From Aestuariivirga litoralis (GTDB taxonomy: Bacteria; Pseudomonadota; Alphaproteobacteria; Rhizobiales; Aestuariivirgaceae), in contig NZ_QKVK01000007.1 in assembly GCF_003234965.1 (NCBI RefSeq), positions 1-64,000 of the forward strand: a stretch of 64,000 bases of DNA, read 5' to 3'. This document shows, in pieces, positions 1 through 64,000 of this stretch. Each line of letters opens with the position of its first letter. Within the stretch, counting starts at the first letter, position 1. The notes beneath the pieces were generated by a model. The model did not search any database, had not been told where the DNA came from, and worked only from the letters and a program-made list of their open reading frames with translations. The translations under genes and the position numbers were made by a program.

Positions 1-3000
1 ATCATAGCTGACGGGCGCGCCGCAGATCGAGACCGGCGCATGCGGCCGCGCACTGCCCGACGGCGGATAGACCAGCCCTGCCCCGCCGCACAGGCCGGAG
101 TTGGCCGTCAGGTTGCCGGCATCGTCATAGGCATAGCTCCGATCCTCCGCCGCGCCGTCCTGATTGTCCGCCGAGACGAGCCGGCCCAACTCGTCATAGG
201 AAAAGGCCCAGGCGCGGGACGGATCGGGCGAGGAGATTGCGGTGACCTGGCCCACGGCATTGCGGGCATAGTTGAGGTCCAGCAGCGTCTCGCCATTCTT
301 CTGCGTCAGCACCCTGGTGAGGAAGCCGCGCGCATCGTTGTAGCTGAAGCTGGTGGCGACGCCGCCGCCATAGGCAATGGCCGTGGTCTGGCCGCGGGCA
401 TTGTAGAGGATCGAGGAGATGAACTGCCCCGGCTCGCTGGCAGACGGCGCATTGGCATTGCCGATGCTGAAGAGCCGGCCGGCCGGATCATAGAGATAGG
501 TGCCGGTCCATGAGCCATCCGCCAGGCGCTTGCGCTTCAGCGTGCCGTCCGGCCAGTACTCGAAGCCCTGGGAAAAGTCCCGGCCTTCGACGCCGAGATC
601 GCTGCGCTGGGCGAGACGGCCCGCGGCATCATAGTCGAAGGCCTGGGCGAAGCGCTTGCCGCCCGCCTCCCGGACGGCACTGGTGATCTGCCCGAGGTTG
701 AAGAAGCCGGCACGCGCCTCGTCATAGGCATTGGTCGTCCGCTCCTCGCCGGAGGTGCCGCGCACCAGCTTTGTCGTGACGCGGGACAGCGCATCGTAGC
801 TCAGTTCCGTGCGCTGGCCCTTGGCATCCGTCTGGGCGATGAGGCGGGAAGCACTGTCATAGTCATAGCTCCAGCTGCCGAGGTCCGGGTCATTCACGCG
901 GGTACGGCGGCCCAGCCCGTCAAAGGCATAGGACCAGGTATTGCCAGCAGGATCGACCACCCAGGTGATGCGGCCGAGACCATCCCGGTAGTACCCCCTT
1001 GGCAAGGCCACCTCACCCTTGAAGGGGATGTGCTTCATCTGCTTGCCGTTGGCATAGAAGGTGTCGATCGTCCTGCGTCCGGCCTCGTCGGTGATCACCA
1101 TTCCATGGTGTTCGGTGGAGTTTGGCCAACCCAGCCCATGCCAGATGGAGGACGACGTGCCGTCGGGATTGGTGGTGCGAACCAGCCGGTCCAGCTTGTC
1201 ATAGGTGAAGGTCTTCCAGGCCTGAGGCTCGTCGTAGTAGAAAGGCTCCGTCTGGCTGGCGAGGTTACCTCGCTGATTGTAAGTCTTGAAGATCGAGACG
1301 TGCTTCGTGGCACCCGGACCCATCGATGCGTCGAAGTAGTCGCGCCCGAAGCCGTCGAAGTAGACCGAACTCCAGCGACCGGAGGTTTGACCGCCAGGTG
1401 CTGACCGCGACATCCAGCTGAACTGGGCGTTCGGCTGGCCGAGTGCGCCGAAGCCGCGCCATTCCTCGTACCCGCCCGGCTGGCTCCGGTAGCTCTCGCG
1501 GCACAGGGCATCATAGGCGAAGCTGGTCACCTGCCCGTTGAGGTCCGTTTGGGATGCGGGAAGGCCACAGGTGAGATTCCAGGCGGTCAGCGTGCGGAAC
1601 CGCTGGTCTGCCGCATAGTTGGGAAGACGCGTTTCAACGGTATAAAGTCGCAGGGCTCCATCATAAAGCGTGGTGGTGGTATTGCCCACGCCATCCGTTT
1701 CCGTCACCCGGTTGCCCACATCGTCATAGCTCCAGCGGGCGGTGGTGATCCAACTGCCCCCCGACACCCAGTCATCCTGCTGCGTCTTCTCGCAACGCGC
1801 GGGTGGTTGTGCGAAGGCCGCGCCGTCATAGGACTGGCGCGTTCCCTTGAGCAGCCGTCCAGAACTGGATGTGCCCTCGAACACATAGGTTTCCGCCGGA
1901 CAGGAGACGAGATAGTCCCCCGTATTTGGCGCGAAGGCCGTGGTGGTCAGGGTCTCGTCGCCGGGCGCATCGAGAACGCCATGGTCGATCACCTGCGTGG
2001 TGTTGCCGAAGAGGTCATGGGCGAACTCCTGCCGCACCACCTTCTCCCGCCCGTCACCGAAGAGCCGGCTCTCGGTGCTGGTGGCAAGGCAGGTGAAGGG
2101 CAACTGGCCATCCTCGGCAAAGCTGGCGTTGGTCTGCGCCAGCACGGCGCCGCCCGGACCATCCAGCGTCTGCTCCTGCAGCACCTGGCCGAGGCAGGCG
2201 GGAACCTGCGAAAAGGTCCGCACCTGCTGCGGACAGGCTGCCTCGCCAGGGAGGCACGGCAGGCTGGCGATGACCTTCTGGAACCCGAGGAACTGCCGCT
2301 CGCTCCGCGACCATGCCCCGCCTTCATAGGCAAATGAGAGCGTCGACACCACGCCCCGCCCGTCGTCCAGCGTCAGCGACTTCACCACCTGCATGTTGAA
2401 CGGCATCCGGCTGCCGGGGGTCCCCGCCGAGGGCCCATAAGTTACGCTGGTCCGGCCACCGAGAGGCTCCTGGAACGAGGTCATCAAGTCCGCCTGTCCG
2501 GAGCGGGAAAGCCAGACATAGTTGTCGGTCAGGCGCGGATCGCCGATCATCGGGGGCAAATTGGCGCGGGCGATGTCGTCCGCACCGTCGCCATTATAAT
2601 CGGTGATGTAGGTTACCATGCGCGACCCTGGAATCACGCTTGGCTGACTCTCGAACCCCTGGCCGGTGGAGCGCGCGATGCCGGTTCCGGGGCCCGTGCC
2701 CTTGTTCCGGCTTCCCGCGAGGTCGACCCGTCCGTCACCGTTGAAATCACCCATCTTGAACTGGGTGAACCCGAACAGGTCGACCTTTTCCGGTGTGTAT
2801 TGCGAAGACGATGCAAGGGATCCGGTACCGAACCGGTCGCCACTCCCGACTCCGGTGATTTCGCGCGATCCATCGGGACCGTTTTCCCACTCTTCATCAT
2901 CTGCAGAGCGGAACCCCGATGCGCCGGTTATACTCTGCACGGCTGCTCCACCGACGCTCGTTCCGTTGGAGAACAGGACAACGATGGAACCTGATGCGCT

Positions 3001-4911
3001 GTAGATCATGTCGCTCAGTCCATCGCCGTTGACGTCGCCGAGTGTCTGCCGGGTGGCGTCCTTTGGCAGGTTGAAGGGCGTCTGTGCGGCCAGCCCCGCG
3101 CCGGTCGACAGATAGATCCGGTAACTCGTCGTCTTTTCCTTGTGGATCAGCGCATCGGACCTGCCGTCGCCATTGAAGTCCGCAATTAGACTGCGATACT
3201 TCTTTCTGAAGTCCTTGATGCCCCGAAGCCCCCAGTCGACAACGTGCTTCCCATCCCTATCTCCATTCCTATCCGACAGGGCAATCCGTCCGTCATCAAG
3301 CAGGTAGTCGTCCTTGCCGTCGCCGTCGAAGTCTCCGGCTTGGCCTGCCGCGGTTTTGAGGTCCAACTCCCACTTGGACAGAAAACCGAAGCCGCGTTCG
3401 CTGTCGGAATTCAACCGCTTTACCCCGATGCCATCAAACGACCATGAGCGGGGACAGGTGTCGCTGTTACAGGACTCAACGGCTGTGCTGACGACCCGGG
3501 CAAAGTCCATTGCCGAGTCACCGTTGAAATCTCCCAAAGCAACGATATTGTTGGAATCCGGCAGCTTTCCAGCTATTTTGGAGTACTTCCACCGCGGCAT
3601 GGGATAAGTGAGTGCTGCCGGAGATCCGTTCGCATAGTGCTCCCTGGGGCCAATGCATTCATAGGCCGGCAACGGTCTTCCCCTCCCGTCCTTTGGATTT
3701 GAGGGCGACGGCAGCTCGGCGTAAAAGCAGGTCTTTGGCATGTAATAATCGCCTGCCCAACCATCGCCATTGAAGTCACCGGCCAGATCCATCGCTTGAG
3801 GAAAGGTATTTGGAAAACCAAATCGGTCGATGACGTTTTCGAGTTCTATTGCTGCAACACCCGGCCCCGTCCAATCCTCGCGCTTGTCAAAGATCGGATG
3901 GCCGGCGGAGTCCCCGTTGTCGGAATAGGTCATGACATAGGATGGCATCCTCGTGCCGGTGTCAGGCACAACGATGCCGTTCACGATCGCCGCGTCCGAG
4001 CCGAACTTCTGAACTTCGACCAGCCGTGAGAGACCAGTCGATACGGAGGTCTGGTAGGCAAGCCGGTAAACCACAGCACTGGTCCCCGCGCTCTTCACCT
4101 GGATTGCGGTGATGCGCTTCGTCATGGCGCGCATACCCCGGCCGTCGCCATAGCTGATCAGATCCGGCCGCGCTTCCGTGTGGAAGATGACTTCGCTGGC
4201 GGGTGTGCTGGTGCCTGCCGTGAACGCGCGGATGCTGGCGATGGTGCAGTGGCCGGTGGCGCAGGACCAGCCATAGTCGACGTGGTTGCCGCGCCGGTCG
4301 GTGACCGAGGCCAGGTGCCAGCGGAAGGTGGCATCGAAGCCTGCGCCCTCGAGCGAGGTGTAGAGGGATTTCACCCCGTCCCGGCCTGTCACCTCCCAGA
4401 GGTTCGCGGCCGGGTTGCTGCGGATGCGCAGGAAACTCTCGAAGCGGCTGGTGAAGGCGCCACCGGCGGCGGTGGCGCAGGAGGGTGTCGAGGAGGGATT
4501 GGTGACCTCCGCACAGGAGACGAGTTCCGTGCCGTCGAGCATGAAGCTGTCGGCGGGAAAGCCCTGGGCGCCATAGGCCGGCACGCCACGCCCGCTTGGG
4601 GGCTTGTCCTGCCCCGGTGTCTTCCAGGTTCCCGAGATGCGCTGAATGGCAGAGACGCCCTGCAGCGACCAGCCGACACCCAGTTCTCCGCCGGCGGAGG
4701 GCAGCGTCCTGATGCTGGCGGATGAGTCATAGACCAGCCGGAGTTCGGGCGCGATGCCGCGGAAGGCCGGCACCTCGATCGGGATGGACCGGCTGAAGCT
4801 GCCGTTGCGCCCCTGCACGGGAAGCTTCGGGTCCTTCGATTCGTCCGTGTCCACCGCATGCGCGGCGCCTGACAGGGACACCAGGATTGCGACGGCCAAC
4901 CATATCCGCAT
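1..4911 (-). CDS. SpvB/TcB-type FG-GAP and RHS (YD) repeat secreted protein, 3' end cut by window
   Basis: Open reading frame from ATG 4911 to the window edge, 1637 codons seen, no stop. It starts with a Sec signal peptide (MRIWLAVAILVSLSGAAHA). Residues about 25-340 match the SpvB N-terminal domain of insecticidal Tc-toxin B subunits. Residues about 340-800 hold at least seven Ca-binding-like FG-GAP/VCBS loops (DFNGDGWAGD, DFNGDSAMD, DFDGDGKDD, DFNGDGRSD, DVNGDGLSD, DFNGDGRVD, DYNGDGADD). A TcB middle-type segment follows (SFAYEGGAWSR...RQFLGFQ, about residue 865), and then YD/RHS repeats run to the edge (FSYDELGR, YDPAGRLF, YDYDSASRL). In characterised relatives the RHS part forms a shell around a variable C-terminal effector; here that end lies outside the window. 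A GGGGGA stretch about 8 bases upstream supports the start. Export by Sec rather than as a cytoplasmic Tc component is inferred from the leader. Confidence 0.88.
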   Translation of the reverse strand, partial: MRIWLAVAILVSLSGAAHAVDTDESKDPKLPVQGRNGSFSRSIPIEVPAFRGIAPELRLVYDSSASIRTLPSAGGELGVGWSLQGVSAIQRISGTWKTPGQDKPPSGRGVPAYGAQGFPADSFMLDGTELVSCAEVTNPSSTPSCATAAGGAFTSRFESFLRIRSNPAANLWEVTGRDGVKSLYTSLEGAGFDATFRWHLASVTDRRGNHVDYGWSCATGHCTIASIRAFTAGTSTPASEVIFHTEARPDLISYGDGRGMRAMTKRITAIQVKSAGTSAVVYRLAYQTSVSTGLSRLVEVQKFGSDAAIVNGIVVPDTGTRMPSYVMTYSDNGDSAGHPIFDKREDWTGPGVAAIELENVIDRFGFPNTFPQAMDLAGDFNGDGWAGDYYMPKTCFYAELPSPSNPKDGRGRPLPAYECIGPREHYANGSPAALTYPMPRWKYSKIAGKLPDSNNIVALGDFNGDSAMDFARVVSTAVESCNSDTCPRSWSFDGIGVKRLNSDSERGFGFLSKWELDLKTAAGQAGDFDGDGKDDYLLDDGRIALSDRNGDRDGKHVVDWGLRGIKDFRKKYRSLIADFNGDGRSDALIHKEKTTSYRIYLSTGAGLAAQTPFNLPKDATRQTLGDVNGDGLSDMIYSASGSIVVLFSNGTSVGGAAVQSITGASGFRSADDEEWENGPDGSREITGVGSGDRFGTGSLASSSQYTPEKVDLFGFTQFKMGDFNGDGRVDLAGSRNKGTGPGTGIARSTGQGFESQPSVIPGSRMVTYITDYNGDGADDIARANLPPMIGDPRLTDNYVWLSRSGQADLMTSFQEPLGGRTSVTYGPSAGTPGSRMPFNMQVVKSLTLDDGRGVVSTLSFAYEGGAWSRSERQFLGFQKVIASLPCLPGEAACPQQVRTFSQVPACLGQVLQEQTLDGPGGAVLAQTNASFAEDGQLPFTCLATSTESRLFGDGREKVVRQEFAHDLFGNTTQVIDHGVLDAPGDETLTTTAFAPNTGDYLVSCPAETYVFEGTSSSGRLLKGTRQSYDGAAFAQPPARCEKTQQDDWVSGGSWITTARWSYDDVGNRVTETDGVGNTTTTLYDGALRLYTVETRLPNYAADQRFRTLTAWNLTCGLPASQTDLNGQVTSFAYDALCRESYRSQPGGYEEWRGFGALGQPNAQFSWMSRSAPGGQTSGRWSSVYFDGFGRDYFDASMGPGATKHVSIFKTYNQRGNLASQTEPFYYDEPQAWKTFTYDKLDRLVRTTNPDGTSSSIWHGLGWPNSTEHHGMVITDEAGRRTIDTFYANGKQMKHIPFKGEVALPRGYYRDGLGRITWVVDPAGNTWSYAFDGLGRRTRVNDPDLGSWSYDYDSASRLIAQTDAKGQRTELSYDALSRVTTKLVRGTSGEERTTNAYDEARAGFFNLGQITSAVREAGGKRFAQAFDYDAAGRLAQRSDLGVEGRDFSQGFEYWPDGTLKRKRLADGSWTGTYLYDPAGRLFSIGNANAPSASEPGQFISSILYNARGQTTAIAYGGGVATSFSYNDARGFLTRVLTQKNGETLLDLNYARNAVGQVTAISSPDPSRAWAFSYDELGRLVSADNQDGAAEDRSYAYDDAGNLTANSGLCGGAGLVYPPSGSARPHAPVSICGAPVSYD

Positions 4912-5042
4912 GTCGGCTTCCCCCAGGATTTGACCCAGGGGAAGATATCGCCACGTGGTTCATTGGCAATGCCAAAATCACATTTCTTACAAATTTTTTT
5001 GATGTAATCCTTTTCTCGATTATATGAGCGCGTCCTGCCCCG
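4912..5042 (-). promoter_or_regulatory. AT-rich gap upstream of the RHS gene
   Basis: The 131 bases between the kup stop and the RHS start are clearly richer in A and T than the surrounding coding DNA, with a run of seven T around 4989-4996 and a TTATAT stretch near 5020. They probably hold the RHS promoter. I could not assign -35 and -10 boxes with confidence, and no strong hairpin ends kup. Confidence 0.35.
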
Positions 5043-6962
5043 CTACACCGTCACCTGGCTTCCCACCTCGATGACCCTTCCCGGCGGCAGGCGGAAATAG
5101 CGGCTCGCGTCATTGGCGTTCCTTGCCATCATGATGAAGAGCTTGTCCTGCCACACCGGCATGCCCTGGTATTTCGAGGCGCGCACGCTGCGGCGGGAGA
5201 GGAAGAAGGAGGTATCCATCATCGAGAAGCTCATCTCGTCCTTCGGGATGGCGAGAAGCGTGGCCGGCACATTGGGGTTCTCCATGAAGCCGAAGCTCGC
5301 CTCGATGCGCCAGAAGCGCTCGGAGAGCTGCGCGATCTTCAGCCGCTGTGCGGCCTCCACCACCGGCACGGTAGCGCTCTTCACGGTGAAGATCACGTTG
5401 CGCTCATGCAGCACCTTGTAGTGCTTCAGGCTGTGCAGGAGCGCGGTGGGCGCGCTCTCGGAATCGCTGGTGAGGAAGACCGCCGTGCCCGGCACGCTGG
5501 GTGGCGGCCGCCGGGAGAGCGAGGCGACGAGCTCCTTCAGCGGCACTTCCGACAGCCTGGTCTTCTCGGCCAGCAGCCGCGAGCCCTCGCGCCACGTCCA
5601 CATGAGAAGGAAGATCGCGGCACCCAGCACCAGCGGCATCCAGCCGCCTTCCAGGATCTTCAGCGAATTGGCGCCGAAGAACACGAGGTCGAGCGCCAGC
5701 AGCGGCAGCATGATGGGGAGCACCAGCCACAGGGGCCAGCGCCAGTCCTTCCACATCACGGCAATCGCCATCATCGCCGTGACCACCATGGTGCCGGTCA
5801 CCGCGATGCCATAGGCATGGGCCAGCGCGCCCGATGACTTGAAGGTCAGCACCAGGATGACGACGCCGGCGAGCAGCAGCCAGTTGACCTGCGGCAGGTA
5901 GGTCTGCCCGGCATGCGACTCCGAGGTGAAGCGGATTTCCATGCGCGGCAGCAGGCCCAGCTGGATCGCCTGCTGGGTGAGCGAATAGGCGCCGGTGATG
6001 ACCGCCTGCGATGCGATGATGGTGGCCGCCGTGGCCAGCGCCACCATGGGCACGAGGCCCCAGTCCGGCACCATGCGGAAGAAGGGATTGTCGATCGCCG
6101 AGGGATCCGCCAGCAGCAGTGCCCCCTGCCCCAGGTAGTTCAGCACCAGCGCGGGCAGCACGACGACGAGCCAGGCGGACTGGATCGGCCGCTTGCCGAA
6201 ATGCCCGAGATCGGCATAGAGCGCCTCGGCGCCGGTGACGGCGAGGAACACCGCCCCCAGCACGGCAAGCCCGATCAGGCCATGATTGGCGAGGAAGTGC
6301 ACCGCCTTGAGCGGGCTGAAGGCGATGAGCACCGAGGGCGTATCGAAAATGTGCCAGAGCCCGACGGCGGCGAGTGCCGCGAACCACACCAGCGTGATCG
6401 GTCCGAAGAAGGCCGCCACCCGCCCCGTGCCCTGCGACTGCACCATGAACAGGCCGAGGATGATGGCGAGCGTGAGCGGCAGGATATAGGGCTCGAATTG
6501 GGGCGTCACCACCTTGAGGCCCTCGACGGCTGAGAGCACCGAAATGGCGGGGGTGATGATCGCATCGCCATAGAACAGCGCCGCGCCCACCATGCCGAGC
6601 ACCGCAATCCAGGTGACGGAGCGGCCGAAGGCCCTTTGGGCGAGCGCCATGAGGGAGAGCGTGCCGCCTTCGCCCTTGTTGTCGGCGTTGAGCAGGATCA
6701 GCACGTACTTGACGGTGACGACGAGGATCAGCGACCAGATGATGAGCGACAGGACGCCATGGACCAGCGCGTCCGATATGTGCCCGTCCTGGCGCATGCC
6801 GGCCAGCACGGCCTCGCGCAGCGCATAGAGCGGGCTCGTTCCGATGTCGCCATAGACGACGCCGATGGAGCCCAGCGCGAGAATGAGAAAAGGCGGGCGG
6901 CGCCCGTGTCCCTCAATTGCGGCTTCGTCGGAAGCCTCCCCCTGGTCCTGCACTGTGGTCAT
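5043..6962 (-). CDS. kup: KUP-family potassium uptake transporter
   Basis: A 639-residue polytopic inner-membrane protein of the KUP/HAK/KT family, which imports K+ with H+. The family signature [17 protein letters not shown] sits near residue 35, followed by about twelve hydrophobic segments and a soluble C-terminal third (from about residue 465), as in E. coli Kup (622 residues). The N-terminus has a short hydrophilic extension rich in acidic residues before the first membrane span. The ATG at 6962 is preceded by GGAGAG at good spacing. The gene stands alone: a divergent GFA gene lies upstream and the RHS gene follows 131 bases downstream. Confidence 0.95.
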
Positions 6963-7106
6963 GGTTGCTCTCCTTTTGATGCTGCAATGCAGCAGGAGCG
7001 GCGATATGCGCCTGCGCGCCGAAGTTTACCTGCGGCATTCCCTCAGGCCAGACTTGCATTTTCGGAAGCGTAAGACTTACTTCCCCAAGCCGTGAAGGAG
7101 ATGCAT

Positions 7107-7583
7107 ATGACCGAAGTTCACACCGGGGGCTGCCAGTGCGGCGCCCTTCGCTACCGCATCGAGGGACCGCTGGGGACTGCGGGCTTCTGCCACTGCCGCA
7201 TGTGCCAGAAGGCCTTCGGCTCCTTCGGTGCGCCGCTGGTCAGCGTCGATCCGCAGCGGTTCCGCTGGACGCGGGGGGAGCCCGCCACATTCCGCTCTTC
7301 CCCCGTGGTCGCCCGCGGCTTCTGCCGCGACTGCGGCACGCCGCTGTTCATGCTGGAGGACGACTATGGCCCGATCGAACTCTCGATCGGCTCGCTGGAT
7401 GATCCCGATGCAGCAGCGCCCGACCATGTGGTGGGGGTGGAGAGCAAGCTCCGCTGGGCGGATGCCCTGCCCGACCTGCCCTCGAAGCGCACCGAGGACG
7501 ACCGCACGCCGGAGGACCTCACCAAACTCCGCTCGCTGCAGCACCCGGACCATGACACGGCAGAGTGGCCGGCGAAGGGGTAG
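7107..7583 (+). CDS. GFA/CENP-V family zinc protein
   Basis: A 158-residue protein of the GFA (glutathione-dependent formaldehyde-activating enzyme-like) family. Zinc-ligand motifs are visible: GGCQCGALRY near the start, CHCRMCQKAFG, and CRDCGTPLF in the middle. Family members range from formaldehyde/glutathione adduct formation to unknown small-molecule roles, so no substrate is assigned. The start is ATG 7107, because AAGGAG (7095-7100) lies six bases upstream; an in-frame GTG at 7092 and ATG at 7101 overlap that site and are less likely. A small palindrome, GTAAGACTTAC (7070-7080), lies just upstream in the divergent gap shared with kup and could be an operator. Confidence 0.85.
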   Translation: MTEVHTGGCQCGALRYRIEGPLGTAGFCHCRMCQKAFGSFGAPLVSVDPQRFRWTRGEPATFRSSPVVARGFCRDCGTPLFMLEDDYGPIELSIGSLDDPDAAAPDHVVGVESKLRWADALPDLPSKRTEDDRTPEDLTKLRSLQHPDHDTAEWPAKG

Positions 7584-7610
7584 CGCTTCGGCCGCGCACT
7601 CCGCTCGTCC

Positions 7611-7685
7611 ATCATGGCCGGGCTCGTCCCGGCCATCCTTTTCGATGGTTGAAAAAAGATCGCCGGGACAAGCCCGGCGATGATG
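7611..7685. repeat. Tandem-hairpin intergenic palindromic repeat
   Basis: Two perfect 9-bp stem-loops: ATGGCCGGG/CCCGGCCAT (7614-7636, 5-base loop) and ATCGCCGGG/CCCGGCGAT (7659-7681, 5-base loop). They are bounded by ATCAT and ATGAT arms, so the whole unit is also roughly an inverted repeat. It lies between the convergent GFA and alaS genes. Related units occur at 14211-14267 and 19862-19939, always between genes, so this is a dispersed MITE-like family and possibly also a bidirectional terminator. Confidence 0.8.
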
Positions 7686-7713
7686 CGTCGAGAGTGGTGC
7701 GGCCTGCGTCCCG

Positions 7714-10371
<2,658 letters not shown>

Positions 10372-10500
10372 GTGACGCCCGGCAAATGAGTGTTGGAGTT
10401 TGGGGCGGTCTTAATGGCGCGGGGCCGCCCTGTCCAGAATAACCAAGCCAGAACGGGACCTTTGCTGGGGCCAGCCAGCCGGGCCTCGCCCCATGCAGAA

Positions 10501-10593
10501 CGGCGCCCTCCGCGGGGTGACGGAGGGCGCCGGCTCAGGCGGTGTGGGGCAAACACCGTGGGCAGCCGGACGCCCCTTGGGCAAGGCGTCCGG
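10501..10593 (-). terminator. Three consecutive hairpins between recA and alaS
   Basis: Three stem-loops follow one another. CGGCGCCCTCCG pairs perfectly with CGGAGGGCGCCG (10501-10512 with 10521-10532). CGGTGT pairs with ACACCG (about 10539-10557). CCGGACGCC pairs with GGCGTCCGG (10566-10574 with 10585-10593). None is followed by a clear T tract. They lie just downstream of the recA stop at 10626, so termination of recA is the simplest role; a 5' leader role for alaS is possible. Confidence 0.6.
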
Positions 10594-10625
10594 GTTCTGT
10601 GGATGGGATGGGGCGGGCGGGACGA

Positions 10626-11696
10626 TCAGTCGTCCGCGGCGTCGTCCTTTTCGGTGCCATTGCTGAGCGCAGCGGCGACGATGCCGGCATTGCCGCGGAT
10701 CGTGGCCTCGATGGCGTTCGCCATGTCCGGGTTCTGGCGCAGGAAGGTCTTGGCGTTCTCACGCCCCTGCCCGATGCGCTCGCCATTGTAGGAGAACCAG
10801 GAGCCGGACTTTTCCACCACGCCGGCGGTGACGCCGAGGTCGATCAGCTCGCCGACCTTGGAAATGCCCTCGCCATACATGATGTCGAACTCGACCTGCT
10901 TGAAGGGCGGCGCCACCTTGTTCTTGACCACCTTCACGCGGGTCTGGTTGCCCACCACCTCATCACGGTCCTTGATGGCGCCGATGCGACGGATGTCGAG
11001 GCGCACCGAGGCATAGAACTTCAGCGCGTTGCCGCCCGTCGTCGTCTCGGGCGAGCCGAACATGACGCCGATCTTCATGCGGATCTGGTTGATGAAGATG
11101 ACCATGCAGTTGGTCTTGGAGATCGAGCCCGTGAGCTTCCGCAGCGCCTGGCTCATCAGGCGGGCCTGGAGGCCCGGCAGCTGGTCGCCCATCTCGCCCT
11201 CGAGTTCGGCGCGCGGGGTGAGTGCCGCGACCGAGTCGATCACCAGCACCTCGACCGCACCGGAGCGCACCAGCGTGTCGGCGATTTCCAGCGCCTGCTC
11301 GCCGGTGTCCGGCTGGGAAATGAGAAGGTCATCGACCTTGACGCCGAGCTTGCGCGCATAGACCGGGTCCAGCGCATGTTCGGCGTCGACGAAGGCGCAG
11401 ATGCCGCCGCGCTTCTGGGCCTCCGCGATGGTCTGCAGCGCCAGCGTGGTCTTGCCGGAGGATTCTGGCCCGTAGATCTCGATGATGCGGCCCTTGGGCA
11501 ACCCGCCGATGCCGAGCGCGATGTCGAGGCCGAGCGAGCCCGTGGAGATCGCCTCGATCTCCAGCGCCGAATTGGCGCCGAGCTTCATGATGGAGCCCTT
11601 GCCGAAGGCGCGCTCGATCTGGCTCAGCGCGGCGTCCAGTGCCTTGTTCTTGTCCATGGAATTCTCAACGACCCGCAGATTCGATGCCTGTGCCAT
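10626..11696 (-). CDS. recA: Recombinase A
   Basis: A 356-residue RecA: ATP-dependent strand exchange and LexA co-protease activity. Walker A is [10 protein letters not shown], and the L2/partner region contains the conserved [17 protein letters not shown] and [11 protein letters not shown] motifs. The C-terminus is acidic (EKDDAADD), as usual. ATG 11696 is preceded by AAGGAG at seven bases. The upstream region carries an alphaproteobacterial LexA box (11763-11788), so the gene is probably SOS-induced. Confidence 0.98.
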
Positions 11697-11762
11697 TCGG
11701 TTTACTCCTTGCTTTTCAGTGGGTCCACCGGAGGCCCGTTCCAGCGCCGCCGCGTTACCGTT

Positions 11763-11788
11763 GTTCGAACTATGTTCTATTTCCGTTC
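11763..11788 (-). promoter_or_regulatory. Tandem LexA (SOS) box upstream of recA
   Basis: Three GTTC half-sites on the plus strand (11763-11766, 11774-11777, 11785-11788) are each separated by exactly seven bases. On the recA strand this reads GAAC-N7-GAAC-N7-GAAC. GAAC-N7-GAAC is the established LexA operator of alphaproteobacteria. Here two overlapping boxes share the middle half-site, at a period of 11 bases, about 67-92 bases before the recA ATG. Confidence 0.8.
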
Positions 11789-11930
11789 ATGACGCAAGGG
11801 GAAAATGGAGTGGGCTTAAGCTATTGATATATAGGTTAATGAGCCGCACGAAAACGGAACATACCGGAACAACATGACGTGTACGGACAAATACTCTTTT
11901 TGGCGATGTTTTCGCGCAATGCGGGTCTCT

Positions 11931-13274
11931 TCAACCTGCCTTCAGTACCCGCTCCAGGGCTCCGGCGACCCCGAAAAGATCCCGGTCGTGGCCCCAGGGC
12001 GCCATCGCCATCAGGCCGCAGGGCGCCTCGCCCGGGGCCTGCATCGGCAGCGAGATGGCGCAGCCGTTGAGGAAGTTGCCGACATAGGTGTTGCGCAGGC
12101 TCATGGCGTTGAAGCGGATGTAGTCCTTGTCCTCGGCAAGCTCGGCGATGGCGGGGGCCACGTTGAGCGTGGTCGGCAGCACCACCGCATCGAAACCGGC
12201 AAAGCGCCCGGCGAAGAGCGCGATCATCTCGCGGCGGCGCGCCACGTAGCCGAGGTAGTCGGCGGCCGAAATCGCCTCCGCCGCCTCGATGCGGAAGCGC
12301 ACGCGCGGGTCATATTCGCCGCCGCGCGCCGCCATGCGGGCGCGGTGGTTGTAGAGCGCCTCCGCCGCGACGATGCCACCCTTGGCATTGATCGTCGGGA
12401 TCTCGCGCAGTTCCGGGAAGCTCATGTCGGAGAGCACGGCACCCGCCGCTTCGAGCCGCTTGAGCGTGCGGGCGAAGTCGCGCTCCACCTGGGGGCCGAG
12501 GCCGTCGAGCACGAAATCCCTCAGCACCGCGAGGCGCAGTCCGCGAATATCCCGCGCCGGCACCACGCCATCCCAGTCGCCCGCCATGATCGCGTCCGCC
12601 GTGGCGCAGCAGGCGACCGAATTCGCCAGCGGCCCGATGGTATCGAAGCTGGAGGACAGCGGGTTGCAGCCGGTCAAGGGCACGCGGCCATGGCTCGACT
12701 TGTAGCCGACGATGCCGCAATAGGAGGCGGGAACGCGGCAGGAGCCACCGGTATCCGTGCCGATGCCGAGCGCCACCATGCCATCGGCCACCGAGACGGC
12801 GGCCCCCGAGGACGAGCCGCCGGGAATGCGGCCCGTGGCGCGGTCGAAGGGCGCGCGCGGCGTGCCGTAATGCGGGTTGAGGCCCACACCCGAATAGGCG
12901 AACTCGGTCATGTTGGTGCGGCCGATGACGATCATGCCCTTGTCCTTCAGCCGCGCGATGGCAACGGCATCGGCACGGGCCGGTGGATCGTTCTTCAGCA
13001 CCCTGGATCCGGCGGTCGTCACCTCGCCCGCGAGGTCGAAGATGTCCTTCGACGAGAAGGGAATGCCGGCGAGGGCCGAGACCTCGCGGCCGCGCCTGCG
13101 CTGGCTGTCGACGAAATCGGCCGCGGCCCGCGCGCCCTCGGCATCGACCGCGGTGAAGGTGCGAGCCCCCTCGCCCGCCGGATCGGCGATGAGGCCGAGC
13201 GAACGCTCCACGAGTTCGCGGGACGTGACGGCGCGGTCGGCAAGCTGGCGGGAGAGTTCGGCGAGTGTCGGCAT
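11931..13274 (-). CDS. Amidase signature family hydrolase
   Basis: A 447-residue cytoplasmic amidase-signature enzyme. The Ser-cisSer-Lys triad is visible: Lys76 in PFSSKDIFD, the GGSSSGAAVSV loop (residues 152-162) and Ser178 in GTDTGGSCRVPA. The C-terminal part (YIRFNAMSLRNTYVGNFLN) resembles allophanate-hydrolase-like and aryl-amidase members, but the substrate cannot be read from sequence. It is not linked to a glutamyl-tRNA amidotransferase partner or to urea genes, so GatA is unlikely. ATG 13274 has AGGA upstream. The 3' end lies 234 bases from recA; the gene is divergent from the GNAT gene. Confidence 0.9.
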   Translation of the reverse strand: MPTLAELSRQLADRAVTSRELVERSLGLIADPAGEGARTFTAVDAEGARAAADFVDSQRRRGREVSALAGIPFSSKDIFDLAGEVTTAGSRVLKNDPPARADAVAIARLKDKGMIVIGRTNMTEFAYSGVGLNPHYGTPRAPFDRATGRIPGGSSSGAAVSVADGMVALGIGTDTGGSCRVPASYCGIVGYKSSHGRVPLTGCNPLSSSFDTIGPLANSVACCATADAIMAGDWDGVVPARDIRGLRLAVLRDFVLDGLGPQVERDFARTLKRLEAAGAVLSDMSFPELREIPTINAKGGIVAAEALYNHRARMAARGGEYDPRVRFRIEAAEAISAADYLGYVARRREMIALFAGRFAGFDAVVLPTTLNVAPAIAELAEDKDYIRFNAMSLRNTYVGNFLNGCAISLPMQAPGEAPCGLMAMAPWGHDRDLFGVAGALERVLKAG

Positions 13275-13352
13275 GATGACATCCTGAAGGCTTGCAGCAT
13301 GGCTTAAGATGATTCAAAGACCCGTGCATCCGAAAACACATCAGGGGCGGCC

Positions 13353-14192
13353 ATGGCTTACGACATTGGATTTCTCGACCGGGAGGGCATCCGCACCGCC
13401 TGCGACTGGGCCCGGCAGGAAGGCTGGAACCCGGGGCTGAAGGACCAGGAGGCCTTCGCCGCGCAGGACCCGGAGGGCTTCCTCGGCCTGCAGGTCGACG
13501 GCGAACTCGCCGCCACCATCTCGCTGGTCAGCTATGGGCCCAGCTTCGGCTTCCTCGGTTTCTACATCTGCCGGCCGGACCTGCGCGGCAGGGGCCTCGG
13601 CCTCGCATTGTGGAACGAGGCACTCCGGCTCAAGCCTGCGCGCAGCATCGGCCTCGACGGCGTCAAGGCGCAGCAGGCGAACTACGCCAGGTCGGGCTTC
13701 GTGCTGGCGCATGAGAACATCCGCCATGGCGGTCTGAAGCCATCGGGCTATTCGCAGGGCAACCCCGCACTCACCGCGCTCGCCGCCGCCGATGCCGAGG
13801 CCATCGACCACTTCGAGCAGAAGCACCGCCTGTTCCCCGCCCCGCGCACGCGCTTCCTGGCGGAATGGCTGCGCCACGACGCGATGGCGCTGAGGCGCGA
13901 CGGCGAGATCGTCGGCTACGGCGTGATCCGCCAGTGCCACGAGGGCTGGAAGGTGGGGCCGCTCTTCGCTGACAACCTGGGTGACGCCGAGACCATCCTG
14001 CGCGGGCTGCTGACGAGAATGCCGGAGGGCACCTTCTATCTCGACACGCCGGCGACGAACCGGGCGGCAGTGGACCTCGCGGTCTCGCTCGGGCTGAAGC
14101 CGATGTTCGAGACGGCACGCATGTATCGCGGGCCCGCGCCCGCGATCGACACGGCGAAGGTGTTCGGGATCACGAGCTTCGAACTGGGGTGA
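13353..14192 (+). CDS. Tandem GNAT-fold N-acetyltransferase
   Basis: A 279-residue protein with two GNAT-like halves. The first half has the acetyl-CoA pyrophosphate-binding signature RPDLRGRGLGLALW (about residues 70-83). The second half (from about 130) matches the Acetyltransf_18 type (YLDTPATNRAAVDLAVSLGL, then MYRGPAP). Such two-domain proteins acetylate small amines in several bacteria; the substrate here is unknown. It is divergent from the amidase with a 78-base gap. No operon partner is seen downstream, where an intergenic repeat follows. Confidence 0.85.
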   Translation: MAYDIGFLDREGIRTACDWARQEGWNPGLKDQEAFAAQDPEGFLGLQVDGELAATISLVSYGPSFGFLGFYICRPDLRGRGLGLALWNEALRLKPARSIGLDGVKAQQANYARSGFVLAHENIRHGGLKPSGYSQGNPALTALAAADAEAIDHFEQKHRLFPAPRTRFLAEWLRHDAMALRRDGEIVGYGVIRQCHEGWKVGPLFADNLGDAETILRGLLTRMPEGTFYLDTPATNRAAVDLAVSLGLKPMFETARMYRGPAPAIDTAKVFGITSFELG

Positions 14193-14210
14193 CAACCCCG
14201 CATTCGCCCT

Positions 14211-14267
14211 CCATGATTTTCATCATGGTGCCCGCGAAAAGGATGGCCGGGACTCCCCGGCCATGAT
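14211..14267. repeat. Tandem-hairpin intergenic palindromic repeat, second copy
   Basis: A CCATGAT/ATCATGG hairpin (14211-14228) is followed by ATGGCCGGG/CCCGGCCAT (14243-14264, four-base loop). The second hairpin has the same arms as the first hairpin of the unit at 7611. It lies between the convergent GNAT and cckA genes and may terminate both. Confidence 0.75.
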
Positions 14268-14322
14268 GACGTGAGTGGGAATGCGGAACGGGCGAGAATG
14301 ATGGACGCTCAGGTGAGGCAGC

Positions 14323-16851
14323 TCACCCCTCCATCGCCTCCTTCACCTTCTCGACCAGCTGCTTCAGCGAGAAGGGCTTGGGCATGAAGCTGTAGCCGGA
14401 GTGCCCCTCGAGATCCTGCTCGAACTGCTCGCCGGGGTAACCCGAGACGAAGACGAACTTGGTCTCGTTGCCGCGCTTCCTCAGTTCACGGAGCAGTGTG
14501 GGCCCGTCCATTTCCGGCATGACGACGTCGGAGATGATGAGGTCGAAGCCCCTGTCGTCCATGTCGATCTTCTCGATGGCGCTCTCGCCCGAGTCGGCCT
14601 CGACCACGGTGTAGCCACGCGATGTGAGTGCGCGCAGCGCGAAGGCGCGCACCGCGTCCTCGTCCTCGACCAGCAGGATGCGCTCCTTGCCGGTATAGTC
14701 GCGCTTGGGCGCCTCCGCGGGCTTCTCCTCGACGGCCGCTTCCTCCGCCTTCTTCGGATAGTAGCGCGGCAGGTAGATGCGGAACGTGGTGCCCTTGCCC
14801 ACCTCGCTGTCGCAGAAGATGAAGCCACCCGTCTGCTTGACGATGCCATAGACGGTGGAGAGGCCGAGCCCGGTGCCCTTGCCCACGTCCTTGGTGGAGA
14901 AGAAGGGCTCCCAGATCTTGTCGCGGATCTCGGGCGGAATGCCACTCCCTGTGTCCTGCACCTCGCAGGCGACATATTCGCCGGGCGGCATGAGGGACGG
15001 CATGATGGAGCGCGACTCCTCCACCCCCACATTATAGGTGCGCACGGTGAGCGCACCGCCATTGGGCATCGCGTCGCGCGCATTGACGGCGAGGTTGATG
15101 ATCACCTGCTCGAACTGGTGGATGTCCACCATGACGAGGCCCAGCTCGCGGTCATGGTTGATCTTGAGCGACACCTTCTCGCCCAGCACGCGGCCGAGCA
15201 GGTTGCCGAGGTCGGAGAGCGCCTCGGTGAGCACATGCACCTTGGGCTGCAGCGTCTGCTTGCGCGAGAAGGCGAGGAGCTGGCGCACCAGGTTCGCCGC
15301 GCGGTTGGCGTTCTGCTTGATGTTCATGACGTCCGCGAAGGCGGGGTCGGTCGGCCGCATCTTGGCCAGCAGAAGGTCGGCGAAGCCGATGATCGGGGTC
15401 AGCACGTTGTTGAAGTCATGCGCGATCCCCGAGGCGAGCTGGCCCACCGCCATCAGCTTCTGGCTCTGCGCCAGCTGCACTTCGAGCGACTTGTTCTCGG
15501 TCTTGTCCACCGCGAAGACCACCGCCGTGTCGTCCTCCGGTGCCAGCCTGGTGAAGGTGAAGAGCACGTTCCTCGGGCTGGTGCCTTCGACATTGGCCTC
15601 GATCTGGTGCAGGCTTCCCTCGTTGCGCAGCGCCGTCGACAGCGCCTGCAGCAGCGAGGCACGCTCCGATGCAACGACGGCGGCGGAAAGTTCCGAGCCG
15701 CGCCGCGCCTTGGGCGAGAGCTCGATGAAGGCGCCGTTCGCCATGCGCACGATGCCGTCCTTGTCGATCTCGGCAATGCCGATGGGCGCATTGTTGATGA
15801 AGCGGGAAAGACGCGGCGCCGAGATCTCGCCACCCGCCGCCGAGGTGCCCGCCAGGTGGCGCGGCACCACGATGGTGCGCGACGGCGAGGGCTGGCCCTC
15901 GGCATCGAACTCGACATGGTGGATCAGCTGCACCGGGATCAGCTTGCCGGTGCTGTTGTTGCGGAGATCGATGCCGAAGCTTTCGGTCACCGCCGTGCCG
16001 GGCTTGGGCGCCACGCCGGACACGAGGCGCGCCGCCTGCTCGCCCAGCAGGTCCGGCAGCTTCATGCCGGCGTTCTGGGCTTCCGTGAGGTCGATCCCCA
16101 GCCACTGCGCAAGGGTGGCGTTGATGTAGTCGACCTGCCCGTCGCTCAAGGTCGAGAAGAATCCGGCGGGCGCATTGTCGAGATAGGTGATGATGAACTG
16201 CAGGCGCGCAAAGGCCTGTTCCTGCCGGGCCCGGTCCTCGCTGATGTCCTCGAGCTGCCACAGGCGAAGCGGGGTCTTGCCGCCTGCGACGGGCGTGGCC
16301 GTGAGCTTCACCCATACCGGCCGGTCAGGCCTTGCACAGGGTGCCGCGGCGCCCTGCGCCACGCGCAGTTCCCGCGAGTCGCTGCGGCCCTCGTTCACGG
16401 CCTGCGCCAGCTGGTAGACGGGTGCCGAGAACTCGGCATAGGGCGCGAACAGCACGTCCATGCCCACGAGGCGTCCCGCCCTGGCCGTCAGCGCCTCATA
16501 GGCGGCATTGGCATAGACGGCGCGGCCCGCGGCGTCGGTCACCACCAGGGGGTGACCGATCGCGGCGGTCAGCGCGTCGAGGAAGGCGCGGTCGTTGCGC
16601 TCGCCGCCGAGGCGGATGAAGCCGGCCACCAGCGACAGCAGCGCCAGCAGGCCAAGGCCGGCAAGCGCCGCGCCTGCCCACAGCAGCCAGCGCGGATGCC
16701 CCTCCGGCAGGTGGGCCAGCCCGGCCACCATGCTGGCCGCCACGGCCATTGCCAGCAGCAGCGCCAGCACGGCGCGAGGTCCCCCGCCACCGCCAGCCCC
16801 TGCCGCCGGTGCCGCGATGCCGCCTGTCACCGGTGCCTTCCTGTCCGTCAT
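14323..16851 (-). CDS. cckA: CckA-type hybrid sensor histidine kinase
   Basis: An 842-residue membrane hybrid kinase. Two transmembrane spans lie near the N-terminus (about residues 23-45 and 53-75). PAS-like sensory domains follow ([38 protein letters not shown]), then the dimerisation H-box [19 protein letters not shown], a HATPase domain ([26 protein letters not shown]) and a C-terminal receiver with the phospho-acceptor Asp in [13 protein letters not shown]. The H-box and layout are those of CckA, which feeds the ChpT-CtrA/CpdR phosphorelay controlling the cell cycle. The start at 16851 was chosen because sequence upstream in the same frame does not look like protein. Confidence 0.92.
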
Positions 16852-17040
16852 CCAACCCCACCCCGAATCATGACCAGTATAGGCCAATCGGGATGATGCG
16901 GAATCGTTCACGCCCCCCGGGGAGCCGATCTCCGCTTTACAAATGGCGGGCCTGCCGCCACAGTCCCGGCCGGGGTTGACCGGTTGCCGAAGCAGGCGCC
17001 GGGAAGTTTGGTCACGGCTCGTTTGCGGAAGGACGTGGGG

Positions 17041-17457
17041 ATGGAATTCCTGAACCAGAACATCCAGGTCATCGTCACGGCGGCAATCGTTCTGGCGGTG
17101 CTGTTCATCCTGCTCGCCGTGTGGCGCGCCTTCAGCCCGCGCGTGTCGGGCGGGCGCCGCGGCCAGCGCCTCGGCATCAGCGAATACTACGAGGTGGACA
17201 AGGAGCGCCGGCTGGTGATCGTGCGGCGCGACAATGTCGAGCACCTGCTGCTGATCGGCGGCCCGCAGGACCTGGTGATCGAGGCCGCCATCGGCACGCC
17301 GGCCGCTTCGCCCTATGCCCGCGAGGCACTGCAGCCCGGCATGGCCCGCCCCGCCCCGCGCGCCCCGGTGTTCAAGACCGAGCCGATGGTGGGCAAGGCC
17401 GCCGATCCGGGTGCCGCCCCGCCGCCGATCCGCACCCGCGAGGAACCGGAGCTCTGA
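17041..17457 (+). CDS. FliO-like small membrane protein
   Basis: A 138-residue protein with one N-terminal membrane span (about residues 10-30), a small conserved domain (RRLVIVRRDNVEHLLLIGGP, about 57-76) and a Pro/Ala-rich tail. The conserved block matches the FliO/MopB domain of flagellar export, but no flagellar gene is in view. A similar protein sits next to cckA in other alphaproteobacteria, so a role in the envelope or cell cycle is as likely as flagellar export. ATG 17041 has GGAAGGA about seven bases upstream. Divergent from cckA. Confidence 0.7.
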   Translation: MEFLNQNIQVIVTAAIVLAVLFILLAVWRAFSPRVSGGRRGQRLGISEYYEVDKERRLVIVRRDNVEHLLLIGGPQDLVIEAAIGTPAASPYAREALQPGMARPAPRAPVFKTEPMVGKAADPGAAPPPIRTREEPEL

Positions 17458-17464
17458 AACGCCA

Positions 17465-17489
17465 GAAGCCCGGCCAATGGCCGGGCTTC
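17465..17489. terminator. Bidirectional hairpin between convergent genes
   Basis: A perfect 11-bp stem, GAAGCCCGGCC/GGCCGGGCTTC, with a three-base loop, starting eight bases after the FliO-like stop and 27 bases before the end of the DUF2852 gene. There is no long T tract. Confidence 0.75.
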
Positions 17490-17515
17490 CGCATGACGGG
17501 TCGATGCGACGGGGC

Positions 17516-17992
17516 TTACTCGTTCACCGCGGGCGGCGAAGACCGGCGCTCGGCCATGAAGCGGTCGAACTCGTCCTGGTCCTTGGCGCGGCGCAGGCGC
17601 TCCACGAAGTCGCGGAAGGCCTTCTGCTCGTCCTCCAGCCTGCGGCGCTCCTCGTCGAGGCGCTTCAGCTGTTCACGCTTGTAGGCATCGAAGGCGGCAT
17701 TGCCGGAGCCGGCAAAGCCATAGGACTGGCTCTTCCAGCTGGAATTCCAGCCCGACAGGTCAGGCGCCTTGAAACCTGCCCAGGGTGCGGCGGTGTCCGC
17801 CGAACCCTTCCACATCTCGCCGTTCTTCCATTTCAGGAACAGGGCGATCAGCCCCAACGGCCAGAACACGACGAAGCCGGCGACCATCGCGCCGATCTCC
17901 CAGGCCGACCAACGGCCCATTGAGCCCCAACCGCAGCCACGCCTCTGCGTGCTGCCGCTCTGCTCGAAACCAGCCGAAGCCGAATGTGTCAT
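17516..17992 (-). CDS. DUF2852 family membrane protein
   Basis: A 158-residue protein with one strong membrane span near residues 30-52 (WEIGAMVAGFVVFWPLGLIALF), a Trp/Gly-rich middle and a charged helical C-terminal third likely to form a coiled coil (REQLKRLDEERRRLEDEQ). This matches DUF2852, a family of unknown function common in Hyphomicrobiales. ATG 17992 is preceded by GAGAGG at seven bases; a TTG at 18010 is a less likely start. Confidence 0.8.
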   Translation of the reverse strand: MTHSASAGFEQSGSTQRRGCGWGSMGRWSAWEIGAMVAGFVVFWPLGLIALFLKWKNGEMWKGSADTAAPWAGFKAPDLSGWNSSWKSQSYGFAGSGNAAFDAYKREQLKRLDEERRRLEDEQKAFRDFVERLRRAKDQDEFDRFMAERRSSPPAVNE

Positions 17993-18151
17993 CTCCGATC
18001 CTCTCTCCAAAGTTGACGAAAAATCAGATGGGAACCCTCTCGTCCGGCTTCAATGAAAATCGGACGGCGGCTCAGCCGTTTTGCCGGGTTTCGCCGCGGG
18101 CCCGCCGGTGCTAACCCTATAAGTCCTGATTTCCCGAGGAGTTACGTGACG

Positions 18152-19360
18152 ATGTCCCACACCCACCACAAGATCGCGATGCTCACCGCGGGCGGCCTCG
18201 CCCCCTGCCTTTCCTCCGCGGTGGGCGGCCTGATCGAACGCTATTCCGAGGTTGCGCCCGACGCGCCGATGATCGGCTATCTCGCCGGCTACAAGGGGCT
18301 GCTGCAGGGCAAGTCCATTCCCGTGACGCCCGAGGTGCGCCGCCGCGCCCATGTGCTGCACAGCCACGGCGGCTCGCCGCTCGGCAACAGCCGCGTCAAG
18401 CTCACCAATGTCGCCGACTGCGTCAAGCGCGGCCTGGTGAAGGAAGGCGAAGACCCGCTCAAGGTCGCCGCCAACCAGCTGGTGAAGGACGGCATCACCA
18501 TCCTCCACACCATCGGGGGTGACGACACCAACACCACCGCCGCCGACCTCGCGGCCTATCTGCATGGCAATGGCTATGAGCTGACCGTCGTCGGCCTGCC
18601 CAAGACCATCGACAACGACGTGGTGCCGATCCGCCAGACGCTGGGCGCCTGGACGGCGGCCGAGCACGGCGCGATGTTCTTCGAGAACGTGGTCAACGAG
18701 CAGTCGACCTCGTCGCGCCAGCTGGTGATCCATGAAGTCATGGGCCGCCACTGCGGCTGGCTCACCGCCGCCACCGCCAAAGCCTGGCGCGACCGGCTCG
18801 ACCACCTCGAGTTCCTCCCCGAGTTCAACCTCGACCGCAAGCACAAGGACATCGACGCCGTCTACATCCCCGAGATGCACATCGACATGGAGAAGGAGGC
18901 GGAGCGCCTGCGCCAGCTGATGGACCAGTATGACTCGGTGTCGATCTTCGTCAGCGAGGGCGCCTGCGTGCCGGAGATCGTGGCCGAGATGGAGGCACGG
19001 GGCGAGCATGTGGAGCGCGACGCCTTCGGCCATGTGCGCCTCGACAATGTCAAGGTGGGCGACTGGTTCGGCAAGCAGTTCGCCAGGAAGATCGGCGCCG
19101 ACAAGACGCTGGTGCAGAAGTCAGGCTATTTCGGCCGCTCGGCGGCCGCCAACCAGGCCGACCTCGACCTGATCCGCGCCATGGTGCATGTCGCGGTGGA
19201 CAGCGCCCTCGATGGCATTTCCGGCGTCATCGGCCATGACGAGGAACGCGACGACGAGCTGCGCGCCATCGAATTCCCGCGCATCAAGGGCGGCAAGCAT
19301 TTCGACGTTCACACGCCGTGGTTCACCGAAATGCTGAAGGACATCGGGCAGGCCCGATGA
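18152..19360 (+). CDS. pfp: Pyrophosphate-dependent 6-phosphofructokinase
   Basis: A 402-residue PFK-A family enzyme that reversibly phosphorylates fructose-6-phosphate, here with pyrophosphate. The donor is indicated by GGDDTNTTAADLA (the second Asp blocks ATP) and by Lys in PKTIDNDV, where ATP-dependent enzymes have Gly. Other family motifs are NEQSTSSRQLVIHEVMGRHCGWLT and IGHDEERDDELRAIEF. ATG 18152 was chosen; GTG 18146 is possible because GAGGAG (18136-18141) fits either start. The stop overlaps the start of the cytochrome c gene (ATGA). Confidence 0.92.
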   Translation: MSHTHHKIAMLTAGGLAPCLSSAVGGLIERYSEVAPDAPMIGYLAGYKGLLQGKSIPVTPEVRRRAHVLHSHGGSPLGNSRVKLTNVADCVKRGLVKEGEDPLKVAANQLVKDGITILHTIGGDDTNTTAADLAAYLHGNGYELTVVGLPKTIDNDVVPIRQTLGAWTAAEHGAMFFENVVNEQSTSSRQLVIHEVMGRHCGWLTAATAKAWRDRLDHLEFLPEFNLDRKHKDIDAVYIPEMHIDMEKEAERLRQLMDQYDSVSIFVSEGACVPEIVAEMEARGEHVERDAFGHVRLDNVKVGDWFGKQFARKIGADKTLVQKSGYFGRSAAANQADLDLIRAMVHVAVDSALDGISGVIGHDEERDDELRAIEFPRIKGGKHFDVHTPWFTEMLKDIGQAR

Positions 19361-19773
19361 TGGCGCTGCTGCGTTCGCTCCCGGCCCTGCTGCTGCTGGC
19401 GTCTCCCGCCCTTTCTGCCGCTGCGCCGGAACAGGGCAGGAAGGACTTCGTGCAGCTCTGCGCGCCCTGCCACGGGCCGGGCGGCAAGGGCGACGGCCCG
19501 CAAGCCGCCCATCTCGCCAGGAAGCCCTCCGACCTGACCGAGGTGACACGCAAATACGGCCAGTTCCCGGAGCAGAAGGTCTTCGAGACCATTGCCGGGC
19601 TGGACATGCCGGACGGCCACGGCAGCCGCGAGATGCCGATCTGGGGAGACGTCTTCGTCACCGAGGAGGTTGGCAAGAGCACGAAGGTCGAGGACGCGAT
19701 GAAGGCCTCGGACGACGCCTCGCGGCGGATTGCCGGGCTGGTGACATACGTCCGGTCGATCCAGGCGCCGTGA
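19357..19773 (+). CDS. Small periplasmic c-type cytochrome
   Basis: A 138-residue protein with a signal peptide (MMALLRSLPALLLLASPALSA) and one haem-binding CAPCHG motif near residue 32. A Met-containing segment (MPDGHGSREMPIWGD) probably supplies the axial ligand. It resembles class I cytochrome c electron carriers. ATG 19357 overlaps the pfp stop, so translation is probably coupled, an odd pairing since pfp is a cytoplasmic glycolytic enzyme. A second ATG at 19360 is equally possible. Confidence 0.85.
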   Translation: MMALLRSLPALLLLASPALSAAAPEQGRKDFVQLCAPCHGPGGKGDGPQAAHLARKPSDLTEVTRKYGQFPEQKVFETIAGLDMPDGHGSREMPIWGDVFVTEEVGKSTKVEDAMKASDDASRRIAGLVTYVRSIQAP

Positions 19774-19861
19774 CGGGTTGCCCGGCATGGCAATCTGCTA
19801 TAGCCAGTCGGGTATGACGCTTTCCCTCCTAATCGGCCGCCGCCCCGCCCGTCGCACAAGG

Positions 19862-19939
19862 ATGCCCGGGACGAGCCTGGGCATGATGAGAGGAGGGACG
19901 CACCCGATTTCTCATCATCGCCGGGCCCGTCCCGGCGAT
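19862..19939. repeat. Tandem-hairpin intergenic palindromic repeat, third copy
   Basis: ATGCCCGGG/CCTGGGCAT (19862-19884) and ATCGCCGGG/CCCGGCGAT (19917-19939), each with a five-base loop. It is the same two-hairpin plan as the unit at 7611, with identical arms in the second hairpin. The unit lies just upstream of modB and ends 24 bases before its start. Confidence 0.78.
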
Positions 19940-19962
19940 CCTGTGTTGCCGAGCCTTGAGCG

Positions 19963-20658
19963 ATGACCCTGCTCTCCCTCACCCCGGAGGAATGGCAGGC
20001 GGTCCGCCTCAGCCTCAAGGTGGCGAGCGTGGCGATGATCGCCAGCCTGCCGGTGGCGCTGGCCGTGGCCTGGCTGCTGGCGCGGCGGGATTTCTGGGGC
20101 AAGTCGCTGGTGAACGGCATCGTGCATCTTCCACTGGTGATGCCGCCCGTCGTGACGGGCTACCTCCTGCTCCTCAGCTTCGGCACCAAGGGTCCGGTGG
20201 GCGCCTTCCTCGCGCAGTTCGGCATCGTCTTCGCCTTCCGCTGGACGGGGGCCGCCCTGGCCTGCGCGGTGATGGGTTTCCCGCTGATGGTGCGCGCCAT
20301 CAGGCTGTCGATCGAGGCGGTGGACATGCGCCTGGAAGCTGCCTCCGCCACGCTCGGCGCAAGTGCCGTCTGGGTATTCCTCACCATCACCCTGCCGCTC
20401 ACGCTCCCCGGCATCATCGCCGGCATGATCCTGTGCTTCGCCAAGGCCATGGGCGAGTTCGGCGCCACCATCACCTTCGTGTCCAACATCCCGGGCGAAA
20501 CGCAGACCCTGCCCACGGCCATCTACACGCTGACGCAGGTGCCCGGCGGCGATGCGGGCGCGCTGAAGCTCACCGCCATCTCGATCGCCATCTCGCTGGG
20601 CGCACTCATGGTCTCGGAATTCCTGGCCCGCCGGGCGGGCGCGAGGATCGCCGCATGA
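19963..20658 (+). CDS. modB: Molybdate ABC transporter permease
   Basis: A 231-residue inner-membrane permease with about five to six spans, of the ModB/CysT type. The EAA loop contact with the ATPase is visible (EAASATLGASAVWVFLTITLP, about residues 125-145), followed by AKAMGEFGATITFVSNIPGE, which is typical of ModB. It overlaps modC by four bases (ATGA). The substrate-binding gene modA, normally just upstream, is absent; instead there is a palindromic repeat and then the cytochrome c gene. Confidence 0.93.
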   Translation: MTLLSLTPEEWQAVRLSLKVASVAMIASLPVALAVAWLLARRDFWGKSLVNGIVHLPLVMPPVVTGYLLLLSFGTKGPVGAFLAQFGIVFAFRWTGAALACAVMGFPLMVRAIRLSIEAVDMRLEAASATLGASAVWVFLTITLPLTLPGIIAGMILCFAKAMGEFGATITFVSNIPGETQTLPTAIYTLTQVPGGDAGALKLTAISIAISLGALMVSEFLARRAGARIAA

Positions 20659-21746
20659 GCCTCACGGTCGATGTGCGCCACAGGCTCGGCAGCCTCGACC
20701 TCGCGGCGGCCTTCGACAGTGAGGGCGGCATCACCGCCGTGTTCGGCGCCTCCGGCTGTGGCAAGACCACGCTGGTCAACGTGATCGCCGGCCTGATCCG
20801 GCCCGATCATGCGCGGATCACCGTCGGCGGCACCGTGCTGACCGACACCACCCAGGGCATCGAACTGGCGCCGCACCGGCGGCGCATCGGCTATGTGTTC
20901 CAGGAGGCGCGGCTGTTCCCCCACCTCACGGTGGAAGGAAACCTCGCCTATGGCGAATGGTTCACGCCGCGGGCGGAGCGCTATGCCGCGAAGCCGCAGA
21001 TCCTCGATCTGCTCGGCATCGCGCCCCTGCTCAAGCGCCGCCCGCGCGACCTCTCGGGCGGCGAGAAGCAGCGCGTGGCCATCGGCCGCGCCCTGCTCGC
21101 CTCGCCGCGCCTGCTGCTGATGGACGAACCCCTCGCCTCGCTCGACCAGGCCCGCAAGGCGGAGATCCTGCCCTACATCGAGCGCCTGCGGGACGAGGTG
21201 AGGATTCCCATCGTCTATGTCAGCCATTCGGTGGCAGAGGTGATGCGGCTGGCCTCCGACGTGGCGGTGCTGGCGGCAGGGCGGCTCGCCGCCTTCGGCC
21301 CGGCAGCGGAGATCGCCCAGCGCCTCGACCTTATCCCCGACGAGGAGCGCGACGAAGGCGGCGCCATCATCGACATGGCCGTGGCGGCGCATGACGAGGC
21401 CTTCGGCCTGACGCGGCTGTCCTCGTCCGCCGGCGACATCTTCGTCCCCGGGCGCATCGGGCCGGCCGGGACCCCGGCGCGGGTGCGCATCCGGGCGCGC
21501 GACGTGATGCTGGCACTGGAGGAGCCGGTGAAGATCAGTGCACTGAACATCCTGCGCGGCACCGTGGCGGAGATGTCGCCTGCCGGCCCCTCCTCGGTCA
21601 ATGTCCGGCTCGACTGCGGCGGCGCGGCGGTGGTGGCAAGGATCACGCGGCACTCGGCCACGGCCCTTTGCCTTGCCCCCGGCACGCCGGCCTATGCGGT
21701 GGTGAAGGCCGTGTCGGTGAGCGGGCCCGACGCCGAGGCGCGCTGA
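20655..21746 (+). CDS. modC: Molybdate ABC transporter ATP-binding protein
   Basis: A 363-residue ABC ATPase that powers molybdate import through ModB. Walker A is FGASGCGKTTL, the signature is LSGGEKQRVAIGRALL, Walker B is LLLMDEPLASLD, and the switch His is in VYVSHSVAEV. A C-terminal MOP-like oxyanion-binding domain (from about residue 295: SALNILRGTVAEMS) marks it as ModC rather than a general importer. The start at 20655 overlaps the modB stop. Length matches ModC (about 350-370). Confidence 0.95.
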   Translation: MSLTVDVRHRLGSLDLAAAFDSEGGITAVFGASGCGKTTLVNVIAGLIRPDHARITVGGTVLTDTTQGIELAPHRRRIGYVFQEARLFPHLTVEGNLAYGEWFTPRAERYAAKPQILDLLGIAPLLKRRPRDLSGGEKQRVAIGRALLASPRLLLMDEPLASLDQARKAEILPYIERLRDEVRIPIVYVSHSVAEVMRLASDVAVLAAGRLAAFGPAAEIAQRLDLIPDEERDEGGAIIDMAVAAHDEAFGLTRLSSSAGDIFVPGRIGPAGTPARVRIRARDVMLALEEPVKISALNILRGTVAEMSPAGPSSVNVRLDCGGAAVVARITRHSATALCLAPGTPAYAVVKAVSVSGPDAEAR

Positions 21747-21773
21747 CCGGATCGAGCCACCGCTATGATCCGT

Positions 21774-22115
21774 TCACGCGTTCGCGATTTCGCCGGCCAG
21801 CGCCTTGAGGTGTGGCTCGGTGGCCGCCGCGGCCGCCCGCTCCATGGCGCGGTAGCGCGAGATGAGCGCCAGCCCGAGCGGCGTGAGCGTTGCCCCGCCC
21901 CCCTTCCTGCCGCCGCTGCGCGATTCCACCACCGGCTTGCCGAAAATGGTGTTGAGCTCCTCGATCAGTTCCCAGGCGCGGCGGTAGGACATGTCCATGG
22001 CGCGGCCACCCGCCGAGATCGAACCCAGCGCCGCGATCTGCTCGAGCAGCGCGATCTTGCCCGGGCCCACCCTCAGCTCTGGACCAAAATCGATGCGGAT
22101 GCTCAGTTCAGCCAT
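21774..22115 (-). CDS. modE: ModE-like HTH regulator without MOP domains
   Basis: A 113-residue winged-helix protein matching the DNA-binding half of ModE: GPGKIALLEQIAALGSISAGGRAMDMSYRRAW, then GGRKGGGATLTPLG. E. coli ModE has about 262 residues with two C-terminal molybdate-binding MOP repeats, which are missing here. HTH-only forms are known in many alphaproteobacteria and may sense another way or pair with a separate Mop protein. It is convergent with modBC and divergent from pfkB. Start ATG 22115. Confidence 0.85.
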   Translation of the reverse strand: MAELSIRIDFGPELRVGPGKIALLEQIAALGSISAGGRAMDMSYRRAWELIEELNTIFGKPVVESRSGGRKGGGATLTPLGLALISRYRAMERAAAAATEPHLKALAGEIANA

Positions 22116-22188
22116 GGGATTCGCTCTTTCGTCACACCGGGATGATCGAACAAACTCACCCCCGAATCCAGTGCCACAAGGATCCTGA

Positions 22189-23124
22189 ATGGCCGCCATC
22201 CTCACCATCACCCTGAACCCGACGATCGACGTCTTCGGCGAGGCCGAAAAAGTGCGCCCCACCCACAAGGTGCGGCTGAAGGACACCAGCTTCGAACCCG
22301 GCGGCGGCGGCATCAACGTTGCCCGTGTCATCGCGGCGCTGGGCGGCGAAGTGGAGGCGCTGGCACTCTCCGGCTGGGAGATGGGCGCCTTCCTCGGCCG
22401 GCTGCTGAAGGACGAGGGCATTCCCTGGACACCCATTGCCATGGAGGGCGAGACACGGGTGGCCCTCATGGTGCATGACCAGTCCACCGGCCTTGAATAC
22501 CGCTTCCTGCCCGAGGGGCCGGAGGTGCACGCCCACGAGATCGACGCCTGCGCCGAAGCCATCCTGCGCAAGAAGGAAGGTTACGTGGTGGCCAGCGGAA
22601 GCCTGCCGCGCGGGGCGCCTGCCGACAGCTATGTGCGGCTGGCGAAGGCTGCCGCGGCGAACGGCCTGCCCTTCGTGCTCGATTCCTCCGGCGCCGCGCT
22701 CAAGGCGGCACTCCAGCATGGCGGCATCCACCTCGTGAAGCCGAGCCTCAGCGAACTCGAAAGCCTCGCGGGCCATGAACTGGATGCCCCCGGCATCGAG
22801 GCGGCGGCGCGCGCCATCATCACTGCCGGCCAGGCGCGCATGGTTGCGGTGACGCTGGGCGCCGACGGCGCGGTGCTGGCGACGCCCGACCGCGTGCTGC
22901 GGCTGCCGGCAATGGCGGTCGAGGTGCGCTCGGCCGTGGGCGCCGGCGACAGCTTCCTCGGCGCCATGGTGTGGGCGCTGTCACAGGGCTGGGACATCGA
23001 GCAGGCCTTCCTCCTCGGCATGGCCGCGGGCGCCGCGGCGACCGGCAACCCCGGCACCTCGCTCTGCCGCAAGGAAGATGTTTTCAGCCTGTTCGAAAGG
23101 GCGGGCGGCAGGAGGCCCGGATGA
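22189..23124 (+). CDS. PfkB-family sugar kinase (phosphofructokinase-2/1-PFK type)
   Basis: A 311-residue ribokinase-fold kinase. It begins with the phosphofructokinase type opening ILTITLNPTIDVF and EPGGGGINVARVIAALGG, and carries the catalytic-base signature SAVGAGDSFLGAMVWAL near residue 247. Candidate substrates are fructose-6-phosphate, fructose-1-phosphate and tagatose-6-phosphate; sequence does not decide between them. No PTS or fructose transporter is adjacent. AAGGA precedes ATG 22189. It is the second sugar-phosphate kinase within 4 kb, after the PPi-PFK. Confidence 0.88.
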   Translation: MAAILTITLNPTIDVFGEAEKVRPTHKVRLKDTSFEPGGGGINVARVIAALGGEVEALALSGWEMGAFLGRLLKDEGIPWTPIAMEGETRVALMVHDQSTGLEYRFLPEGPEVHAHEIDACAEAILRKKEGYVVASGSLPRGAPADSYVRLAKAAAANGLPFVLDSSGAALKAALQHGGIHLVKPSLSELESLAGHELDAPGIEAAARAIITAGQARMVAVTLGADGAVLATPDRVLRLPAMAVEVRSAVGAGDSFLGAMVWALSQGWDIEQAFLLGMAAGAAATGNPGTSLCRKEDVFSLFERAGGRRPG

Positions 23125-23213
23125 ACACCTTATCGAATGCCATAAATCATTGTTCGCAACGACCCAGACGAATTGCGATTTACATTCGGCTCGCATGTCG
23201 TACAGGCCTGCGA

Positions 23214-23236
23214 CATAGCCCTTGCATCGGGCTATG
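23214..23236 (+). terminator. Hairpin downstream of pfkB
   Basis: An 8-bp stem, CATAGCCC/GGGCTATG, with a seven-base loop, 90 bases after the pfkB stop in an AT-richer gap. No T tract follows directly, so intrinsic termination is only possible. Confidence 0.4.
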
Positions 23237-23274
23237 CATTACGCCGTGAAAAATTATACGGCCCCAGCCGGGCT

Positions 23275-23793
23275 TTATTGCTGCTGAGGCGGCTTCCGCG
23301 GAGGCTGTTCGGGCGCTGAAGGATCGCGTGGGCCAGTTTCAGTGGTTGTACTTGTCCGACTAACAGGATCATAGGTCGTTTTGGTCGTCCGGCTGTTATC
23401 CTCACGTGTCTGCTCGCTCCCGAGGCTATTCGCCTCCTTCATCGTTCCAGACATGGTGTTGGGAAGGAGCATATCCGCGAACAATGCTCCGGCCGGATTG
23501 CAGTAAATGAGAATTCGATCGCCATCCATAACCTCAAATACAGCGATCTCTTCCGTCAATATCCGCGTTCTGACTTTCCTGCCCTGGGAAATGAACTGCG
23601 CGGCTAACTTCTTCGCTTCTGAGGTACATACTTGGTGCTTACTGACGCCTTGATAGATCATTCCCTTGAAGTCATTCATGTGGATGCGAACCCAGTCGCC
23701 ACCAGTCTTGTAGGCGTCTGCGGTTTGCGCTGAAGCAGTCACAGCTGAGCAGGAGTAAAAAAGAAAGCACCACTTCAGTGCGCTGCGTAGCAT
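23275..23793 (-). CDS. Hypothetical secreted protein with Pro/Gln-rich tail
   Basis: A 172-residue protein of no family I recognise. It has a Sec signal peptide (hydrophobic CFLFYSCSAVTASA, cleavage near residue 23). A compact domain of about 95 residues follows with two Cys, in HQVCTSEAKK and RILIYCNPAG. The tail is disordered, Ser/Thr then Pro/Gln rich, ending KPPQQQ. The gene is more AT-rich than its neighbours and stands alone between AT-rich gaps, which hints at later acquisition. Confidence 0.65.
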   Translation of the reverse strand: MLRSALKWCFLFYSCSAVTASAQTADAYKTGGDWVRIHMNDFKGMIYQGVSKHQVCTSEAKKLAAQFISQGRKVRTRILTEEIAVFEVMDGDRILIYCNPAGALFADMLLPNTMSGTMKEANSLGSEQTREDNSRTTKTTYDPVSRTSTTTETGPRDPSAPEQPPRKPPQQQ

Positions 23794-23955
23794 GCTATCT
23801 ATTCCAAGCTATCCTCTGCATATTTTATATTATCTGCTTGTGAAGAAATTGAAATAGATCAAGTTCGCTTCCCTGCTCTATATTTGGCAACTTTTGATTG
23901 CTACACTCGCCCTTTGCGAAATTACCTGATTGCAACTCCTGCCGTCTCACTTTCG

Positions 23956-24891
23956 CTAGACCCCGGTTCCCTCCAGCGCGATGCCCTCGGGCCCCAGCGG
24001 CACGATGCCCGTGGGGTTCAGCGATTTCACGGAGTAGTAGCCGCGCTTGATGTGGCTGATGTTGACGGTGTCGCGGAAGGCATCGACCTGCAGCAGGCGG
24101 TGGAGATAGGCGTTGAGGTTTAGATAGTCGACGATGCGGCGCTTGTTGGCCTTGAACAGGCCGTGATAGGCGGCATCGAAACGCACCAGGGTGACGAAGA
24201 GCCGGATATCCGCCTCGGTCAGTTCGGCGCCGAACAGGAAGGGGCCCGAGGACAAGCGCTCCTCCAGCTGGTCCAGCATCTCGAAGACGCCGTGATAGGC
24301 CTCTTCATAGGCCACCTGGGTGGTGGCGAAGCCGCAGCGATAGACGCCGTTGTTGAGCTTCGCATAGATCACGCCGTTCAGCGCATCGATGGCATTGCGC
24401 AGATGTTCCGGGTACAGATCGATGGTGTTCCCCGCCAGGGCGCCGAAGCCCATGTTGAACATGCGGAGGATGTCGGACGACTCGTTGTTGACGATGCTGC
24501 CCGTCTGCTTGTCCCACAGCACCGGCACGGTAGCGCGGCCGGTGTAGTGCCCGTCGGCAGCGGTATAGATCTCGTGCATGTAGCGGGCGTTGTTGATGGG
24601 ATCGGCCCCTTCGGCGAAGCGCCAGCCCTGTGCGTCCAGTTCCGGTTCGACGACCGAAACCGAGATCACGTCCTCCAGTCCCTTCAGCTTGCGCGCCACC
24701 AGCGTGCGCGAGGCCCAGGGGCAGATCAGCGCCACATAGAGGTGGTAGCGCCCGGCATCGGCGCGGAAGCCCCCGTCGCCGTCCGGCGTCACGACATGGC
24801 GGAACTGCGAGTCCTGGCGCAGGAAGCCGCCCTTCTGGTCCTTGGCCTGGACCGGGTGCCAGTCAGCCGACCACTTGCCATCAACGAGCAT
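23956..24891 (-). CDS. yqjG: Glutathionyl-hydroquinone reductase (omega-like GST)
   Basis: A 311-residue Xi-class glutathione transferase that reduces glutathionyl-hydroquinones to hydroquinone and GSSG. The catalytic Cys57 lies in LICPWASRT. The IVNNESSDILRMF segment binds glutathione in this family, and the C-terminal helical domain is complete (length as E. coli YqjG, about 328). It lies 64 bases downstream of a DoxX-family gene, the same pairing as yqjF-yqjG in E. coli, and both follow a LysR gene on the same strand. AAGGA precedes ATG 24891. Confidence 0.93.
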   Translation of the reverse strand: MLVDGKWSADWHPVQAKDQKGGFLRQDSQFRHVVTPDGDGGFRADAGRYHLYVALICPWASRTLVARKLKGLEDVISVSVVEPELDAQGWRFAEGADPINNARYMHEIYTAADGHYTGRATVPVLWDKQTGSIVNNESSDILRMFNMGFGALAGNTIDLYPEHLRNAIDALNGVIYAKLNNGVYRCGFATTQVAYEEAYHGVFEMLDQLEERLSSGPFLFGAELTEADIRLFVTLVRFDAAYHGLFKANKRRIVDYLNLNAYLHRLLQVDAFRDTVNISHIKRGYYSVKSLNPTGIVPLGPEGIALEGTGV

Positions 24892-24955
24892 CGGGGATCC
24901 TTTCGAAATGAGGGGAGCCGGCCACCACGGCCGGCTCCTGCGAATGCCAAGCCTG

Positions 24956-25378
24956 TCAGCGCTTCAGCGCGAAGGCGCCGCCGCCGATGAGCGCCTGCAC
25001 GGCAAGCGCCACGGCCCAGAAGGCAGGGAATTCCCAGCCGCCATTGGCCGCCGTGAAGAAGAAGCCATTGCCGGCATGAGCGAAGATGGCGCCCAGCATG
25101 ATGGGCAGCAGGGCGAGGGACACCCAGCGCGTCCACAGGCCAAGCACCAGCGCGATGCCGCCGAAGAACTCAGCCGCCATGACCACATAGGCCAGCGGGC
25201 CGGGAAGGCCGAGGCTCTGGAAATACTGCACCGTGCCGGCGGGGGTGAAGATCGCGTACTTGAGGTAGGCATGGGCGATGAAGCCCACTCCCATGCTCAC
25301 GCGCAGCAGCAGCGCGGCATAGTCGACAGAGGCAGCGGAAGCGGCGAGCGGGGCGCGCTCGGTGGCAGCATAGGTCAT
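24956..25378 (-). CDS. DoxX/YqjF family membrane protein
   Basis: A 140-residue protein with four predicted membrane spans and the DoxX pattern (LLLRVSMGVGFIAHAYLKY, AAEFFGGIALVLGLWTRW, then GNGFFFTAANGGWEFPAFW). DoxX proteins are inner-membrane partners of redox and quinone-stress enzymes. Its position between lysR and yqjG mirrors the E. coli yqjF-yqjG pair, which responds to aromatic and quinone stress. A palindrome sits 55-71 bases upstream of ATG 25378. Confidence 0.88.
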   Translation of the reverse strand: MTYAATERAPLAASAASVDYAALLLRVSMGVGFIAHAYLKYAIFTPAGTVQYFQSLGLPGPLAYVVMAAEFFGGIALVLGLWTRWVSLALLPIMLGAIFAHAGNGFFFTAANGGWEFPAFWAVALAVQALIGGGAFALKR

Positions 25379-25432
25379 GGGATCGTTCCTTTCGGTTGGC
25401 CGGCGGAAGTGCCGGTCGCGATGGGACGAAAC

Positions 25433-25449
25433 GTAACGAGATCCGTTAC
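25433..25449 (-). promoter_or_regulatory. Palindromic candidate operator upstream of doxX
   Basis: GTAACG and CGTTAC form a perfect inverted repeat around five bases, in the gap between the lysR stop and the doxX start. The adjacent AT-rich stretch could hold promoter elements. A LysR-regulator site controlling doxX-yqjG is the simplest reading; no binding evidence is available. Confidence 0.45.
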
Positions 25450-25520
25450 CGTTGATAATCCGGAAATCCGGCAGGAGATTGCTTCCGGTTCGGAAGTGAT
25501 CCAGACAATCCGGCCAGTCC

Positions 25521-26429
25521 CTACCAGCCCTTGTCCCACTCCGGCTCGCCGTGGAAGCGCTCCGCCAGGAAATCGACGAGCGCACGCACCTTGAGGGCAA
25601 GGTGGCGCCCCGGTGGGTAGACCACCTGCACGGGCACGGAGGGCGGCTCCATGCCCCGCAGCAGCGGCACCAGGCGGCCGGCGTGGATGGCGTCCCCCGC
25701 CACGAAGCTGGGCACCTGGGTGATGCCGAGGCCGGCTTCCGCCGCGGCCACGCAGGCATCGGCATTCGACAGGTGGATGCGGCTGCGCACGCTCACCGTG
25801 ACCGCCTCGCCGCCGGCGCGAAAGTGCCACGTGTCGCGGTCCTTGAAGTTGGTGTCGATCACGCAGTCATGCGCCGCGAGGTCCTGCGGTCGGGCGGGCG
25901 TTCCATGTGTTGCGAGATAGGCTGGCGCTGCCACGGCGACGATGCGCGACAGGCACAGCTTGCGCACCACCGTGCTGGCATCCGCCTGGTGGCCGATGCG
26001 CACGGCGGCGTCGAAGCCCTCGTCCACGAGGTTCACCACGCGGTCGGAAAAGCCGACATCGAGGCTCACCTCCGGATAGCGCGTGGCGAAGGCGACCAGC
26101 GCGGGGGCGAGCTGCTTGGTGCCGAAGGACAGCGGCGCACTGAGCTTCAGCCGCCCGCTGACCGAACCCGAGCGGTTCTTCACCGCTTCGCCCAGGGCAT
26201 CGAGCTCCTCGATCACGGCGCGGATGCGCTCGTAATAGGCCTGCCCCACTTCGGTGGCCGAGAGCGCCCGCGTCGTGCGGTTCAGAAGTCTCACGCCGAG
26301 ATCGGCCTCGAGACGCGACACCAGCTTCGATGCCTGTCCGGAACTGGTGCCGAGCCGGCGCGCCGCTTCGGCGAAGCTCCCTGTCTCCATCACCGCTGCA
26401 AACATGCGTTCGCATTCCAGCCGCTGCAT
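25521..26429 (-). CDS. LysR-family transcriptional regulator
   Basis: A 302-residue LTTR. The winged HTH is at the N-terminus (FAAVMETGSFAEAARRLGTSSGQASKLVSRLE), followed by the effector-binding fold (LKLSAPLSFGTKQLAPALVAF onward). It precedes doxX and yqjG on the same strand by 142 bases, so it probably controls that pair. In E. coli the LysR protein YhaJ activates yqjF, which makes an equivalent quinone/aromatic-stress role here plausible but inferred. Confidence 0.9.
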   Translation of the reverse strand: MQRLECERMFAAVMETGSFAEAARRLGTSSGQASKLVSRLEADLGVRLLNRTTRALSATEVGQAYYERIRAVIEELDALGEAVKNRSGSVSGRLKLSAPLSFGTKQLAPALVAFATRYPEVSLDVGFSDRVVNLVDEGFDAAVRIGHQADASTVVRKLCLSRIVAVAAPAYLATHGTPARPQDLAAHDCVIDTNFKDRDTWHFRAGGEAVTVSVRSRIHLSNADACVAAAEAGLGITQVPSFVAGDAIHAGRLVPLLRGMEPPSVPVQVVYPPGRHLALKVRALVDFLAERFHGEPEWDKGW

Positions 26430-26644
26430 TCCCGCCCCTGTCCACTGTCAATCCGTGAGCATTGCCGCGATTGCGGGGCGCGCGCAACTGTGAAGCAAAG
26501 CAACGGAACCTGCCTTCGAATCCGCACATTTGCCGGCGCCCGCCCAATTCATCCGTCGGCGGAATTGATGCGGAACGATGGAAGTGATGCGGCGTTGACG
26601 CCGGCATGCTGTGCACACTCGCCCAGCGCAAGGAGGACTTCACC

Positions 26645-27130
26645 ATGACCAAGCTTCTGATCGCCGCCTCTGCGGCGGCCCTGCTCACGGCAGCAGGCAG
26701 TCTGCCTGCCCTCGCCCAGTCTTCATCGTCGTCCGGTGCCGGCACCATGACGATGCCGTCGATCACCTGCCGCGATCTCTCCGGCATGGACCAGCAGACC
26801 GCCCGCAACGTGGTGTTCTATCTCGGCGGCCTCAACGCCGCGGCCCATGGCTCCACCGCGATGAACGCCACCACGGGCTCGTCCGGCGCGTCCGCGACCA
26901 CGGCGGATGGCAGTGCATCGGGCAGCAGCAGCGATGCCACCGGCTCCACCACCGCCGCCGGCAGCTCCGGCACGACGGCGTCGTCAGGCGGCAGCAGCGC
27001 CTCCGGCGCCGTTATGGCCCAGCTTCCCGGATTTGCGATGATCAATGCCGACCAGATCATCTCGACCTGCCAGGGCCAGCCGGACATGCAGCTCTCGACC
27101 CTGCTCGGCAGCGGGTCTGCGGCTCAATAG
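26645..27130 (+). CDS. HdeA-like periplasmic protein with Ser/Thr/Gly-rich insert
   Basis: A 161-residue protein with a signal peptide (cleavage near AlaLeuAlaGln25). The two halves of an HdeA-type domain are recognisable: ITCRDLSGMDQQTARNVVFY (residues 40-59, Cys42) and QLPGFAMINADQIISTCQG (126-144, Cys142). In HdeA, an acid-activated periplasmic chaperone of about 90 residues, the two Cys form a disulfide. Here they are separated by a low-complexity insert rich in Ser, Thr, Gly and Ala (about residues 68-122). AAGGAGG precedes ATG 26645. The assignment rests on pattern matching, not alignment. Confidence 0.65.
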   Translation: MTKLLIAASAAALLTAAGSLPALAQSSSSSGAGTMTMPSITCRDLSGMDQQTARNVVFYLGGLNAAAHGSTAMNATTGSSGASATTADGSASGSSSDATGSTTAAGSSGTTASSGGSSASGAVMAQLPGFAMINADQIISTCQGQPDMQLSTLLGSGSAAQ

Positions 27131-27134
27131 GACA

Positions 27135-27782
27135 TCACGGAAGCCCAGGCCCGGACGCGATGTTCGTGGCCTGGAGCTTGTCGCTGCCGAGCGCCACCCA
27201 GGCGGCGGGGTTGGCCTCGGACTGCCGCTTGATGAAGCTGTAACCGGTCTGCCACCAGTGCAGCACCTCGTCACGCCGGTTGTCGAGCACCAGGTCGCCC
27301 TGGTCGCTCGGCACCGTCAGCACCGCATGGGCTTCGCCATTCTCGTCATGCACCACGGTGATCAGCAGCTGGCCCGGGCCGAAGCCCGACTGCAGGAGGA
27401 TCTGGCGCTTCAGCAACACATAGTCCTCGCAGTCACCCGCCGTCGTCGGAATGGTCCAGTACTCGTCACGGCCATAGAGCTGGCGGTCGGTCGACGAGGA
27501 GATACGGTGATTGACACCGTCATTGACGCTGCGCAGCAGCTGCCAGCGCTGCGTCGACAGGGCGAGCACCTGGACCGGCGCTGCCGCAGGGGCACAGAAG
27601 GAAGCGTCGCGACCGCACAGCTCAACAAGACCGCTCGGCATCTTCGCAGGCTCGAACTCCACCAGTGCCAGGGGTCCCGCTGCCTGGCCGGCTTGGCCCT
27701 GTCCCGGCTCCGCCGCCGCCCACTGGCCCACGCAACAGCCAACCAACATCACCACTGCGCGTGTTGCGTGTGCCCCCCGCAT
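27135..27782 (-). CDS. BTLCP transglutaminase-like cysteine peptidase
   Basis: A 215-residue exported protein of the bacterial transglutaminase-like cysteine proteinase family (PF06035), which includes LapG. The catalytic triad is visible: Cys in TTAGDCEDYVLLKR, His in GEAHAVLTVP, Asp in DLVLDNRRDEV. LapG cleaves surface adhesins in the periplasm; no LapD partner or RTX adhesin is adjacent, so the target is unknown. A signal peptide ends near residue 24. ATG 27782 follows GGGAGGGG. The gene is convergent with the HdeA-like gene, four bases apart. Confidence 0.88.
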   Translation of the reverse strand: MRGAHATRAVVMLVGCCVGQWAAAEPGQGQAGQAAGPLALVEFEPAKMPSGLVELCGRDASFCAPAAAPVQVLALSTQRWQLLRSVNDGVNHRISSSTDRQLYGRDEYWTIPTTAGDCEDYVLLKRQILLQSGFGPGQLLITVVHDENGEAHAVLTVPSDQGDLVLDNRRDEVLHWWQTGYSFIKRQSEANPAAWVALGSDKLQATNIASGPGLP

Positions 27783-27919
27783 CACGACCCCTCCCGGTTA
27801 TCGGAAGGATGTAAATAGCGTGCGAACCTGTGGCGTGTCAAAAGGCTTTCGCCCTGCCGGGCAATGCTCCAGCCGGGTTACTTGTGTCCACTACTGCACT
27901 TACTTATCAGTCCGGTCCG

Positions 27920-28288
27920 CTATCCGGCGCGGGCGGCAACCCCTTCCTTGTGGCCGTTGCGCTCGGGCGGTGCCTCGGTCCAGTGCCACTGCACCGGTCC
28001 TTCCTGCGAAAGCGCCCAGCCGAGCCAGCTGTCGAACGAGTGGCGAAGCTGCAGCTTGGCATCCGCCAGCGTCAGCGCTTCGCCGCACATGCGGAGTTCC
28101 CGCGGCAGCGAACTGCAGGACGGGCCGGTCAGCGACCATAGCCACGAGGTCTTGCCCTCGCCGTTCACGGCGTGGCTGACGCGCCCGATGCGAAGACCGC
28201 CGAGGACCACTGCCGACTGGCCACGGGCCAGCGGCGAAAGTGAAATTTCCTGTGCCTGAAAACGCTGCGGATTGACCGTGGTGTTCAA
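27920..28288 (-). CDS. Conserved-looking hypothetical protein with two central Cys
   Basis: About 122 residues, no family recognised. The beginning (FQAQEISLSPLARGQSAVVLGGLRIGRV) looks like beta-strand structure; the middle has CSSLPRELRMC and the end is Trp-rich (FDSWLGWALSQEGPVQWHW). The frame has coding-type third-position GC. A TTG at 28288 is taken as start because AAGGAGA lies seven bases before it; a longer TTG start at 28342 lacks such a site. No signal peptide is seen. Confidence 0.55.
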   Translation of the reverse strand: MNTTVNPQRFQAQEISLSPLARGQSAVVLGGLRIGRVSHAVNGEGKTSWLWSLTGPSCSSLPRELRMCGEALTLADAKLQLRHSFDSWLGWALSQEGPVQWHWTEAPPERNGHKEGVAARAG

Positions 28289-28448
28289 GGTCCGTCTCTC
28301 CTTCTTCGGGATGTGCCGCTTGCCGCCTGCCGGAGCCTTCAACGGGTGACGGGCGGGAATGTTCCCCGGCCGATAGCGCAGGACTGCGCACTTGCCGGGC
28401 CCGACCCCGTGTGAGACAGTGCCGCATCGCCACAGCGGAGTTCACACC

Positions 28449-28796
28449 ATGAAGAAAGCAGCCTTGTTCTGCCTCACCCTGCTCATCATGCCGGCCTTCA
28501 TGGCCGATGCCGGCCACGCCGCGCTGACCCAGAGCGAGAAGAACTACTGCCGCCGAAAGGCCGAGAAATACGCCGATGAGAAATCGCTCGGCACCACCGC
28601 GGGCGGCGCCATCGCGGGGGCGCTCGCCGGTGGCATCATCGGAGGCGTGGTCACCGGCGGCAAGGGCAGCGGTGTCGGCACTGGCGCAGCGATCGGCGCT
28701 GGCGTGGGCGGCGTCGGCGGCGCCGTGCGCGGCTCCCAGAAGTGGAACAACTATTACTGGAAGAAATACAACACCTGCATCCAGAAGTATTATTAG
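28449..28796 (+). CDS. Glycine-zipper envelope protein
   Basis: A 115-residue protein with a signal peptide (MKKAALFCLTLLIMPAFMADAGHA). A short charged Cys-containing part follows, then a glycine-zipper stretch (AGGAIAGALAGGIIGG and GAAIGAGVGGVGGAVRG, about residues 51-98), and a Tyr-rich end with a second Cys (YNTCIQKYY). Glycine zippers pack against or span membranes in outer-membrane-associated proteins. Function is unknown. A strong terminator follows, so it is monocistronic. Confidence 0.75.
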   Translation: MKKAALFCLTLLIMPAFMADAGHAALTQSEKNYCRRKAEKYADEKSLGTTAGGAIAGALAGGIIGGVVTGGKGSGVGTGAAIGAGVGGVGGAVRGSQKWNNYYWKKYNTCIQKYY

Positions 28797-28815
28797 AGAT
28801 TCCTTAATCAAGGGT

Positions 28816-28842
28816 GGGCCGCCTCTCCGGGCGGCCCTTTTT
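28816..28842 (+). terminator. Intrinsic terminator after glycine-zipper gene
   Basis: An 8-bp GC-rich stem, GGGCCGCC/GGCGGCCC (28816-28823 with 28830-28837), followed at once by TTTTT. Confidence 0.9.
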
Positions 28843-28950
28843 GTTTGGCCAGTCCGCCATGTACAACTTTTAATGGTTTTTATAGCCATTTATCTTTTCT
28901 ATAATGGATGCATGCCCTAATCTGCGGGTCACTCAACTCCCGGGGGCATC

Positions 28951-31119
28951 ATGCGTCGCATCCTTACTCTCGCGCTTTCCACCTTCATGCTCGCTGCCGC
29001 ATGGCTTGCACCATCCGCCACCGCCGCAGAACGTGTCCTGCTCGCTCCCGGGGGAATGAAGGCCACACTCAGTGCCACGCCTTCAGCGGCCGCTGGCCTG
29101 CGGCAACTGCGCCAGAAGGCCGTGTCGCAGGGCAAGGTTCGTGTCATCGTCGGGCTGCGGGTGCCCTTCGCGGCGGAGGGGCTTCTGGGAGGGGCCGCCA
29201 AGGCCGCCCAGCGGCGCGACATTGCGAGTGCCGGGTCCGTCCTGCGCAAGCGCTTCGCGTCCACTGTCGGGCGCGATCCCGATGCGGTGCAGGGCTACTC
29301 CGCCCTGCCCTTCATGGCGATGGAAGTCAGCCAGGCAGAACTCGACCGTCTGGCCAGCGACCCGCTGGTTCTGAGCCTGGTGGAGGACAAGCCCCGCAGG
29401 CCAAGGCTTGCCCAGTCGACGGCGCTGGTCAACGCCCCGCAGGCCTGGCAGGCGGGATTTAGCGGCGCCGGCCAGACCGTCGCCATCATCGATACCGGGG
29501 TCGACGGCAAGCATCCTTTCCTCGCCGGCAAGGTCGTCTCCGAGGCCTGCTACACCAAGGGCGCCTGCCCGCGCCGCGCCTCGGTGTCCACCGCGGCCGG
29601 TTCCGCCGTGCCCTGCGCCGTGAGGGCCGAGTGCTGGCACGGCACGCACGTGGCAGGCGTCGCCGCCGGCAAGGGGCCGAACTTCTCCGGTGTGGCGAAG
29701 GACGCCAACATCATCGCCATCCAGGTGTTCAGCCGCTATGGCAGGGGCATCACCGCCTGGGACAGCGACATTCTCGCCGGCCTGAACCGCGTGTTCGAAC
29801 TCCGCAACAGCTTCCGCATCGCGGCGGTGAACCTGAGCCTGGGCGGGGACTCCCTCTTCCATGATCATTGTGATGGCTATGACCCGGCCTATGTTGCGGC
29901 AATCGCCACCCTGCGGAGTGCGGGCATTGCAACCGTCGTATCCAGTGGCAACGACGCATCCACCTCCGGCATCGCCTCCCCCGCCTGCATCACCGGGGCG
30001 GTGAGCGTCGGCGCGGTGTGGGACGCCGACGGCTGGAACTGTGACGACAGTGCCAGCGCGGTGGACAAGGTCGCCTGCTATTCCAATGCTGCCCCGATCC
30101 TGTCGCTGCTGGCGCCGGGCTCCGCCATCACCTCTTCAGTGCCCGGCAAGGGCTATCGCGAGTCGCACGGCACGTCCTTCGCGGCCCCGCACGTCACCGG
30201 CGCCTGGGCCGTGCTGCGGCAGATGGCCCCCCAGTCCGACGGCGACCAGATCCTCAAGGCGCTGCAGGATGGCGGCAAGCCGGTGACCGACTATCGCAGC
30301 CCCTTCATGACCAAGCCCCGGCTTGACCTTGCGGGTGCGATCAGCCGCTTCACCACCCTCACCATCACCCGCTCGGGCTCCGGCCTCGGCACGATCTCGA
30401 TCAATACCGCGACGGGCGTCTATGGCGACCGGGCCTCGGGCCCCGCCGACTGCAGCAGCGGCTGCACCGTCGCCGTCCCGCTGGGACTGGACCTGACGAT
30501 CAATTCGGCGGCAGCGCCGGAATCGGAATTCACCGGCTGGGCGGGTGCCTGCACCGGCCCCTCTCCCTGCCAGATCACCGTCACGCCGAACCTGCTTGTA
30601 AACGCGGTGTTCACCGGCGTGTCGCACCCGATCGACCTGCACATTGCCGGCGGCGGCTCGGTCGGCATCACCACCACCACCGGCGGCAAGACATGCACGG
30701 GGGACTGCAGCATCAATGCCGCGCCCGGCACCACGGCCTCGCTCGCCGCAACGGCGGGGAACGGCTTCATGTTCAGCGGCTGGTCTGGCGAGGCCTGCGC
30801 GGGAAGCGGCAGCTGCGCGTTGGTGATGACGGGCGCCAAGTCGGTGACCGCGAACTTCACGCCAGCCTATCCGCTGTCCTTCACCAAGACGGGCACGGGC
30901 ACCGGACGGGTCGTCTTTTCTCCGGCCGGCACGGCGGGCCCGGAGTGCGGCCAGTCCTGCACGCAGAACTTCACGCCGGGAACCGTGGTGACACTCACTG
31001 CCATCGCGGCCAGCGGCGCCAAGTTCAGGTCCTGGTCCGGCGCCTGCCGCGGCAAGAGAAGCTGCGTGGTGACGATGTCGGAAGCCCGCGCGGTGACGGC
31101 AAACTTCTCCGGGCGCTGA
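28951..31119 (+). CDS. Secreted S8 subtilase with three C-terminal repeats
   Basis: A 722-residue exported serine peptidase. Signal peptide (ends near residue 26), then an inhibitor-like propeptide (RVIVGLRVPF to LVLSLVEDKPRR, about 60-150). The subtilisin domain has Asp in VAIIDTGVDG, His in CWHGTHVAGVAAG (about residue 230) and Ser in HGTSFAAPHVTG (about 408). The last 250 residues contain three related units of about 80 residues, each with a Cys pair and an F-x-GW/SW-x-G-x-C core (FTGWAGACTGPSPC, FSGWSGEACAGSGSC, FRSWSGACRGKRSC), each ending in an AV/ANF strand. These resemble PF18998-type surface repeats. It is probably a surface or secreted protease. Confidence 0.92.
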   Translation: MRRILTLALSTFMLAAAWLAPSATAAERVLLAPGGMKATLSATPSAAAGLRQLRQKAVSQGKVRVIVGLRVPFAAEGLLGGAAKAAQRRDIASAGSVLRKRFASTVGRDPDAVQGYSALPFMAMEVSQAELDRLASDPLVLSLVEDKPRRPRLAQSTALVNAPQAWQAGFSGAGQTVAIIDTGVDGKHPFLAGKVVSEACYTKGACPRRASVSTAAGSAVPCAVRAECWHGTHVAGVAAGKGPNFSGVAKDANIIAIQVFSRYGRGITAWDSDILAGLNRVFELRNSFRIAAVNLSLGGDSLFHDHCDGYDPAYVAAIATLRSAGIATVVSSGNDASTSGIASPACITGAVSVGAVWDADGWNCDDSASAVDKVACYSNAAPILSLLAPGSAITSSVPGKGYRESHGTSFAAPHVTGAWAVLRQMAPQSDGDQILKALQDGGKPVTDYRSPFMTKPRLDLAGAISRFTTLTITRSGSGLGTISINTATGVYGDRASGPADCSSGCTVAVPLGLDLTINSAAAPESEFTGWAGACTGPSPCQITVTPNLLVNAVFTGVSHPIDLHIAGGGSVGITTTTGGKTCTGDCSINAAPGTTASLAATAGNGFMFSGWSGEACAGSGSCALVMTGAKSVTANFTPAYPLSFTKTGTGTGRVVFSPAGTAGPECGQSCTQNFTPGTVVTLTAIAASGAKFRSWSGACRGKRSCVVTMSEARAVTANFSGR

Positions 31120-31194
31120 GGGCCTTGTGGTGCCCGTCATCGAGTCGAGTCCACGTGGCGCTGGCGGGCGCCCACTCCCTGATGCGCTCCCTGC

Positions 31195-31278
31195 TCAGTC
31201 CTGGAGCGTGCTGATATGAGCGGACACCACCATCACGACCGATCCGAAACCCGTGATGATCAGCATGGCCAGGGGCAT
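31195..31278 (-). CDS. Very small membrane protein (27 residues)
   Basis: ATG 31278 is preceded by GAGGAGAG at six bases and opens a 27-residue frame, MPLAMLIITGFGSVVMVVSA then seven residues ending Gln-Asp. It is almost entirely one membrane helix. The good ribosome site, the clean helix and the absence of another gene in this gap make it plausible, but such short frames can arise by chance. Confidence 0.45.
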   Translation of the reverse strand: MPLAMLIITGFGSVVMVVSAHISTLQD

Positions 31279-31604
31279 GGTGTCTCTCCTCAGTGTCGAA
31301 GGCTGGCCGGTTGAAAGGTCCGGCCCTGCTGCCTTCACTTCGCGTGATCTGAGCCTAGCATCCTTCCGCGATTTCATCTTGCACACCTCAGTGCAACCAC
31401 GGATTTCACCGCGCGATCTCCAGCCCACAACCCCGGAGAAATCGCGACTTCTACTGATTGCAACTGCTCCGTTTCAAACTTATTGAAACCTCGCCCAATG
31501 GCGCGCCGGCCCCCGCCGAAACGCCGGAAACTGCCCTTCCCCACCAGCAGGAAGCGGCGGCACTCCGGAGCGGCAGCTAGCGCCGGGGCAGAGCCAATTC
31601 CGTC
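31279..31604. promoter_or_regulatory. Gap before lipase gene with a palindrome
   Basis: No gene is supported in these 326 bases, which are AT-richer than the flanks. A perfect inverted repeat, GTTTCAA/TTGAAAC around five bases (31471-31489), lies 131 bases before the lipase start and is a candidate operator. The region should contain the divergent promoters for the 27-residue peptide and the lipase. Confidence 0.4.
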
Positions 31605-31619
31605 ATGAAAAGGACCGTC

Positions 31620-32939
31620 ATGTCCCTCCCGTCCCGAATCGCAATGGCCGCCCTGCTGGCCGCCGTCTCGCTTGCCCCCGCTGCCGCCATGGCCGGCGAG
31701 GCAACCTCCACCGTCGCCGTTCCGCCCTTCTACCAGGACGTCCTGAACATGAAGCCCGAGGGCAAGCTCGGCCAGATCATCAAGCAGGAGAAGGTCGACA
31801 CGCCCATTGCCGGCGCGCAGGCCTGGCGCATCGCCTACGTCTCGTCCGACCTCAACGACAAGCCGACCATCGCCACCGGCCTCGTGGTTGCACCGCTGGG
31901 CGAAGCGCCGGCCGGCGGCCGCCCGATCATCTCCTGGTCGCACGGCACCACGGGCAACGCGCAGAACTGCGGTCCCTCGCAGGTCGAGAACCCGGCACGT
32001 CCGCTCAACCAGTATTTCCTCGTCAACGGCAATTCCTGGACCGACTACGGCCTGCCGAGCCTCGCGGAATTCATCAAGGACGGCTACGTGGTCGTCGGCA
32101 CTGACTATCAGGGCCTCGGCGGCGGCGGACGCCACCAGTATGCCGTGGCCAAGACCAATGGCCGGGACGCGATCAACGCCGCGCGCGCCGCGGGCTCCAT
32201 GGCGGAAACCGGTGCCGGCAAGAAGACGCTGATGATCGGCTGGTCACAGGGTGCGGGCTCGACGCTGGGCGCCTCGCAGGCCGACTACATCGCAAAGACC
32301 GGCACGGCCTATGACGGCATCGATGTCGTCGGCTTCGTTGCAATGTCGGTGCCCGACCTCGCCATGTATGCGCCCGACAAGCTTGACGAGGCCGGCGCCA
32401 CGAAAATGGTCAACGACTTCGCCACGGCATGGTCGGTCGACAGCTTCGCCTTCGCGCACATGTCGATGAACCTGTGGGGCACGCAGGCCGCCTTCCCGGA
32501 CAAGCTGCAGCTCAGCGACATCTTCACCGATGAAGGCGCACAGGTCCTCGACCAGATCTACGCCAACAAGTGCGTGCACGTCGCCACCGACACGATCAAC
32601 TTCAACTATGGCCAGAACTACAAGTCGCTGCTGCGGCCGCAGCCGCAGAACACGCTGGCCTGGGCCCAGGCCATCGTGGCCGGTTCGGTCGACAACACGG
32701 TGAAGCCGATCGCGCCGGTGCTCATCCTCTATGGCAACAAGGACACCACGCTGCCGCCGGTGATGGGCGAATACTACCGCAGCAAGGTCTGTCCGCTGGG
32801 CGGCAACGTCACGCGCATCCAGCTGCCGGGCGACCAGAACCACTTCACCACGCCGCCGGAGTCGGTGCCCTACTACCTGCCCTGGATCAAGGACCGCATT
32901 GACGGCAAGCCCGCGCCGGATGGCTGCGCCGGCAACTGA
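31620..32939 (+). CDS. Secretory lipase-type alpha/beta hydrolase
   Basis: A 439-residue exported hydrolase of the LIP/secretory lipase family. A signal peptide (cleavage near AlaAlaMetAla) is followed by the fold. The nucleophile elbow is GWSQGAGST (about residue 206), the oxyanion part is SWSHGTTGNAQ, the acid is in LILYGNKDTTLP and the His in GDQNHFTTP. Such enzymes cleave acylglycerols or esters outside the cytoplasm. AAAAGGA lies five bases before ATG 31620; an ATG at 31605 would add five residues. The gene ends at a strong terminator. Confidence 0.85.
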   Translation: MSLPSRIAMAALLAAVSLAPAAAMAGEATSTVAVPPFYQDVLNMKPEGKLGQIIKQEKVDTPIAGAQAWRIAYVSSDLNDKPTIATGLVVAPLGEAPAGGRPIISWSHGTTGNAQNCGPSQVENPARPLNQYFLVNGNSWTDYGLPSLAEFIKDGYVVVGTDYQGLGGGGRHQYAVAKTNGRDAINAARAAGSMAETGAGKKTLMIGWSQGAGSTLGASQADYIAKTGTAYDGIDVVGFVAMSVPDLAMYAPDKLDEAGATKMVNDFATAWSVDSFAFAHMSMNLWGTQAAFPDKLQLSDIFTDEGAQVLDQIYANKCVHVATDTINFNYGQNYKSLLRPQPQNTLAWAQAIVAGSVDNTVKPIAPVLILYGNKDTTLPPVMGEYYRSKVCPLGGNVTRIQLPGDQNHFTTPPESVPYYLPWIKDRIDGKPAPDGCAGN

Positions 32940-32977
32940 CACCAAAGCCGGCTCCCAAGTCGGCTCTCAAGTCGGCT

Positions 32978-33006
32978 GGCCAGTCCCGCGAGGGGCTGGC
33001 CTTTTT
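32978..33006 (+). terminator. Intrinsic terminator after lipase gene
   Basis: A 10-bp stem, GGCCAGTCCC/GGGGCTGGCC (one G-T pair), with loop GCGA and a following TTTTT. It is preceded by short tandem copies of CAAGTCGGCT (32956 and 32968, period 12) and one variant at 32943. Confidence 0.9.
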
Positions 33007-33018
33007 GCCAGGCGCAGC

Positions 33019-34488
33019 TCACGCAGCACCGCTCTCGATCTCCTGCCCGAGGCGCAACACTTCGCGGATGAACAGGTCGAGGTCTTCCCGCCTGGTGCGG
33101 TGGTTGGTGATGGCGACACGGATGCAGTGCCGGCCGTGGATCGTGGTGTCCGATGGCGCGGCGATGCCCTGCTCCTGCAACCGCAGCATGATCTCGGTGT
33201 TGAGCGCCGCGAGGCGCGCTTCGTCGGCACCGGGCACCACGTGGCGGAAGCACACGACATTGATCGTGGTGGGCGCCATCAGCGCGAGCCGCGGCTCGGC
33301 TTCAACCAGCGCCGTCAGGTATTGTGCCTGGGCGATGTTCTGGTCGATCAGGCGGCCGAACTTGGCCACGCCATTCTCCTTCAGCGCCATCCACACCTTG
33401 AGGGCCTTGAGGCTGCGTGACAGTTCGAAGCTGTAGTCGGCCAGGAATTCGCCGGCCCCGATGCCGCGCGGCTTCTCCTCGAGATAGGCGTGATGCAGCG
33501 CCAGGCAGTCGCGGTGCAGCCCTGCATCCTTCACCAGCGCGCAGCCGACCTCGAAGGGCACATGCATCCACTTGTGCGGATCGAGTGACAGGGAATCCGC
33601 CTGCTCGATGCCGTCCACCCTCGCATGGTTGGCGGGTGCGATCTTCAGCAGCGCGCCGATGCAGCCGTCGACATGAAGCCAGAGATCCTGGGCGCGGCAA
33701 ATTCCGGCGATGGCCGGAACGTCGTCGATGGCGCCGGTGTTGGTGGTGCCCGCGGTGGCGACGACACAGACGGGCTTCCAGCCGCTGGCGCGGTCCTCGG
33801 CGATGGCCGCCTCCAGTGCCGCGACATCCATGGTGAAGTCGCCGCGTGACGGGATGAGCCGCAGCGACCGCGCGCCCAGCCCCAGGATCTCCATGCCCTT
33901 CTGGATGCAGCTGTGCGCCTGGTCGGAGGCATAGAAACGCAGCGGCTTCGGCAGGGCGGTGATGCCCTCGGCACGCACATCCACCCCTGCCCCGGCATTG
34001 CGGGCCACCGTCAGGCAGACGAGATTCGCCATGGATCCGCCGCTGGTGAGCGTTCCCGAGGCCGTGGCGGGGAAACCCATCATCGACTTGATCCAGGTCA
34101 CCACCTGCCGGTCGAGCTCGCAGGCGGCGGTATTGCCGCCGCCGAGATTCGAGCCGTCGACGGCGGCCAGGAAGTCACCCAGCGCCCCGGTGAAACTGCC
34201 CGCGCCCATGTACCAGGCCCAGAATCGCGGGTGAATGTTGCCCATGGAATAGGGCAGCAGGTGCTGGCGGAGTTCGGCATAGGCCTGCGCGAGATCGCCC
34301 GGCTGCTCCGGCACGGGAGTCCGGAAGAAGGCGCGAACCTCCTCCGGCATGGGTTGCCAGACGCCGCGTTCCCGAAGGCCCGAGATATGCGCAACGGCAT
34401 CGTCGACCATCCGGTGCGCGAGGGCTGCCATCTGCGGCCAGTCCGGCGGATCCAGCGTTTCCTCGGTGTCAAACGGATGCAACGTCAT
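33019..34488 (-). CDS. PLP-dependent group II amino-acid decarboxylase
   Basis: A 489-residue fold-type I decarboxylase of the aromatic-amino-acid/glutamate decarboxylase group. The PLP Lys is in DSLSLDPHKWMHVPFEVG (about residue 305); the upstream Asp is in WLHVDGCIGA and the substrate loop in TSGGSMANLVCL. The N-terminal PMGNIHPRFWAWYMGAG type segment is typical of this group. The substrate could be an aromatic amino acid, but sequence does not decide. It stands alone, convergent with the lipase; GAGGGGAG precedes ATG 34488. Confidence 0.88.
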   Translation of the reverse strand: MTLHPFDTEETLDPPDWPQMAALAHRMVDDAVAHISGLRERGVWQPMPEEVRAFFRTPVPEQPGDLAQAYAELRQHLLPYSMGNIHPRFWAWYMGAGSFTGALGDFLAAVDGSNLGGGNTAACELDRQVVTWIKSMMGFPATASGTLTSGGSMANLVCLTVARNAGAGVDVRAEGITALPKPLRFYASDQAHSCIQKGMEILGLGARSLRLIPSRGDFTMDVAALEAAIAEDRASGWKPVCVVATAGTTNTGAIDDVPAIAGICRAQDLWLHVDGCIGALLKIAPANHARVDGIEQADSLSLDPHKWMHVPFEVGCALVKDAGLHRDCLALHHAYLEEKPRGIGAGEFLADYSFELSRSLKALKVWMALKENGVAKFGRLIDQNIAQAQYLTALVEAEPRLALMAPTTINVVCFRHVVPGADEARLAALNTEIMLRLQEQGIAAPSDTTIHGRHCIRVAITNHRTRREDLDLFIREVLRLGQEIESGAA

Positions 34489-34752
34489 GACGCGCTCCCC
34501 TCCTCCGGCGATGCCGGGACGCTATTTTCAATTCCAATGCGAGTCGAGCACTATCCCGGACCCTAACCGCAGGGTCAGGACGTGCCGAACGCCGGGCTTC
34601 GCCCACGCCTATCGCTGCGGCGGCACCTAGACCATTGGTGTCATCCATGAGTGGCCACGCTCCGTCGCCACTCTTGACCATGCACGCTTTGGTCGAACAT
34701 TATTACCGCGCCCCGCGTACTCGTAGCTGAGGTGGTGGTTGGAGATCCCAAC

Positions 34753-34941
34753 GTGCGAATTTTCTATCTGCTTGGCTGGCTTCTCTTTGTTTCAGCGTGG
34801 ACGGATTGGGGTCTGGCGACCTTCCTTGGCTTCGACGTGTGGAGGGAATTTTTCGGCTTCATCCTTCCCGGAACGCTGTGGAACATGACACCCGTCATCG
34901 TAGGAAGCTTTGGCATAGTGCTGATCGCGACCTGCCGATGA
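34753..34941 (+). CDS. Small hypothetical membrane protein
   Basis: About 62 residues, mostly two hydrophobic segments (IFYLLGWLLFVSAWTDWG; MTPVIVGSFGIVLIATC) joined by an aromatic-rich loop. No family recognised. GTG 34753 is taken as start because GGAG lies eight bases upstream. The DNA is more AT-rich than the core genes and the next small gene starts 18 bases after its stop, so the two may be co-transcribed. Confidence 0.5.
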   Translation: MRIFYLLGWLLFVSAWTDWGLATFLGFDVWREFFGFILPGTLWNMTPVIVGSFGIVLIATCR

Positions 34942-34959
34942 GACCATGAGGAGGTCTGA

Positions 34960-35277
34960 ATGAAAGGCGAATCCTTCATGCAAGTATTCGACGCCAATGG
35001 GGTCCTCCGTGGTTTGCTTGGGTATATGGATCAGCCGAAGGTGGCCCTAACGGCGTTTATCGTTTGCGTCGGCATTGCCTGTGCTGCGCTGCTCGGCGTC
35101 TGGGTTCTCAATAGGCGCGACACAGGACTCAAATGTCACTGGCAGAAAGATGCTGTCGAGGGTGATGGTGGCATGACCAGATGGATCTGCTCGGCCTGCA
35201 GCGGAATTTCATTCAGCAACGGGGAGCAGCCACCAATCGCCTGCCGTGCCCATGACCCCCGGTCGAAGAAAAACTAG
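34960..35277 (+). CDS. Small membrane protein with Cys-rich end
   Basis: A 105-residue protein, no family recognised. One membrane span (ALTAFIVCVGIACAALLGVWVL, about residues 29-50) is followed by a soluble part with four Cys (LKCHWQKD, WICSACSG, IACRAHD) that could bind a metal. GAGGAGG precedes ATG 34960. It follows the 62-residue membrane protein by 18 bases. Composition is AT-richer than the flanks, in keeping with the island-like stretch that starts here. Confidence 0.55.
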   Translation: MKGESFMQVFDANGVLRGLLGYMDQPKVALTAFIVCVGIACAALLGVWVLNRRDTGLKCHWQKDAVEGDGGMTRWICSACSGISFSNGEQPPIACRAHDPRSKKN

Positions 35278-35583
35278 CCAAGCTCACCTACCTCGGCGAG
35301 AGCAGAGGGATCCACCGCTTCTCGTTCATTGAATTTGACATCCCCACATGGCGCTGGGCTGCAGATCGGCGGTCCATGAAGGACATACGAAAGTATGGCT
35401 TTGCGCGTCCCATTCGGAGCTAGCATTGAGACTCCAATGGTGGTCGATGCAGGACTCGATCCTTCGATCCGCTGATGAAGGGTTAGCCGATATCTGTTGA
35501 TGTTGGCGGATCGCTTCTCGAAGAGACATCAATTGGGATCGCTTTGGGCCAATTGACTACGACCCATCTGCGAAACGCCTGCA
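35278..35583. other. Gene-free gap containing a tRNA-Lys remnant
   Basis: No credible gene in 306 bases. The central part is the degenerate tRNA-Lys 3' end listed separately. The rest (35278-35424 and 35488-35583) shows no hairpin or coding signal that I can support. Confidence 0.6.
35425..35487 (-). repeat. Degenerate tRNA-Lys 3'-end copy (candidate att remnant)
   Basis: An ungapped 63-base match to 39671-39733 with nine mismatches (86% identical by direct count). It covers the downstream flank, the CCA, acceptor, T arm and part of the anticodon arm of the intact tRNA-Lys, in the same orientation. Sequence beyond the anticodon arm does not match. It is the distal of two such copies. Confidence 0.8.
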
Positions 35584-36870
35584 TCAGGATGGGAAGCATT
35601 TGCCGAATGCGGCGAGAAGGCTGGGCTTGCCTCTTATTCGCAGTCCACCGGTCGCGATGAAGCGAACCAGCGAGATCTCCTTCGCCAGGAACCGGACCCA
35701 GCCACGAGCATCGGCGCGTATGGTGATATCCGGCAGCCCCGACAGGCCGTCATCAACGGTGAGCCGTCCGTTCGAGATGCTGACCGTGGCCGACCGCGTT
35801 TCGGAACCGGTGAAGATGAAGTGGTACACAGCGTTCAGCCCTTTGGCCTTGCCCGGCTGGAACACGTGGCGCATGCCACCGAGGAAGCCGTTGACCGAAG
35901 TCACCTTCAGGCTCGAACGGACAAATCTCTGCCGCTTGTGCGGAAAGCGCTTCGCGACGTAGTCGGCCGCATCGCTGCCCTTCACGACATAGACCGGCTC
36001 CTCCTTCTTCTGCAGCGGATCGACAATGCTCTTGAGGTACTGAGCCTTGCTCGCCTGATAGGGGCCGATCACGTCGGTTCCCGCGGGGCAGACCGCCATG
36101 CAGTAGGCGGCGTTATAGTTGGGGCCGTATGAGAGGCTCTGCCAGCGGCTCACGGTTTCGGAATAGCTGTTCTTCTGTCGAAAGGCGGCGGCGCTGCCGC
36201 TGTCGGCGATGTCCTCCACGAAATTGGCGAAGCCGCCCATGAACTGCTGATAGTTGTGGTTCATGCAGGCGGAGAAGTCGAAGTATCCGTCCGACTTGAT
36301 GGCGCCGACCGGACAAGCCGCAACGCACAGCTTGCACTCCATGCAGGGATTGAAGTCGATCGGCGTTGCATGCTCCGCGACGTCCTCCGCCACCAGCACG
36401 CCGCCCAGGAGTACGAAGTTACCGAACGTGGGATGGATCAGGTTGCGGTGGATCCCCATCCGCCCGAGGCCCGCCGCCTCCGCTGCGCGCTTGTAGGAGA
36501 CGATCCAGCCGCGCTCGGGAAAGCTGTCGAGCTCCATCGGAAAGGCCATGGCAGGATTGAGCGCGCGGATGCCCCTGTCCTCCAGGTGGCGCACCACCGC
36601 GCGTGCCGTTTCATCGATGGCATGGCCGGCGCTGTGGAATTCAAGATTGGCCACGGATCGCGCCGGCGAGCGCACAGGCTCCCGGTGCATGCGCCCGAGC
36701 AGCACGATCAGCGTGCGGGCCGCCGGGAAAGCCCGCAGGATGAATGGCCGATCCTCCTCCAGCAGAGGGTCATCGATCGAGACAACGCCACTGTCATCGG
36801 CACCAAGGCTGCGCGCGAGGTCGTTCAGCGACTGCGCCGTCAGCTTCTGCTCGATCACTGCCATATCCAT
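35584..36870 (-). CDS. QueG-like 4Fe-4S protein fused to an SCP2 domain
   Basis: A 428-residue protein. The N-terminal 200 residues resemble the corrinoid-reductase/epoxyqueuosine-reductase fold (GWIVSYKRAAEAAGLGRMG). A ferredoxin-like cluster motif CMECKLCVAACPVGAI follows (about residues 177-192), with a second Cys group (CMNH; YCMAVCPAGTD), giving two possible 4Fe-4S clusters. The last 90 residues (VYHFIFTGSETRSATVSISN to the end) match an SCP2 sterol/lipid-binding domain. This points to a redox enzyme acting on a hydrophobic substrate, not to tRNA queuosine. It is divergent from a tetR gene with a palindromic operator between. AAAGGA precedes ATG 36870. Confidence 0.8.
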   Translation of the reverse strand: MDMAVIEQKLTAQSLNDLARSLGADDSGVVSIDDPLLEEDRPFILRAFPAARTLIVLLGRMHREPVRSPARSVANLEFHSAGHAIDETARAVVRHLEDRGIRALNPAMAFPMELDSFPERGWIVSYKRAAEAAGLGRMGIHRNLIHPTFGNFVLLGGVLVAEDVAEHATPIDFNPCMECKLCVAACPVGAIKSDGYFDFSACMNHNYQQFMGGFANFVEDIADSGSAAAFRQKNSYSETVSRWQSLSYGPNYNAAYCMAVCPAGTDVIGPYQASKAQYLKSIVDPLQKKEEPVYVVKGSDAADYVAKRFPHKRQRFVRSSLKVTSVNGFLGGMRHVFQPGKAKGLNAVYHFIFTGSETRSATVSISNGRLTVDDGLSGLPDITIRADARGWVRFLAKEISLVRFIATGGLRIRGKPSLLAAFGKCFPS

Positions 36871-36882
36871 CGCCCGCTTCCT

Positions 36883-36904
36883 TTAGATTATGATCGCTAT
36901 CTAA
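36883..36904. promoter_or_regulatory. Palindromic operator between tetR and the 4Fe-4S/SCP2 gene
   Basis: TTAGAT and ATCTAA form a perfect inverted repeat around ten bases in the 77-base divergent gap. Position and symmetry fit a TetR-family operator controlling both genes. Confidence 0.55.
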
Positions 36905-36947
36905 TCGAATAGATGCTAGTCATGCTCTAAAGTCAAGGGAGACATTG

Positions 36948-37520
36948 ATGCGCGTGTCGCGGGAAGAGGCACAGGCCAGCCGTAAGCGGATCATTCAGGA
37001 AGCAGCACGGTTGATGCGGGAAAGAGGCATCGCCGCCACCAGCGTCGCGGACGTGATGACGGCTGCCGGCATGACCACGGGCGGCTTCTACAAGCACTTC
37101 AAGTCGAAGGACGACCTCACGGCCGCAGCCCTCGCTGCCGCCTTCGACGGCGTGCTCGCCCCCCTGCAGTTAAACGCAGAGAAATCCGGCCTCGCCCCGG
37201 CCCGCGCAGCCTATCTCCGGCAATATCTGTCGCAAGGACATGTTGCCAACCCTGGAAAGGGTTGCCCGGTTGCCGCGATGGGCGCTGATTGCGGGCGCGA
37301 AAGCAGCCTGCTGGGGCCGGAGTTCACGCGCGGGGTCGAGGCCACCCTCGCCTTTCTCGGCGCCGATGAGTGCACCAAGCCTGATCGAGCGGCACTGATC
37401 CGCCAGATGGCCACCCTCGTCGGCAGCGTGGTGCTGGCTCGGGCCGTGGGCGAAGGCCCGATGCGCGAAGAGATTCTGTCGGCGGCAGCAAGTGCGGCCA
37501 AACCCTTGCCGAGGACCTGA
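36948..37520 (+). CDS. TetR-family regulator
   Basis: A 190-residue TetR repressor. The HTH is in ATSVADVMTAAGMTTGGFYKHFKSKDDL (about residues 28-55), and the C-terminal domain carries GKGCPVAAMGADCGRE, the pattern of the TetR_C group that senses lipophilic compounds or aldehydes. The divergent 4Fe-4S/SCP2 gene is the probable target. ATG 36948 is preceded by GGGAGA; a TTG three bases earlier is less likely. Confidence 0.9.
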   Translation: MRVSREEAQASRKRIIQEAARLMRERGIAATSVADVMTAAGMTTGGFYKHFKSKDDLTAAALAAAFDGVLAPLQLNAEKSGLAPARAAYLRQYLSQGHVANPGKGCPVAAMGADCGRESSLLGPEFTRGVEATLAFLGADECTKPDRAALIRQMATLVGSVVLARAVGEGPMREEILSAAASAAKPLPRT

Positions 37521-37820
37521 CGAGCTAGGTGGCGCACAACGCGCGGCAGCTCTCCGGCCCGGTTTGAGATCAACGGCGGGCGATGAGGACTCGAACCTTT
37601 TGGACCCGCTGATGAAGAGTCAGTATCCGGCCATTGAAATCACGCGGCATTGTTTCAAAGCGAGTCCGGAAGAAGGCATTTACCCTCAACGGGATTAGTA
37701 AGCCTCTCAAGGCAGGCGCAAATGCTGGCCAGCTGGTGATCTCGCTCCGGTTCCACCAGTCTTGGATTACCGGCCGCTTCGCCGAAAGGCGGACCCGAAC
37801 GTTGTCGCCGGAAACTGACC
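37521..37820. other. Gene-free gap containing a second tRNA-Lys remnant
   Basis: 300 bases without a supported gene. The left part holds the tRNA-like copy at 37565-37623. The right part has no good coding frame, although short frames cross it; it may be a decayed fragment of an earlier gene. Confidence 0.55.
37565..37623 (-). repeat. Degenerate tRNA-Lys 3'-end copy, proximal
   Basis: It matches the intact tRNA-Lys 3' half and its downstream flank (39673-39731) with a few substitutions and short indels, in the same orientation: GAGGACTCGAACCTT and GACCCGCTGATGAAGAGTCAG. It shares with the copy at 35425 a T-to-G change in the anticodon loop (GATGAAG instead of GATTAAG). Confidence 0.75.
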
Positions 37821-39542
37821 TCAAGCGCGCCGAAATACCGTTTTTCCGCGCTTGACGGTCTCCACCACCTTGATATTCCCGATCGCATCGGGTGCGACGG
37901 TGAGCGGGTTCTGATCGAGGATCACAAGGTCTGCGAACTTGCCGGCCGTGATGGTGCCGCGGACGGCCTCCTCACGATAGACATATGCTGCCCCGCGGGT
38001 GAAGCCGACGAGCGCATCGTAAGGCGCCACGGCTTCTTCCGGGCCCAGCACCTGGCCCGAGAACGTCCGGCGGGTAACAGCGCCGCCGATGGCCTCCATC
38101 ACGCTGGGCGAGGCGGAGGGGCAGTCGCAATGAAGGGTCGTGCGCACGCCTGCCTTGAGCGCCGAGGCGACGGGCGACTCCCTGTTGGCGCGCTCCGGGC
38201 CGAGGACCCTGACCATCTCTTCGCCATAGACCATCATGTGCGGCAGCATCATCGAGGCTCCGATATCCAGGTCGCGATAGGTCTCGAGCTGATCCTGCCT
38301 GACGTAATAGGAATGGGCGATGATGGTGCGGCGGTCATTGCCCTTGCCCGAAGCGGCGATCGCCTTCCTGATGGCAGCCAGGCTGAGGTCGATGCCCGCG
38401 TCACCGTTGCTGTAGCCGAACAGCTGGATGTTCTTGGCATAGGCATAGCCGATCCAGTGCTCCACCATCTCCTGGGGCAACAGCAGGCCCTTCCAGCCGT
38501 CGGGAAAGCCGGTCGTGTCGGCATAGGGCTGGGTGAAGGCTGCCAGGCGAAGCTGGGGTGCCGCGTCAGTCGAAACCATGAAGCCGGGGACCTTGAACCC
38601 GCGGTCGCCATGGCTGTAGCTGCCCCATGCCCAATCGCCGCTTGCAATGGCATTGCCGGAGGCCTCGTCGGTGATTGAAGGCAGTCCGATCACGTCGATC
38701 GACAACACACCCTGATCGAAGGCAGTGCGGAAGTTGGCGACATCGGACGCCTGCACCTGGTAGCTCTGCACAGTCGTGTAGCCCTGCGCGGCGAGCAGCG
38801 CCTCGGCCGCCTTGAAGGTCTTGAGCACCTCCGCCTGGGGAAGCTTGCCGATCGCCACGGCCTGCGCATCGAGGAAGGGCGTGAACAGCAAGTCGCCGGT
38901 CAGCTTTCCGGTCTTGGGGTCCTTCACGATGATGCCGGGCGAAGCTGCCTTGGTGTCCGGCGTGATGCCGAGCTTTGCCAGCCCCGCGCTGTTCACCTGT
39001 CCTGTCAGCGTGGCGAGCGTGGCGATCATCACCGGCACGTCGGGGAACGCGGCATCGAGGTCGGCCAGCGTCAGCCCGCCGTCGGTGAGCTGGGGCGCAT
39101 TGTAGCTGTTGCCCATGATCCAGCCATTGAGGGGTGTGCCTGCCTTGAGCAGTGCGATCGCCTCTGCCTTGCTGCGCGGCGGCCTGGCGGCGAAGTAGCC
39201 GAGGTTCACGCCGAGCGTCTGCTGCGCGAAGAGCGTGAAGTGGCCCCAGGTATCGATGAAGCCAGGCAGCAGCGTCCTGCCCTTGAGGTCCACCCCGGCG
39301 GCACCGGGGACGGCGGCCTGCGCCGCAGCCCTGCTGCCGACGAAGGCGATCCGGCCGTCCTTCACGGCCACCGCCTCCGCATACTGCGGGGCATCGCCCT
39401 CCATGGTGAGGATGGTGCCGTTGAAGTAAAGTGCAGATGAGCTGTCTTCGGCGCGCGCCGCACTCTGGCTGAAGGTCGCCGCGGCGCCAATCGCAGCCAC
39501 CCCGGATTTCATGAAATCACGACGGCCCAGGCGGCGGCTCAT
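37821..39542 (-). CDS. Tat-exported amidohydrolase-3 family protein with altered metal site
   Basis: A 573-residue protein starting MSRRLGRRDFMKSGVAA, a twin-arginine signal. The rest follows the YtcJ/amidohydrolase-3 plan (ALYFNGTILTMEGDAPQYAEAVAVK; LPGFID near residue 95; C-terminal ITAGKFADLVILDQNPL). The usual metal-binding HxH after LPGFID reads TWGHF, so the first His is replaced by Trp. A second usual His before GD is replaced in LFGYSNGDAGID. The later IIAHSYYVRQD and LHCDCPSASP are kept. It may use one metal or have changed chemistry. The gene lies alone between tRNA-Lys and its proximal remnant. Confidence 0.82.
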   Translation of the reverse strand: MSRRLGRRDFMKSGVAAIGAAATFSQSAARAEDSSSALYFNGTILTMEGDAPQYAEAVAVKDGRIAFVGSRAAAQAAVPGAAGVDLKGRTLLPGFIDTWGHFTLFAQQTLGVNLGYFAARPPRSKAEAIALLKAGTPLNGWIMGNSYNAPQLTDGGLTLADLDAAFPDVPVMIATLATLTGQVNSAGLAKLGITPDTKAASPGIIVKDPKTGKLTGDLLFTPFLDAQAVAIGKLPQAEVLKTFKAAEALLAAQGYTTVQSYQVQASDVANFRTAFDQGVLSIDVIGLPSITDEASGNAIASGDWAWGSYSHGDRGFKVPGFMVSTDAAPQLRLAAFTQPYADTTGFPDGWKGLLLPQEMVEHWIGYAYAKNIQLFGYSNGDAGIDLSLAAIRKAIAASGKGNDRRTIIAHSYYVRQDQLETYRDLDIGASMMLPHMMVYGEEMVRVLGPERANRESPVASALKAGVRTTLHCDCPSASPSVMEAIGGAVTRRTFSGQVLGPEEAVAPYDALVGFTRGAAYVYREEAVRGTITAGKFADLVILDQNPLTVAPDAIGNIKVVETVKRGKTVFRRA

Positions 39543-39683
39543 GTCAGATATCTCGCTATGGTTTTGGATTGGGGCGAGAGGTGCCACGCGACATTGCTGG
39601 GCGCAATTCGTAGTTTCGACACGCGAGACCAGCGCCCTCTCGCGGTGTCTCTTCCTGCCTCGATTTTTCCATTGAGATTTCAA

Positions 39684-39759
<76 letters not shown>

Positions 39760-39832
39760 GCCCTTGAAGGACGTTCGGCCCCGCACATCCGGGGCCGATG
39801 GCGGGCTTACTACATCGCCCGCCGCCCCCCGT

Positions 39833-41503
39833 CTAGTGCTTTTTTAGCGCCCTGTTGACGCCCGAGATCACCGCCTTGAGCGACGCCACGACGATGTTCT
39901 TGTCGATGCCGACGCCAAACAGGCTGGACCCGTCGGGGAGCCTCAGTTCGACATAGGCGATGGCCGCCGCATTGGCACCCATGCCGATGGCGTGTTCGCG
40001 GTAATCCGCCACGTCGAAGTTGAGCCCCGATTCCTTGCGGATGGCATCGACGAAGCCGTCGACCGGGCCATTGCCGTGACCGAGGATGGTCTTGAGGTTG
40101 CCATCGACCGTGATCTTGGCGACGACGTCCTGCTCCGTCTGGTCGGCACTGGCCGAATGCGACACGAAGCCATAGCGGCCATTCCCCTCGAGATATTCCT
40201 GCTCGAAGGAGCTCCACAGCCGGTCGGCGGCGAGTTCCACGCCCTCGCCGTCGGCGATGGCCTGGACGACCTTGGAGAACTCGATCTGCAGCCGGCGCGG
40301 CAGCTCGATGCCGTGTTCCTTCTCGAGGATATAGGCGATGCCGCCCTTGCCCGATTGCGAGTTGATGCGGATCACCGCCTCGTAGGAGCGGCCGAGGTCC
40401 ATCGGATCGATCGGCAGATAGGGCACCTCCCACAGCGGCGCGTTCGATGCCGCCATGGCCTTGAAGCCCTTGTTGATCGCATCCTGGTGCGAGCCCGAGA
40501 AGGCGGTGAACACCAGTTCGCCCGCGTAAGGATGGCGCGGATGGATGGGCAGCTGGTTGCAGTATTCCGCCATGCGCACGAGCTCGTTGATGTTCGAGCA
40601 GTCGAGGCCAGGATCCACGCCCTGGCTGTACATGTTCATGGCGAGGGTAATGATGTCGACGTTGCCGGTGCGCTCGCCATTGCCGAACAGCGTGCCCTCG
40701 ACACGGTCGGCGCCTGCCAGCAGGCCCAGCTCGGTGGCCGCCACGGCACAGCCGCGGTCATTGTGCGGGTGGAGCGAGATCAGCACCGAGTCACGCTTCT
40801 TGATGTTGCGGCAGAACCACTCGATCTGGTCGGCGTGGACGTTGGGCGTCGACATCTCCACCGTTGCGGGCAGGTTGAGGATCAGCTTCTTCTGCGGCGT
40901 CGGTTCGTAGCAGTCGATCACCGCCTCGCAGATCTCCTTGGCGAAGTCGAGTTCGGTGCCGGTGAAGCTCTCGGGGGAATATTCATGGCGGATCACCTCC
41001 TCCATGCCGAATTCCTTCTCGAGCTTGCGGATCAAGGTGGCGCCCTTCACCGCGATGTCGACGATCCCTGGCTTGTCGAGCTTGAACACGACGCGCCGCT
41101 GCAATTCCGAGGTCGAGTTGTAGAGATGCACGATGGCGCTCTTCACACCCTTCAGGCTCTCGAAGGTGCGGCGGATCAGCTCCTCGCGCGACTGGGTGAG
41201 CACCTGGATGGTGACGCCATCGGGGATCTTGTTGCCCTCGATCAGGTGGCGCACGAAGTCGAAATCAGTCTGGGAGGCGGAGGGGAAGCCCACCTCGATC
41301 TCCTTGAAGCCCATCTTCAGCAGCGCATCGAACATGCGCATCTTGCGATCGAGGCCCATCGGCTCGATCAACGACTGGTTGCCGTCGCGGAGGTCGACCG
41401 AGCACCAGACGGGCGGCGCGGTGATGGTCTTGTTCGGCCACTGCCTGTCGGCCAGCTGGACCTGCGGAAACGGGCGGTACTTCTCGCGGGGGGAAATCAT
41501 CAT
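39833..41503 (-). CDS. leuA: 2-isopropylmalate synthase
   Basis: A 556-residue synthase that condenses acetyl-CoA with 2-ketoisovalerate, the first step of leucine synthesis. The catalytic barrel starts CSVDLRDGNQSLIEPM, with HPHNDRGCAVA and the metal-binding surroundings LFGNGERTGNVD. The C-terminal LeuA regulatory domain (leucine feedback) is present (from about residue 430). This is the longer leuA type 2 form. Start ATG 41503 has only a weak ribosome site. A leucine-rich leader peptide lies 84 bases upstream, suggesting attenuation control. Confidence 0.96.
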   Translation of the reverse strand: MMISPREKYRPFPQVQLADRQWPNKTITAPPVWCSVDLRDGNQSLIEPMGLDRKMRMFDALLKMGFKEIEVGFPSASQTDFDFVRHLIEGNKIPDGVTIQVLTQSREELIRRTFESLKGVKSAIVHLYNSTSELQRRVVFKLDKPGIVDIAVKGATLIRKLEKEFGMEEVIRHEYSPESFTGTELDFAKEICEAVIDCYEPTPQKKLILNLPATVEMSTPNVHADQIEWFCRNIKKRDSVLISLHPHNDRGCAVAATELGLLAGADRVEGTLFGNGERTGNVDIITLAMNMYSQGVDPGLDCSNINELVRMAEYCNQLPIHPRHPYAGELVFTAFSGSHQDAINKGFKAMAASNAPLWEVPYLPIDPMDLGRSYEAVIRINSQSGKGGIAYILEKEHGIELPRRLQIEFSKVVQAIADGEGVELAADRLWSSFEQEYLEGNGRYGFVSHSASADQTEQDVVAKITVDGNLKTILGHGNGPVDGFVDAIRKESGLNFDVADYREHAIGMGANAAAIAYVELRLPDGSSLFGVGIDKNIVVASLKAVISGVNRALKKH

Positions 41504-41587
41504 GGCGGGGTATCTTTCGGAAATGCCTGGCTTAGCTGGTTTGGTTCGTCAGCCCCCCGAGAGCCAAGGCAGATGCCCGGCCGGCCC

Positions 41588-41674
41588 TCAGGGGCAGCTA
41601 AGAAGGAGGCGGCCAAGCGCGAGCGGCAGCGGCGAAGCTGCTGGGGAGAACGGGATGTTCCGCGCGTTGGACAT
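41588..41674 (-). CDS. Leucine-rich leader peptide of leuA (candidate attenuator)
   Basis: A 28-residue frame with AGGA before its ATG, containing six Leu; the cluster near the end reads CTC CTT CTT, and CTT is a rare codon in this genome. It ends 84 bases before leuA. RNA after the Leu codons (AGC-TG-CCCC-T-GAG-G-GCC) can pair with the later GGC-T-CTC-GGGGG-CT, giving a competing structure as expected for ribosome-mediated attenuation. No T-rich terminator is obvious, so control might act on translation instead. Confidence 0.55.
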   Translation of the reverse strand: MSNARNIPFSPAASPLPLALGRLLLSCP

Positions 41675-41841
41675 GAGGGTCCTATAAAGGAGGACCGAAA
41701 AAGGTGCAACCGGTCCGGTTTTCGCACCGTCCGGGCAGCTGGCATGCCGCCCCGGCATTGCCCCCGCCAACTGATATGTTAGCATGCTGGCATGAGCCCC
41801 GGGACCAGAGGGCTCGAAATCCGGTCTGGGAGGACCCAAAC

Positions 41842-42852
41842 ATGCTCAAGAAGACACTCTGCTGCACCATCGCGCTTGCTGCCCTGATGGCGGCCGGGTC
41901 GGCCATGGCCGACACCAAGGACAAGAAGATCGCGCTGTCCAACAACTATGCCGGCAATTCCTGGCGCCAGGCCATGCTGAAGAGCTGGGACAAGGTGACC
42001 AAGCAGGCCGTCGCCGACGGTGTCGTCGCCGCCGCCGATCCCTTCACCACCTCGGAAAACCAGGTGACGGAGCAGGCGGCCCAGATCCAGAACCTGATCC
42101 TGCAGGGCTACAACGCCATCGTCATCAACGCCGCCTCGCCCGACGCGCTGAACGGCGTGGTGAAGCAGGCCTGCGACGCGGGCATCACGGTCGTCTCCTT
42201 CGACGGCATCGTGACCGAGCCCTGCGCCTGGCGGATCGCCGTCGACTTCGAGAAGATGGGCGCTTCGGAGGTCGAATACCTCGCCAAGAAGATGCCGGAA
42301 GGCGGCAACCTGCTCGAGATCCGCGGCCTCGCGGGCGTCTTTGTCGATGACGCCATCTCCAAGGGCATCAACAGCGAAGTGGCCAAGAACCCGCAGTTCA
42401 AGATCGTCGGCTCCGTCCATGGCGACTGGGCGCAGGAAGTGGCGCAGAAGGCCGTGGCCGGCATCCTGCCCTCGCTCCCCGAGATCAAGGCCGTGGTGAC
42501 CCAGGGCGGTGACGGCTATGGCGCCGCCCAGGCCTTCGCCGCCGCCGGACGCCCCACCCCCACCATCATCATGGGCAACCGCCAGGATGAACTGCAGTGG
42601 TGGAAGGAGCAGAAGGACAAGAACGGCTATGAGACCATGTCGGTCTCGATCGCGCCGGGCGTGTCCACGCTGGCCTTCTGGGTGGCGCAGCAGATTCTCG
42701 ACGGCAAGGAAGTCCCGAAGGACCTGACCGTGCCCTTCCTGCGCATCGACCAGGACAATCTCGAGAAGGCGCTGGAGACCACCGAGAAGGGTGGCGTGGC
42801 GAATGTCGAGTATTCGCTCGAGGATGCCCAGAAGGTGATCGCGGGCAAGTAA
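41842..42852 (+). CDS. CUT2-type sugar ABC substrate-binding protein
   Basis: A 336-residue periplasmic binding protein with signal peptide ([23 protein letters not shown]). The Peripla_BP_4 fold of ribose/xylose-type binders follows: [13 protein letters not shown], then [22 protein letters not shown] (typical of the family), and [15 protein letters not shown]. The ligand is probably a monosaccharide or related polyol, not assignable here. It is the first gene of a four-gene transporter operon. GGGAGGA precedes ATG 41842. Confidence 0.92.
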
Positions 42853-42856
42853 GGGC

Positions 42857-44293
42857 TTGTCCTCTCACGCAATCAGACTGGACGGCGTCGAAAAATCCTT
42901 CGGCGCCGTCCGTGCCTTGGCGGGCGTCGACCTGACGGTTGCTGCCGGCGAATGCCTGGGGCTTGTCGGCCACAATGGTGCGGGCAAGTCCACCCTCATG
43001 CATGTGCTGAGCGGCAACCTGACACCTTCGGCCGGCACCCTGTCGATCGGCGGCGCCCCCTATTCCGGCAGCTGGACCGCCGCAGCGGCACAGGCGGAAG
43101 GCGTGCGCTGCGTGTTCCAGGAACTTTCCCTCTGCCCCAACCTCACGGTGGCGGAGAACGTGCGCATCGTGCACCGCTCGCTGAAGGGCCTTGGCTGGAA
43201 GAACCGGGCGCGCGCGCTGATCCGCCAGAAGCTCGACGAGATATTCCCCAACCACGGCATCTCGCCCGATGACGAGATCGCCGATCTCGCCATCGGCCAG
43301 CGCCAGATGGCGGAGATTGCCCGCGCCTTCACGGTGACGGACGGCGCGCTGCGCCTCGTCATCCTCGACGAGCCCACCTCCTCGCTCGATGCCGTCACCG
43401 CGCAGCAGCTCCTTGCCTATGTGAAGACCGAGACGGCGCGCGGCACCTCGATCATTCTCATCTCGCATTTGCTGGGCGAGATCCTGTCCACCGCCGACCG
43501 CATCGTGGTGATGAAGGACGGCAAGACGGTGGCCGACCGCAAGGCCGCCGACTTCACCCGCAACTCGCTCGTCGCCGCCATGGGCTCGGAAGCGCGCGAG
43601 CACAGGCGCGGCGAAGCGCGCAAGGCCTCGGAAGAGGTCATGGTCCGTGCCCAGCCGCGCAGCGGCGGCACGGCATCGCTCGAAGCCCGCAAGGGCGAGA
43701 TCATCGGCCTCACCGGGCTCGCAGGCCATGGCCAGACGCGCATGCTGCTGCAGATCTATGAGCGCCGCCAGGCGGAGGTGACAGGCAAGCTCGCCTTCAT
43801 CGCCGGTGACCGGCAGTCGGACGGCGTGTTCAATCTCTGGTCCATAGGCCGCAACATCACCACGCGCTCGCTCTCGGCACTCCGCAAGGGCGGCTTCATC
43901 GACCTCGCCGCCGAGGAGCGGCTGGCGGAGGAGTGGAAGGTGCGGATGGCGATCCGCACGCCGGACGTCGACAACAACATCCTCACGCTGTCCGGCGGCA
44001 ACCAGCAGAAGGCGCTCTTCGCCCGGGCACTCGCGTCGGATGCCGCGATCATCCTGATGGATGACCCGATGCGCGGCGTGGACATCGGCACCAAGCAGGA
44101 AGTCTATGCCATGATCCGGGCCGAGGCCGAAAAGGGCCGCACCTTCATCTGGTACACGACCGAGATCGAGGAATTGACCCACTGCGACCGCGCCTATGTG
44201 TTCCGCAACGGCGCCATCGTGGCATCCCTCGGCTCTGACGAACTCACGGAGGAAAAGGTGCTGCAGGCGAGCTTCGCGGAGCACGCGGCATGA
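42857..44293 (+). CDS. CUT2-type sugar ABC ATP-binding protein (tandem ABC)
   Basis: A 478-residue ATPase with two ABC domains, as in RbsA/XylG. The first has Walker [13 protein letters not shown] and signature-like [15 protein letters not shown] with Walker [13 protein letters not shown]. The second has the usual degenerate Walker A ([10 protein letters not shown]) but a full signature [15 protein letters not shown] and [11 protein letters not shown]. It starts with TTG 42857, four bases after the binding-protein stop; the start has only a weak ribosome site. It overlaps the next permease by four bases. Confidence 0.93.
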
Positions 44294-45216
44294 ACCGTCG
44301 CCTCCTGCGCCAGGCCCTGCCCTTCCTCACCCTCGCGGTGGTGCTGGCCGCCACCTTCTATGTGCAGCCGCGCACGATGAGCTATTTCGGGCTCAACCTG
44401 ATGCTGCAATATGCTGTGCCTATCGCGCTGGCGACCATCGCGCAGATGTTCATCATCACGGTGAATGATCTCGACCTCTCCATCGGCCCCTTCGTGGGCC
44501 TGGTGAGCTGCGTGGGGGCGACACTGCTGCTGGACAATCCGCTGCTGGGCATTCTCGCCTTGCTGGCGCTGATCGCGGCCTATGGCGCCATCGGCGCGCT
44601 GATCCACATCCGCAACCTGCCCTCGATCGTGGTGACGCTGGGCCTCTCATTCGTCTGGCTCGGCATCGCAGTGATGATCCTGCCATCCCCCGGCGGCAAG
44701 GCGCCCGACTGGCTGAAGGCGCTGATGACGGTGCAGACGCCCTGGGTGCCCTTCCCCATCATCGCCGCCATCGTCATCGGCGTCGTGGTGCAGCTGGCGC
44801 TGATGTATTCCTCCTGGGGCGTCATCGCGCGCGGTGCGGGCGGCAACCCCAAGGCGCTGAGCCGCGCCGGCTGGTCCATGCTGAAGACCAAGGTCGTCAT
44901 GTACATGCTGGCGGGCTTCTTTGGCGTGCTGTCGGGTCTGGCGCTGCTCGGCCTCACCACTTCGGGCGATGCGCATGTGGCCGACCGCTACACGCTCTAT
45001 TCCATCGCCGGCGTCATCCTCGGCGGGGGTGAATTCATCGGCGGGCGGGTGTCGCCCCTGGGTGCGGTCGTCGGCGCGCTGACGCTTGCGCTGGCGGGAT
45101 CCTTCCTCATCTTCCTCCGGATCTCGCCCGACTGGCAGATCGGCGCGCAGGGGGCGATCCTGATCATCGTTTTGGCGCTCCGGGCACTCGTCACCTATGG
45201 GGAGCAGAAGCGATGA
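44290..45216 (+). CDS. CUT2-type sugar ABC permease 1
   Basis: A 308-residue permease with about eight to ten membrane spans of the BPD_transp_2 (RbsC) type: [23 protein letters not shown] is the family's N/D-LSVG motif, and [20 protein letters not shown] the late conserved loop. The start overlaps the ATPase stop (ATGA), and its own stop overlaps the start of the second permease. Confidence 0.92.
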
Positions 45217-46151
45217 TGGCGAAACTCCTGCGCCAGCCCTGGGTCTTCTCCTTCGGTGCGGCCATCGCCGTGTGGCTTACCACCATCGCCTATACGGGTG
45301 GCCAGGGTGCCGGCGCCATTCTCACGGCGGCCCTGTCCTTCGCCACCTTCACCATCATCGTGGGGCTGGGCCAGATGATGGTGATTACCACCGGTCCCGG
45401 CAATGTGGACCTCTCGATCCCCGCCACCATCACGCTCGCGGGCGTCGTCGCCATGAAGGTGATGGACGAGGATACGGGGCGCATGGCCATCGGCATCGTG
45501 GCGGCATTGGGGGCGGCCACCCTCGTCGGCATCTTCAACTACGGCCTGATCCGCCTGCTGCGCATCCCGCCGATCATCGCCACGCTGTCGTCGAGCTTCC
45601 TCGTCCTCTCGACCGCCATTTCCTATGGCCGCGGCATCCGCATCAAGCCGCCGGAGCCGCTCGCCGAATTTGCGACCACGCGGCTCTTCGGCATTCCCAT
45701 CATGGCCTTCGCGGTGCTCGCCATTTCGGTCGGCATGGCCATCGTGCTGAGCCGCACCGTCTATGGCCGCAGCGTGCTGGCGGTGGGGCAGAACAGCCGC
45801 GCGGCCTGGCTGGCGGGGCTCAACGTCGGCCGCACCCGCTTCCTCACCTATGTGCTGAGCGCCTTCCTTGCCGGCATCTGCGGCATCCTTCTCTCCGGCT
45901 TCTCGCGCGGCGCGGCGCTCAACATGGGCGAGGAATTCCTGCTCGCCTCCATCGCCACCGTGGTGATCGGCGGCACGTCGGTCGCCGGCGGCCGGGCCAA
46001 CGTGCCGGGCATCTGGGGTGCCGCACTGTTCATGTATCTGCTCGTCACCATGCTCAACACCTTCGGTGCGAGCGCCGGCATCCGGCTCATCCTCACGGGG
46101 CTGATGATCATCGGCGTGATCGTCGCCGCCGGCGGCGAGGAGCAGCGTTAG
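45213..46151 (+). CDS. CUT2-type sugar ABC permease 2
   Basis: A 312-residue BPD_transp_2 permease. The family motif reads ITTGPGNVDLSIPATITLAGVVA, and the late loop is VIGGTSVAGGRANVPGIWGAA. It probably forms a heterodimer with permease 1. Its stop overlaps the stop of the convergent PLD-fold gene by four bases (46148-46151). No sugar isomerase, kinase or dehydrogenase follows, so catabolism is encoded elsewhere. Confidence 0.92.
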   Translation: MMAKLLRQPWVFSFGAAIAVWLTTIAYTGGQGAGAILTAALSFATFTIIVGLGQMMVITTGPGNVDLSIPATITLAGVVAMKVMDEDTGRMAIGIVAALGAATLVGIFNYGLIRLLRIPPIIATLSSSFLVLSTAISYGRGIRIKPPEPLAEFATTRLFGIPIMAFAVLAISVGMAIVLSRTVYGRSVLAVGQNSRAAWLAGLNVGRTRFLTYVLSAFLAGICGILLSGFSRGAALNMGEEFLLASIATVVIGGTSVAGGRANVPGIWGAALFMYLLVTMLNTFGASAGIRLILTGLMIIGVIVAAGGEEQR

Positions 46152-47221
46152 GGCATGACCGGGCAGTTGGTGGTGTAGGGCGTGCTGAGGGCGGCGAAGT
46201 CCTGGTCGAAGCGCGCCCTGTAGGTCTTCACCGGCATGGCCTCGGTCAGGAACAGGCCCACCTCACGGTTGAAGGTGGTCGAGTCGGGCGAGAAGCTGAT
46301 CGAGCCGATATAGAGGCGCGCGCCGTCCGCCAGCATGGTGCGGGCATGCATGTAGGGCTTCTGGAAGGTCTGCACGGGGCCGGTCACGCGCACGTTCACG
46401 CCCCACTGCTGCAGCTTCTTCAGGGACTCGTTCTGCAGCGTCTGGATTTCCTTCGTGGCACCGTTGACGCAGAGCGGCGAGATGAGCCGCACGCTGACGC
46501 CGCGGCCCACCGCCGCGATGAGCTCGCTCTCGAGTGCCGCATTGCCCAGCAACTCGCTCGTCACATCGAGCCTGCTGCGTGCGGACTGGATGAGCGTGGT
46601 GAGCCGGTTGGCGGCATTCACCGGCCCGATCGCCAGCCCGGGGCTGTTGAACTTTGGCGTGGGATTGAAGGGCGGCGCCTGCGTGTTGGCGGGGGCGGAG
46701 AAGGCCCAGTCATTCTCGAACAGGTTGGAGAGGTCCCTGATCAGCCCCCGGCTGGTACTGATCAGGAAATAGTCGCGGTATTGCAGAAACGTCGTCGTGT
46801 CGAGGCAGGCGGAACCCACCAGCACCTTCCGGTCGTCGATGAGGATGACCTTGGGAAAGCTGCGCGGGAAGATCGGGTTGCTGAGGTGCAGTTCGCCGCC
46901 CGACGCCACGATGTATTTCGCGAGGTTGGTGCGCTCCTCGGGAATGGCCTGGTATTTCCCGTTGTCGACGATCACCTGCACCCGAACTCCGCGCCCCAGC
47001 GCCTGCTGCAGCCCGGCAAGGATCTGCGGATCTTCGAGCACGCAGATCTCGACGCGGATGCGGGAACGCGCCTCGGCGAAGGCCTGCAGGAAATCGGTGC
47101 GTCCTGCCTCCGGCAGGATGCGCAGCGTGTCGGCCAGGGCGGCCGCCGTGAGGGATAGGAACAGCGCCACGGCCAGCAGCGCGGTGCGCCGGGCCTGCTT
47201 GAACAAGCGTCTGAAACTCAT
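46148..47221 (-). CDS. Exported phospholipase-D-fold protein with degenerate HKD motifs
   Basis: A 357-residue protein: signal peptide (MSFRRLFKQARRTALLAVALF to AlaLeuAla), then two PLD-like halves. The first catalytic motif, normally HxKxxxxD, reads FPKVILIDD, with the His missing. The second reads MHARTMLADG, with Lys replaced by Arg. The surroundings (VLVGSACLDTTTF; LYIGSISFSPDSTTFNREVGL) are normal for the fold. Hydrolase activity is doubtful; a binding or altered role is possible. ATG 47221 was chosen over GTG 47233 because the signal peptide fits. Confidence 0.8.
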   Translation of the reverse strand: MSFRRLFKQARRTALLAVALFLSLTAAALADTLRILPEAGRTDFLQAFAEARSRIRVEICVLEDPQILAGLQQALGRGVRVQVIVDNGKYQAIPEERTNLAKYIVASGGELHLSNPIFPRSFPKVILIDDRKVLVGSACLDTTTFLQYRDYFLISTSRGLIRDLSNLFENDWAFSAPANTQAPPFNPTPKFNSPGLAIGPVNAANRLTTLIQSARSRLDVTSELLGNAALESELIAAVGRGVSVRLISPLCVNGATKEIQTLQNESLKKLQQWGVNVRVTGPVQTFQKPYMHARTMLADGARLYIGSISFSPDSTTFNREVGLFLTEAMPVKTYRARFDQDFAALSTPYTTNCPVMP

Positions 47222-47319
47222 CGATGCCCCCACCCTGACCGCCCATGCCCCGGGCGGGCCTGCATATCGCAGCCTCTGGCTATCGAAAGTAACAGCAAAC
47301 CGGCCGGCGGGACAAGGCG

Positions 47320-50300
47320 CTAGAGCTTGCCGATGGCGTTGACGAAGAAGCCCTGGTCATTGGCGGTGAGGTCGGCCAGATCATCGGAATAGCGGCCGAA
47401 GTTATAGCCGACACCCACGTCGAAATTGTCGTTGATCTGGCGATAGAGGGCGGCCACCGCACCCCAGTTGGCGGATTCGCTGGCGCTCTCCCACAGGCAG
47501 CGCCCCTCGACCAGCACGTCCCACTTCTTGACCACATGCAGATCGGCCCGAAGCACCGCGAGCTGGGCGTTGGAACTCTCCCAGTCGCCGTCGTTCCCGT
47601 CCTCGTCCTGCGGCTTCCATTGCCCGAAGCGCAGGCCATATTTGCCGCCGATGGAGATCATCTGCGTCAGGTCATAGGTGGCATCGACGCTGAGGATGTG
47701 GCTCTGCTGCGACGGCCCGCCGATCTCGCCGTCGATATTCACCTGGTCGGGCCCCGGCGCATCATAGACATAGACATATTTGGCCAGCGCATTGAGCCTG
47801 TCGTTCAGCACCGGGCGATAGGCATAGCCGAGCGAGGCCTCGACGAAATTGCCGCCGATGGATGAGTCGGTCGCGTCCGACACCACGGCATCGAGTGCTG
47901 CCAGCACGCGCCAGTTCTCGTTCAGCGCATTGGACAGGCGCGCCGCAAGGTAATAGGCCGTCTGGTCGCCGCCATCCGCGCCGTTGTTGTCATCGAAGCG
48001 CACCTCGCCCTTGACCGAGGCCGTCATCCTGTCATTCGGGTTGTAGACGGCAGTGGCGGAGACGGCGTTGCGGTTGACGTTGCTGTCGGCGAAGCCCAGA
48101 TCCGCCGTGTCGCCCCATACCCGGCCGGACTCGATGGCGCCGCCCAGATTCCATTCCGGCGTGGGCGTGTAGGTGACGCCATAGACCTGGGTGAGGCTCG
48201 GCTGGTCCGACCAGAAATTATACTTGTCTTCGGCATAGACCGAGAGCCGCTCGCTGAAGCCATGGCTGACGCCGGCGATGATGCCGCCGAGATCGTCCGT
48301 CTGGTTTCCCGACAGCAGGTCATTGGCAACGTAATTGCCCGGCGCCAGCGCATAGCCGATGTAATAGCGGTCGGATGCCACGGGCTGGTAGCTCAGCAAC
48401 GCCCTGCCCCCGATGCCGCCATCGCCATAGGAGATTTCGGCGGAGCCATCGATGGTGTCGGTGAACTGCCGCGTGCCGCCCACGCCGCCGCGGTTGTTGA
48501 GGTCGACATTGCCGGTGCGGGCCAGCGTTGCCTGGCCGAAGGCATAGACGGACGAGGTGTCGCTCAGGATGCGGGTGAGCTTCAACGCCGTGTCGGTGCG
48601 GGTGCCGTCGGTGTTGTCGTCGGGGTTGTCGACGTCTAGCTGCTGTATGCCGGCGGACAGGAGCAGCCCCTCGCGCAGCAGATAGGTGAGGTCCGCCCCA
48701 GCCTGGTTCTGGGTCACGTCGCCGCCGCTTTCCAGCCGGTCGCCGTAGAAGTTCAGCGTCAGCCGCTCGGTGAGTTCCAGGTCGCCCTTGAGGCCATATT
48801 CGTAGCGGTCCTGTGTCACCTGCTCGTCGAGGGTGGAGAAGCCCGCCTGCTTGTAGGCGAAGCTCGCCTCGAGATCGCCCTTGGCGCCGGGGACGATCTC
48901 GCCGGGGTCGAGCCGGCCCAGCACGCGATAGGCCATGGCCGGGTCGCCCGCGCTGCCCGCAATGCCCGGCTCGGTGATGGTGAGACCACCGTTGAGTGAT
49001 TCCGAGAAGCCGAAGCCGGGGCCGTCGGTTACCGCCACTTCGCCTTCGAGGAAGGTCTTCTCCGACTTGTAGAACTGGATGTCGGCGCCGCCCAGCTTCT
49101 GGTCTGCTGCGCCCGTCTTCTCCAGTGCGCCGGTGACGCCGAGGCGCACATGGTCGCCCACCCATTGCTGGGCACGGCCGCCATAGACATAGCCGTCGAC
49201 GTCGCCCGCCGTCGGCACATATTCATAGGCCGCGACCAGATATTGCTGGTTGCCGCCGATGGCCCCGTCGCGCACCAGGTTGCCATCATCCGCACTGGAG
49301 GAGAGCGGTTCATCGAGCAACACGACGCCCTGCAGATAGTCGATCGAATAGTCGCGGCCATAGACCAGCGTCTTGCGGCTGACCACGCGGCCCGTCACCG
49401 GGTTGCGCACCTCGACATAGAGCGTCTCGGAGCCGGTGGTCACGTCCTGGTGGGTCAGGAAATAGGCCGAACCGCCGGTGCCGCGGAACACGTCGCGCTG
49501 CGGCAGGGTTCCGGGCTGGGCGGCATAGGCATGGACTTCGCCCGAGCGCTCGCCCGAGGGCACCATCCTGTCGGTCTTCAGCACGACATTGCCGCCATAA
49601 AGCGCCCGGTCATTCCGCAGGAACTCGGTGCCGCGGATGTCGGTCTTGAAGTTGCCCCACACCACGCGGCTGTCGCCGCGTTCGAGGCGGACATAGAACT
49701 TGCCGCTGGTCGGCGCATCCTCGATGGCCACCGAGTCATCGCCATAGACCGGATAATAGTCCTCAGGGTCGATGCGCTTCAGGAAGCTCCTCGGGTCGCG
49801 GTCGTCGAGGCCCGTCAGCATGTTCTCGATGCTGCCGTCGCCGGTGTCGGCAGCGGCGGTGAGGAGCCACGAGCCCTTGATCTTGCCCTTCAGGTAGAAG
49901 GCGGCCCGGCCCTTGTCGTAGACGCCGTCATATTCGCCCGGCGCCACGTCCTCGATGTGCTTCGAGCCGGTCCTGGAACCGAGCGTCAGATCTGCGAGGC
50001 CGACATAGAACCACTCGTTCGAGGGGATGTTGATGCTGCGGTCGAAGGTGAGGCTGCCCGCCTTCCCCGCCTTCAGCGCCACGTCCACGTCATGCTCGCC
50101 GATGGGCAGGATGCGCTGCACCACGAAGGCGCCCTCGCCATCGACGGGGATCGTCTCGCCCAGCACCTGCACCGCTGCCCCCGGTGGCACGTTGCGCCCC
50201 GCCACGGTGACCGCACCGCCATCGACACGGATATTGCGGAACGCCGTGTTGTCGTCGCTGAAGCCCGGTGCCGTGGGCCCTGCCTCCTCCGGCGCCGTTT

Positions 50301-50829
50301 CGAGCGCGGAGCGGCGCACCAGCGTCAGCGGCCGCGTTTCATCGAAGCGGCCCTTGGCATCATAGACGCGCAGCACATAGGCGAAGTCGTCGAAGCCCTG
50401 GGTCGCCGCGACCTCCGGCATGGTCCAGCGCGCCAGGTTGCCCTTGCCAACCTTGACCACCGCAACGGGTGCTGCCGGTGCATGGCGGCCGGTGGCGAAG
50501 ATGCGAATCTCCTGCCGCGTGACATAGGCCGGGTAGTTGCTGGAGGCGAGGAACTCCACCACCTCGCCCACCGCGAAGGACCGGCGCGAAGAGGTGGTGG
50601 CGGCGTTGAGGAAGGGCTTGGCGTTGAGCCCGTCATACTTCACCTGGATGTCGGCGCCTTCCAGCGCCATGTCGGCCTTGCGGTTCGGGTCCGGCGTGCC
50701 GGGCGTGCCCGCCACGTGCTGGCCATCGACGCTGATCGAGAACAAAGCCTCGCCCGCCTCATCCGCCTGGGCGAGCGCCGTGCCGCACAGCAGCATGGCG
50801 GTGACAAGCGCGAGGCGGCCCGGCCTCAT
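47320..50829 (-). CDS. Large outer-membrane beta-barrel protein coupled to the DUF11 gene
   Basis: A 1169-residue exported protein. Signal peptide (MRPGRLALVTAMLLCGTALAQA), then two periplasmic beta domains (to about residue 280). The rest consists of alternating amphipathic beta strands with Asp/Gly-rich turns, ending FVNAIGKL as an outer-membrane barrel would. Landmarks are the YYPVYGDDS segment near residue 360, FLRNDRALYGGNVV and VYGRDYSIDYLQGVVLLDEPL. No TonB box or plug domain is apparent. Its start overlaps the DUF11 protein stop by four bases (ATGA), so the two are translationally coupled. It likely anchors or exports that partner; this is inferred. Confidence 0.75.
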   Translation of the reverse strand: MRPGRLALVTAMLLCGTALAQADEAGEALFSISVDGQHVAGTPGTPDPNRKADMALEGADIQVKYDGLNAKPFLNAATTSSRRSFAVGEVVEFLASSNYPAYVTRQEIRIFATGRHAPAAPVAVVKVGKGNLARWTMPEVAATQGFDDFAYVLRVYDAKGRFDETRPLTLVRRSALETAPEEAGPTAPGFSDDNTAFRNIRVDGGAVTVAGRNVPPGAAVQVLGETIPVDGEGAFVVQRILPIGEHDVDVALKAGKAGSLTFDRSINIPSNEWFYVGLADLTLGSRTGSKHIEDVAPGEYDGVYDKGRAAFYLKGKIKGSWLLTAAADTGDGSIENMLTGLDDRDPRSFLKRIDPEDYYPVYGDDSVAIEDAPTSGKFYVRLERGDSRVVWGNFKTDIRGTEFLRNDRALYGGNVVLKTDRMVPSGERSGEVHAYAAQPGTLPQRDVFRGTGGSAYFLTHQDVTTGSETLYVEVRNPVTGRVVSRKTLVYGRDYSIDYLQGVVLLDEPLSSSADDGNLVRDGAIGGNQQYLVAAYEYVPTAGDVDGYVYGGRAQQWVGDHVRLGVTGALEKTGAADQKLGGADIQFYKSEKTFLEGEVAVTDGPGFGFSESLNGGLTITEPGIAGSAGDPAMAYRVLGRLDPGEIVPGAKGDLEASFAYKQAGFSTLDEQVTQDRYEYGLKGDLELTERLTLNFYGDRLESGGDVTQNQAGADLTYLLREGLLLSAGIQQLDVDNPDDNTDGTRTDTALKLTRILSDTSSVYAFGQATLARTGNVDLNNRGGVGGTRQFTDTIDGSAEISYGDGGIGGRALLSYQPVASDRYYIGYALAPGNYVANDLLSGNQTDDLGGIIAGVSHGFSERLSVYAEDKYNFWSDQPSLTQVYGVTYTPTPEWNLGGAIESGRVWGDTADLGFADSNVNRNAVSATAVYNPNDRMTASVKGEVRFDDNNGADGGDQTAYYLAARLSNALNENWRVLAALDAVVSDATDSSIGGNFVEASLGYAYRPVLNDRLNALAKYVYVYDAPGPDQVNIDGEIGGPSQQSHILSVDATYDLTQMISIGGKYGLRFGQWKPQDEDGNDGDWESSNAQLAVLRADLHVVKKWDVLVEGRCLWESASESANWGAVAALYRQINDNFDVGVGYNFGRYSDDLADLTANDQGFFVNAIGKL

Positions 50830-53800
50830 GGCACACCCCCGTCCAGCATGCGGGTGTCGATGGCAAGGTCGTAGCGATGCGAAGCGGACTGCCAGCGCCG
50901 CGAGATCTCATCCTTCACGGCGCGCAGCCGCGCCTTGCCCAGGGCGCCGTCGCTGCCGCGATAGGTGATCTCGAGAACGGAGGTCTCCGCCTCGAGCGCG
51001 GCGACCAGCTTGTCGAGTCCGCCCTCCCACTTGGGGAGCAGCTCCGTGGAGCCCGGCGCGAAGACCTTCCCGTTGAGCTCCAGCTTCACCAGCCGCGAGA
51101 TCGAGGCGCCGAAATTGAGCTTCACCACCTTGCCGCGGGTGAGGCGCACGCGGCGCGGGTTCTCGGTGGTCACGTGATAGCCCGTGGGCAGCGTGCGCGT
51201 GTCGAGCTTCAGGATGAAGTTGGAGCCGATGGCGGCATCCGGGATGTCGGCGCAGGGAATGTTGAAGCGGCCATTGGAATCGGTGGTCACCAGCAGGCCG
51301 TTGACGGTGGCCACCCGCACCGCCGGAAGACCCGGCTCGCCCTCGTCCTGGTAGCCGTTGCGGTTCTGGTCATCAAACACCTTGCCGATGATGTCGCCGC
51401 AGTCGAACACCGCCTCGGCGAGAATGGTCACGCGGGCCTTGGCGGTTGCCACCACCTCGCCCGTATCGGGGTCCACCAGCTGGGCCTGGTTGACCGCCAC
51501 GCCGGGATTGACCGAGGCCGACACCACCAGCGTCAGTTCCAGCTTGATGTCGCCCCCGGCATCGGGCACCAGCCCGTCGAAGGTCAGGCGGCGGCCGTCG
51601 ATGGCGGGTGCGACCTTCTTGCCATTGGCCACCGCGCTGCCCTCGATGAAGGCGAAGCCGGGCGGCATCACGTCGACGATGCGCGCCGGGTTGAAGGGCA
51701 CGTCCTGCGCCACGATGACGTAGGGCACCTTCTCGCCGCGCTTGGCGGTGCTGATCAGCGCCCGCTTGGTCAAGGTGTTGCCGTCGATCACGGCGACCAC
51801 CGGCGTGGTGACGGTGTCGGTGACTGGCCCGGTCACCGGATTGGTTTCGGTGCTGTCGGCCGTGGCGGTGTTCACCACCTTGCCTGCCTGCACGTCCTCG
51901 ATGGTCACCGTGTAGCTGCCGGTCAGCACGCAGGTCTGGTCCGGCTGCAGCACCGCGCAGGTGGTGCTGTCCGGGGTGATCATGTCGTCGCTCACCACCA
52001 CGTCGCTGAGTGGCACGCTGCCGCTGTTGGTGGCGGTGATGCGGAAGGTCAGGCTGTCGCCGAGCGTGATGCTGCCGCTCTTGTCGGCATCGGTGTAGCC
52101 GGTCATCACCTTGGTGATGGTCAGTTGCGGCAGATTGGGCGACAGCGGCACCAGATTGGACTCGCCGTTGACCGCCGTGCCCGACTGTTCGCCGAGGCCG
52201 CTGACGCTGGCCTGGTTGAAATAGCGCCCGCCATTGGCAAGCGGCGGCAGCGGCACCGTGGGCATCACGCGGATGGCGAAGTCCACCGTGCAGCTGGCGC
52301 CGACGGCGAGGCTGGCCCCCTGTGCCGCCACTGCGTCCGTGCTGCCGTTGAAGCCGGTGTTCAGCCCGCCGCAGCTGCCGCTTGGCGCCGCGATGACGGT
52401 GTAGGTGCCGGGCGCCGTGGCCGTGGCGGCGAAGCTGCCGAACAGCGGCGCGGCACCGGCCAGCTGATCGCTGACCGTGATGGTCTGCAGGGGCTCGAGG
52501 CTGGGGTTGCTGACAGTGAGCCGGAAGCTTGCATCGAAGCTGCCATCGGCATTGGGCGTGGGGCCGGAGAGCAGCGCCTTGGTGATGGCGATGCCGGAAT
52601 TGGGCACCAGGGTGAAATCATATCCGGTCGCCGCCTGGGTCACGAGCGTAATGCCGCCGATCACCGTGGCGCTGAGGGCGCTGCCCCCGGCGGTGCCGGG
52701 CTTCGCCATGCCGTTGGCAAGGGCCGCATCGCCCACCGGCCCGCGGGTGAGCGTATAGCTGCCGGGCGGCACGGCAGCGAAGACATAGCGCCCGTCGGAC
52801 CCCGTGGTGACGGTGAGGCTGACCGGCACGCCGCCCGGCCCGGCCCCGCTGACCTGCATCGGAACCCCGCTGATGCCGGTGTCGCCCGGATCCTGGACGC
52901 CATTGTTGTTGAAGTCGCGGAACACCAGGCCCGCCAGCGAGGCGGCCTCCACCGTCACCTGTCCGGAATTCGAATTGTTGGCGAGGTTCTCCTCGAGCGA
53001 GGTGGTGGCGACGCTGGCGGTGTTGGTGAAGGTCTGCGGGCTCGATGCGGACTCGACCACCTGCACCGGCGCGGTGACGGTGACTTCGGCGCCTGAACTC
53101 ATAGTGCCGAACTCGCAGGTGAAGGACGAGCCGCCCGCGCTGCCGCTGCACACATTGGCGGTGGTGGTGCCCGCCACCACCACGGCAGACGGCGAGCCGG
53201 TGAGCTTCATGCCCGGCGGCAGCGCGTCGGACAGCACGGTGGCATCGGCCTCGTTGAGGCCGGGGCCGATGTTGTTGCGCACGATGATCGCGAAGCTGAA
53301 GGGCTGGAGCAGCGTCACGCTGGGCTGCGAGGGAACCTTGCTCACCACCTCCACGTCGGCGCGGCTGCGCACCGTGGTGAGTTCAACATCGGTGTTGTTG
53401 TCAGGGTTTGTGTCATGGCTCGCGGTTTCGAGCGACGTGACGGTGGCGCTGTTCTCCGCCACGCCGCGCGCCTGGCCTGACATGGTGAGCCTGATGGTGG
53501 CGGTGTCGCCGGACAGCATCAGCCGCTTGGTGCAGGTGACGGTGCCCCCCACCGTGCCGGGCGCAGGTCCGCCGCAGGTGACGCCGGCGGGTGCACTCAC
53601 CGACTGGAAGGCGAGGAAGGCGCTGGGCAGCGTGTCGGTGACCTCCACCTCCTCCGCCGCGGACGGCCCGTTGTTGGTGATGGTGAGGCCGTAGACCATG
53701 GTGGAGCCGATCCCCACCGGGTCGGGCCCATAGTCCGGCAGCGGCGTGTCGACCTTGTTGATCTGCAGGTCGAGGACCGGCGGCAGAATGCCGGCGGAAA

Positions 53801-56366
53801 CGGAGGCGGAATTGTTTCCGCCATTGTCCCCCGGCGTCGTGGGCGAGGTGACCGTTGCCGTATTGGTGACGGTCGAGCCCGACAGCGCGCTCTGCGCCGC
53901 CACGGTCACCGTCACCGTCTGCTGCGCGCCATTGGCGATGGTGCCGAGATTGCACTCGATCAGGCCGTGGGTGGTGTCACTTCCCACCGGCGTGGCATCG
54001 GCGACGATGATCCGGCCTGCCGTGGGCAGGCTGGGGCAAGTGCCGGATGACGGGGTGGCGCCGAGGAAGATCAGCCCCGGCGGCAAGGTGTCGGTGACGG
54101 TGACGTTCTGCGCGGCGCTGCGGCCATCGGCCGTGGTGGTGGCGGCGAGGACATAGGTGAAGGCCTGCCCGGCCCGCGGGTTCGCCGGATTGACCGTCTT
54201 GCCGATGGTGACATCGGCCAGCGCCGTGACGTCGAAGGTGTCGGTGCCGGTATTGTTGCCGGTGTCCGGATCGAAGGTGACGCTCGATATGGCGCGCGCG
54301 CTGTTGCTGCGCTGGCCGGCATTGCCGCCGGGGCGCACCACCACATTGACTTGCGGGCAGTTCACGCCCTCGGTGCAGACGGGCAGCGTGGCGATGGTGC
54401 AGGTGAGCCGCACGGCCGTGCCCGTGGCGCCGCCCAGCGCCGCGGTCGCGCAGTTCATGCCCGAGGCGGAATTGGGCGCCCACACCACCTGCACGAGGCC
54501 TTTGTCCGAACCGCTGCGATTGTTGATCAGGCCCGTCAGGTCGTCGGTGAGGGTGATGCTAGATGAGGTGCCGCTTCCATCATTGACGATGTCGATCAGG
54601 AACTGCTCGGTGTCGCCCGACGCGATCGTCTTGTTGAGCGCCTGCTTGTTGACCCTGATGTCTGCCTGGTTGCCGCTGCCCGTCGAGTTCACGCCATAGG
54701 TGATGGTGTTGTTCTTGAGGTTGGGGTCGGGGAAGCTGGGGTTGACCGTCGTCACCGTCATGGAATTGGTGAAGCTGGTGGCGCCCGAGACGGTGGAGAC
54801 GGTGCGCAGCACCACCGCCGGCGTGGTGGCGCCCACCGGCAGCGGCGTGACGTAGTCACGCGTGCAGGTGATCGGAGCGGGTCCGGTGACCGGCACGGCG
54901 GGCGAACAGCTCCAGCCGTTGAGCGCGGAATAGGAGTCCACCCGCAACCCGGCGGGCAGATTGTCGGTCATCACGATGGTGCCGCTGAAGGGCCGGTTGC
55001 CGAGGTTCGAGGTGCTGATCGAAAAGTTGAAGGGCGTGCCCTCGAGCACGGTGGGCGGATTGGCGGGGCCGGACTTGTTGGCGCGGAGGTCGGAGGTCTC
55101 CTCGTTGATCGCGGCGCCGCCATCGCTGGCTTCGTTGTTGCCGGGGTTCGGGTCGAGCGGGCTCGCCGCGTCGATCCGTGCCGTGTTGGTGGCGCTGCCG
55201 GCGCTGACCACCGTCGTTTCGATGGTGATCACCCCGAGCGGCACGTTGTGGCCCGGTGCCCCGCCGCTGGCCAGCGTGCAGGTGACGGTCTGCGAGGCGA
55301 TGCCGCAGGTCCAGCCGCTGCCTGCCGCCGGGATGACCTCGTTGATCTGATAATTGCCCGGAATGTCGTCGACGATGGTGAGGTCCAGCGGCGTCTCGCC
55401 GGTGAAGCTCGGCGTCAGCGTGAAGGTCACGTCATTGCCGACGAGCAGCGTTCCCGCCGGCGCGCGGCTCTTGGTGATCTTCACGTCCGAGCCCACGGTG
55501 ACGTCGGTCGTCACCGTGTCGCGGTTGTTGCCGGTGGTCCGGTCCGGCGGGTTGCTGCTGGTGATTTCGCCTGTCACCGTGATGGCGGAGGTGGAGGCAA
55601 CCGCGATATCCCCCTTCAGCTGCAGGCTGGCGCTTGCCCCCACGGCGATGGGCCCGGGAATGGTGCAGAGGTAATTGCTGCCCGACAGCACGCAGCCCGC
55701 TGGCCACACGAGGCCCCCGAGCCCGGCGGGAACAGGCACCGAGACCACCACGCTGGAGGCGGGCATCGGCCCGAGGTTGCTGACGGTGAAGTCGTAGGTG
55801 ACGGCGCTGCCCGCCGCCGAACTCGCGGGGCCGGCGATGTCCAGCGTCAGGTCGGTGCCGTCGATGACGGTGGTGGGCTGCTCGGCGATGTTGTTGGCGG
55901 TCTCGCTGTCGATACCGAGGGCCGGCACCTTGGCAACGACGGCAAAGGTGCCCTGGATGCTGGTCTTGACCAGCGCCTTGAGGGTGACGACGTCCCCCCC
56001 GGCAAGCGGCGGCAGGGTGCAGCTGACCGTGGCGAGGCCCACCGCCGGCTGCGGCGTGCAGCCGGTGATGGGGCTGCCCGCCTCAGTGCCGGTGAAGGTG
56101 AAGCTGCCCGGAATGGTCAGGTCGAGCGTGTTCTCAGGAGAGGTATTGGACGCGAGGTCGTCGTTCTCGACGGTGATGGTGTAGGTGATGGTGCCGCCGA
56201 GGGGGATCGGGTCCTCGTTGTCGATGATGTTGACCACCCAGTTGGTGGCCTGCGCCTCGGCGGCCAGCACCACCTGCGCCAGCAGCAACAGCAGCAGCAG
56301 CGCAAGGCGGCGCAACACTGGCCACGCGCTGCGTGCCGCTTCCCTCCTGCCGCCGAACCCCAGCAT
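50826..56366 (-). CDS. Giant multi-DUF11 secreted protein with OmpA-like end
   Basis: A 1846-residue protein with a Sec signal (RRLALLLLLLLAQVVLAAEAQA). I count about eleven DUF11-like Ig/adhesin modules, many starting with a DV/DL-x-I-x-K strand (SDVKITKSRAPAG, SDLRANKSG, ADIRVNKQ, ADVTIGKTV, LDLQINKVD). Two SdrD-B-like modules (GLVFRDFNNNGVQDPGDTG and IIGKVFDDQNRNGYQDEGE) lie near residues 1140 and 1675. The last 90 residues resemble a weak OmpA C-terminal domain (VFAPGSTELLPKWEGGLDKL). Cys pairs recur within modules. Start ATG 56366 follows AGGAGG at about four bases; a longer TTG start at 56420 is less likely. It is probably a surface adhesin or scaffold. Confidence 0.85.
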   Translation of the reverse strand: MLGFGGRREAARSAWPVLRRLALLLLLLLAQVVLAAEAQATNWVVNIIDNEDPIPLGGTITYTITVENDDLASNTSPENTLDLTIPGSFTFTGTEAGSPITGCTPQPAVGLATVSCTLPPLAGGDVVTLKALVKTSIQGTFAVVAKVPALGIDSETANNIAEQPTTVIDGTDLTLDIAGPASSAAGSAVTYDFTVSNLGPMPASSVVVSVPVPAGLGGLVWPAGCVLSGSNYLCTIPGPIAVGASASLQLKGDIAVASTSAITVTGEITSSNPPDRTTGNNRDTVTTDVTVGSDVKITKSRAPAGTLLVGNDVTFTLTPSFTGETPLDLTIVDDIPGNYQINEVIPAAGSGWTCGIASQTVTCTLASGGAPGHNVPLGVITIETTVVSAGSATNTARIDAASPLDPNPGNNEASDGGAAINEETSDLRANKSGPANPPTVLEGTPFNFSISTSNLGNRPFSGTIVMTDNLPAGLRVDSYSALNGWSCSPAVPVTGPAPITCTRDYVTPLPVGATTPAVVLRTVSTVSGATSFTNSMTVTTVNPSFPDPNLKNNTITYGVNSTGSGNQADIRVNKQALNKTIASGDTEQFLIDIVNDGSGTSSSITLTDDLTGLINNRSGSDKGLVQVVWAPNSASGMNCATAALGGATGTAVRLTCTIATLPVCTEGVNCPQVNVVVRPGGNAGQRSNSARAISSVTFDPDTGNNTGTDTFDVTALADVTIGKTVNPANPRAGQAFTYVLAATTTADGRSAAQNVTVTDTLPPGLIFLGATPSSGTCPSLPTAGRIIVADATPVGSDTTHGLIECNLGTIANGAQQTVTVTVAAQSALSGSTVTNTATVTSPTTPGDNGGNNSASVSAGILPPVLDLQINKVDTPLPDYGPDPVGIGSTMVYGLTITNNGPSAAEEVEVTDTLPSAFLAFQSVSAPAGVTCGGPAPGTVGGTVTCTKRLMLSGDTATIRLTMSGQARGVAENSATVTSLETASHDTNPDNNTDVELTTVRSRADVEVVSKVPSQPSVTLLQPFSFAIIVRNNIGPGLNEADATVLSDALPPGMKLTGSPSAVVVAGTTTANVCSGSAGGSSFTCEFGTMSSGAEVTVTAPVQVVESASSPQTFTNTASVATTSLEENLANNSNSGQVTVEAASLAGLVFRDFNNNGVQDPGDTGISGVPMQVSGAGPGGVPVSLTVTTGSDGRYVFAAVPPGSYTLTRGPVGDAALANGMAKPGTAGGSALSATVIGGITLVTQAATGYDFTLVPNSGIAITKALLSGPTPNADGSFDASFRLTVSNPSLEPLQTITVSDQLAGAAPLFGSFAATATAPGTYTVIAAPSGSCGGLNTGFNGSTDAVAAQGASLAVGASCTVDFAIRVMPTVPLPPLANGGRYFNQASVSGLGEQSGTAVNGESNLVPLSPNLPQLTITKVMTGYTDADKSGSITLGDSLTFRITATNSGSVPLSDVVVSDDMITPDSTTCAVLQPDQTCVLTGSYTVTIEDVQAGKVVNTATADSTETNPVTGPVTDTVTTPVVAVIDGNTLTKRALISTAKRGEKVPYVIVAQDVPFNPARIVDVMPPGFAFIEGSAVANGKKVAPAIDGRRLTFDGLVPDAGGDIKLELTLVVSASVNPGVAVNQAQLVDPDTGEVVATAKARVTILAEAVFDCGDIIGKVFDDQNRNGYQDEGEPGLPAVRVATVNGLLVTTDSNGRFNIPCADIPDAAIGSNFILKLDTRTLPTGYHVTTENPRRVRLTRGKVVKLNFGASISRLVKLELNGKVFAPGSTELLPKWEGGLDKLVAALEAETSVLEITYRGSDGALGKARLRAVKDEISRRWQSASHRYDLAIDTRMLDGGVP

Positions 56367-56660
56367 GCCCCTCCTGCAAACGCGCGCGGCCGGAGGACAA
56401 GCCATCCCGTTGCCGGGCAACGCGTGTTGCCGGCCTGCTCCTCAGCCTGATGTGCCGTGACCTGGGCCGCCTGCCCCTGGCAGTGCGACTTCAGCCCCCC
56501 TGTCGCGGGAGCCAGACTCAGGCCCTTCTCGCGACACCTGACGGTGGCGTTTTTGGGCGAATGAGTCAACGAAAGATTGTGCCTTGGGGCAAACGGAGGA
56601 TTGGCCTCGGGCCGCGTGAGGGCTATAGGGTTACGGCACCGTCTGAAGAGGTTTTCCGAG

Positions 56661-56903
56661 ATGAAGTCCGCACTGCTTGCGATCGGCCTCATGGCCGCCT
56701 TCACCGCTCCCGCACTCGCCGGGGCCTGCGACGCCGATCTCGCGCAGCTCAAGTCTCATCTGGCATCGGACGACATTCAGCCGGACGTGAAGGTGCAGAT
56801 CCAGGACATGGTGGCCCAGGCGGAGAAATTCTGCGCGGCGGGCGACGAGCAGCAGGCGGCCGAGGTCATCGCCGACGCCTCATCGATGCTCACGGCGCAG
56901 TAG
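56661..56903 (+). CDS. Small periplasmic protein
   Basis: An 80-residue protein: signal peptide (MKSALLAIGLMAAFTAPALA), then a helical domain of about 60 residues with two Cys (GACDADLAQLK; AEKFCAAGDEQ) likely to form a disulfide. Similar small helical proteins occur in alphaproteobacteria, but I know of no function. It is divergent from the DUF11 operon with a 294-base gap and convergent with a membrane-protein gene four bases away. Confidence 0.7.
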   Translation: MKSALLAIGLMAAFTAPALAGACDADLAQLKSHLASDDIQPDVKVQIQDMVAQAEKFCAAGDEQQAAEVIADASSMLTAQ

Positions 56904-56907
56904 CGCC

Positions 56908-57330
56908 TCAGGGTTCGAAGGCCAGTACCGCCAAAATGATGGCGGCGAGTGCCGACATCCAGACGCCGGAGACCAGCAGTTCCATGCGCGGGTAGAGTGA
57001 CTGGTCGCCGGTGCGCATCATCTTGCCGGCCGTCACCCGGGCCAGGCCGTGGCACAGGGTGAGCAGCACCACGAAGCCGATCTTGACGATGAACCAGCTG
57101 TTCGGCGCGTCCTGCGGCGGCAGGCTGAAGAACAGGCCGATGCCGGTGATCCAGATCGCCAGGATCACCACATCGGCGATCTTCGCCAGGATGCGGCGCA
57201 GGAAGGTCAGGGCCTCGCGCCGGTCGCCCTTTTCGCCCGCCGCGACGCGGATGTTGATGTAGTTCGCAATGCTCATGCCCGTTCCCGTGGCGATGGCGAT
57301 CAGATGGGCGATGAGCAGTATCGTCTTCAT
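56908..57330 (-). CDS. CopD/DUF2269-like integral membrane protein
   Basis: A 140-residue protein with four membrane spans (about residues 4-25, 48-70, 78-98, 118-138) and conserved features of the CopD-like superfamily: His in LIAHLIAIATGTG, and Trp/His in FIVKIGFVVLLTLCHGLAR. Such proteins bind haem or copper in some relatives. The role here is unknown. It is convergent with the small periplasmic protein and follows the phzF gene on the same strand. Confidence 0.7.
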   Translation of the reverse strand: MKTILLIAHLIAIATGTGMSIANYINIRVAAGEKGDRREALTFLRRILAKIADVVILAIWITGIGLFFSLPPQDAPNSWFIVKIGFVVLLTLCHGLARVTAGKMMRTGDQSLYPRMELLVSGVWMSALAAIILAVLAFEP

Positions 57331-57379
57331 GCTGGTGCGGCCCTCCCCTTGGCCGGCGTCGCGCTGCGCTTGTTCCCCG

Positions 57380-58288
57380 TCAGAGTTCTAGCACGCCCGA
57401 ACTGATTTGCACCGCCTGACCTGCAACCCGGACGGCAAGCAGCTTCGCATCTGCAACATCGGCTTCCAGCCACAGGTCGGAAGGCCGGCCCATTTCATAG
57501 CCCTGCTCGAGTTTCCAGCGGTGGGTGCCGGCCGCCAGTCTTTCCGCCGCGAGCAGCTGGGCGGCGAGGATCGCCGTGGCGGAACCGGTGGCCGGGTCCT
57601 CGGGTATGCCGTCGAGCGGGGCATAGGCGCGCGACCGATAGGCCGTGTCCGCCCCGTCGCCGCCGCGCGTGTACATGTAGGCCATGCGGGTGCCGAGCCC
57701 GGAAAACAGGTTTGACCAGTGCGGCTCGATCACCCGCGCCCTTGCCAGCGCCTCGCGGCTGGCGAGCGGAACATAGAGGAAGGCGGGGCCGCCCTTGAAC
57801 ACGCCGGGGACGTGACCCTCGAAGCCGATGTCCGAAGCGGAGAGGCCGAGCGCCGCCGCGATATCCTCACGGGCGGGTGCTGCCACCTCCACCGCGAAGG
57901 GGGACACCGGTGCGGTGAACTGGGCACGCGGCACATCGCCGATGCGGCTGACCTTCACCGGCACGAGCCCTGCCACTTCCTCGAGGCGGATCGTCGTCTC
58001 GAAGGCGCAGCCCGGCTTGTACTTCTTCTGCGCCAGGTGGATGGCACAGCCGATGGTGGGATGGCCCGCGAAGGGGATTTCCGCCGTGGGAAAGAAGATG
58101 CGCACGCTCGCGGTGTTGGCCGCGTCCTGCGGCTTCCGCACGAAGATCGTCTCGGAGAGATTGAACTCGCGCGCGATGATCTGCATCTGCCCGGTCGACA
58201 GGCCATCGGCGTCCTCCACGATGGCCAGCGGATTGCCGGCAAAGCTACGGCTGGTGAAGACGTCATAGGTGAAGAACGGCAGTTTCAT
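57380..58288 (-). CDS. PhzF family isomerase/epimerase-like protein
   Basis: A 302-residue protein of the PhzF/DapF-fold family. Motifs include the opening YDVFTSRSFAGNPLAIVEDA, the catalytic Glu in FNLSETIFV (about residue 46) and FFPTAEIPFAGHPTIGCA. The C-terminal DGIPEDPATGSATA is also typical. Members isomerise small acids; there is no phenazine cluster, so the substrate is unknown. ATG 58288 follows GGAGGG at seven bases. It is divergent from the SDR gene. Confidence 0.9.
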   Translation of the reverse strand: MKLPFFTYDVFTSRSFAGNPLAIVEDADGLSTGQMQIIAREFNLSETIFVRKPQDAANTASVRIFFPTAEIPFAGHPTIGCAIHLAQKKYKPGCAFETTIRLEEVAGLVPVKVSRIGDVPRAQFTAPVSPFAVEVAAPAREDIAAALGLSASDIGFEGHVPGVFKGGPAFLYVPLASREALARARVIEPHWSNLFSGLGTRMAYMYTRGGDGADTAYRSRAYAPLDGIPEDPATGSATAILAAQLLAAERLAAGTHRWKLEQGYEMGRPSDLWLEADVADAKLLAVRVAGQAVQISSGVLEL

Positions 58289-58424
58289 CGGCAGGCCCTC
58301 CGGCAAGGCTGCGCAGGCTCGCGCGGGCGGTGCGGCCCGTCAACCGGCAATTCGGCTGCAGCGCCTGTTGCGCGGCGGCAGCGGATGCGGTGTCATCAGC
58401 GCGGGACCGGGCGGGAGAAGGCAC

Positions 58425-59201
58425 ATGAGCGGGGTTGCGGGACGGACGGCGATCGTGACGGGAGCGGGCAGCGCCGATGGCATCGGCTTTGCCACGGCCC
58501 GGCTGCTGCTCGCGGCCGGCGCCAGGGTGGCCATCACCTCGACGACGGAGCGCATCCATGACCGGCTGGCCGAACTGGGCGCGGGGCCGGACCGGGCCTT
58601 CGCCCTGCCCGCCGACCTCACTGTGCCTGCCCAGGTGACCGGCCTCGTCGACGCCGCCGAGGCAGCGCTCGGCCCCGTCGAGATCCTCGTCAACAATGCC
58701 GGCATGACGCAGGTGGGCGGCGACGTGCCCGGCGGCCGGCTGAGCGAGATGTCGGAGGCGGGCTGGGACTATGGCATCGCCATCAACCTCAAGACCTGCT
58801 TCCTCATGACGAGGGCCGTGCTGCCCGGCATGATCGCGCGGCGCTATGGGCGGATCGTGCAGATGTCCTCCGTCACCGGTCCCCTCGTCGGCATCGCCGG
58901 AAGTTCGGTCTATGCCGCGGCCAAGGCCGGCATGCTGGGCATGACGCGGGCACTCGCCATCGAGGTGGGCTCATCCGGTGTCACCGTCAACTGCGTCGGG
59001 CCCGGCTGGATCCGGACCGCATCGAGCTCCGAGGCCGAGATCACGGCTGGCCGCCACACGCCGGTGGGCCGCCCCGGCACGCCGGCGGAAGTGGGCCATG
59101 CGGCGCTGTTCCTCGCCAGCGAGGAGGCGAGCTACATCACCGGCCAGATGCTGGTGGTGGATGGCGGCAACATCATCCAGGAATACAAGGGCGGATCCTG
59201 A
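58425..59201 (+). CDS. Short-chain dehydrogenase/reductase
   Basis: A 258-residue SDR. The cofactor motif TGAGSADGIG is near residue 12, NNAG in VEILVNNAGM, and the catalytic Ser...Tyr-x3-Lys in MSSVTG and SSVYAAAKAGM. The C-terminal ITGQMLVVDGG is typical of classical 3-oxoacyl-reductase-like SDRs. The substrate cannot be assigned. GGAGAAGG lies three to four bases before ATG 58425. It is convergent with the Nudix gene. Confidence 0.9.
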   Translation: MSGVAGRTAIVTGAGSADGIGFATARLLLAAGARVAITSTTERIHDRLAELGAGPDRAFALPADLTVPAQVTGLVDAAEAALGPVEILVNNAGMTQVGGDVPGGRLSEMSEAGWDYGIAINLKTCFLMTRAVLPGMIARRYGRIVQMSSVTGPLVGIAGSSVYAAAKAGMLGMTRALAIEVGSSGVTVNCVGPGWIRTASSSEAEITAGRHTPVGRPGTPAEVGHAALFLASEEASYITGQMLVVDGGNIIQEYKGGS

Positions 59202-59210
59202 GGCCTTCGC

Positions 59211-59903
59211 TCAAAGCTCCAGGAACTGCGCGAGCCCGGCCACGAAGCCCGGCATCCTTGCATCGATCTCAGAGCGGTGGCGCAGCGCCTCCACCGCCGC
59301 CAGCTCCGCATGAGGGTCGGCCGCCGCATGGGCGGCGAAGCGCCGCGCGATCTCGGCGAAGCTGAGCGGAAAATCGAAGCGCTGCACCACGGCGAGCCGC
59401 GGCCCCTCGAAGATCGCCACCCAGGGGCCGGGTGCGGCCTCGTCGAGGTCGAGGCCGGTTTCTTCCAGCAATTCTGTCCGCATGTTGCCGAGAAGGTCCA
59501 CGCTGCCGTCGGGGCGCACATCCCTGGGCTCCAGCGAGCCCGAGGGCGGATAGGCCTTGCCGGCATTGAGGGTCGTCCCCGACATGACGCCAAGCAGCAG
59601 GGCGCCGTCGGCCGAGACCACCGCCGGCACGCCGAAGCAGTTGACCACCGTGGCATCAGGCCCGCCCCAGTCGCGCCAGGCGACGAAGCTGGCATAGTCG
59701 ATCTCGGCCAGTTCGGCGCGGAACACCCCCGCCTTCACCTCCGCGCCGGTGCAGATCAGCGTGCGGCCGTTCCACAGCCTGGGGTTCGCGGCGATCACGC
59801 CGTCCCAGTGGCGGGCGATGGCCTCGCGGTGGGTGTGTTCGAAGCGCCAGCCGCCGCCGCTGCAGCGCAGGTCGAGGCTGGTGACGGGCTCCACCCGGAT
59901 CAT
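59211..59903 (-). CDS. Nudix-hydrolase-fold protein with atypical Nudix box
   Basis: A 230-residue protein. The Nudix region reads GSLEPRDV, then a longer than usual spacer, and TELLEETGLDL, so the Arg that normally opens REx2EEx2G is Thr. The metal-binding Glu pair is kept. The family hydrolyses nucleoside-diphosphate-linked compounds; a role in coenzyme or nucleotide-sugar turnover is possible. It overlaps the tauE-like gene upstream by four bases and is the last gene of a three-gene operon. Confidence 0.75.
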   Translation of the reverse strand: MIRVEPVTSLDLRCSGGGWRFEHTHREAIARHWDGVIAANPRLWNGRTLICTGAEVKAGVFRAELAEIDYASFVAWRDWGGPDATVVNCFGVPAVVSADGALLLGVMSGTTLNAGKAYPPSGSLEPRDVRPDGSVDLLGNMRTELLEETGLDLDEAAPGPWVAIFEGPRLAVVQRFDFPLSFAEIARRFAAHAAADPHAELAAVEALRHRSEIDARMPGFVAGLAQFLEL

Positions 59904-60643
59904 TTGAACAGCGCGTCGTAGATGAGCTTGAGCGAGATCAGGAACAGCGCCACCTCGACCAGGCGGAAAAACAGCTTCTCCGGCAGCAGCCGGGTGCCCT
60001 TGTAGCCCACCACCGCGCCGACCACCGCGACGGGCGACAGCAGCGCCGCCACCTCGAGGTTTGAAGGGTTGAACTGCCCGAGCGCCCAATAGGGCACGAG
60101 CTTCACCACGTTGATGATGGCGAATGCGATGGTGCTCGTTCCCGCGAAGACCATCTTGGGCAGTTTCTGCGGCAGCACATAGGTCTGGAAGGGCGGCCCG
60201 CCGGTGTGGCTCACAAAGCTGGTGAAGCCCGTCAGCGTGCCCCAGAACAGCCCGCGCGGAACATCCGCGCGGTGCGGCGGCGCATTGGCCTTCCGGAACA
60301 CGACCGTCGCGCAGTAATAGAGGCCCACCACGCCGACGAGCAGCGTCACCATCCATTCCGGCGTGATCTTCGCCGTGGCCCAGCCCACGCCGACACCAAG
60401 GATCATCGCAGGCACCAGGATCGCCAGGTTGCGGCCGCTGTATTCATGGCGATAGGCCCAGAGCCCCACCACGTCGCTGACGATGTAGACCGGCAGCAGC
60501 AGCGCCGCCGCCGCCACCGGCGGCATGACGAGGGCCAGCAGCGGCACGCCGAGCACGCCCACCATCGGCAGGCCGCCCTTCGAGGCACCCACCAGGAAGG
60601 CGGCGATGGCGGCCATCACGAAGAACAGCAGGCTGTAATCCAT
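59900..60643 (-). CDS. TauE/SafE family permease
   Basis: A 247-residue membrane protein with about seven to eight spans and the TauE/SafE signature (GASKGGLPMVGVLGVPLL near residue 19; GLFWGTLTGFTSFVSHTGGPPFQTYVLP in the second half). Family members export sulfite, sulfoacetate or other organosulfur anions. Its substrate is unknown. It starts one base before the stop of the UPF0303 gene and overlaps the Nudix gene at its end. Confidence 0.92.
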   Translation of the reverse strand: MDYSLLFFVMAAIAAFLVGASKGGLPMVGVLGVPLLALVMPPVAAAALLLPVYIVSDVVGLWAYRHEYSGRNLAILVPAMILGVGVGWATAKITPEWMVTLLVGVVGLYYCATVVFRKANAPPHRADVPRGLFWGTLTGFTSFVSHTGGPPFQTYVLPQKLPKMVFAGTSTIAFAIINVVKLVPYWALGQFNPSNLEVAALLSPVAVVGAVVGYKGTRLLPEKLFFRLVEVALFLISLKLIYDALFK

Positions 60644-61146
60644 CAGGCGGTTTCGGGCCCGAGCTCCAGCATCCTGTGGTCGATGCCGAGGAAGCGGCAC
60701 AGCATCTCGACCACGAAGCCATGGTCCTCGCGCTCGGGCACGCCCGAGACGGTGACCGCGCCGACGACGCCCGTGCCCCTGATGTGGATCGGGAATCCAC
60801 CGCCCTGCGGCGCATAGTCCATCAGGTTCAGCCCGCGCGCGGCGTCGAAGGCATTGCCCTTGAGCTTGTACTCGCGGCCCACGCGGTAGGAGGATTTCTG
60901 GAAGCGCGTGACGGTGTTCACCTTGCGGCGGACCCAGTCCGGGTTCTCCGGCGTCGTGCCGGGGAGTGCGGTGTAGAACAGCGGCCTCGTGCCGATCCGG
61001 ATGTCGATGACGAAAGGCAGCTTCCGCTCCTCCGCTTGGGCGCGCATCAGCGAGCCCAGCGCCCAGGCATCCGCCTCGTTGAAGTGATCGAAGCGGAGCT
61101 CCTGCTCCTGCCTGGTGATGGTGGCGATGTCCTGTTCGAGGCTCAT
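60643..61146 (-). CDS. UPF0303/GlcG-HbpS-like protein
   Basis: A 167-residue protein matching UPF0303 (haem-degrading-like fold): DHFNEADAWALGSLMRAQA, PFVIDIRIGTRPLFYTALPG and KSSYRVGREYK. Bacterial GlcG/HbpS relatives bind haem or small anions; UPF0303 members have no fixed function. It is the first gene of the operon UPF0303-tauE-Nudix. ATG 61146 was chosen because the frame upstream lacks a ribosome site. Confidence 0.85.
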   Translation of the reverse strand: MSLEQDIATITRQEQELRFDHFNEADAWALGSLMRAQAEERKLPFVIDIRIGTRPLFYTALPGTTPENPDWVRRKVNTVTRFQKSSYRVGREYKLKGNAFDAARGLNLMDYAPQGGGFPIHIRGTGVVGAVTVSGVPEREDHGFVVEMLCRFLGIDHRMLELGPETA

Positions 61147-61176
61147 GTGGTTCCTGCCTTCCCTCATCCTATCCTA

Positions 61177-61250
61177 CCGTCATGCCAGCGAAAGCTGGCA
61201 CCCAGCTTCTGGCCGGCAAAGCCGGGCCCCAGCTTTCGCTGGGGTGACGG
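61177..61250. repeat. MITE-like palindromic intergenic repeat, different type
   Basis: 74 bases bounded by CCGTCAT and TGACGG, with internal hairpins CCAGC-GAAA-GCTGG and CCCCAGC-TTTC-GCTGGGG. This differs from the GGCCGGG-type units elsewhere in the window; similar CCGTCATGCCAGCGAAAGCTGG elements are widespread in alphaproteobacteria. Confidence 0.75.
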
Positions 61251-61269
61251 AACTTACACCATCTAAAGC

Positions 61270-61300
61270 AGAAGGGCGGCCCCAGAGGAACCGCCCTTCT
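61270..61300 (-). terminator. Terminator of ilvC
   Basis: A perfect 10-bp stem, AGAAGGGCGG/CCGCCCTTCT, with an 11-base loop, 23 bases after the ilvC stop. No strong T run follows. Confidence 0.8.
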
Positions 61301-61323
61301 CGCGTCCGCCCTATGCGGAAAGA

Positions 61324-62382
<1,059 letters not shown>

Positions 62383-62418
62383 TTAGCGGGGGCAAGGCCC
62401 CAAGGCAAGCGGCAAAAC

Positions 62419-63411
62419 CTAGGGCCTGCTCCCCCCAGAACGCACCCTCGGGGCGAGCCGCGGCCACAGCAGGACGAGCCCAGTGATGACTGCCGCACCC
62501 CCCAGCAGGTCGACACCATAATGGGCGCCATGGACGGGGGTGGCGGCCAGGATGGCGAGCCCCACGGTGCTGCCCGCCAGGAAGCCCGACCAGTGGCCGC
62601 GGCTGCACCAGGCGATGATCAGCGCAAGGCAGGTGTGGAAGGATGGGAAGGTGGCGATCCCCTCCATGGTGCCAAGATCGAGGCTGACCGGGCCATCGCC
62701 GCGCAGCGCCTTCACCTGCTCCAGCCAGACCTCCGGAAGGTGCCCCAGCCCGGCCAGGACGTCCGGCGATGCCACGCTGCTCCAGGCCGAAACCGCCGGC
62801 AGCAGACCGGCCACCGCGACGCAGATGAAGCCGGAGGCAAGCGCCAGGAAGGCCACTTCGTCCACCCGGTCATGGCGGCCACGCCACACAGCGATGATGA
62901 GGATCATGGCCAGTGCCGGGCCGATTGCCAGGCTGTAGGCGATCAACAGGCCCCGCCGGCTCCACGGGTGGGCGGTGACCAGCCGCGCATAGCCGTTCCA
63001 GTCGAACCCGAGGGCGCTGTCCCAGGCGGCAAGATGCCGGTCCGCCCAGGGAAGCCCGAGGGTCATCATCAGGTGGCTGAAGAGATTGATCTGCTGGGTC
63101 AGGAAACCGGCGAAGAAAGCCAGCATCAGCAGGCGGAACAGGGTATCAAAACCCCTTCCGTGGCATGGTCCCCGCCACTGCCGATAGGCCAGCGCCACCG
63201 CTGTGCCCAAGAACACAAAGCTCATCTTTTGAATGCTTTGGGAGGTGAAGCTCAGACGCGAGTCGCGCGCGACCCAGGCCATATTGAGAATCCAGAGCCC
63301 GGCCAGCGCCAGCCAGAATCCGGGATGGGGATAGAGCCATGACAGGGCCCCTCTGAGAAACCGTGCCCCCTCGCTTGCCTCCGACCGAGGAGCCCTTGTG
63401 TCGCTGACCAT
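62419..63411 (-). CDS. PAP2-type phosphatase family membrane protein
   Basis: A 330-residue protein with about seven to eight membrane spans and PAP2 motifs of the Aur1-like subgroup: ATFPSFHTCLALIIAW and TPVHGAHYGVDLLGG, which give the catalytic His...Asp. The family cleaves lipid phosphates or transfers phospho-head groups. It stands alone, 75 bases upstream of ilvC on the same strand. Confidence 0.85.
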   Translation of the reverse strand: MVSDTRAPRSEASEGARFLRGALSWLYPHPGFWLALAGLWILNMAWVARDSRLSFTSQSIQKMSFVFLGTAVALAYRQWRGPCHGRGFDTLFRLLMLAFFAGFLTQQINLFSHLMMTLGLPWADRHLAAWDSALGFDWNGYARLVTAHPWSRRGLLIAYSLAIGPALAMILIIAVWRGRHDRVDEVAFLALASGFICVAVAGLLPAVSAWSSVASPDVLAGLGHLPEVWLEQVKALRGDGPVSLDLGTMEGIATFPSFHTCLALIIAWCSRGHWSGFLAGSTVGLAILAATPVHGAHYGVDLLGGAAVITGLVLLWPRLAPRVRSGGSRP

Positions 63412-63548
63412 GCTTCGCCATTACACTGTGCCTAACAATCATAGACTGAATTCACTGCCGTTTGTAACGCGGATTGCGTTCGCAGCACGCGATGGCAAGG
63501 GCAATCCGCCGGGGGACTGCACTGCGGGTGTGAGGCTTTGGCCCGTCG

Positions 63549-64000
63549 TCAGCCCAGCCGTTCCGGGGCCTGGCCCTGGGTCTTCCACAGGCTGTAGAGC
63601 ACGCCGGCCGCCAGGATGCCGAAGGTGACCGAGAGGGAGACCGCCGGGGGCACCTTGTCCAGCCCCAGGAGCGGGGCGGCGAAGATCTTGGAGCCGATGA
63701 AGATCAGAACGACGGCCAGCGCCAGCTTCAGGTAGTGGAACCGCTTCACCATGGCGGCCAGCGCGAAGTAGAGGGCACGGAGACCGAGGATCGCGAAGAT
63801 GTTCGAGGTATAGACGATGAAGGGGTCGGTGGTGATGGCGAAGATCGCCGGCACGCTGTCGACCGCGAAGATCACGTCCGCCACCTCGATCAGGACCAGC
63901 GCCAGGAACAGCGGCGTCATGAACCAGGCAAGCCTGCCGGTCTTCGGGTCCTCCTTGCGGACGAAGAACCTCTCGCCATGGTGCTCGTCCGTCACGTTGA
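63549..64000 (-). CDS. TerC-family membrane protein, C-terminal half
   Basis: The frame is open to the window edge, so the N-terminal half is outside. The visible part (about 150 residues) has TerC spans: FLALVLIEVADVIFAVDSVP, with the conserved acidic residues, then TDPFIVYTSNIFAILGLRALYF and a last hydrophobic segment. TerC/Alx proteins act in metal-ion (Mn) homeostasis or membrane metalation. A GTG at 63995 is internal, not the start. Confidence 0.88.
   Translation of the reverse strand, partial: NVTDEHHGERFFVRKEDPKTGRLAWFMTPLFLALVLIEVADVIFAVDSVPAIFAITTDPFIVYTSNIFAILGLRALYFALAAMVKRFHYLKLALAVVLIFIGSKIFAAPLLGLDKVPPAVSLSVTFGILAAGVLYSLWKTQGQAPERLG

Follow-up and report, generated by a model that had tools for sequence, protein, structure and literature searches.

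A DUF11 stalk protein and a predicted outer-membrane barrel encoded by overlapping genes: a candidate surface-fibre system of Gram-negative bacteria

The gene pair and its surroundings

Two genes on the reverse strand of the window, the whole 64,000-nucleotide stretch of Aestuariivirga litoralis DNA that was analysed (genome size 4.23 Mb), share four bases, ATGA, as stop and start codons (Table 1). The upstream gene codes for a stalk protein with an array of DUF11 domains, and the downstream gene for a partner protein that is predicted to be an outer-membrane β barrel. The frames of 1846 and 1169 residues and the ATGA at positions 50826-50829 are as an earlier sequence-only reading had given them. 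A GGAGG motif precedes the ATG of the stalk gene at position 56366, the barrel protein has an apparent Sec signal peptide (by eye) that starts from the overlapping ATG, and a -4 overlap is likewise found in the relatives L010, L012 and L013. Thus, the pair does not look like one broken frame. A frame error behind the overlap was rejected, as the barrel protein has its own apparent signal peptide and the genes of close relatives overlap alike. The genome contains one match to the barrel protein and one full match to P1C, the C-terminal module of the stalk protein.

A phospholipase-D-like protein with an apparent signal peptide (PLDc_2, 116.7 bits) is encoded 86 bases behind the barrel gene (46148-47233, reverse strand). 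It was rejected as a third member, having no match among the other frames searched (E 1e-5). A 574-aa open frame antisense to the pair (49150-50874, forward strand) is a likely by-product of the high G+C content. A defence system was rejected (no PADLOC match for the stalk or the barrel protein), as was a phage origin (barrel unmatched in 50,697 phage records).

Table 1. Features of the stalk and barrel genes (positions in the window)
Feature	Position	Strand	Remarks
Stalk gene	50826..56366	-	1846 aa; signal peptide (by eye), CLIPPER/DUF11 array, DUF7507, two SdrD_B stretches, C-terminal P1C
Eight DUF11 repeats	52959..56216	-	family search
First SdrD_B domain	52746..52940	-	residues 1143-1207
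DUF7507 (CLIPPER_2) domain	51840..52130	-	residues 1413-1509
P1C module	50829..51782	-	residues 1529-1846
P1C part 1, CLIPPER-like domain	51417..51782	-	residues 1529-1650; conserved Lys1534, Asp1565, Asn1626
P1C part 2, SdrD_B-like segment	51111..51404	-	residues 1655-1752; Cys1656, Cys1705 invariant in 22 rows
P1C part 3, tail	50829..51110	-	predicted strand-helix-strand-helix-strand; OmpA-like by topology only
ATGA stop/start overlap	50826..50829	-	
Partner barrel gene	47320..50829	-	1169 aa
N-terminal β-rich domains (read as Ig-like)	50026..50742	-	barrel protein residues 30-268; model
Barrel region	47323..50016	-	residues 272-1169; moderate-confidence model with 34 long strands from residue 527 on
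Segment recognisable in most distant relatives	48970..50022	-	barrel protein, about residues 270-620

The stalk protein

The stalk protein exceeds the Pfam cut-offs for DUF11 (332.8 bits, cut-off 24.6), DUF7507 (86.1 bits, cut-off 27) and SdrD_B (64.4 bits in two stretches). The Asp and Asn of the isopeptide triad are aligned in nine of its 11 Ig-like domains. As the aligner misplaced the first strand of P1C, the Lys was judged by eye; it is present in the same nine domains, in one of them shifted by a residue. The 24 cysteines of the protein form 12 local pairs (by eye). None of the Pfam families found in the stalk is an adhesive head domain. The stalk would thus be a long row of Ig-like domains, the majority of which possess the Lys and Asn needed for an isopeptide bond and the helper Asp. 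We infer such bonds from the residues, and with them in most domains the stalk is probably rigid and resistant to proteases.

According to PMC12617251, DUF11 is now recognized as an isopeptide domain, CLIPPER, which is present in Gram-negative bacteria too. This does not support the earlier view that DUF11 arrays are usually described in Gram-positive bacteria and archaea. The fibrillar adhesins with CLIPPER domains, for example B9T28_05395 of Acinetobacter silvestris (PMC12617251), have in common with the window stalk the tandem DUF11/DUF7507 array and the Lys, Asp and Asn residues. The words barrel, outer membrane and secretion are absent from the main text of that paper, which therefore does not appear to describe a partner barrel. 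In the available text of two other papers, DUF11 is named once in passing (PMC12282271, on the cargo of T11SS) and listed in a table (PMC8877628). The stalk itself is of a known kind; the new part is the unit formed by the barrel and P1C.

The P1C module

All 45 invariant columns of a 16-row stalk alignment (residues 1534-1836) fall in P1C. In fused frames, in which stalk and barrel form one chain, the P1C match mostly spans the first two of its three parts.

The sequence-only reading had assigned a weak OmpA-like end to the stalk, with which only the predicted topology agrees. The AlphaFold2 model of the tail has the strand-helix-strand-helix-strand order, which is no more than suggestive of an OmpA-like fold; the VIA-align matches listed for the model lie mainly within its residues 10-356. 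The window tail has no OmpA (PF00691) match in the Pfam scan, and among eight isolated tails that were scanned OmpA appeared in one, below the cut-off (14 versus 27.2 bits). An hhalign profile comparison with the true OmpA domains of relatives gave a probability of 1.1, and a search of the PDB by hmmsearch, for which 15 tails were used, did not support OmpA either.

The partner barrel protein

The barrel protein matches no Pfam family above cut-off. Its AlphaFold2 model, of moderate confidence (23 rows; pLDDT 70.6, pTM 0.62), consists of Ig-like domains and about 34-37 long strands; besides the 34 counted from residue 527 on, the barrel region has three at residues 272-328 and an inserted region at 330-505. 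The 50 Foldseek matches listed for this model are mainly outer-membrane barrels, ApoB100 being the exception. The model superposes poorly on whole known barrels (TM of at most 0.22 by query length among the matches listed). The type 9 translocon entries 6h3j and 8gl6 are among these matches with a TM of 0.15-0.18 by query length, values at which kinship is not claimed.

All 51 frames that match through to the end of the barrel (fragments and two fused frames included) terminate in a hydrophobic residue, F, Y, W, L or I. Against this, there are 28 further frames longer than 1100 aa with a match that does not extend to the end of the barrel, and none of them terminates in F, Y or W. With moderate model confidence, the protein is predicted to be a large outer-membrane β barrel.

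Pfam searches of the window barrel and of 23 aligned barrels detected neither TonB plug or TonB-dependent barrel families nor PF03797, nor the TpsB POTRA and haemolysin-activator barrel families, nor the usher and Slam families (which we take to be PF00577 and PF04575, respectively). The nearest approach to an autotransporter is a weak YadA_anchor match in two of the 23 barrels (best E 0.0094). The earlier description of the second protein as a barrel with no TonB plug is thus supported, at the level of prediction, and so is the view that the pair is not a two-partner, autotransporter or RTX system, as none of these families (PF03797 for the autotransporters) was found in the window proteins. 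A weak NCBIfam match of the barrel protein to the gliding protein CglE reaches 16.2 bits against a cut-off of 70.

Some relatives carry a true OmpA domain (PF00691). The partners L146, L076 and L187 have it in their N-terminal part, and the fused frame L164 has the order stalk, SdrD_B, OmpA, barrel. The fused L190, one of five proteins inspected, is devoid of OmpA, and the domain is present in just one of the 23 aligned barrels.

Conservation of the pair

Within the order, 19 of 297 genomes matched the barrel protein, and within the class 10 of 289, counting the window genome. In a profile search of the phylum (349 genomes), 49 had the barrel, 62 had P1C and 46 had both (tallied by reading). 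Of the three genomes with the barrel only, two are incomplete (80% and 56%) and one has a fragment of 91 aa. The matches in the 16 genomes with P1C only are weak or partial, the strongest (1.4e-31) being in a genome that is 70% complete. Where the P1C match is below E 1e-44, as it is in 13 genomes, a barrel match is always present too, in one case as a fragment at a contig end.

The arrangement of the genes was examined at 85 loci. Of these, 81 were fetched by their barrel match (>60 bits) and then read for P1C (>45 bits), and 73 of the 81 have fully visible surroundings. All barrel matches of the order and class searches were included, as were eight of 25 matching plasmid records. Thirteen places from the phylum profile search were left out; these probably hold fused genes, as P1C and barrel are on the same contig and strand in open frames of equal length. 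At the 73 visible loci, P1C directly precedes the barrel in 45, shares an open frame with it in 23 and directly follows it in one. Among the 45 split pairs, the genes share four bases in 26, and in another three an in-frame start codon occupies the same site. The dedicated barrel that the sequence-only reading had supposed is supported, as is the conserved co-occurrence that it had proposed as a check.

P1C was not seen upstream or in frame at 13 of the 81 barrel loci. Eight of these are cut by contig ends (L011, L071, L084, L163, L178, L179, L182 and L185), and at L152/L153 P1C lies 45 bases downstream of the barrel. L070 is a truncated barrel locus with a 594-aa DUF11-matching gene, lacking P1C, upstream. 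At L069 (9041-13255) the barrel is in two pieces just after a transposase-like frame, in a genome with no P1C match, and is apparently a decaying copy. Intact lone barrels are seen at L075 and L077, two of the 73 visible loci. Their genomes, G412 and G516, each encode two unlinked P1C proteins that do not adjoin a barrel match; G516 contains a fused frame as well (L080), and the further barrel match of G412 is a fragment at the end of a contig (L084). Barrels are thus not regularly found without a DUF11 neighbour, so that the sequence-only reading is not refuted by the finding that it had named for this purpose, and the two exceptions are in genomes with unlinked P1C.

The adjacency is kept at a barrel identity of about 25-30% (L188, L189 and L193), and the same gene order and overlap occur in two Cyanobacteria, Kovacikia minuta (L189) and Synechococcus NIES-970 (L193). 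The distances of 31 pairs are correlated with r = 0.87, the best of 2000 shuffles (relatedness not removed) reaching 0.257, and nearest neighbours agree in 20 of the 31. Paralogous pairs within one genome diverge in step (49/49% and 61/61%). The association of stalk and barrel is well supported by genetics.

Fixed stoichiometry, which had been read from the overlap, is not supported in view of L058 (5648-13424, reverse strand), where a single barrel gene is preceded by P1C genes of 704 and 657 aa in tandem, with four shared bases at each junction, and of the unlinked P1C proteins of G412 and G516. Stalks reach 4354 aa in length.

Several loci have features of their own. The two cyanobacterial loci (L189:9464-17779 and L193:5341-16875) comprise a short P1C-like gene (about 540 aa), the barrel gene and a further DUF11 gene downstream. 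L188 is in a Vibrio campbellii record labelled plasmid, which at 2.06 Mb is probably a second chromosome. On an Acinetobacter haemolyticus plasmid (L190:4093-16458), the fused stalk-barrel gene is accompanied by several DUF11 genes and a gene of the OmpA family, which may together form a larger surface-fibre cluster. The barrel is in two consecutive frames behind the P1C gene at L078, L079 and L158; the first two belong to one genus and have different break points, which may reflect a real split, decay or sequence error.

A model of the stalk-barrel system

By combining these observations, it is possible to propose a two-gene surface-fibre system, in which a rigid stalk is held, and probably exported, by its own barrel by means of P1C; we give this reading a probability of roughly 60%. 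As both halves form one chain in many relatives, the window pair is the split form. P1C, with its CLIPPER-like domain, its SdrD_B-like segment with a Cys pair and its α/β tail, would be the docking end of the stalk and would join the N-terminal domains of the barrel protein on the periplasmic side. OmpA domains bind peptidoglycan, and as an OmpA domain is found at the junction of stalk and barrel in a few relatives (L164, L146, L076 and L187), this junction should be periplasmic. The stalk would then point out through or past the barrel; its anchor would be in the outer membrane and its N terminus outside. The correlated divergence of the 31 pairs agrees with docking, shared ancestry remaining in the shuffles. 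P1C looks like a docking tag, with one barrel serving several stalks, as suggested by the tandem genes of L058 and the unlinked P1C proteins of G412 and G516.

The barrel would probably also let the stalk out. Export is suggested by the size of the barrel, by an usher-like match and by the lack of any exporter in the scan of seven further proteins of the window. A more far-reaching and tentative possibility, which we consider rather doubtful, is that of an unrecognised export system, in which a barrel of 34-38 strands passes folded, isopeptide-locked Ig-like domains and P1C is the stop signal that stays inside. To our knowledge, a barrel of this many strands would be among the widest. If true, it would occur as split pairs, as fused chains and as lone barrels whose genomes carry unlinked P1C proteins, and its range would extend from Alphaproteobacteria to Gammaproteobacteria and Cyanobacteria.

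Alternative explanations

The stalk might reach the surface by another route, with the barrel merely holding P1C. What fusion and co-occurrence demonstrate is association rather than transport, the lone barrels in genomes with unlinked P1C proteins would suit a general receptor, and in Eleftheria terrae type II secretion genes, including a secretin, lie downstream of the pair. We nevertheless regard a pure anchor as unlikely: none of the seven other window proteins scanned against Pfam is an exporter, the phospholipase-D-like protein downstream lacks a match in the other frames searched, and so large a barrel exceeds the apparent needs of an anchor. It is less probable still that the stalk stays in the periplasm and links the barrel to the cell wall. 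The OmpA domains of several relatives and the topology of the tail would suit such a linker; stalks of up to 4354 aa fit a periplasm poorly, and CLIPPER domains have been described in surface adhesins (PMC12617251).

That the barrel is a nutrient receptor, importing what the DUF11 protein captures, appears very unlikely, although NCBI names it 'TonB-dependent receptor' in seven of the 25 plasmid records (other names include hypothetical protein and OmpA family protein), and in Phyllobacterium (L186:9740-17318) the barrel gene is directly followed by genes for a siderophore-interacting protein, ExbB, ExbD and a TonB-family protein. The Pfam scan of the 23 barrels showed neither a TonB plug nor a TonB-dependent barrel family, and no ExbB, ExbD or siderophore gene is present in three other annotated neighbourhoods (98-99% barrel coverage); in one of these, the type II secretion genes include one for a 'secretin and TonB N-terminal domain' protein. 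Neither siderophore/TonB-system nor type II secretion genes were seen in the two remaining annotated neighbourhoods, which have near-complete barrel matches. The neighbours in Phyllobacterium and Eleftheria could indicate another role or export route. Finally, overlapping genes are common in bacteria, and the two might be mere neighbours with no joint function; the 23 fused frames, the one reversed order and the adjacency kept at about 25-30% barrel identity make this scarcely credible.

Comparison with known systems

In its logic, the closest working analogue of the proposed system would be TraA/TraB of myxobacteria. As described in the available text of PMC6372800, these Myxococcus xanthus proteins are a surface adhesin and a partner that combines an OmpA domain with a barrel in the outer membrane, encoded by overlapping genes in one operon. 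The window pair likewise consists of overlapping genes for a stalk and a barrel partner. In contrast to it, TraA has a MYXO-CTERM and a PA14-like head, and the barrel of TraB is N-terminal (PMC6372800). Neither window protein matched the TraB (NF033763) or MYXO-CTERM models of NCBIfam at E up to 0.1. The TraB model matched one of the 23 barrels at 1e-13; this is most likely L076, through its OmpA domain.

The fused relatives resemble T5a autotransporters in having an N-terminal passenger and a C-terminal barrel in one chain. The T5a barrel has 12 strands; the window barrel has far more predicted strands, and neither it nor the 23 barrels scanned matched PF03797. As for the chaperone-usher (usher FimD) and T11SS/Slam systems, the usher family and the Slam barrel family are unmatched by sequence in the window and the 23 barrels. 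A description of the stalk-barrel pair was not found in the available text of the open-licence PMC literature searched, a body that mostly excludes subscription papers and preprints.

Implications

The finding holds, and it is broader than the sequence-only reading had supposed. DUF11 stalks are widespread in Gram-negative bacteria, and the paper that defined CLIPPER names anchor domains, its main text being silent on secretion and the outer membrane (PMC12617251). The pairing and fusion of stalk and barrel in many Gram-negative bacteria point to an undescribed way to hold, and perhaps export, surface fibres. This would correct database names such as 'TonB-dependent receptor'. For part of the DUF11 stalks, the partner barrel, the natural fusions and the docking module provide a concrete and testable answer.
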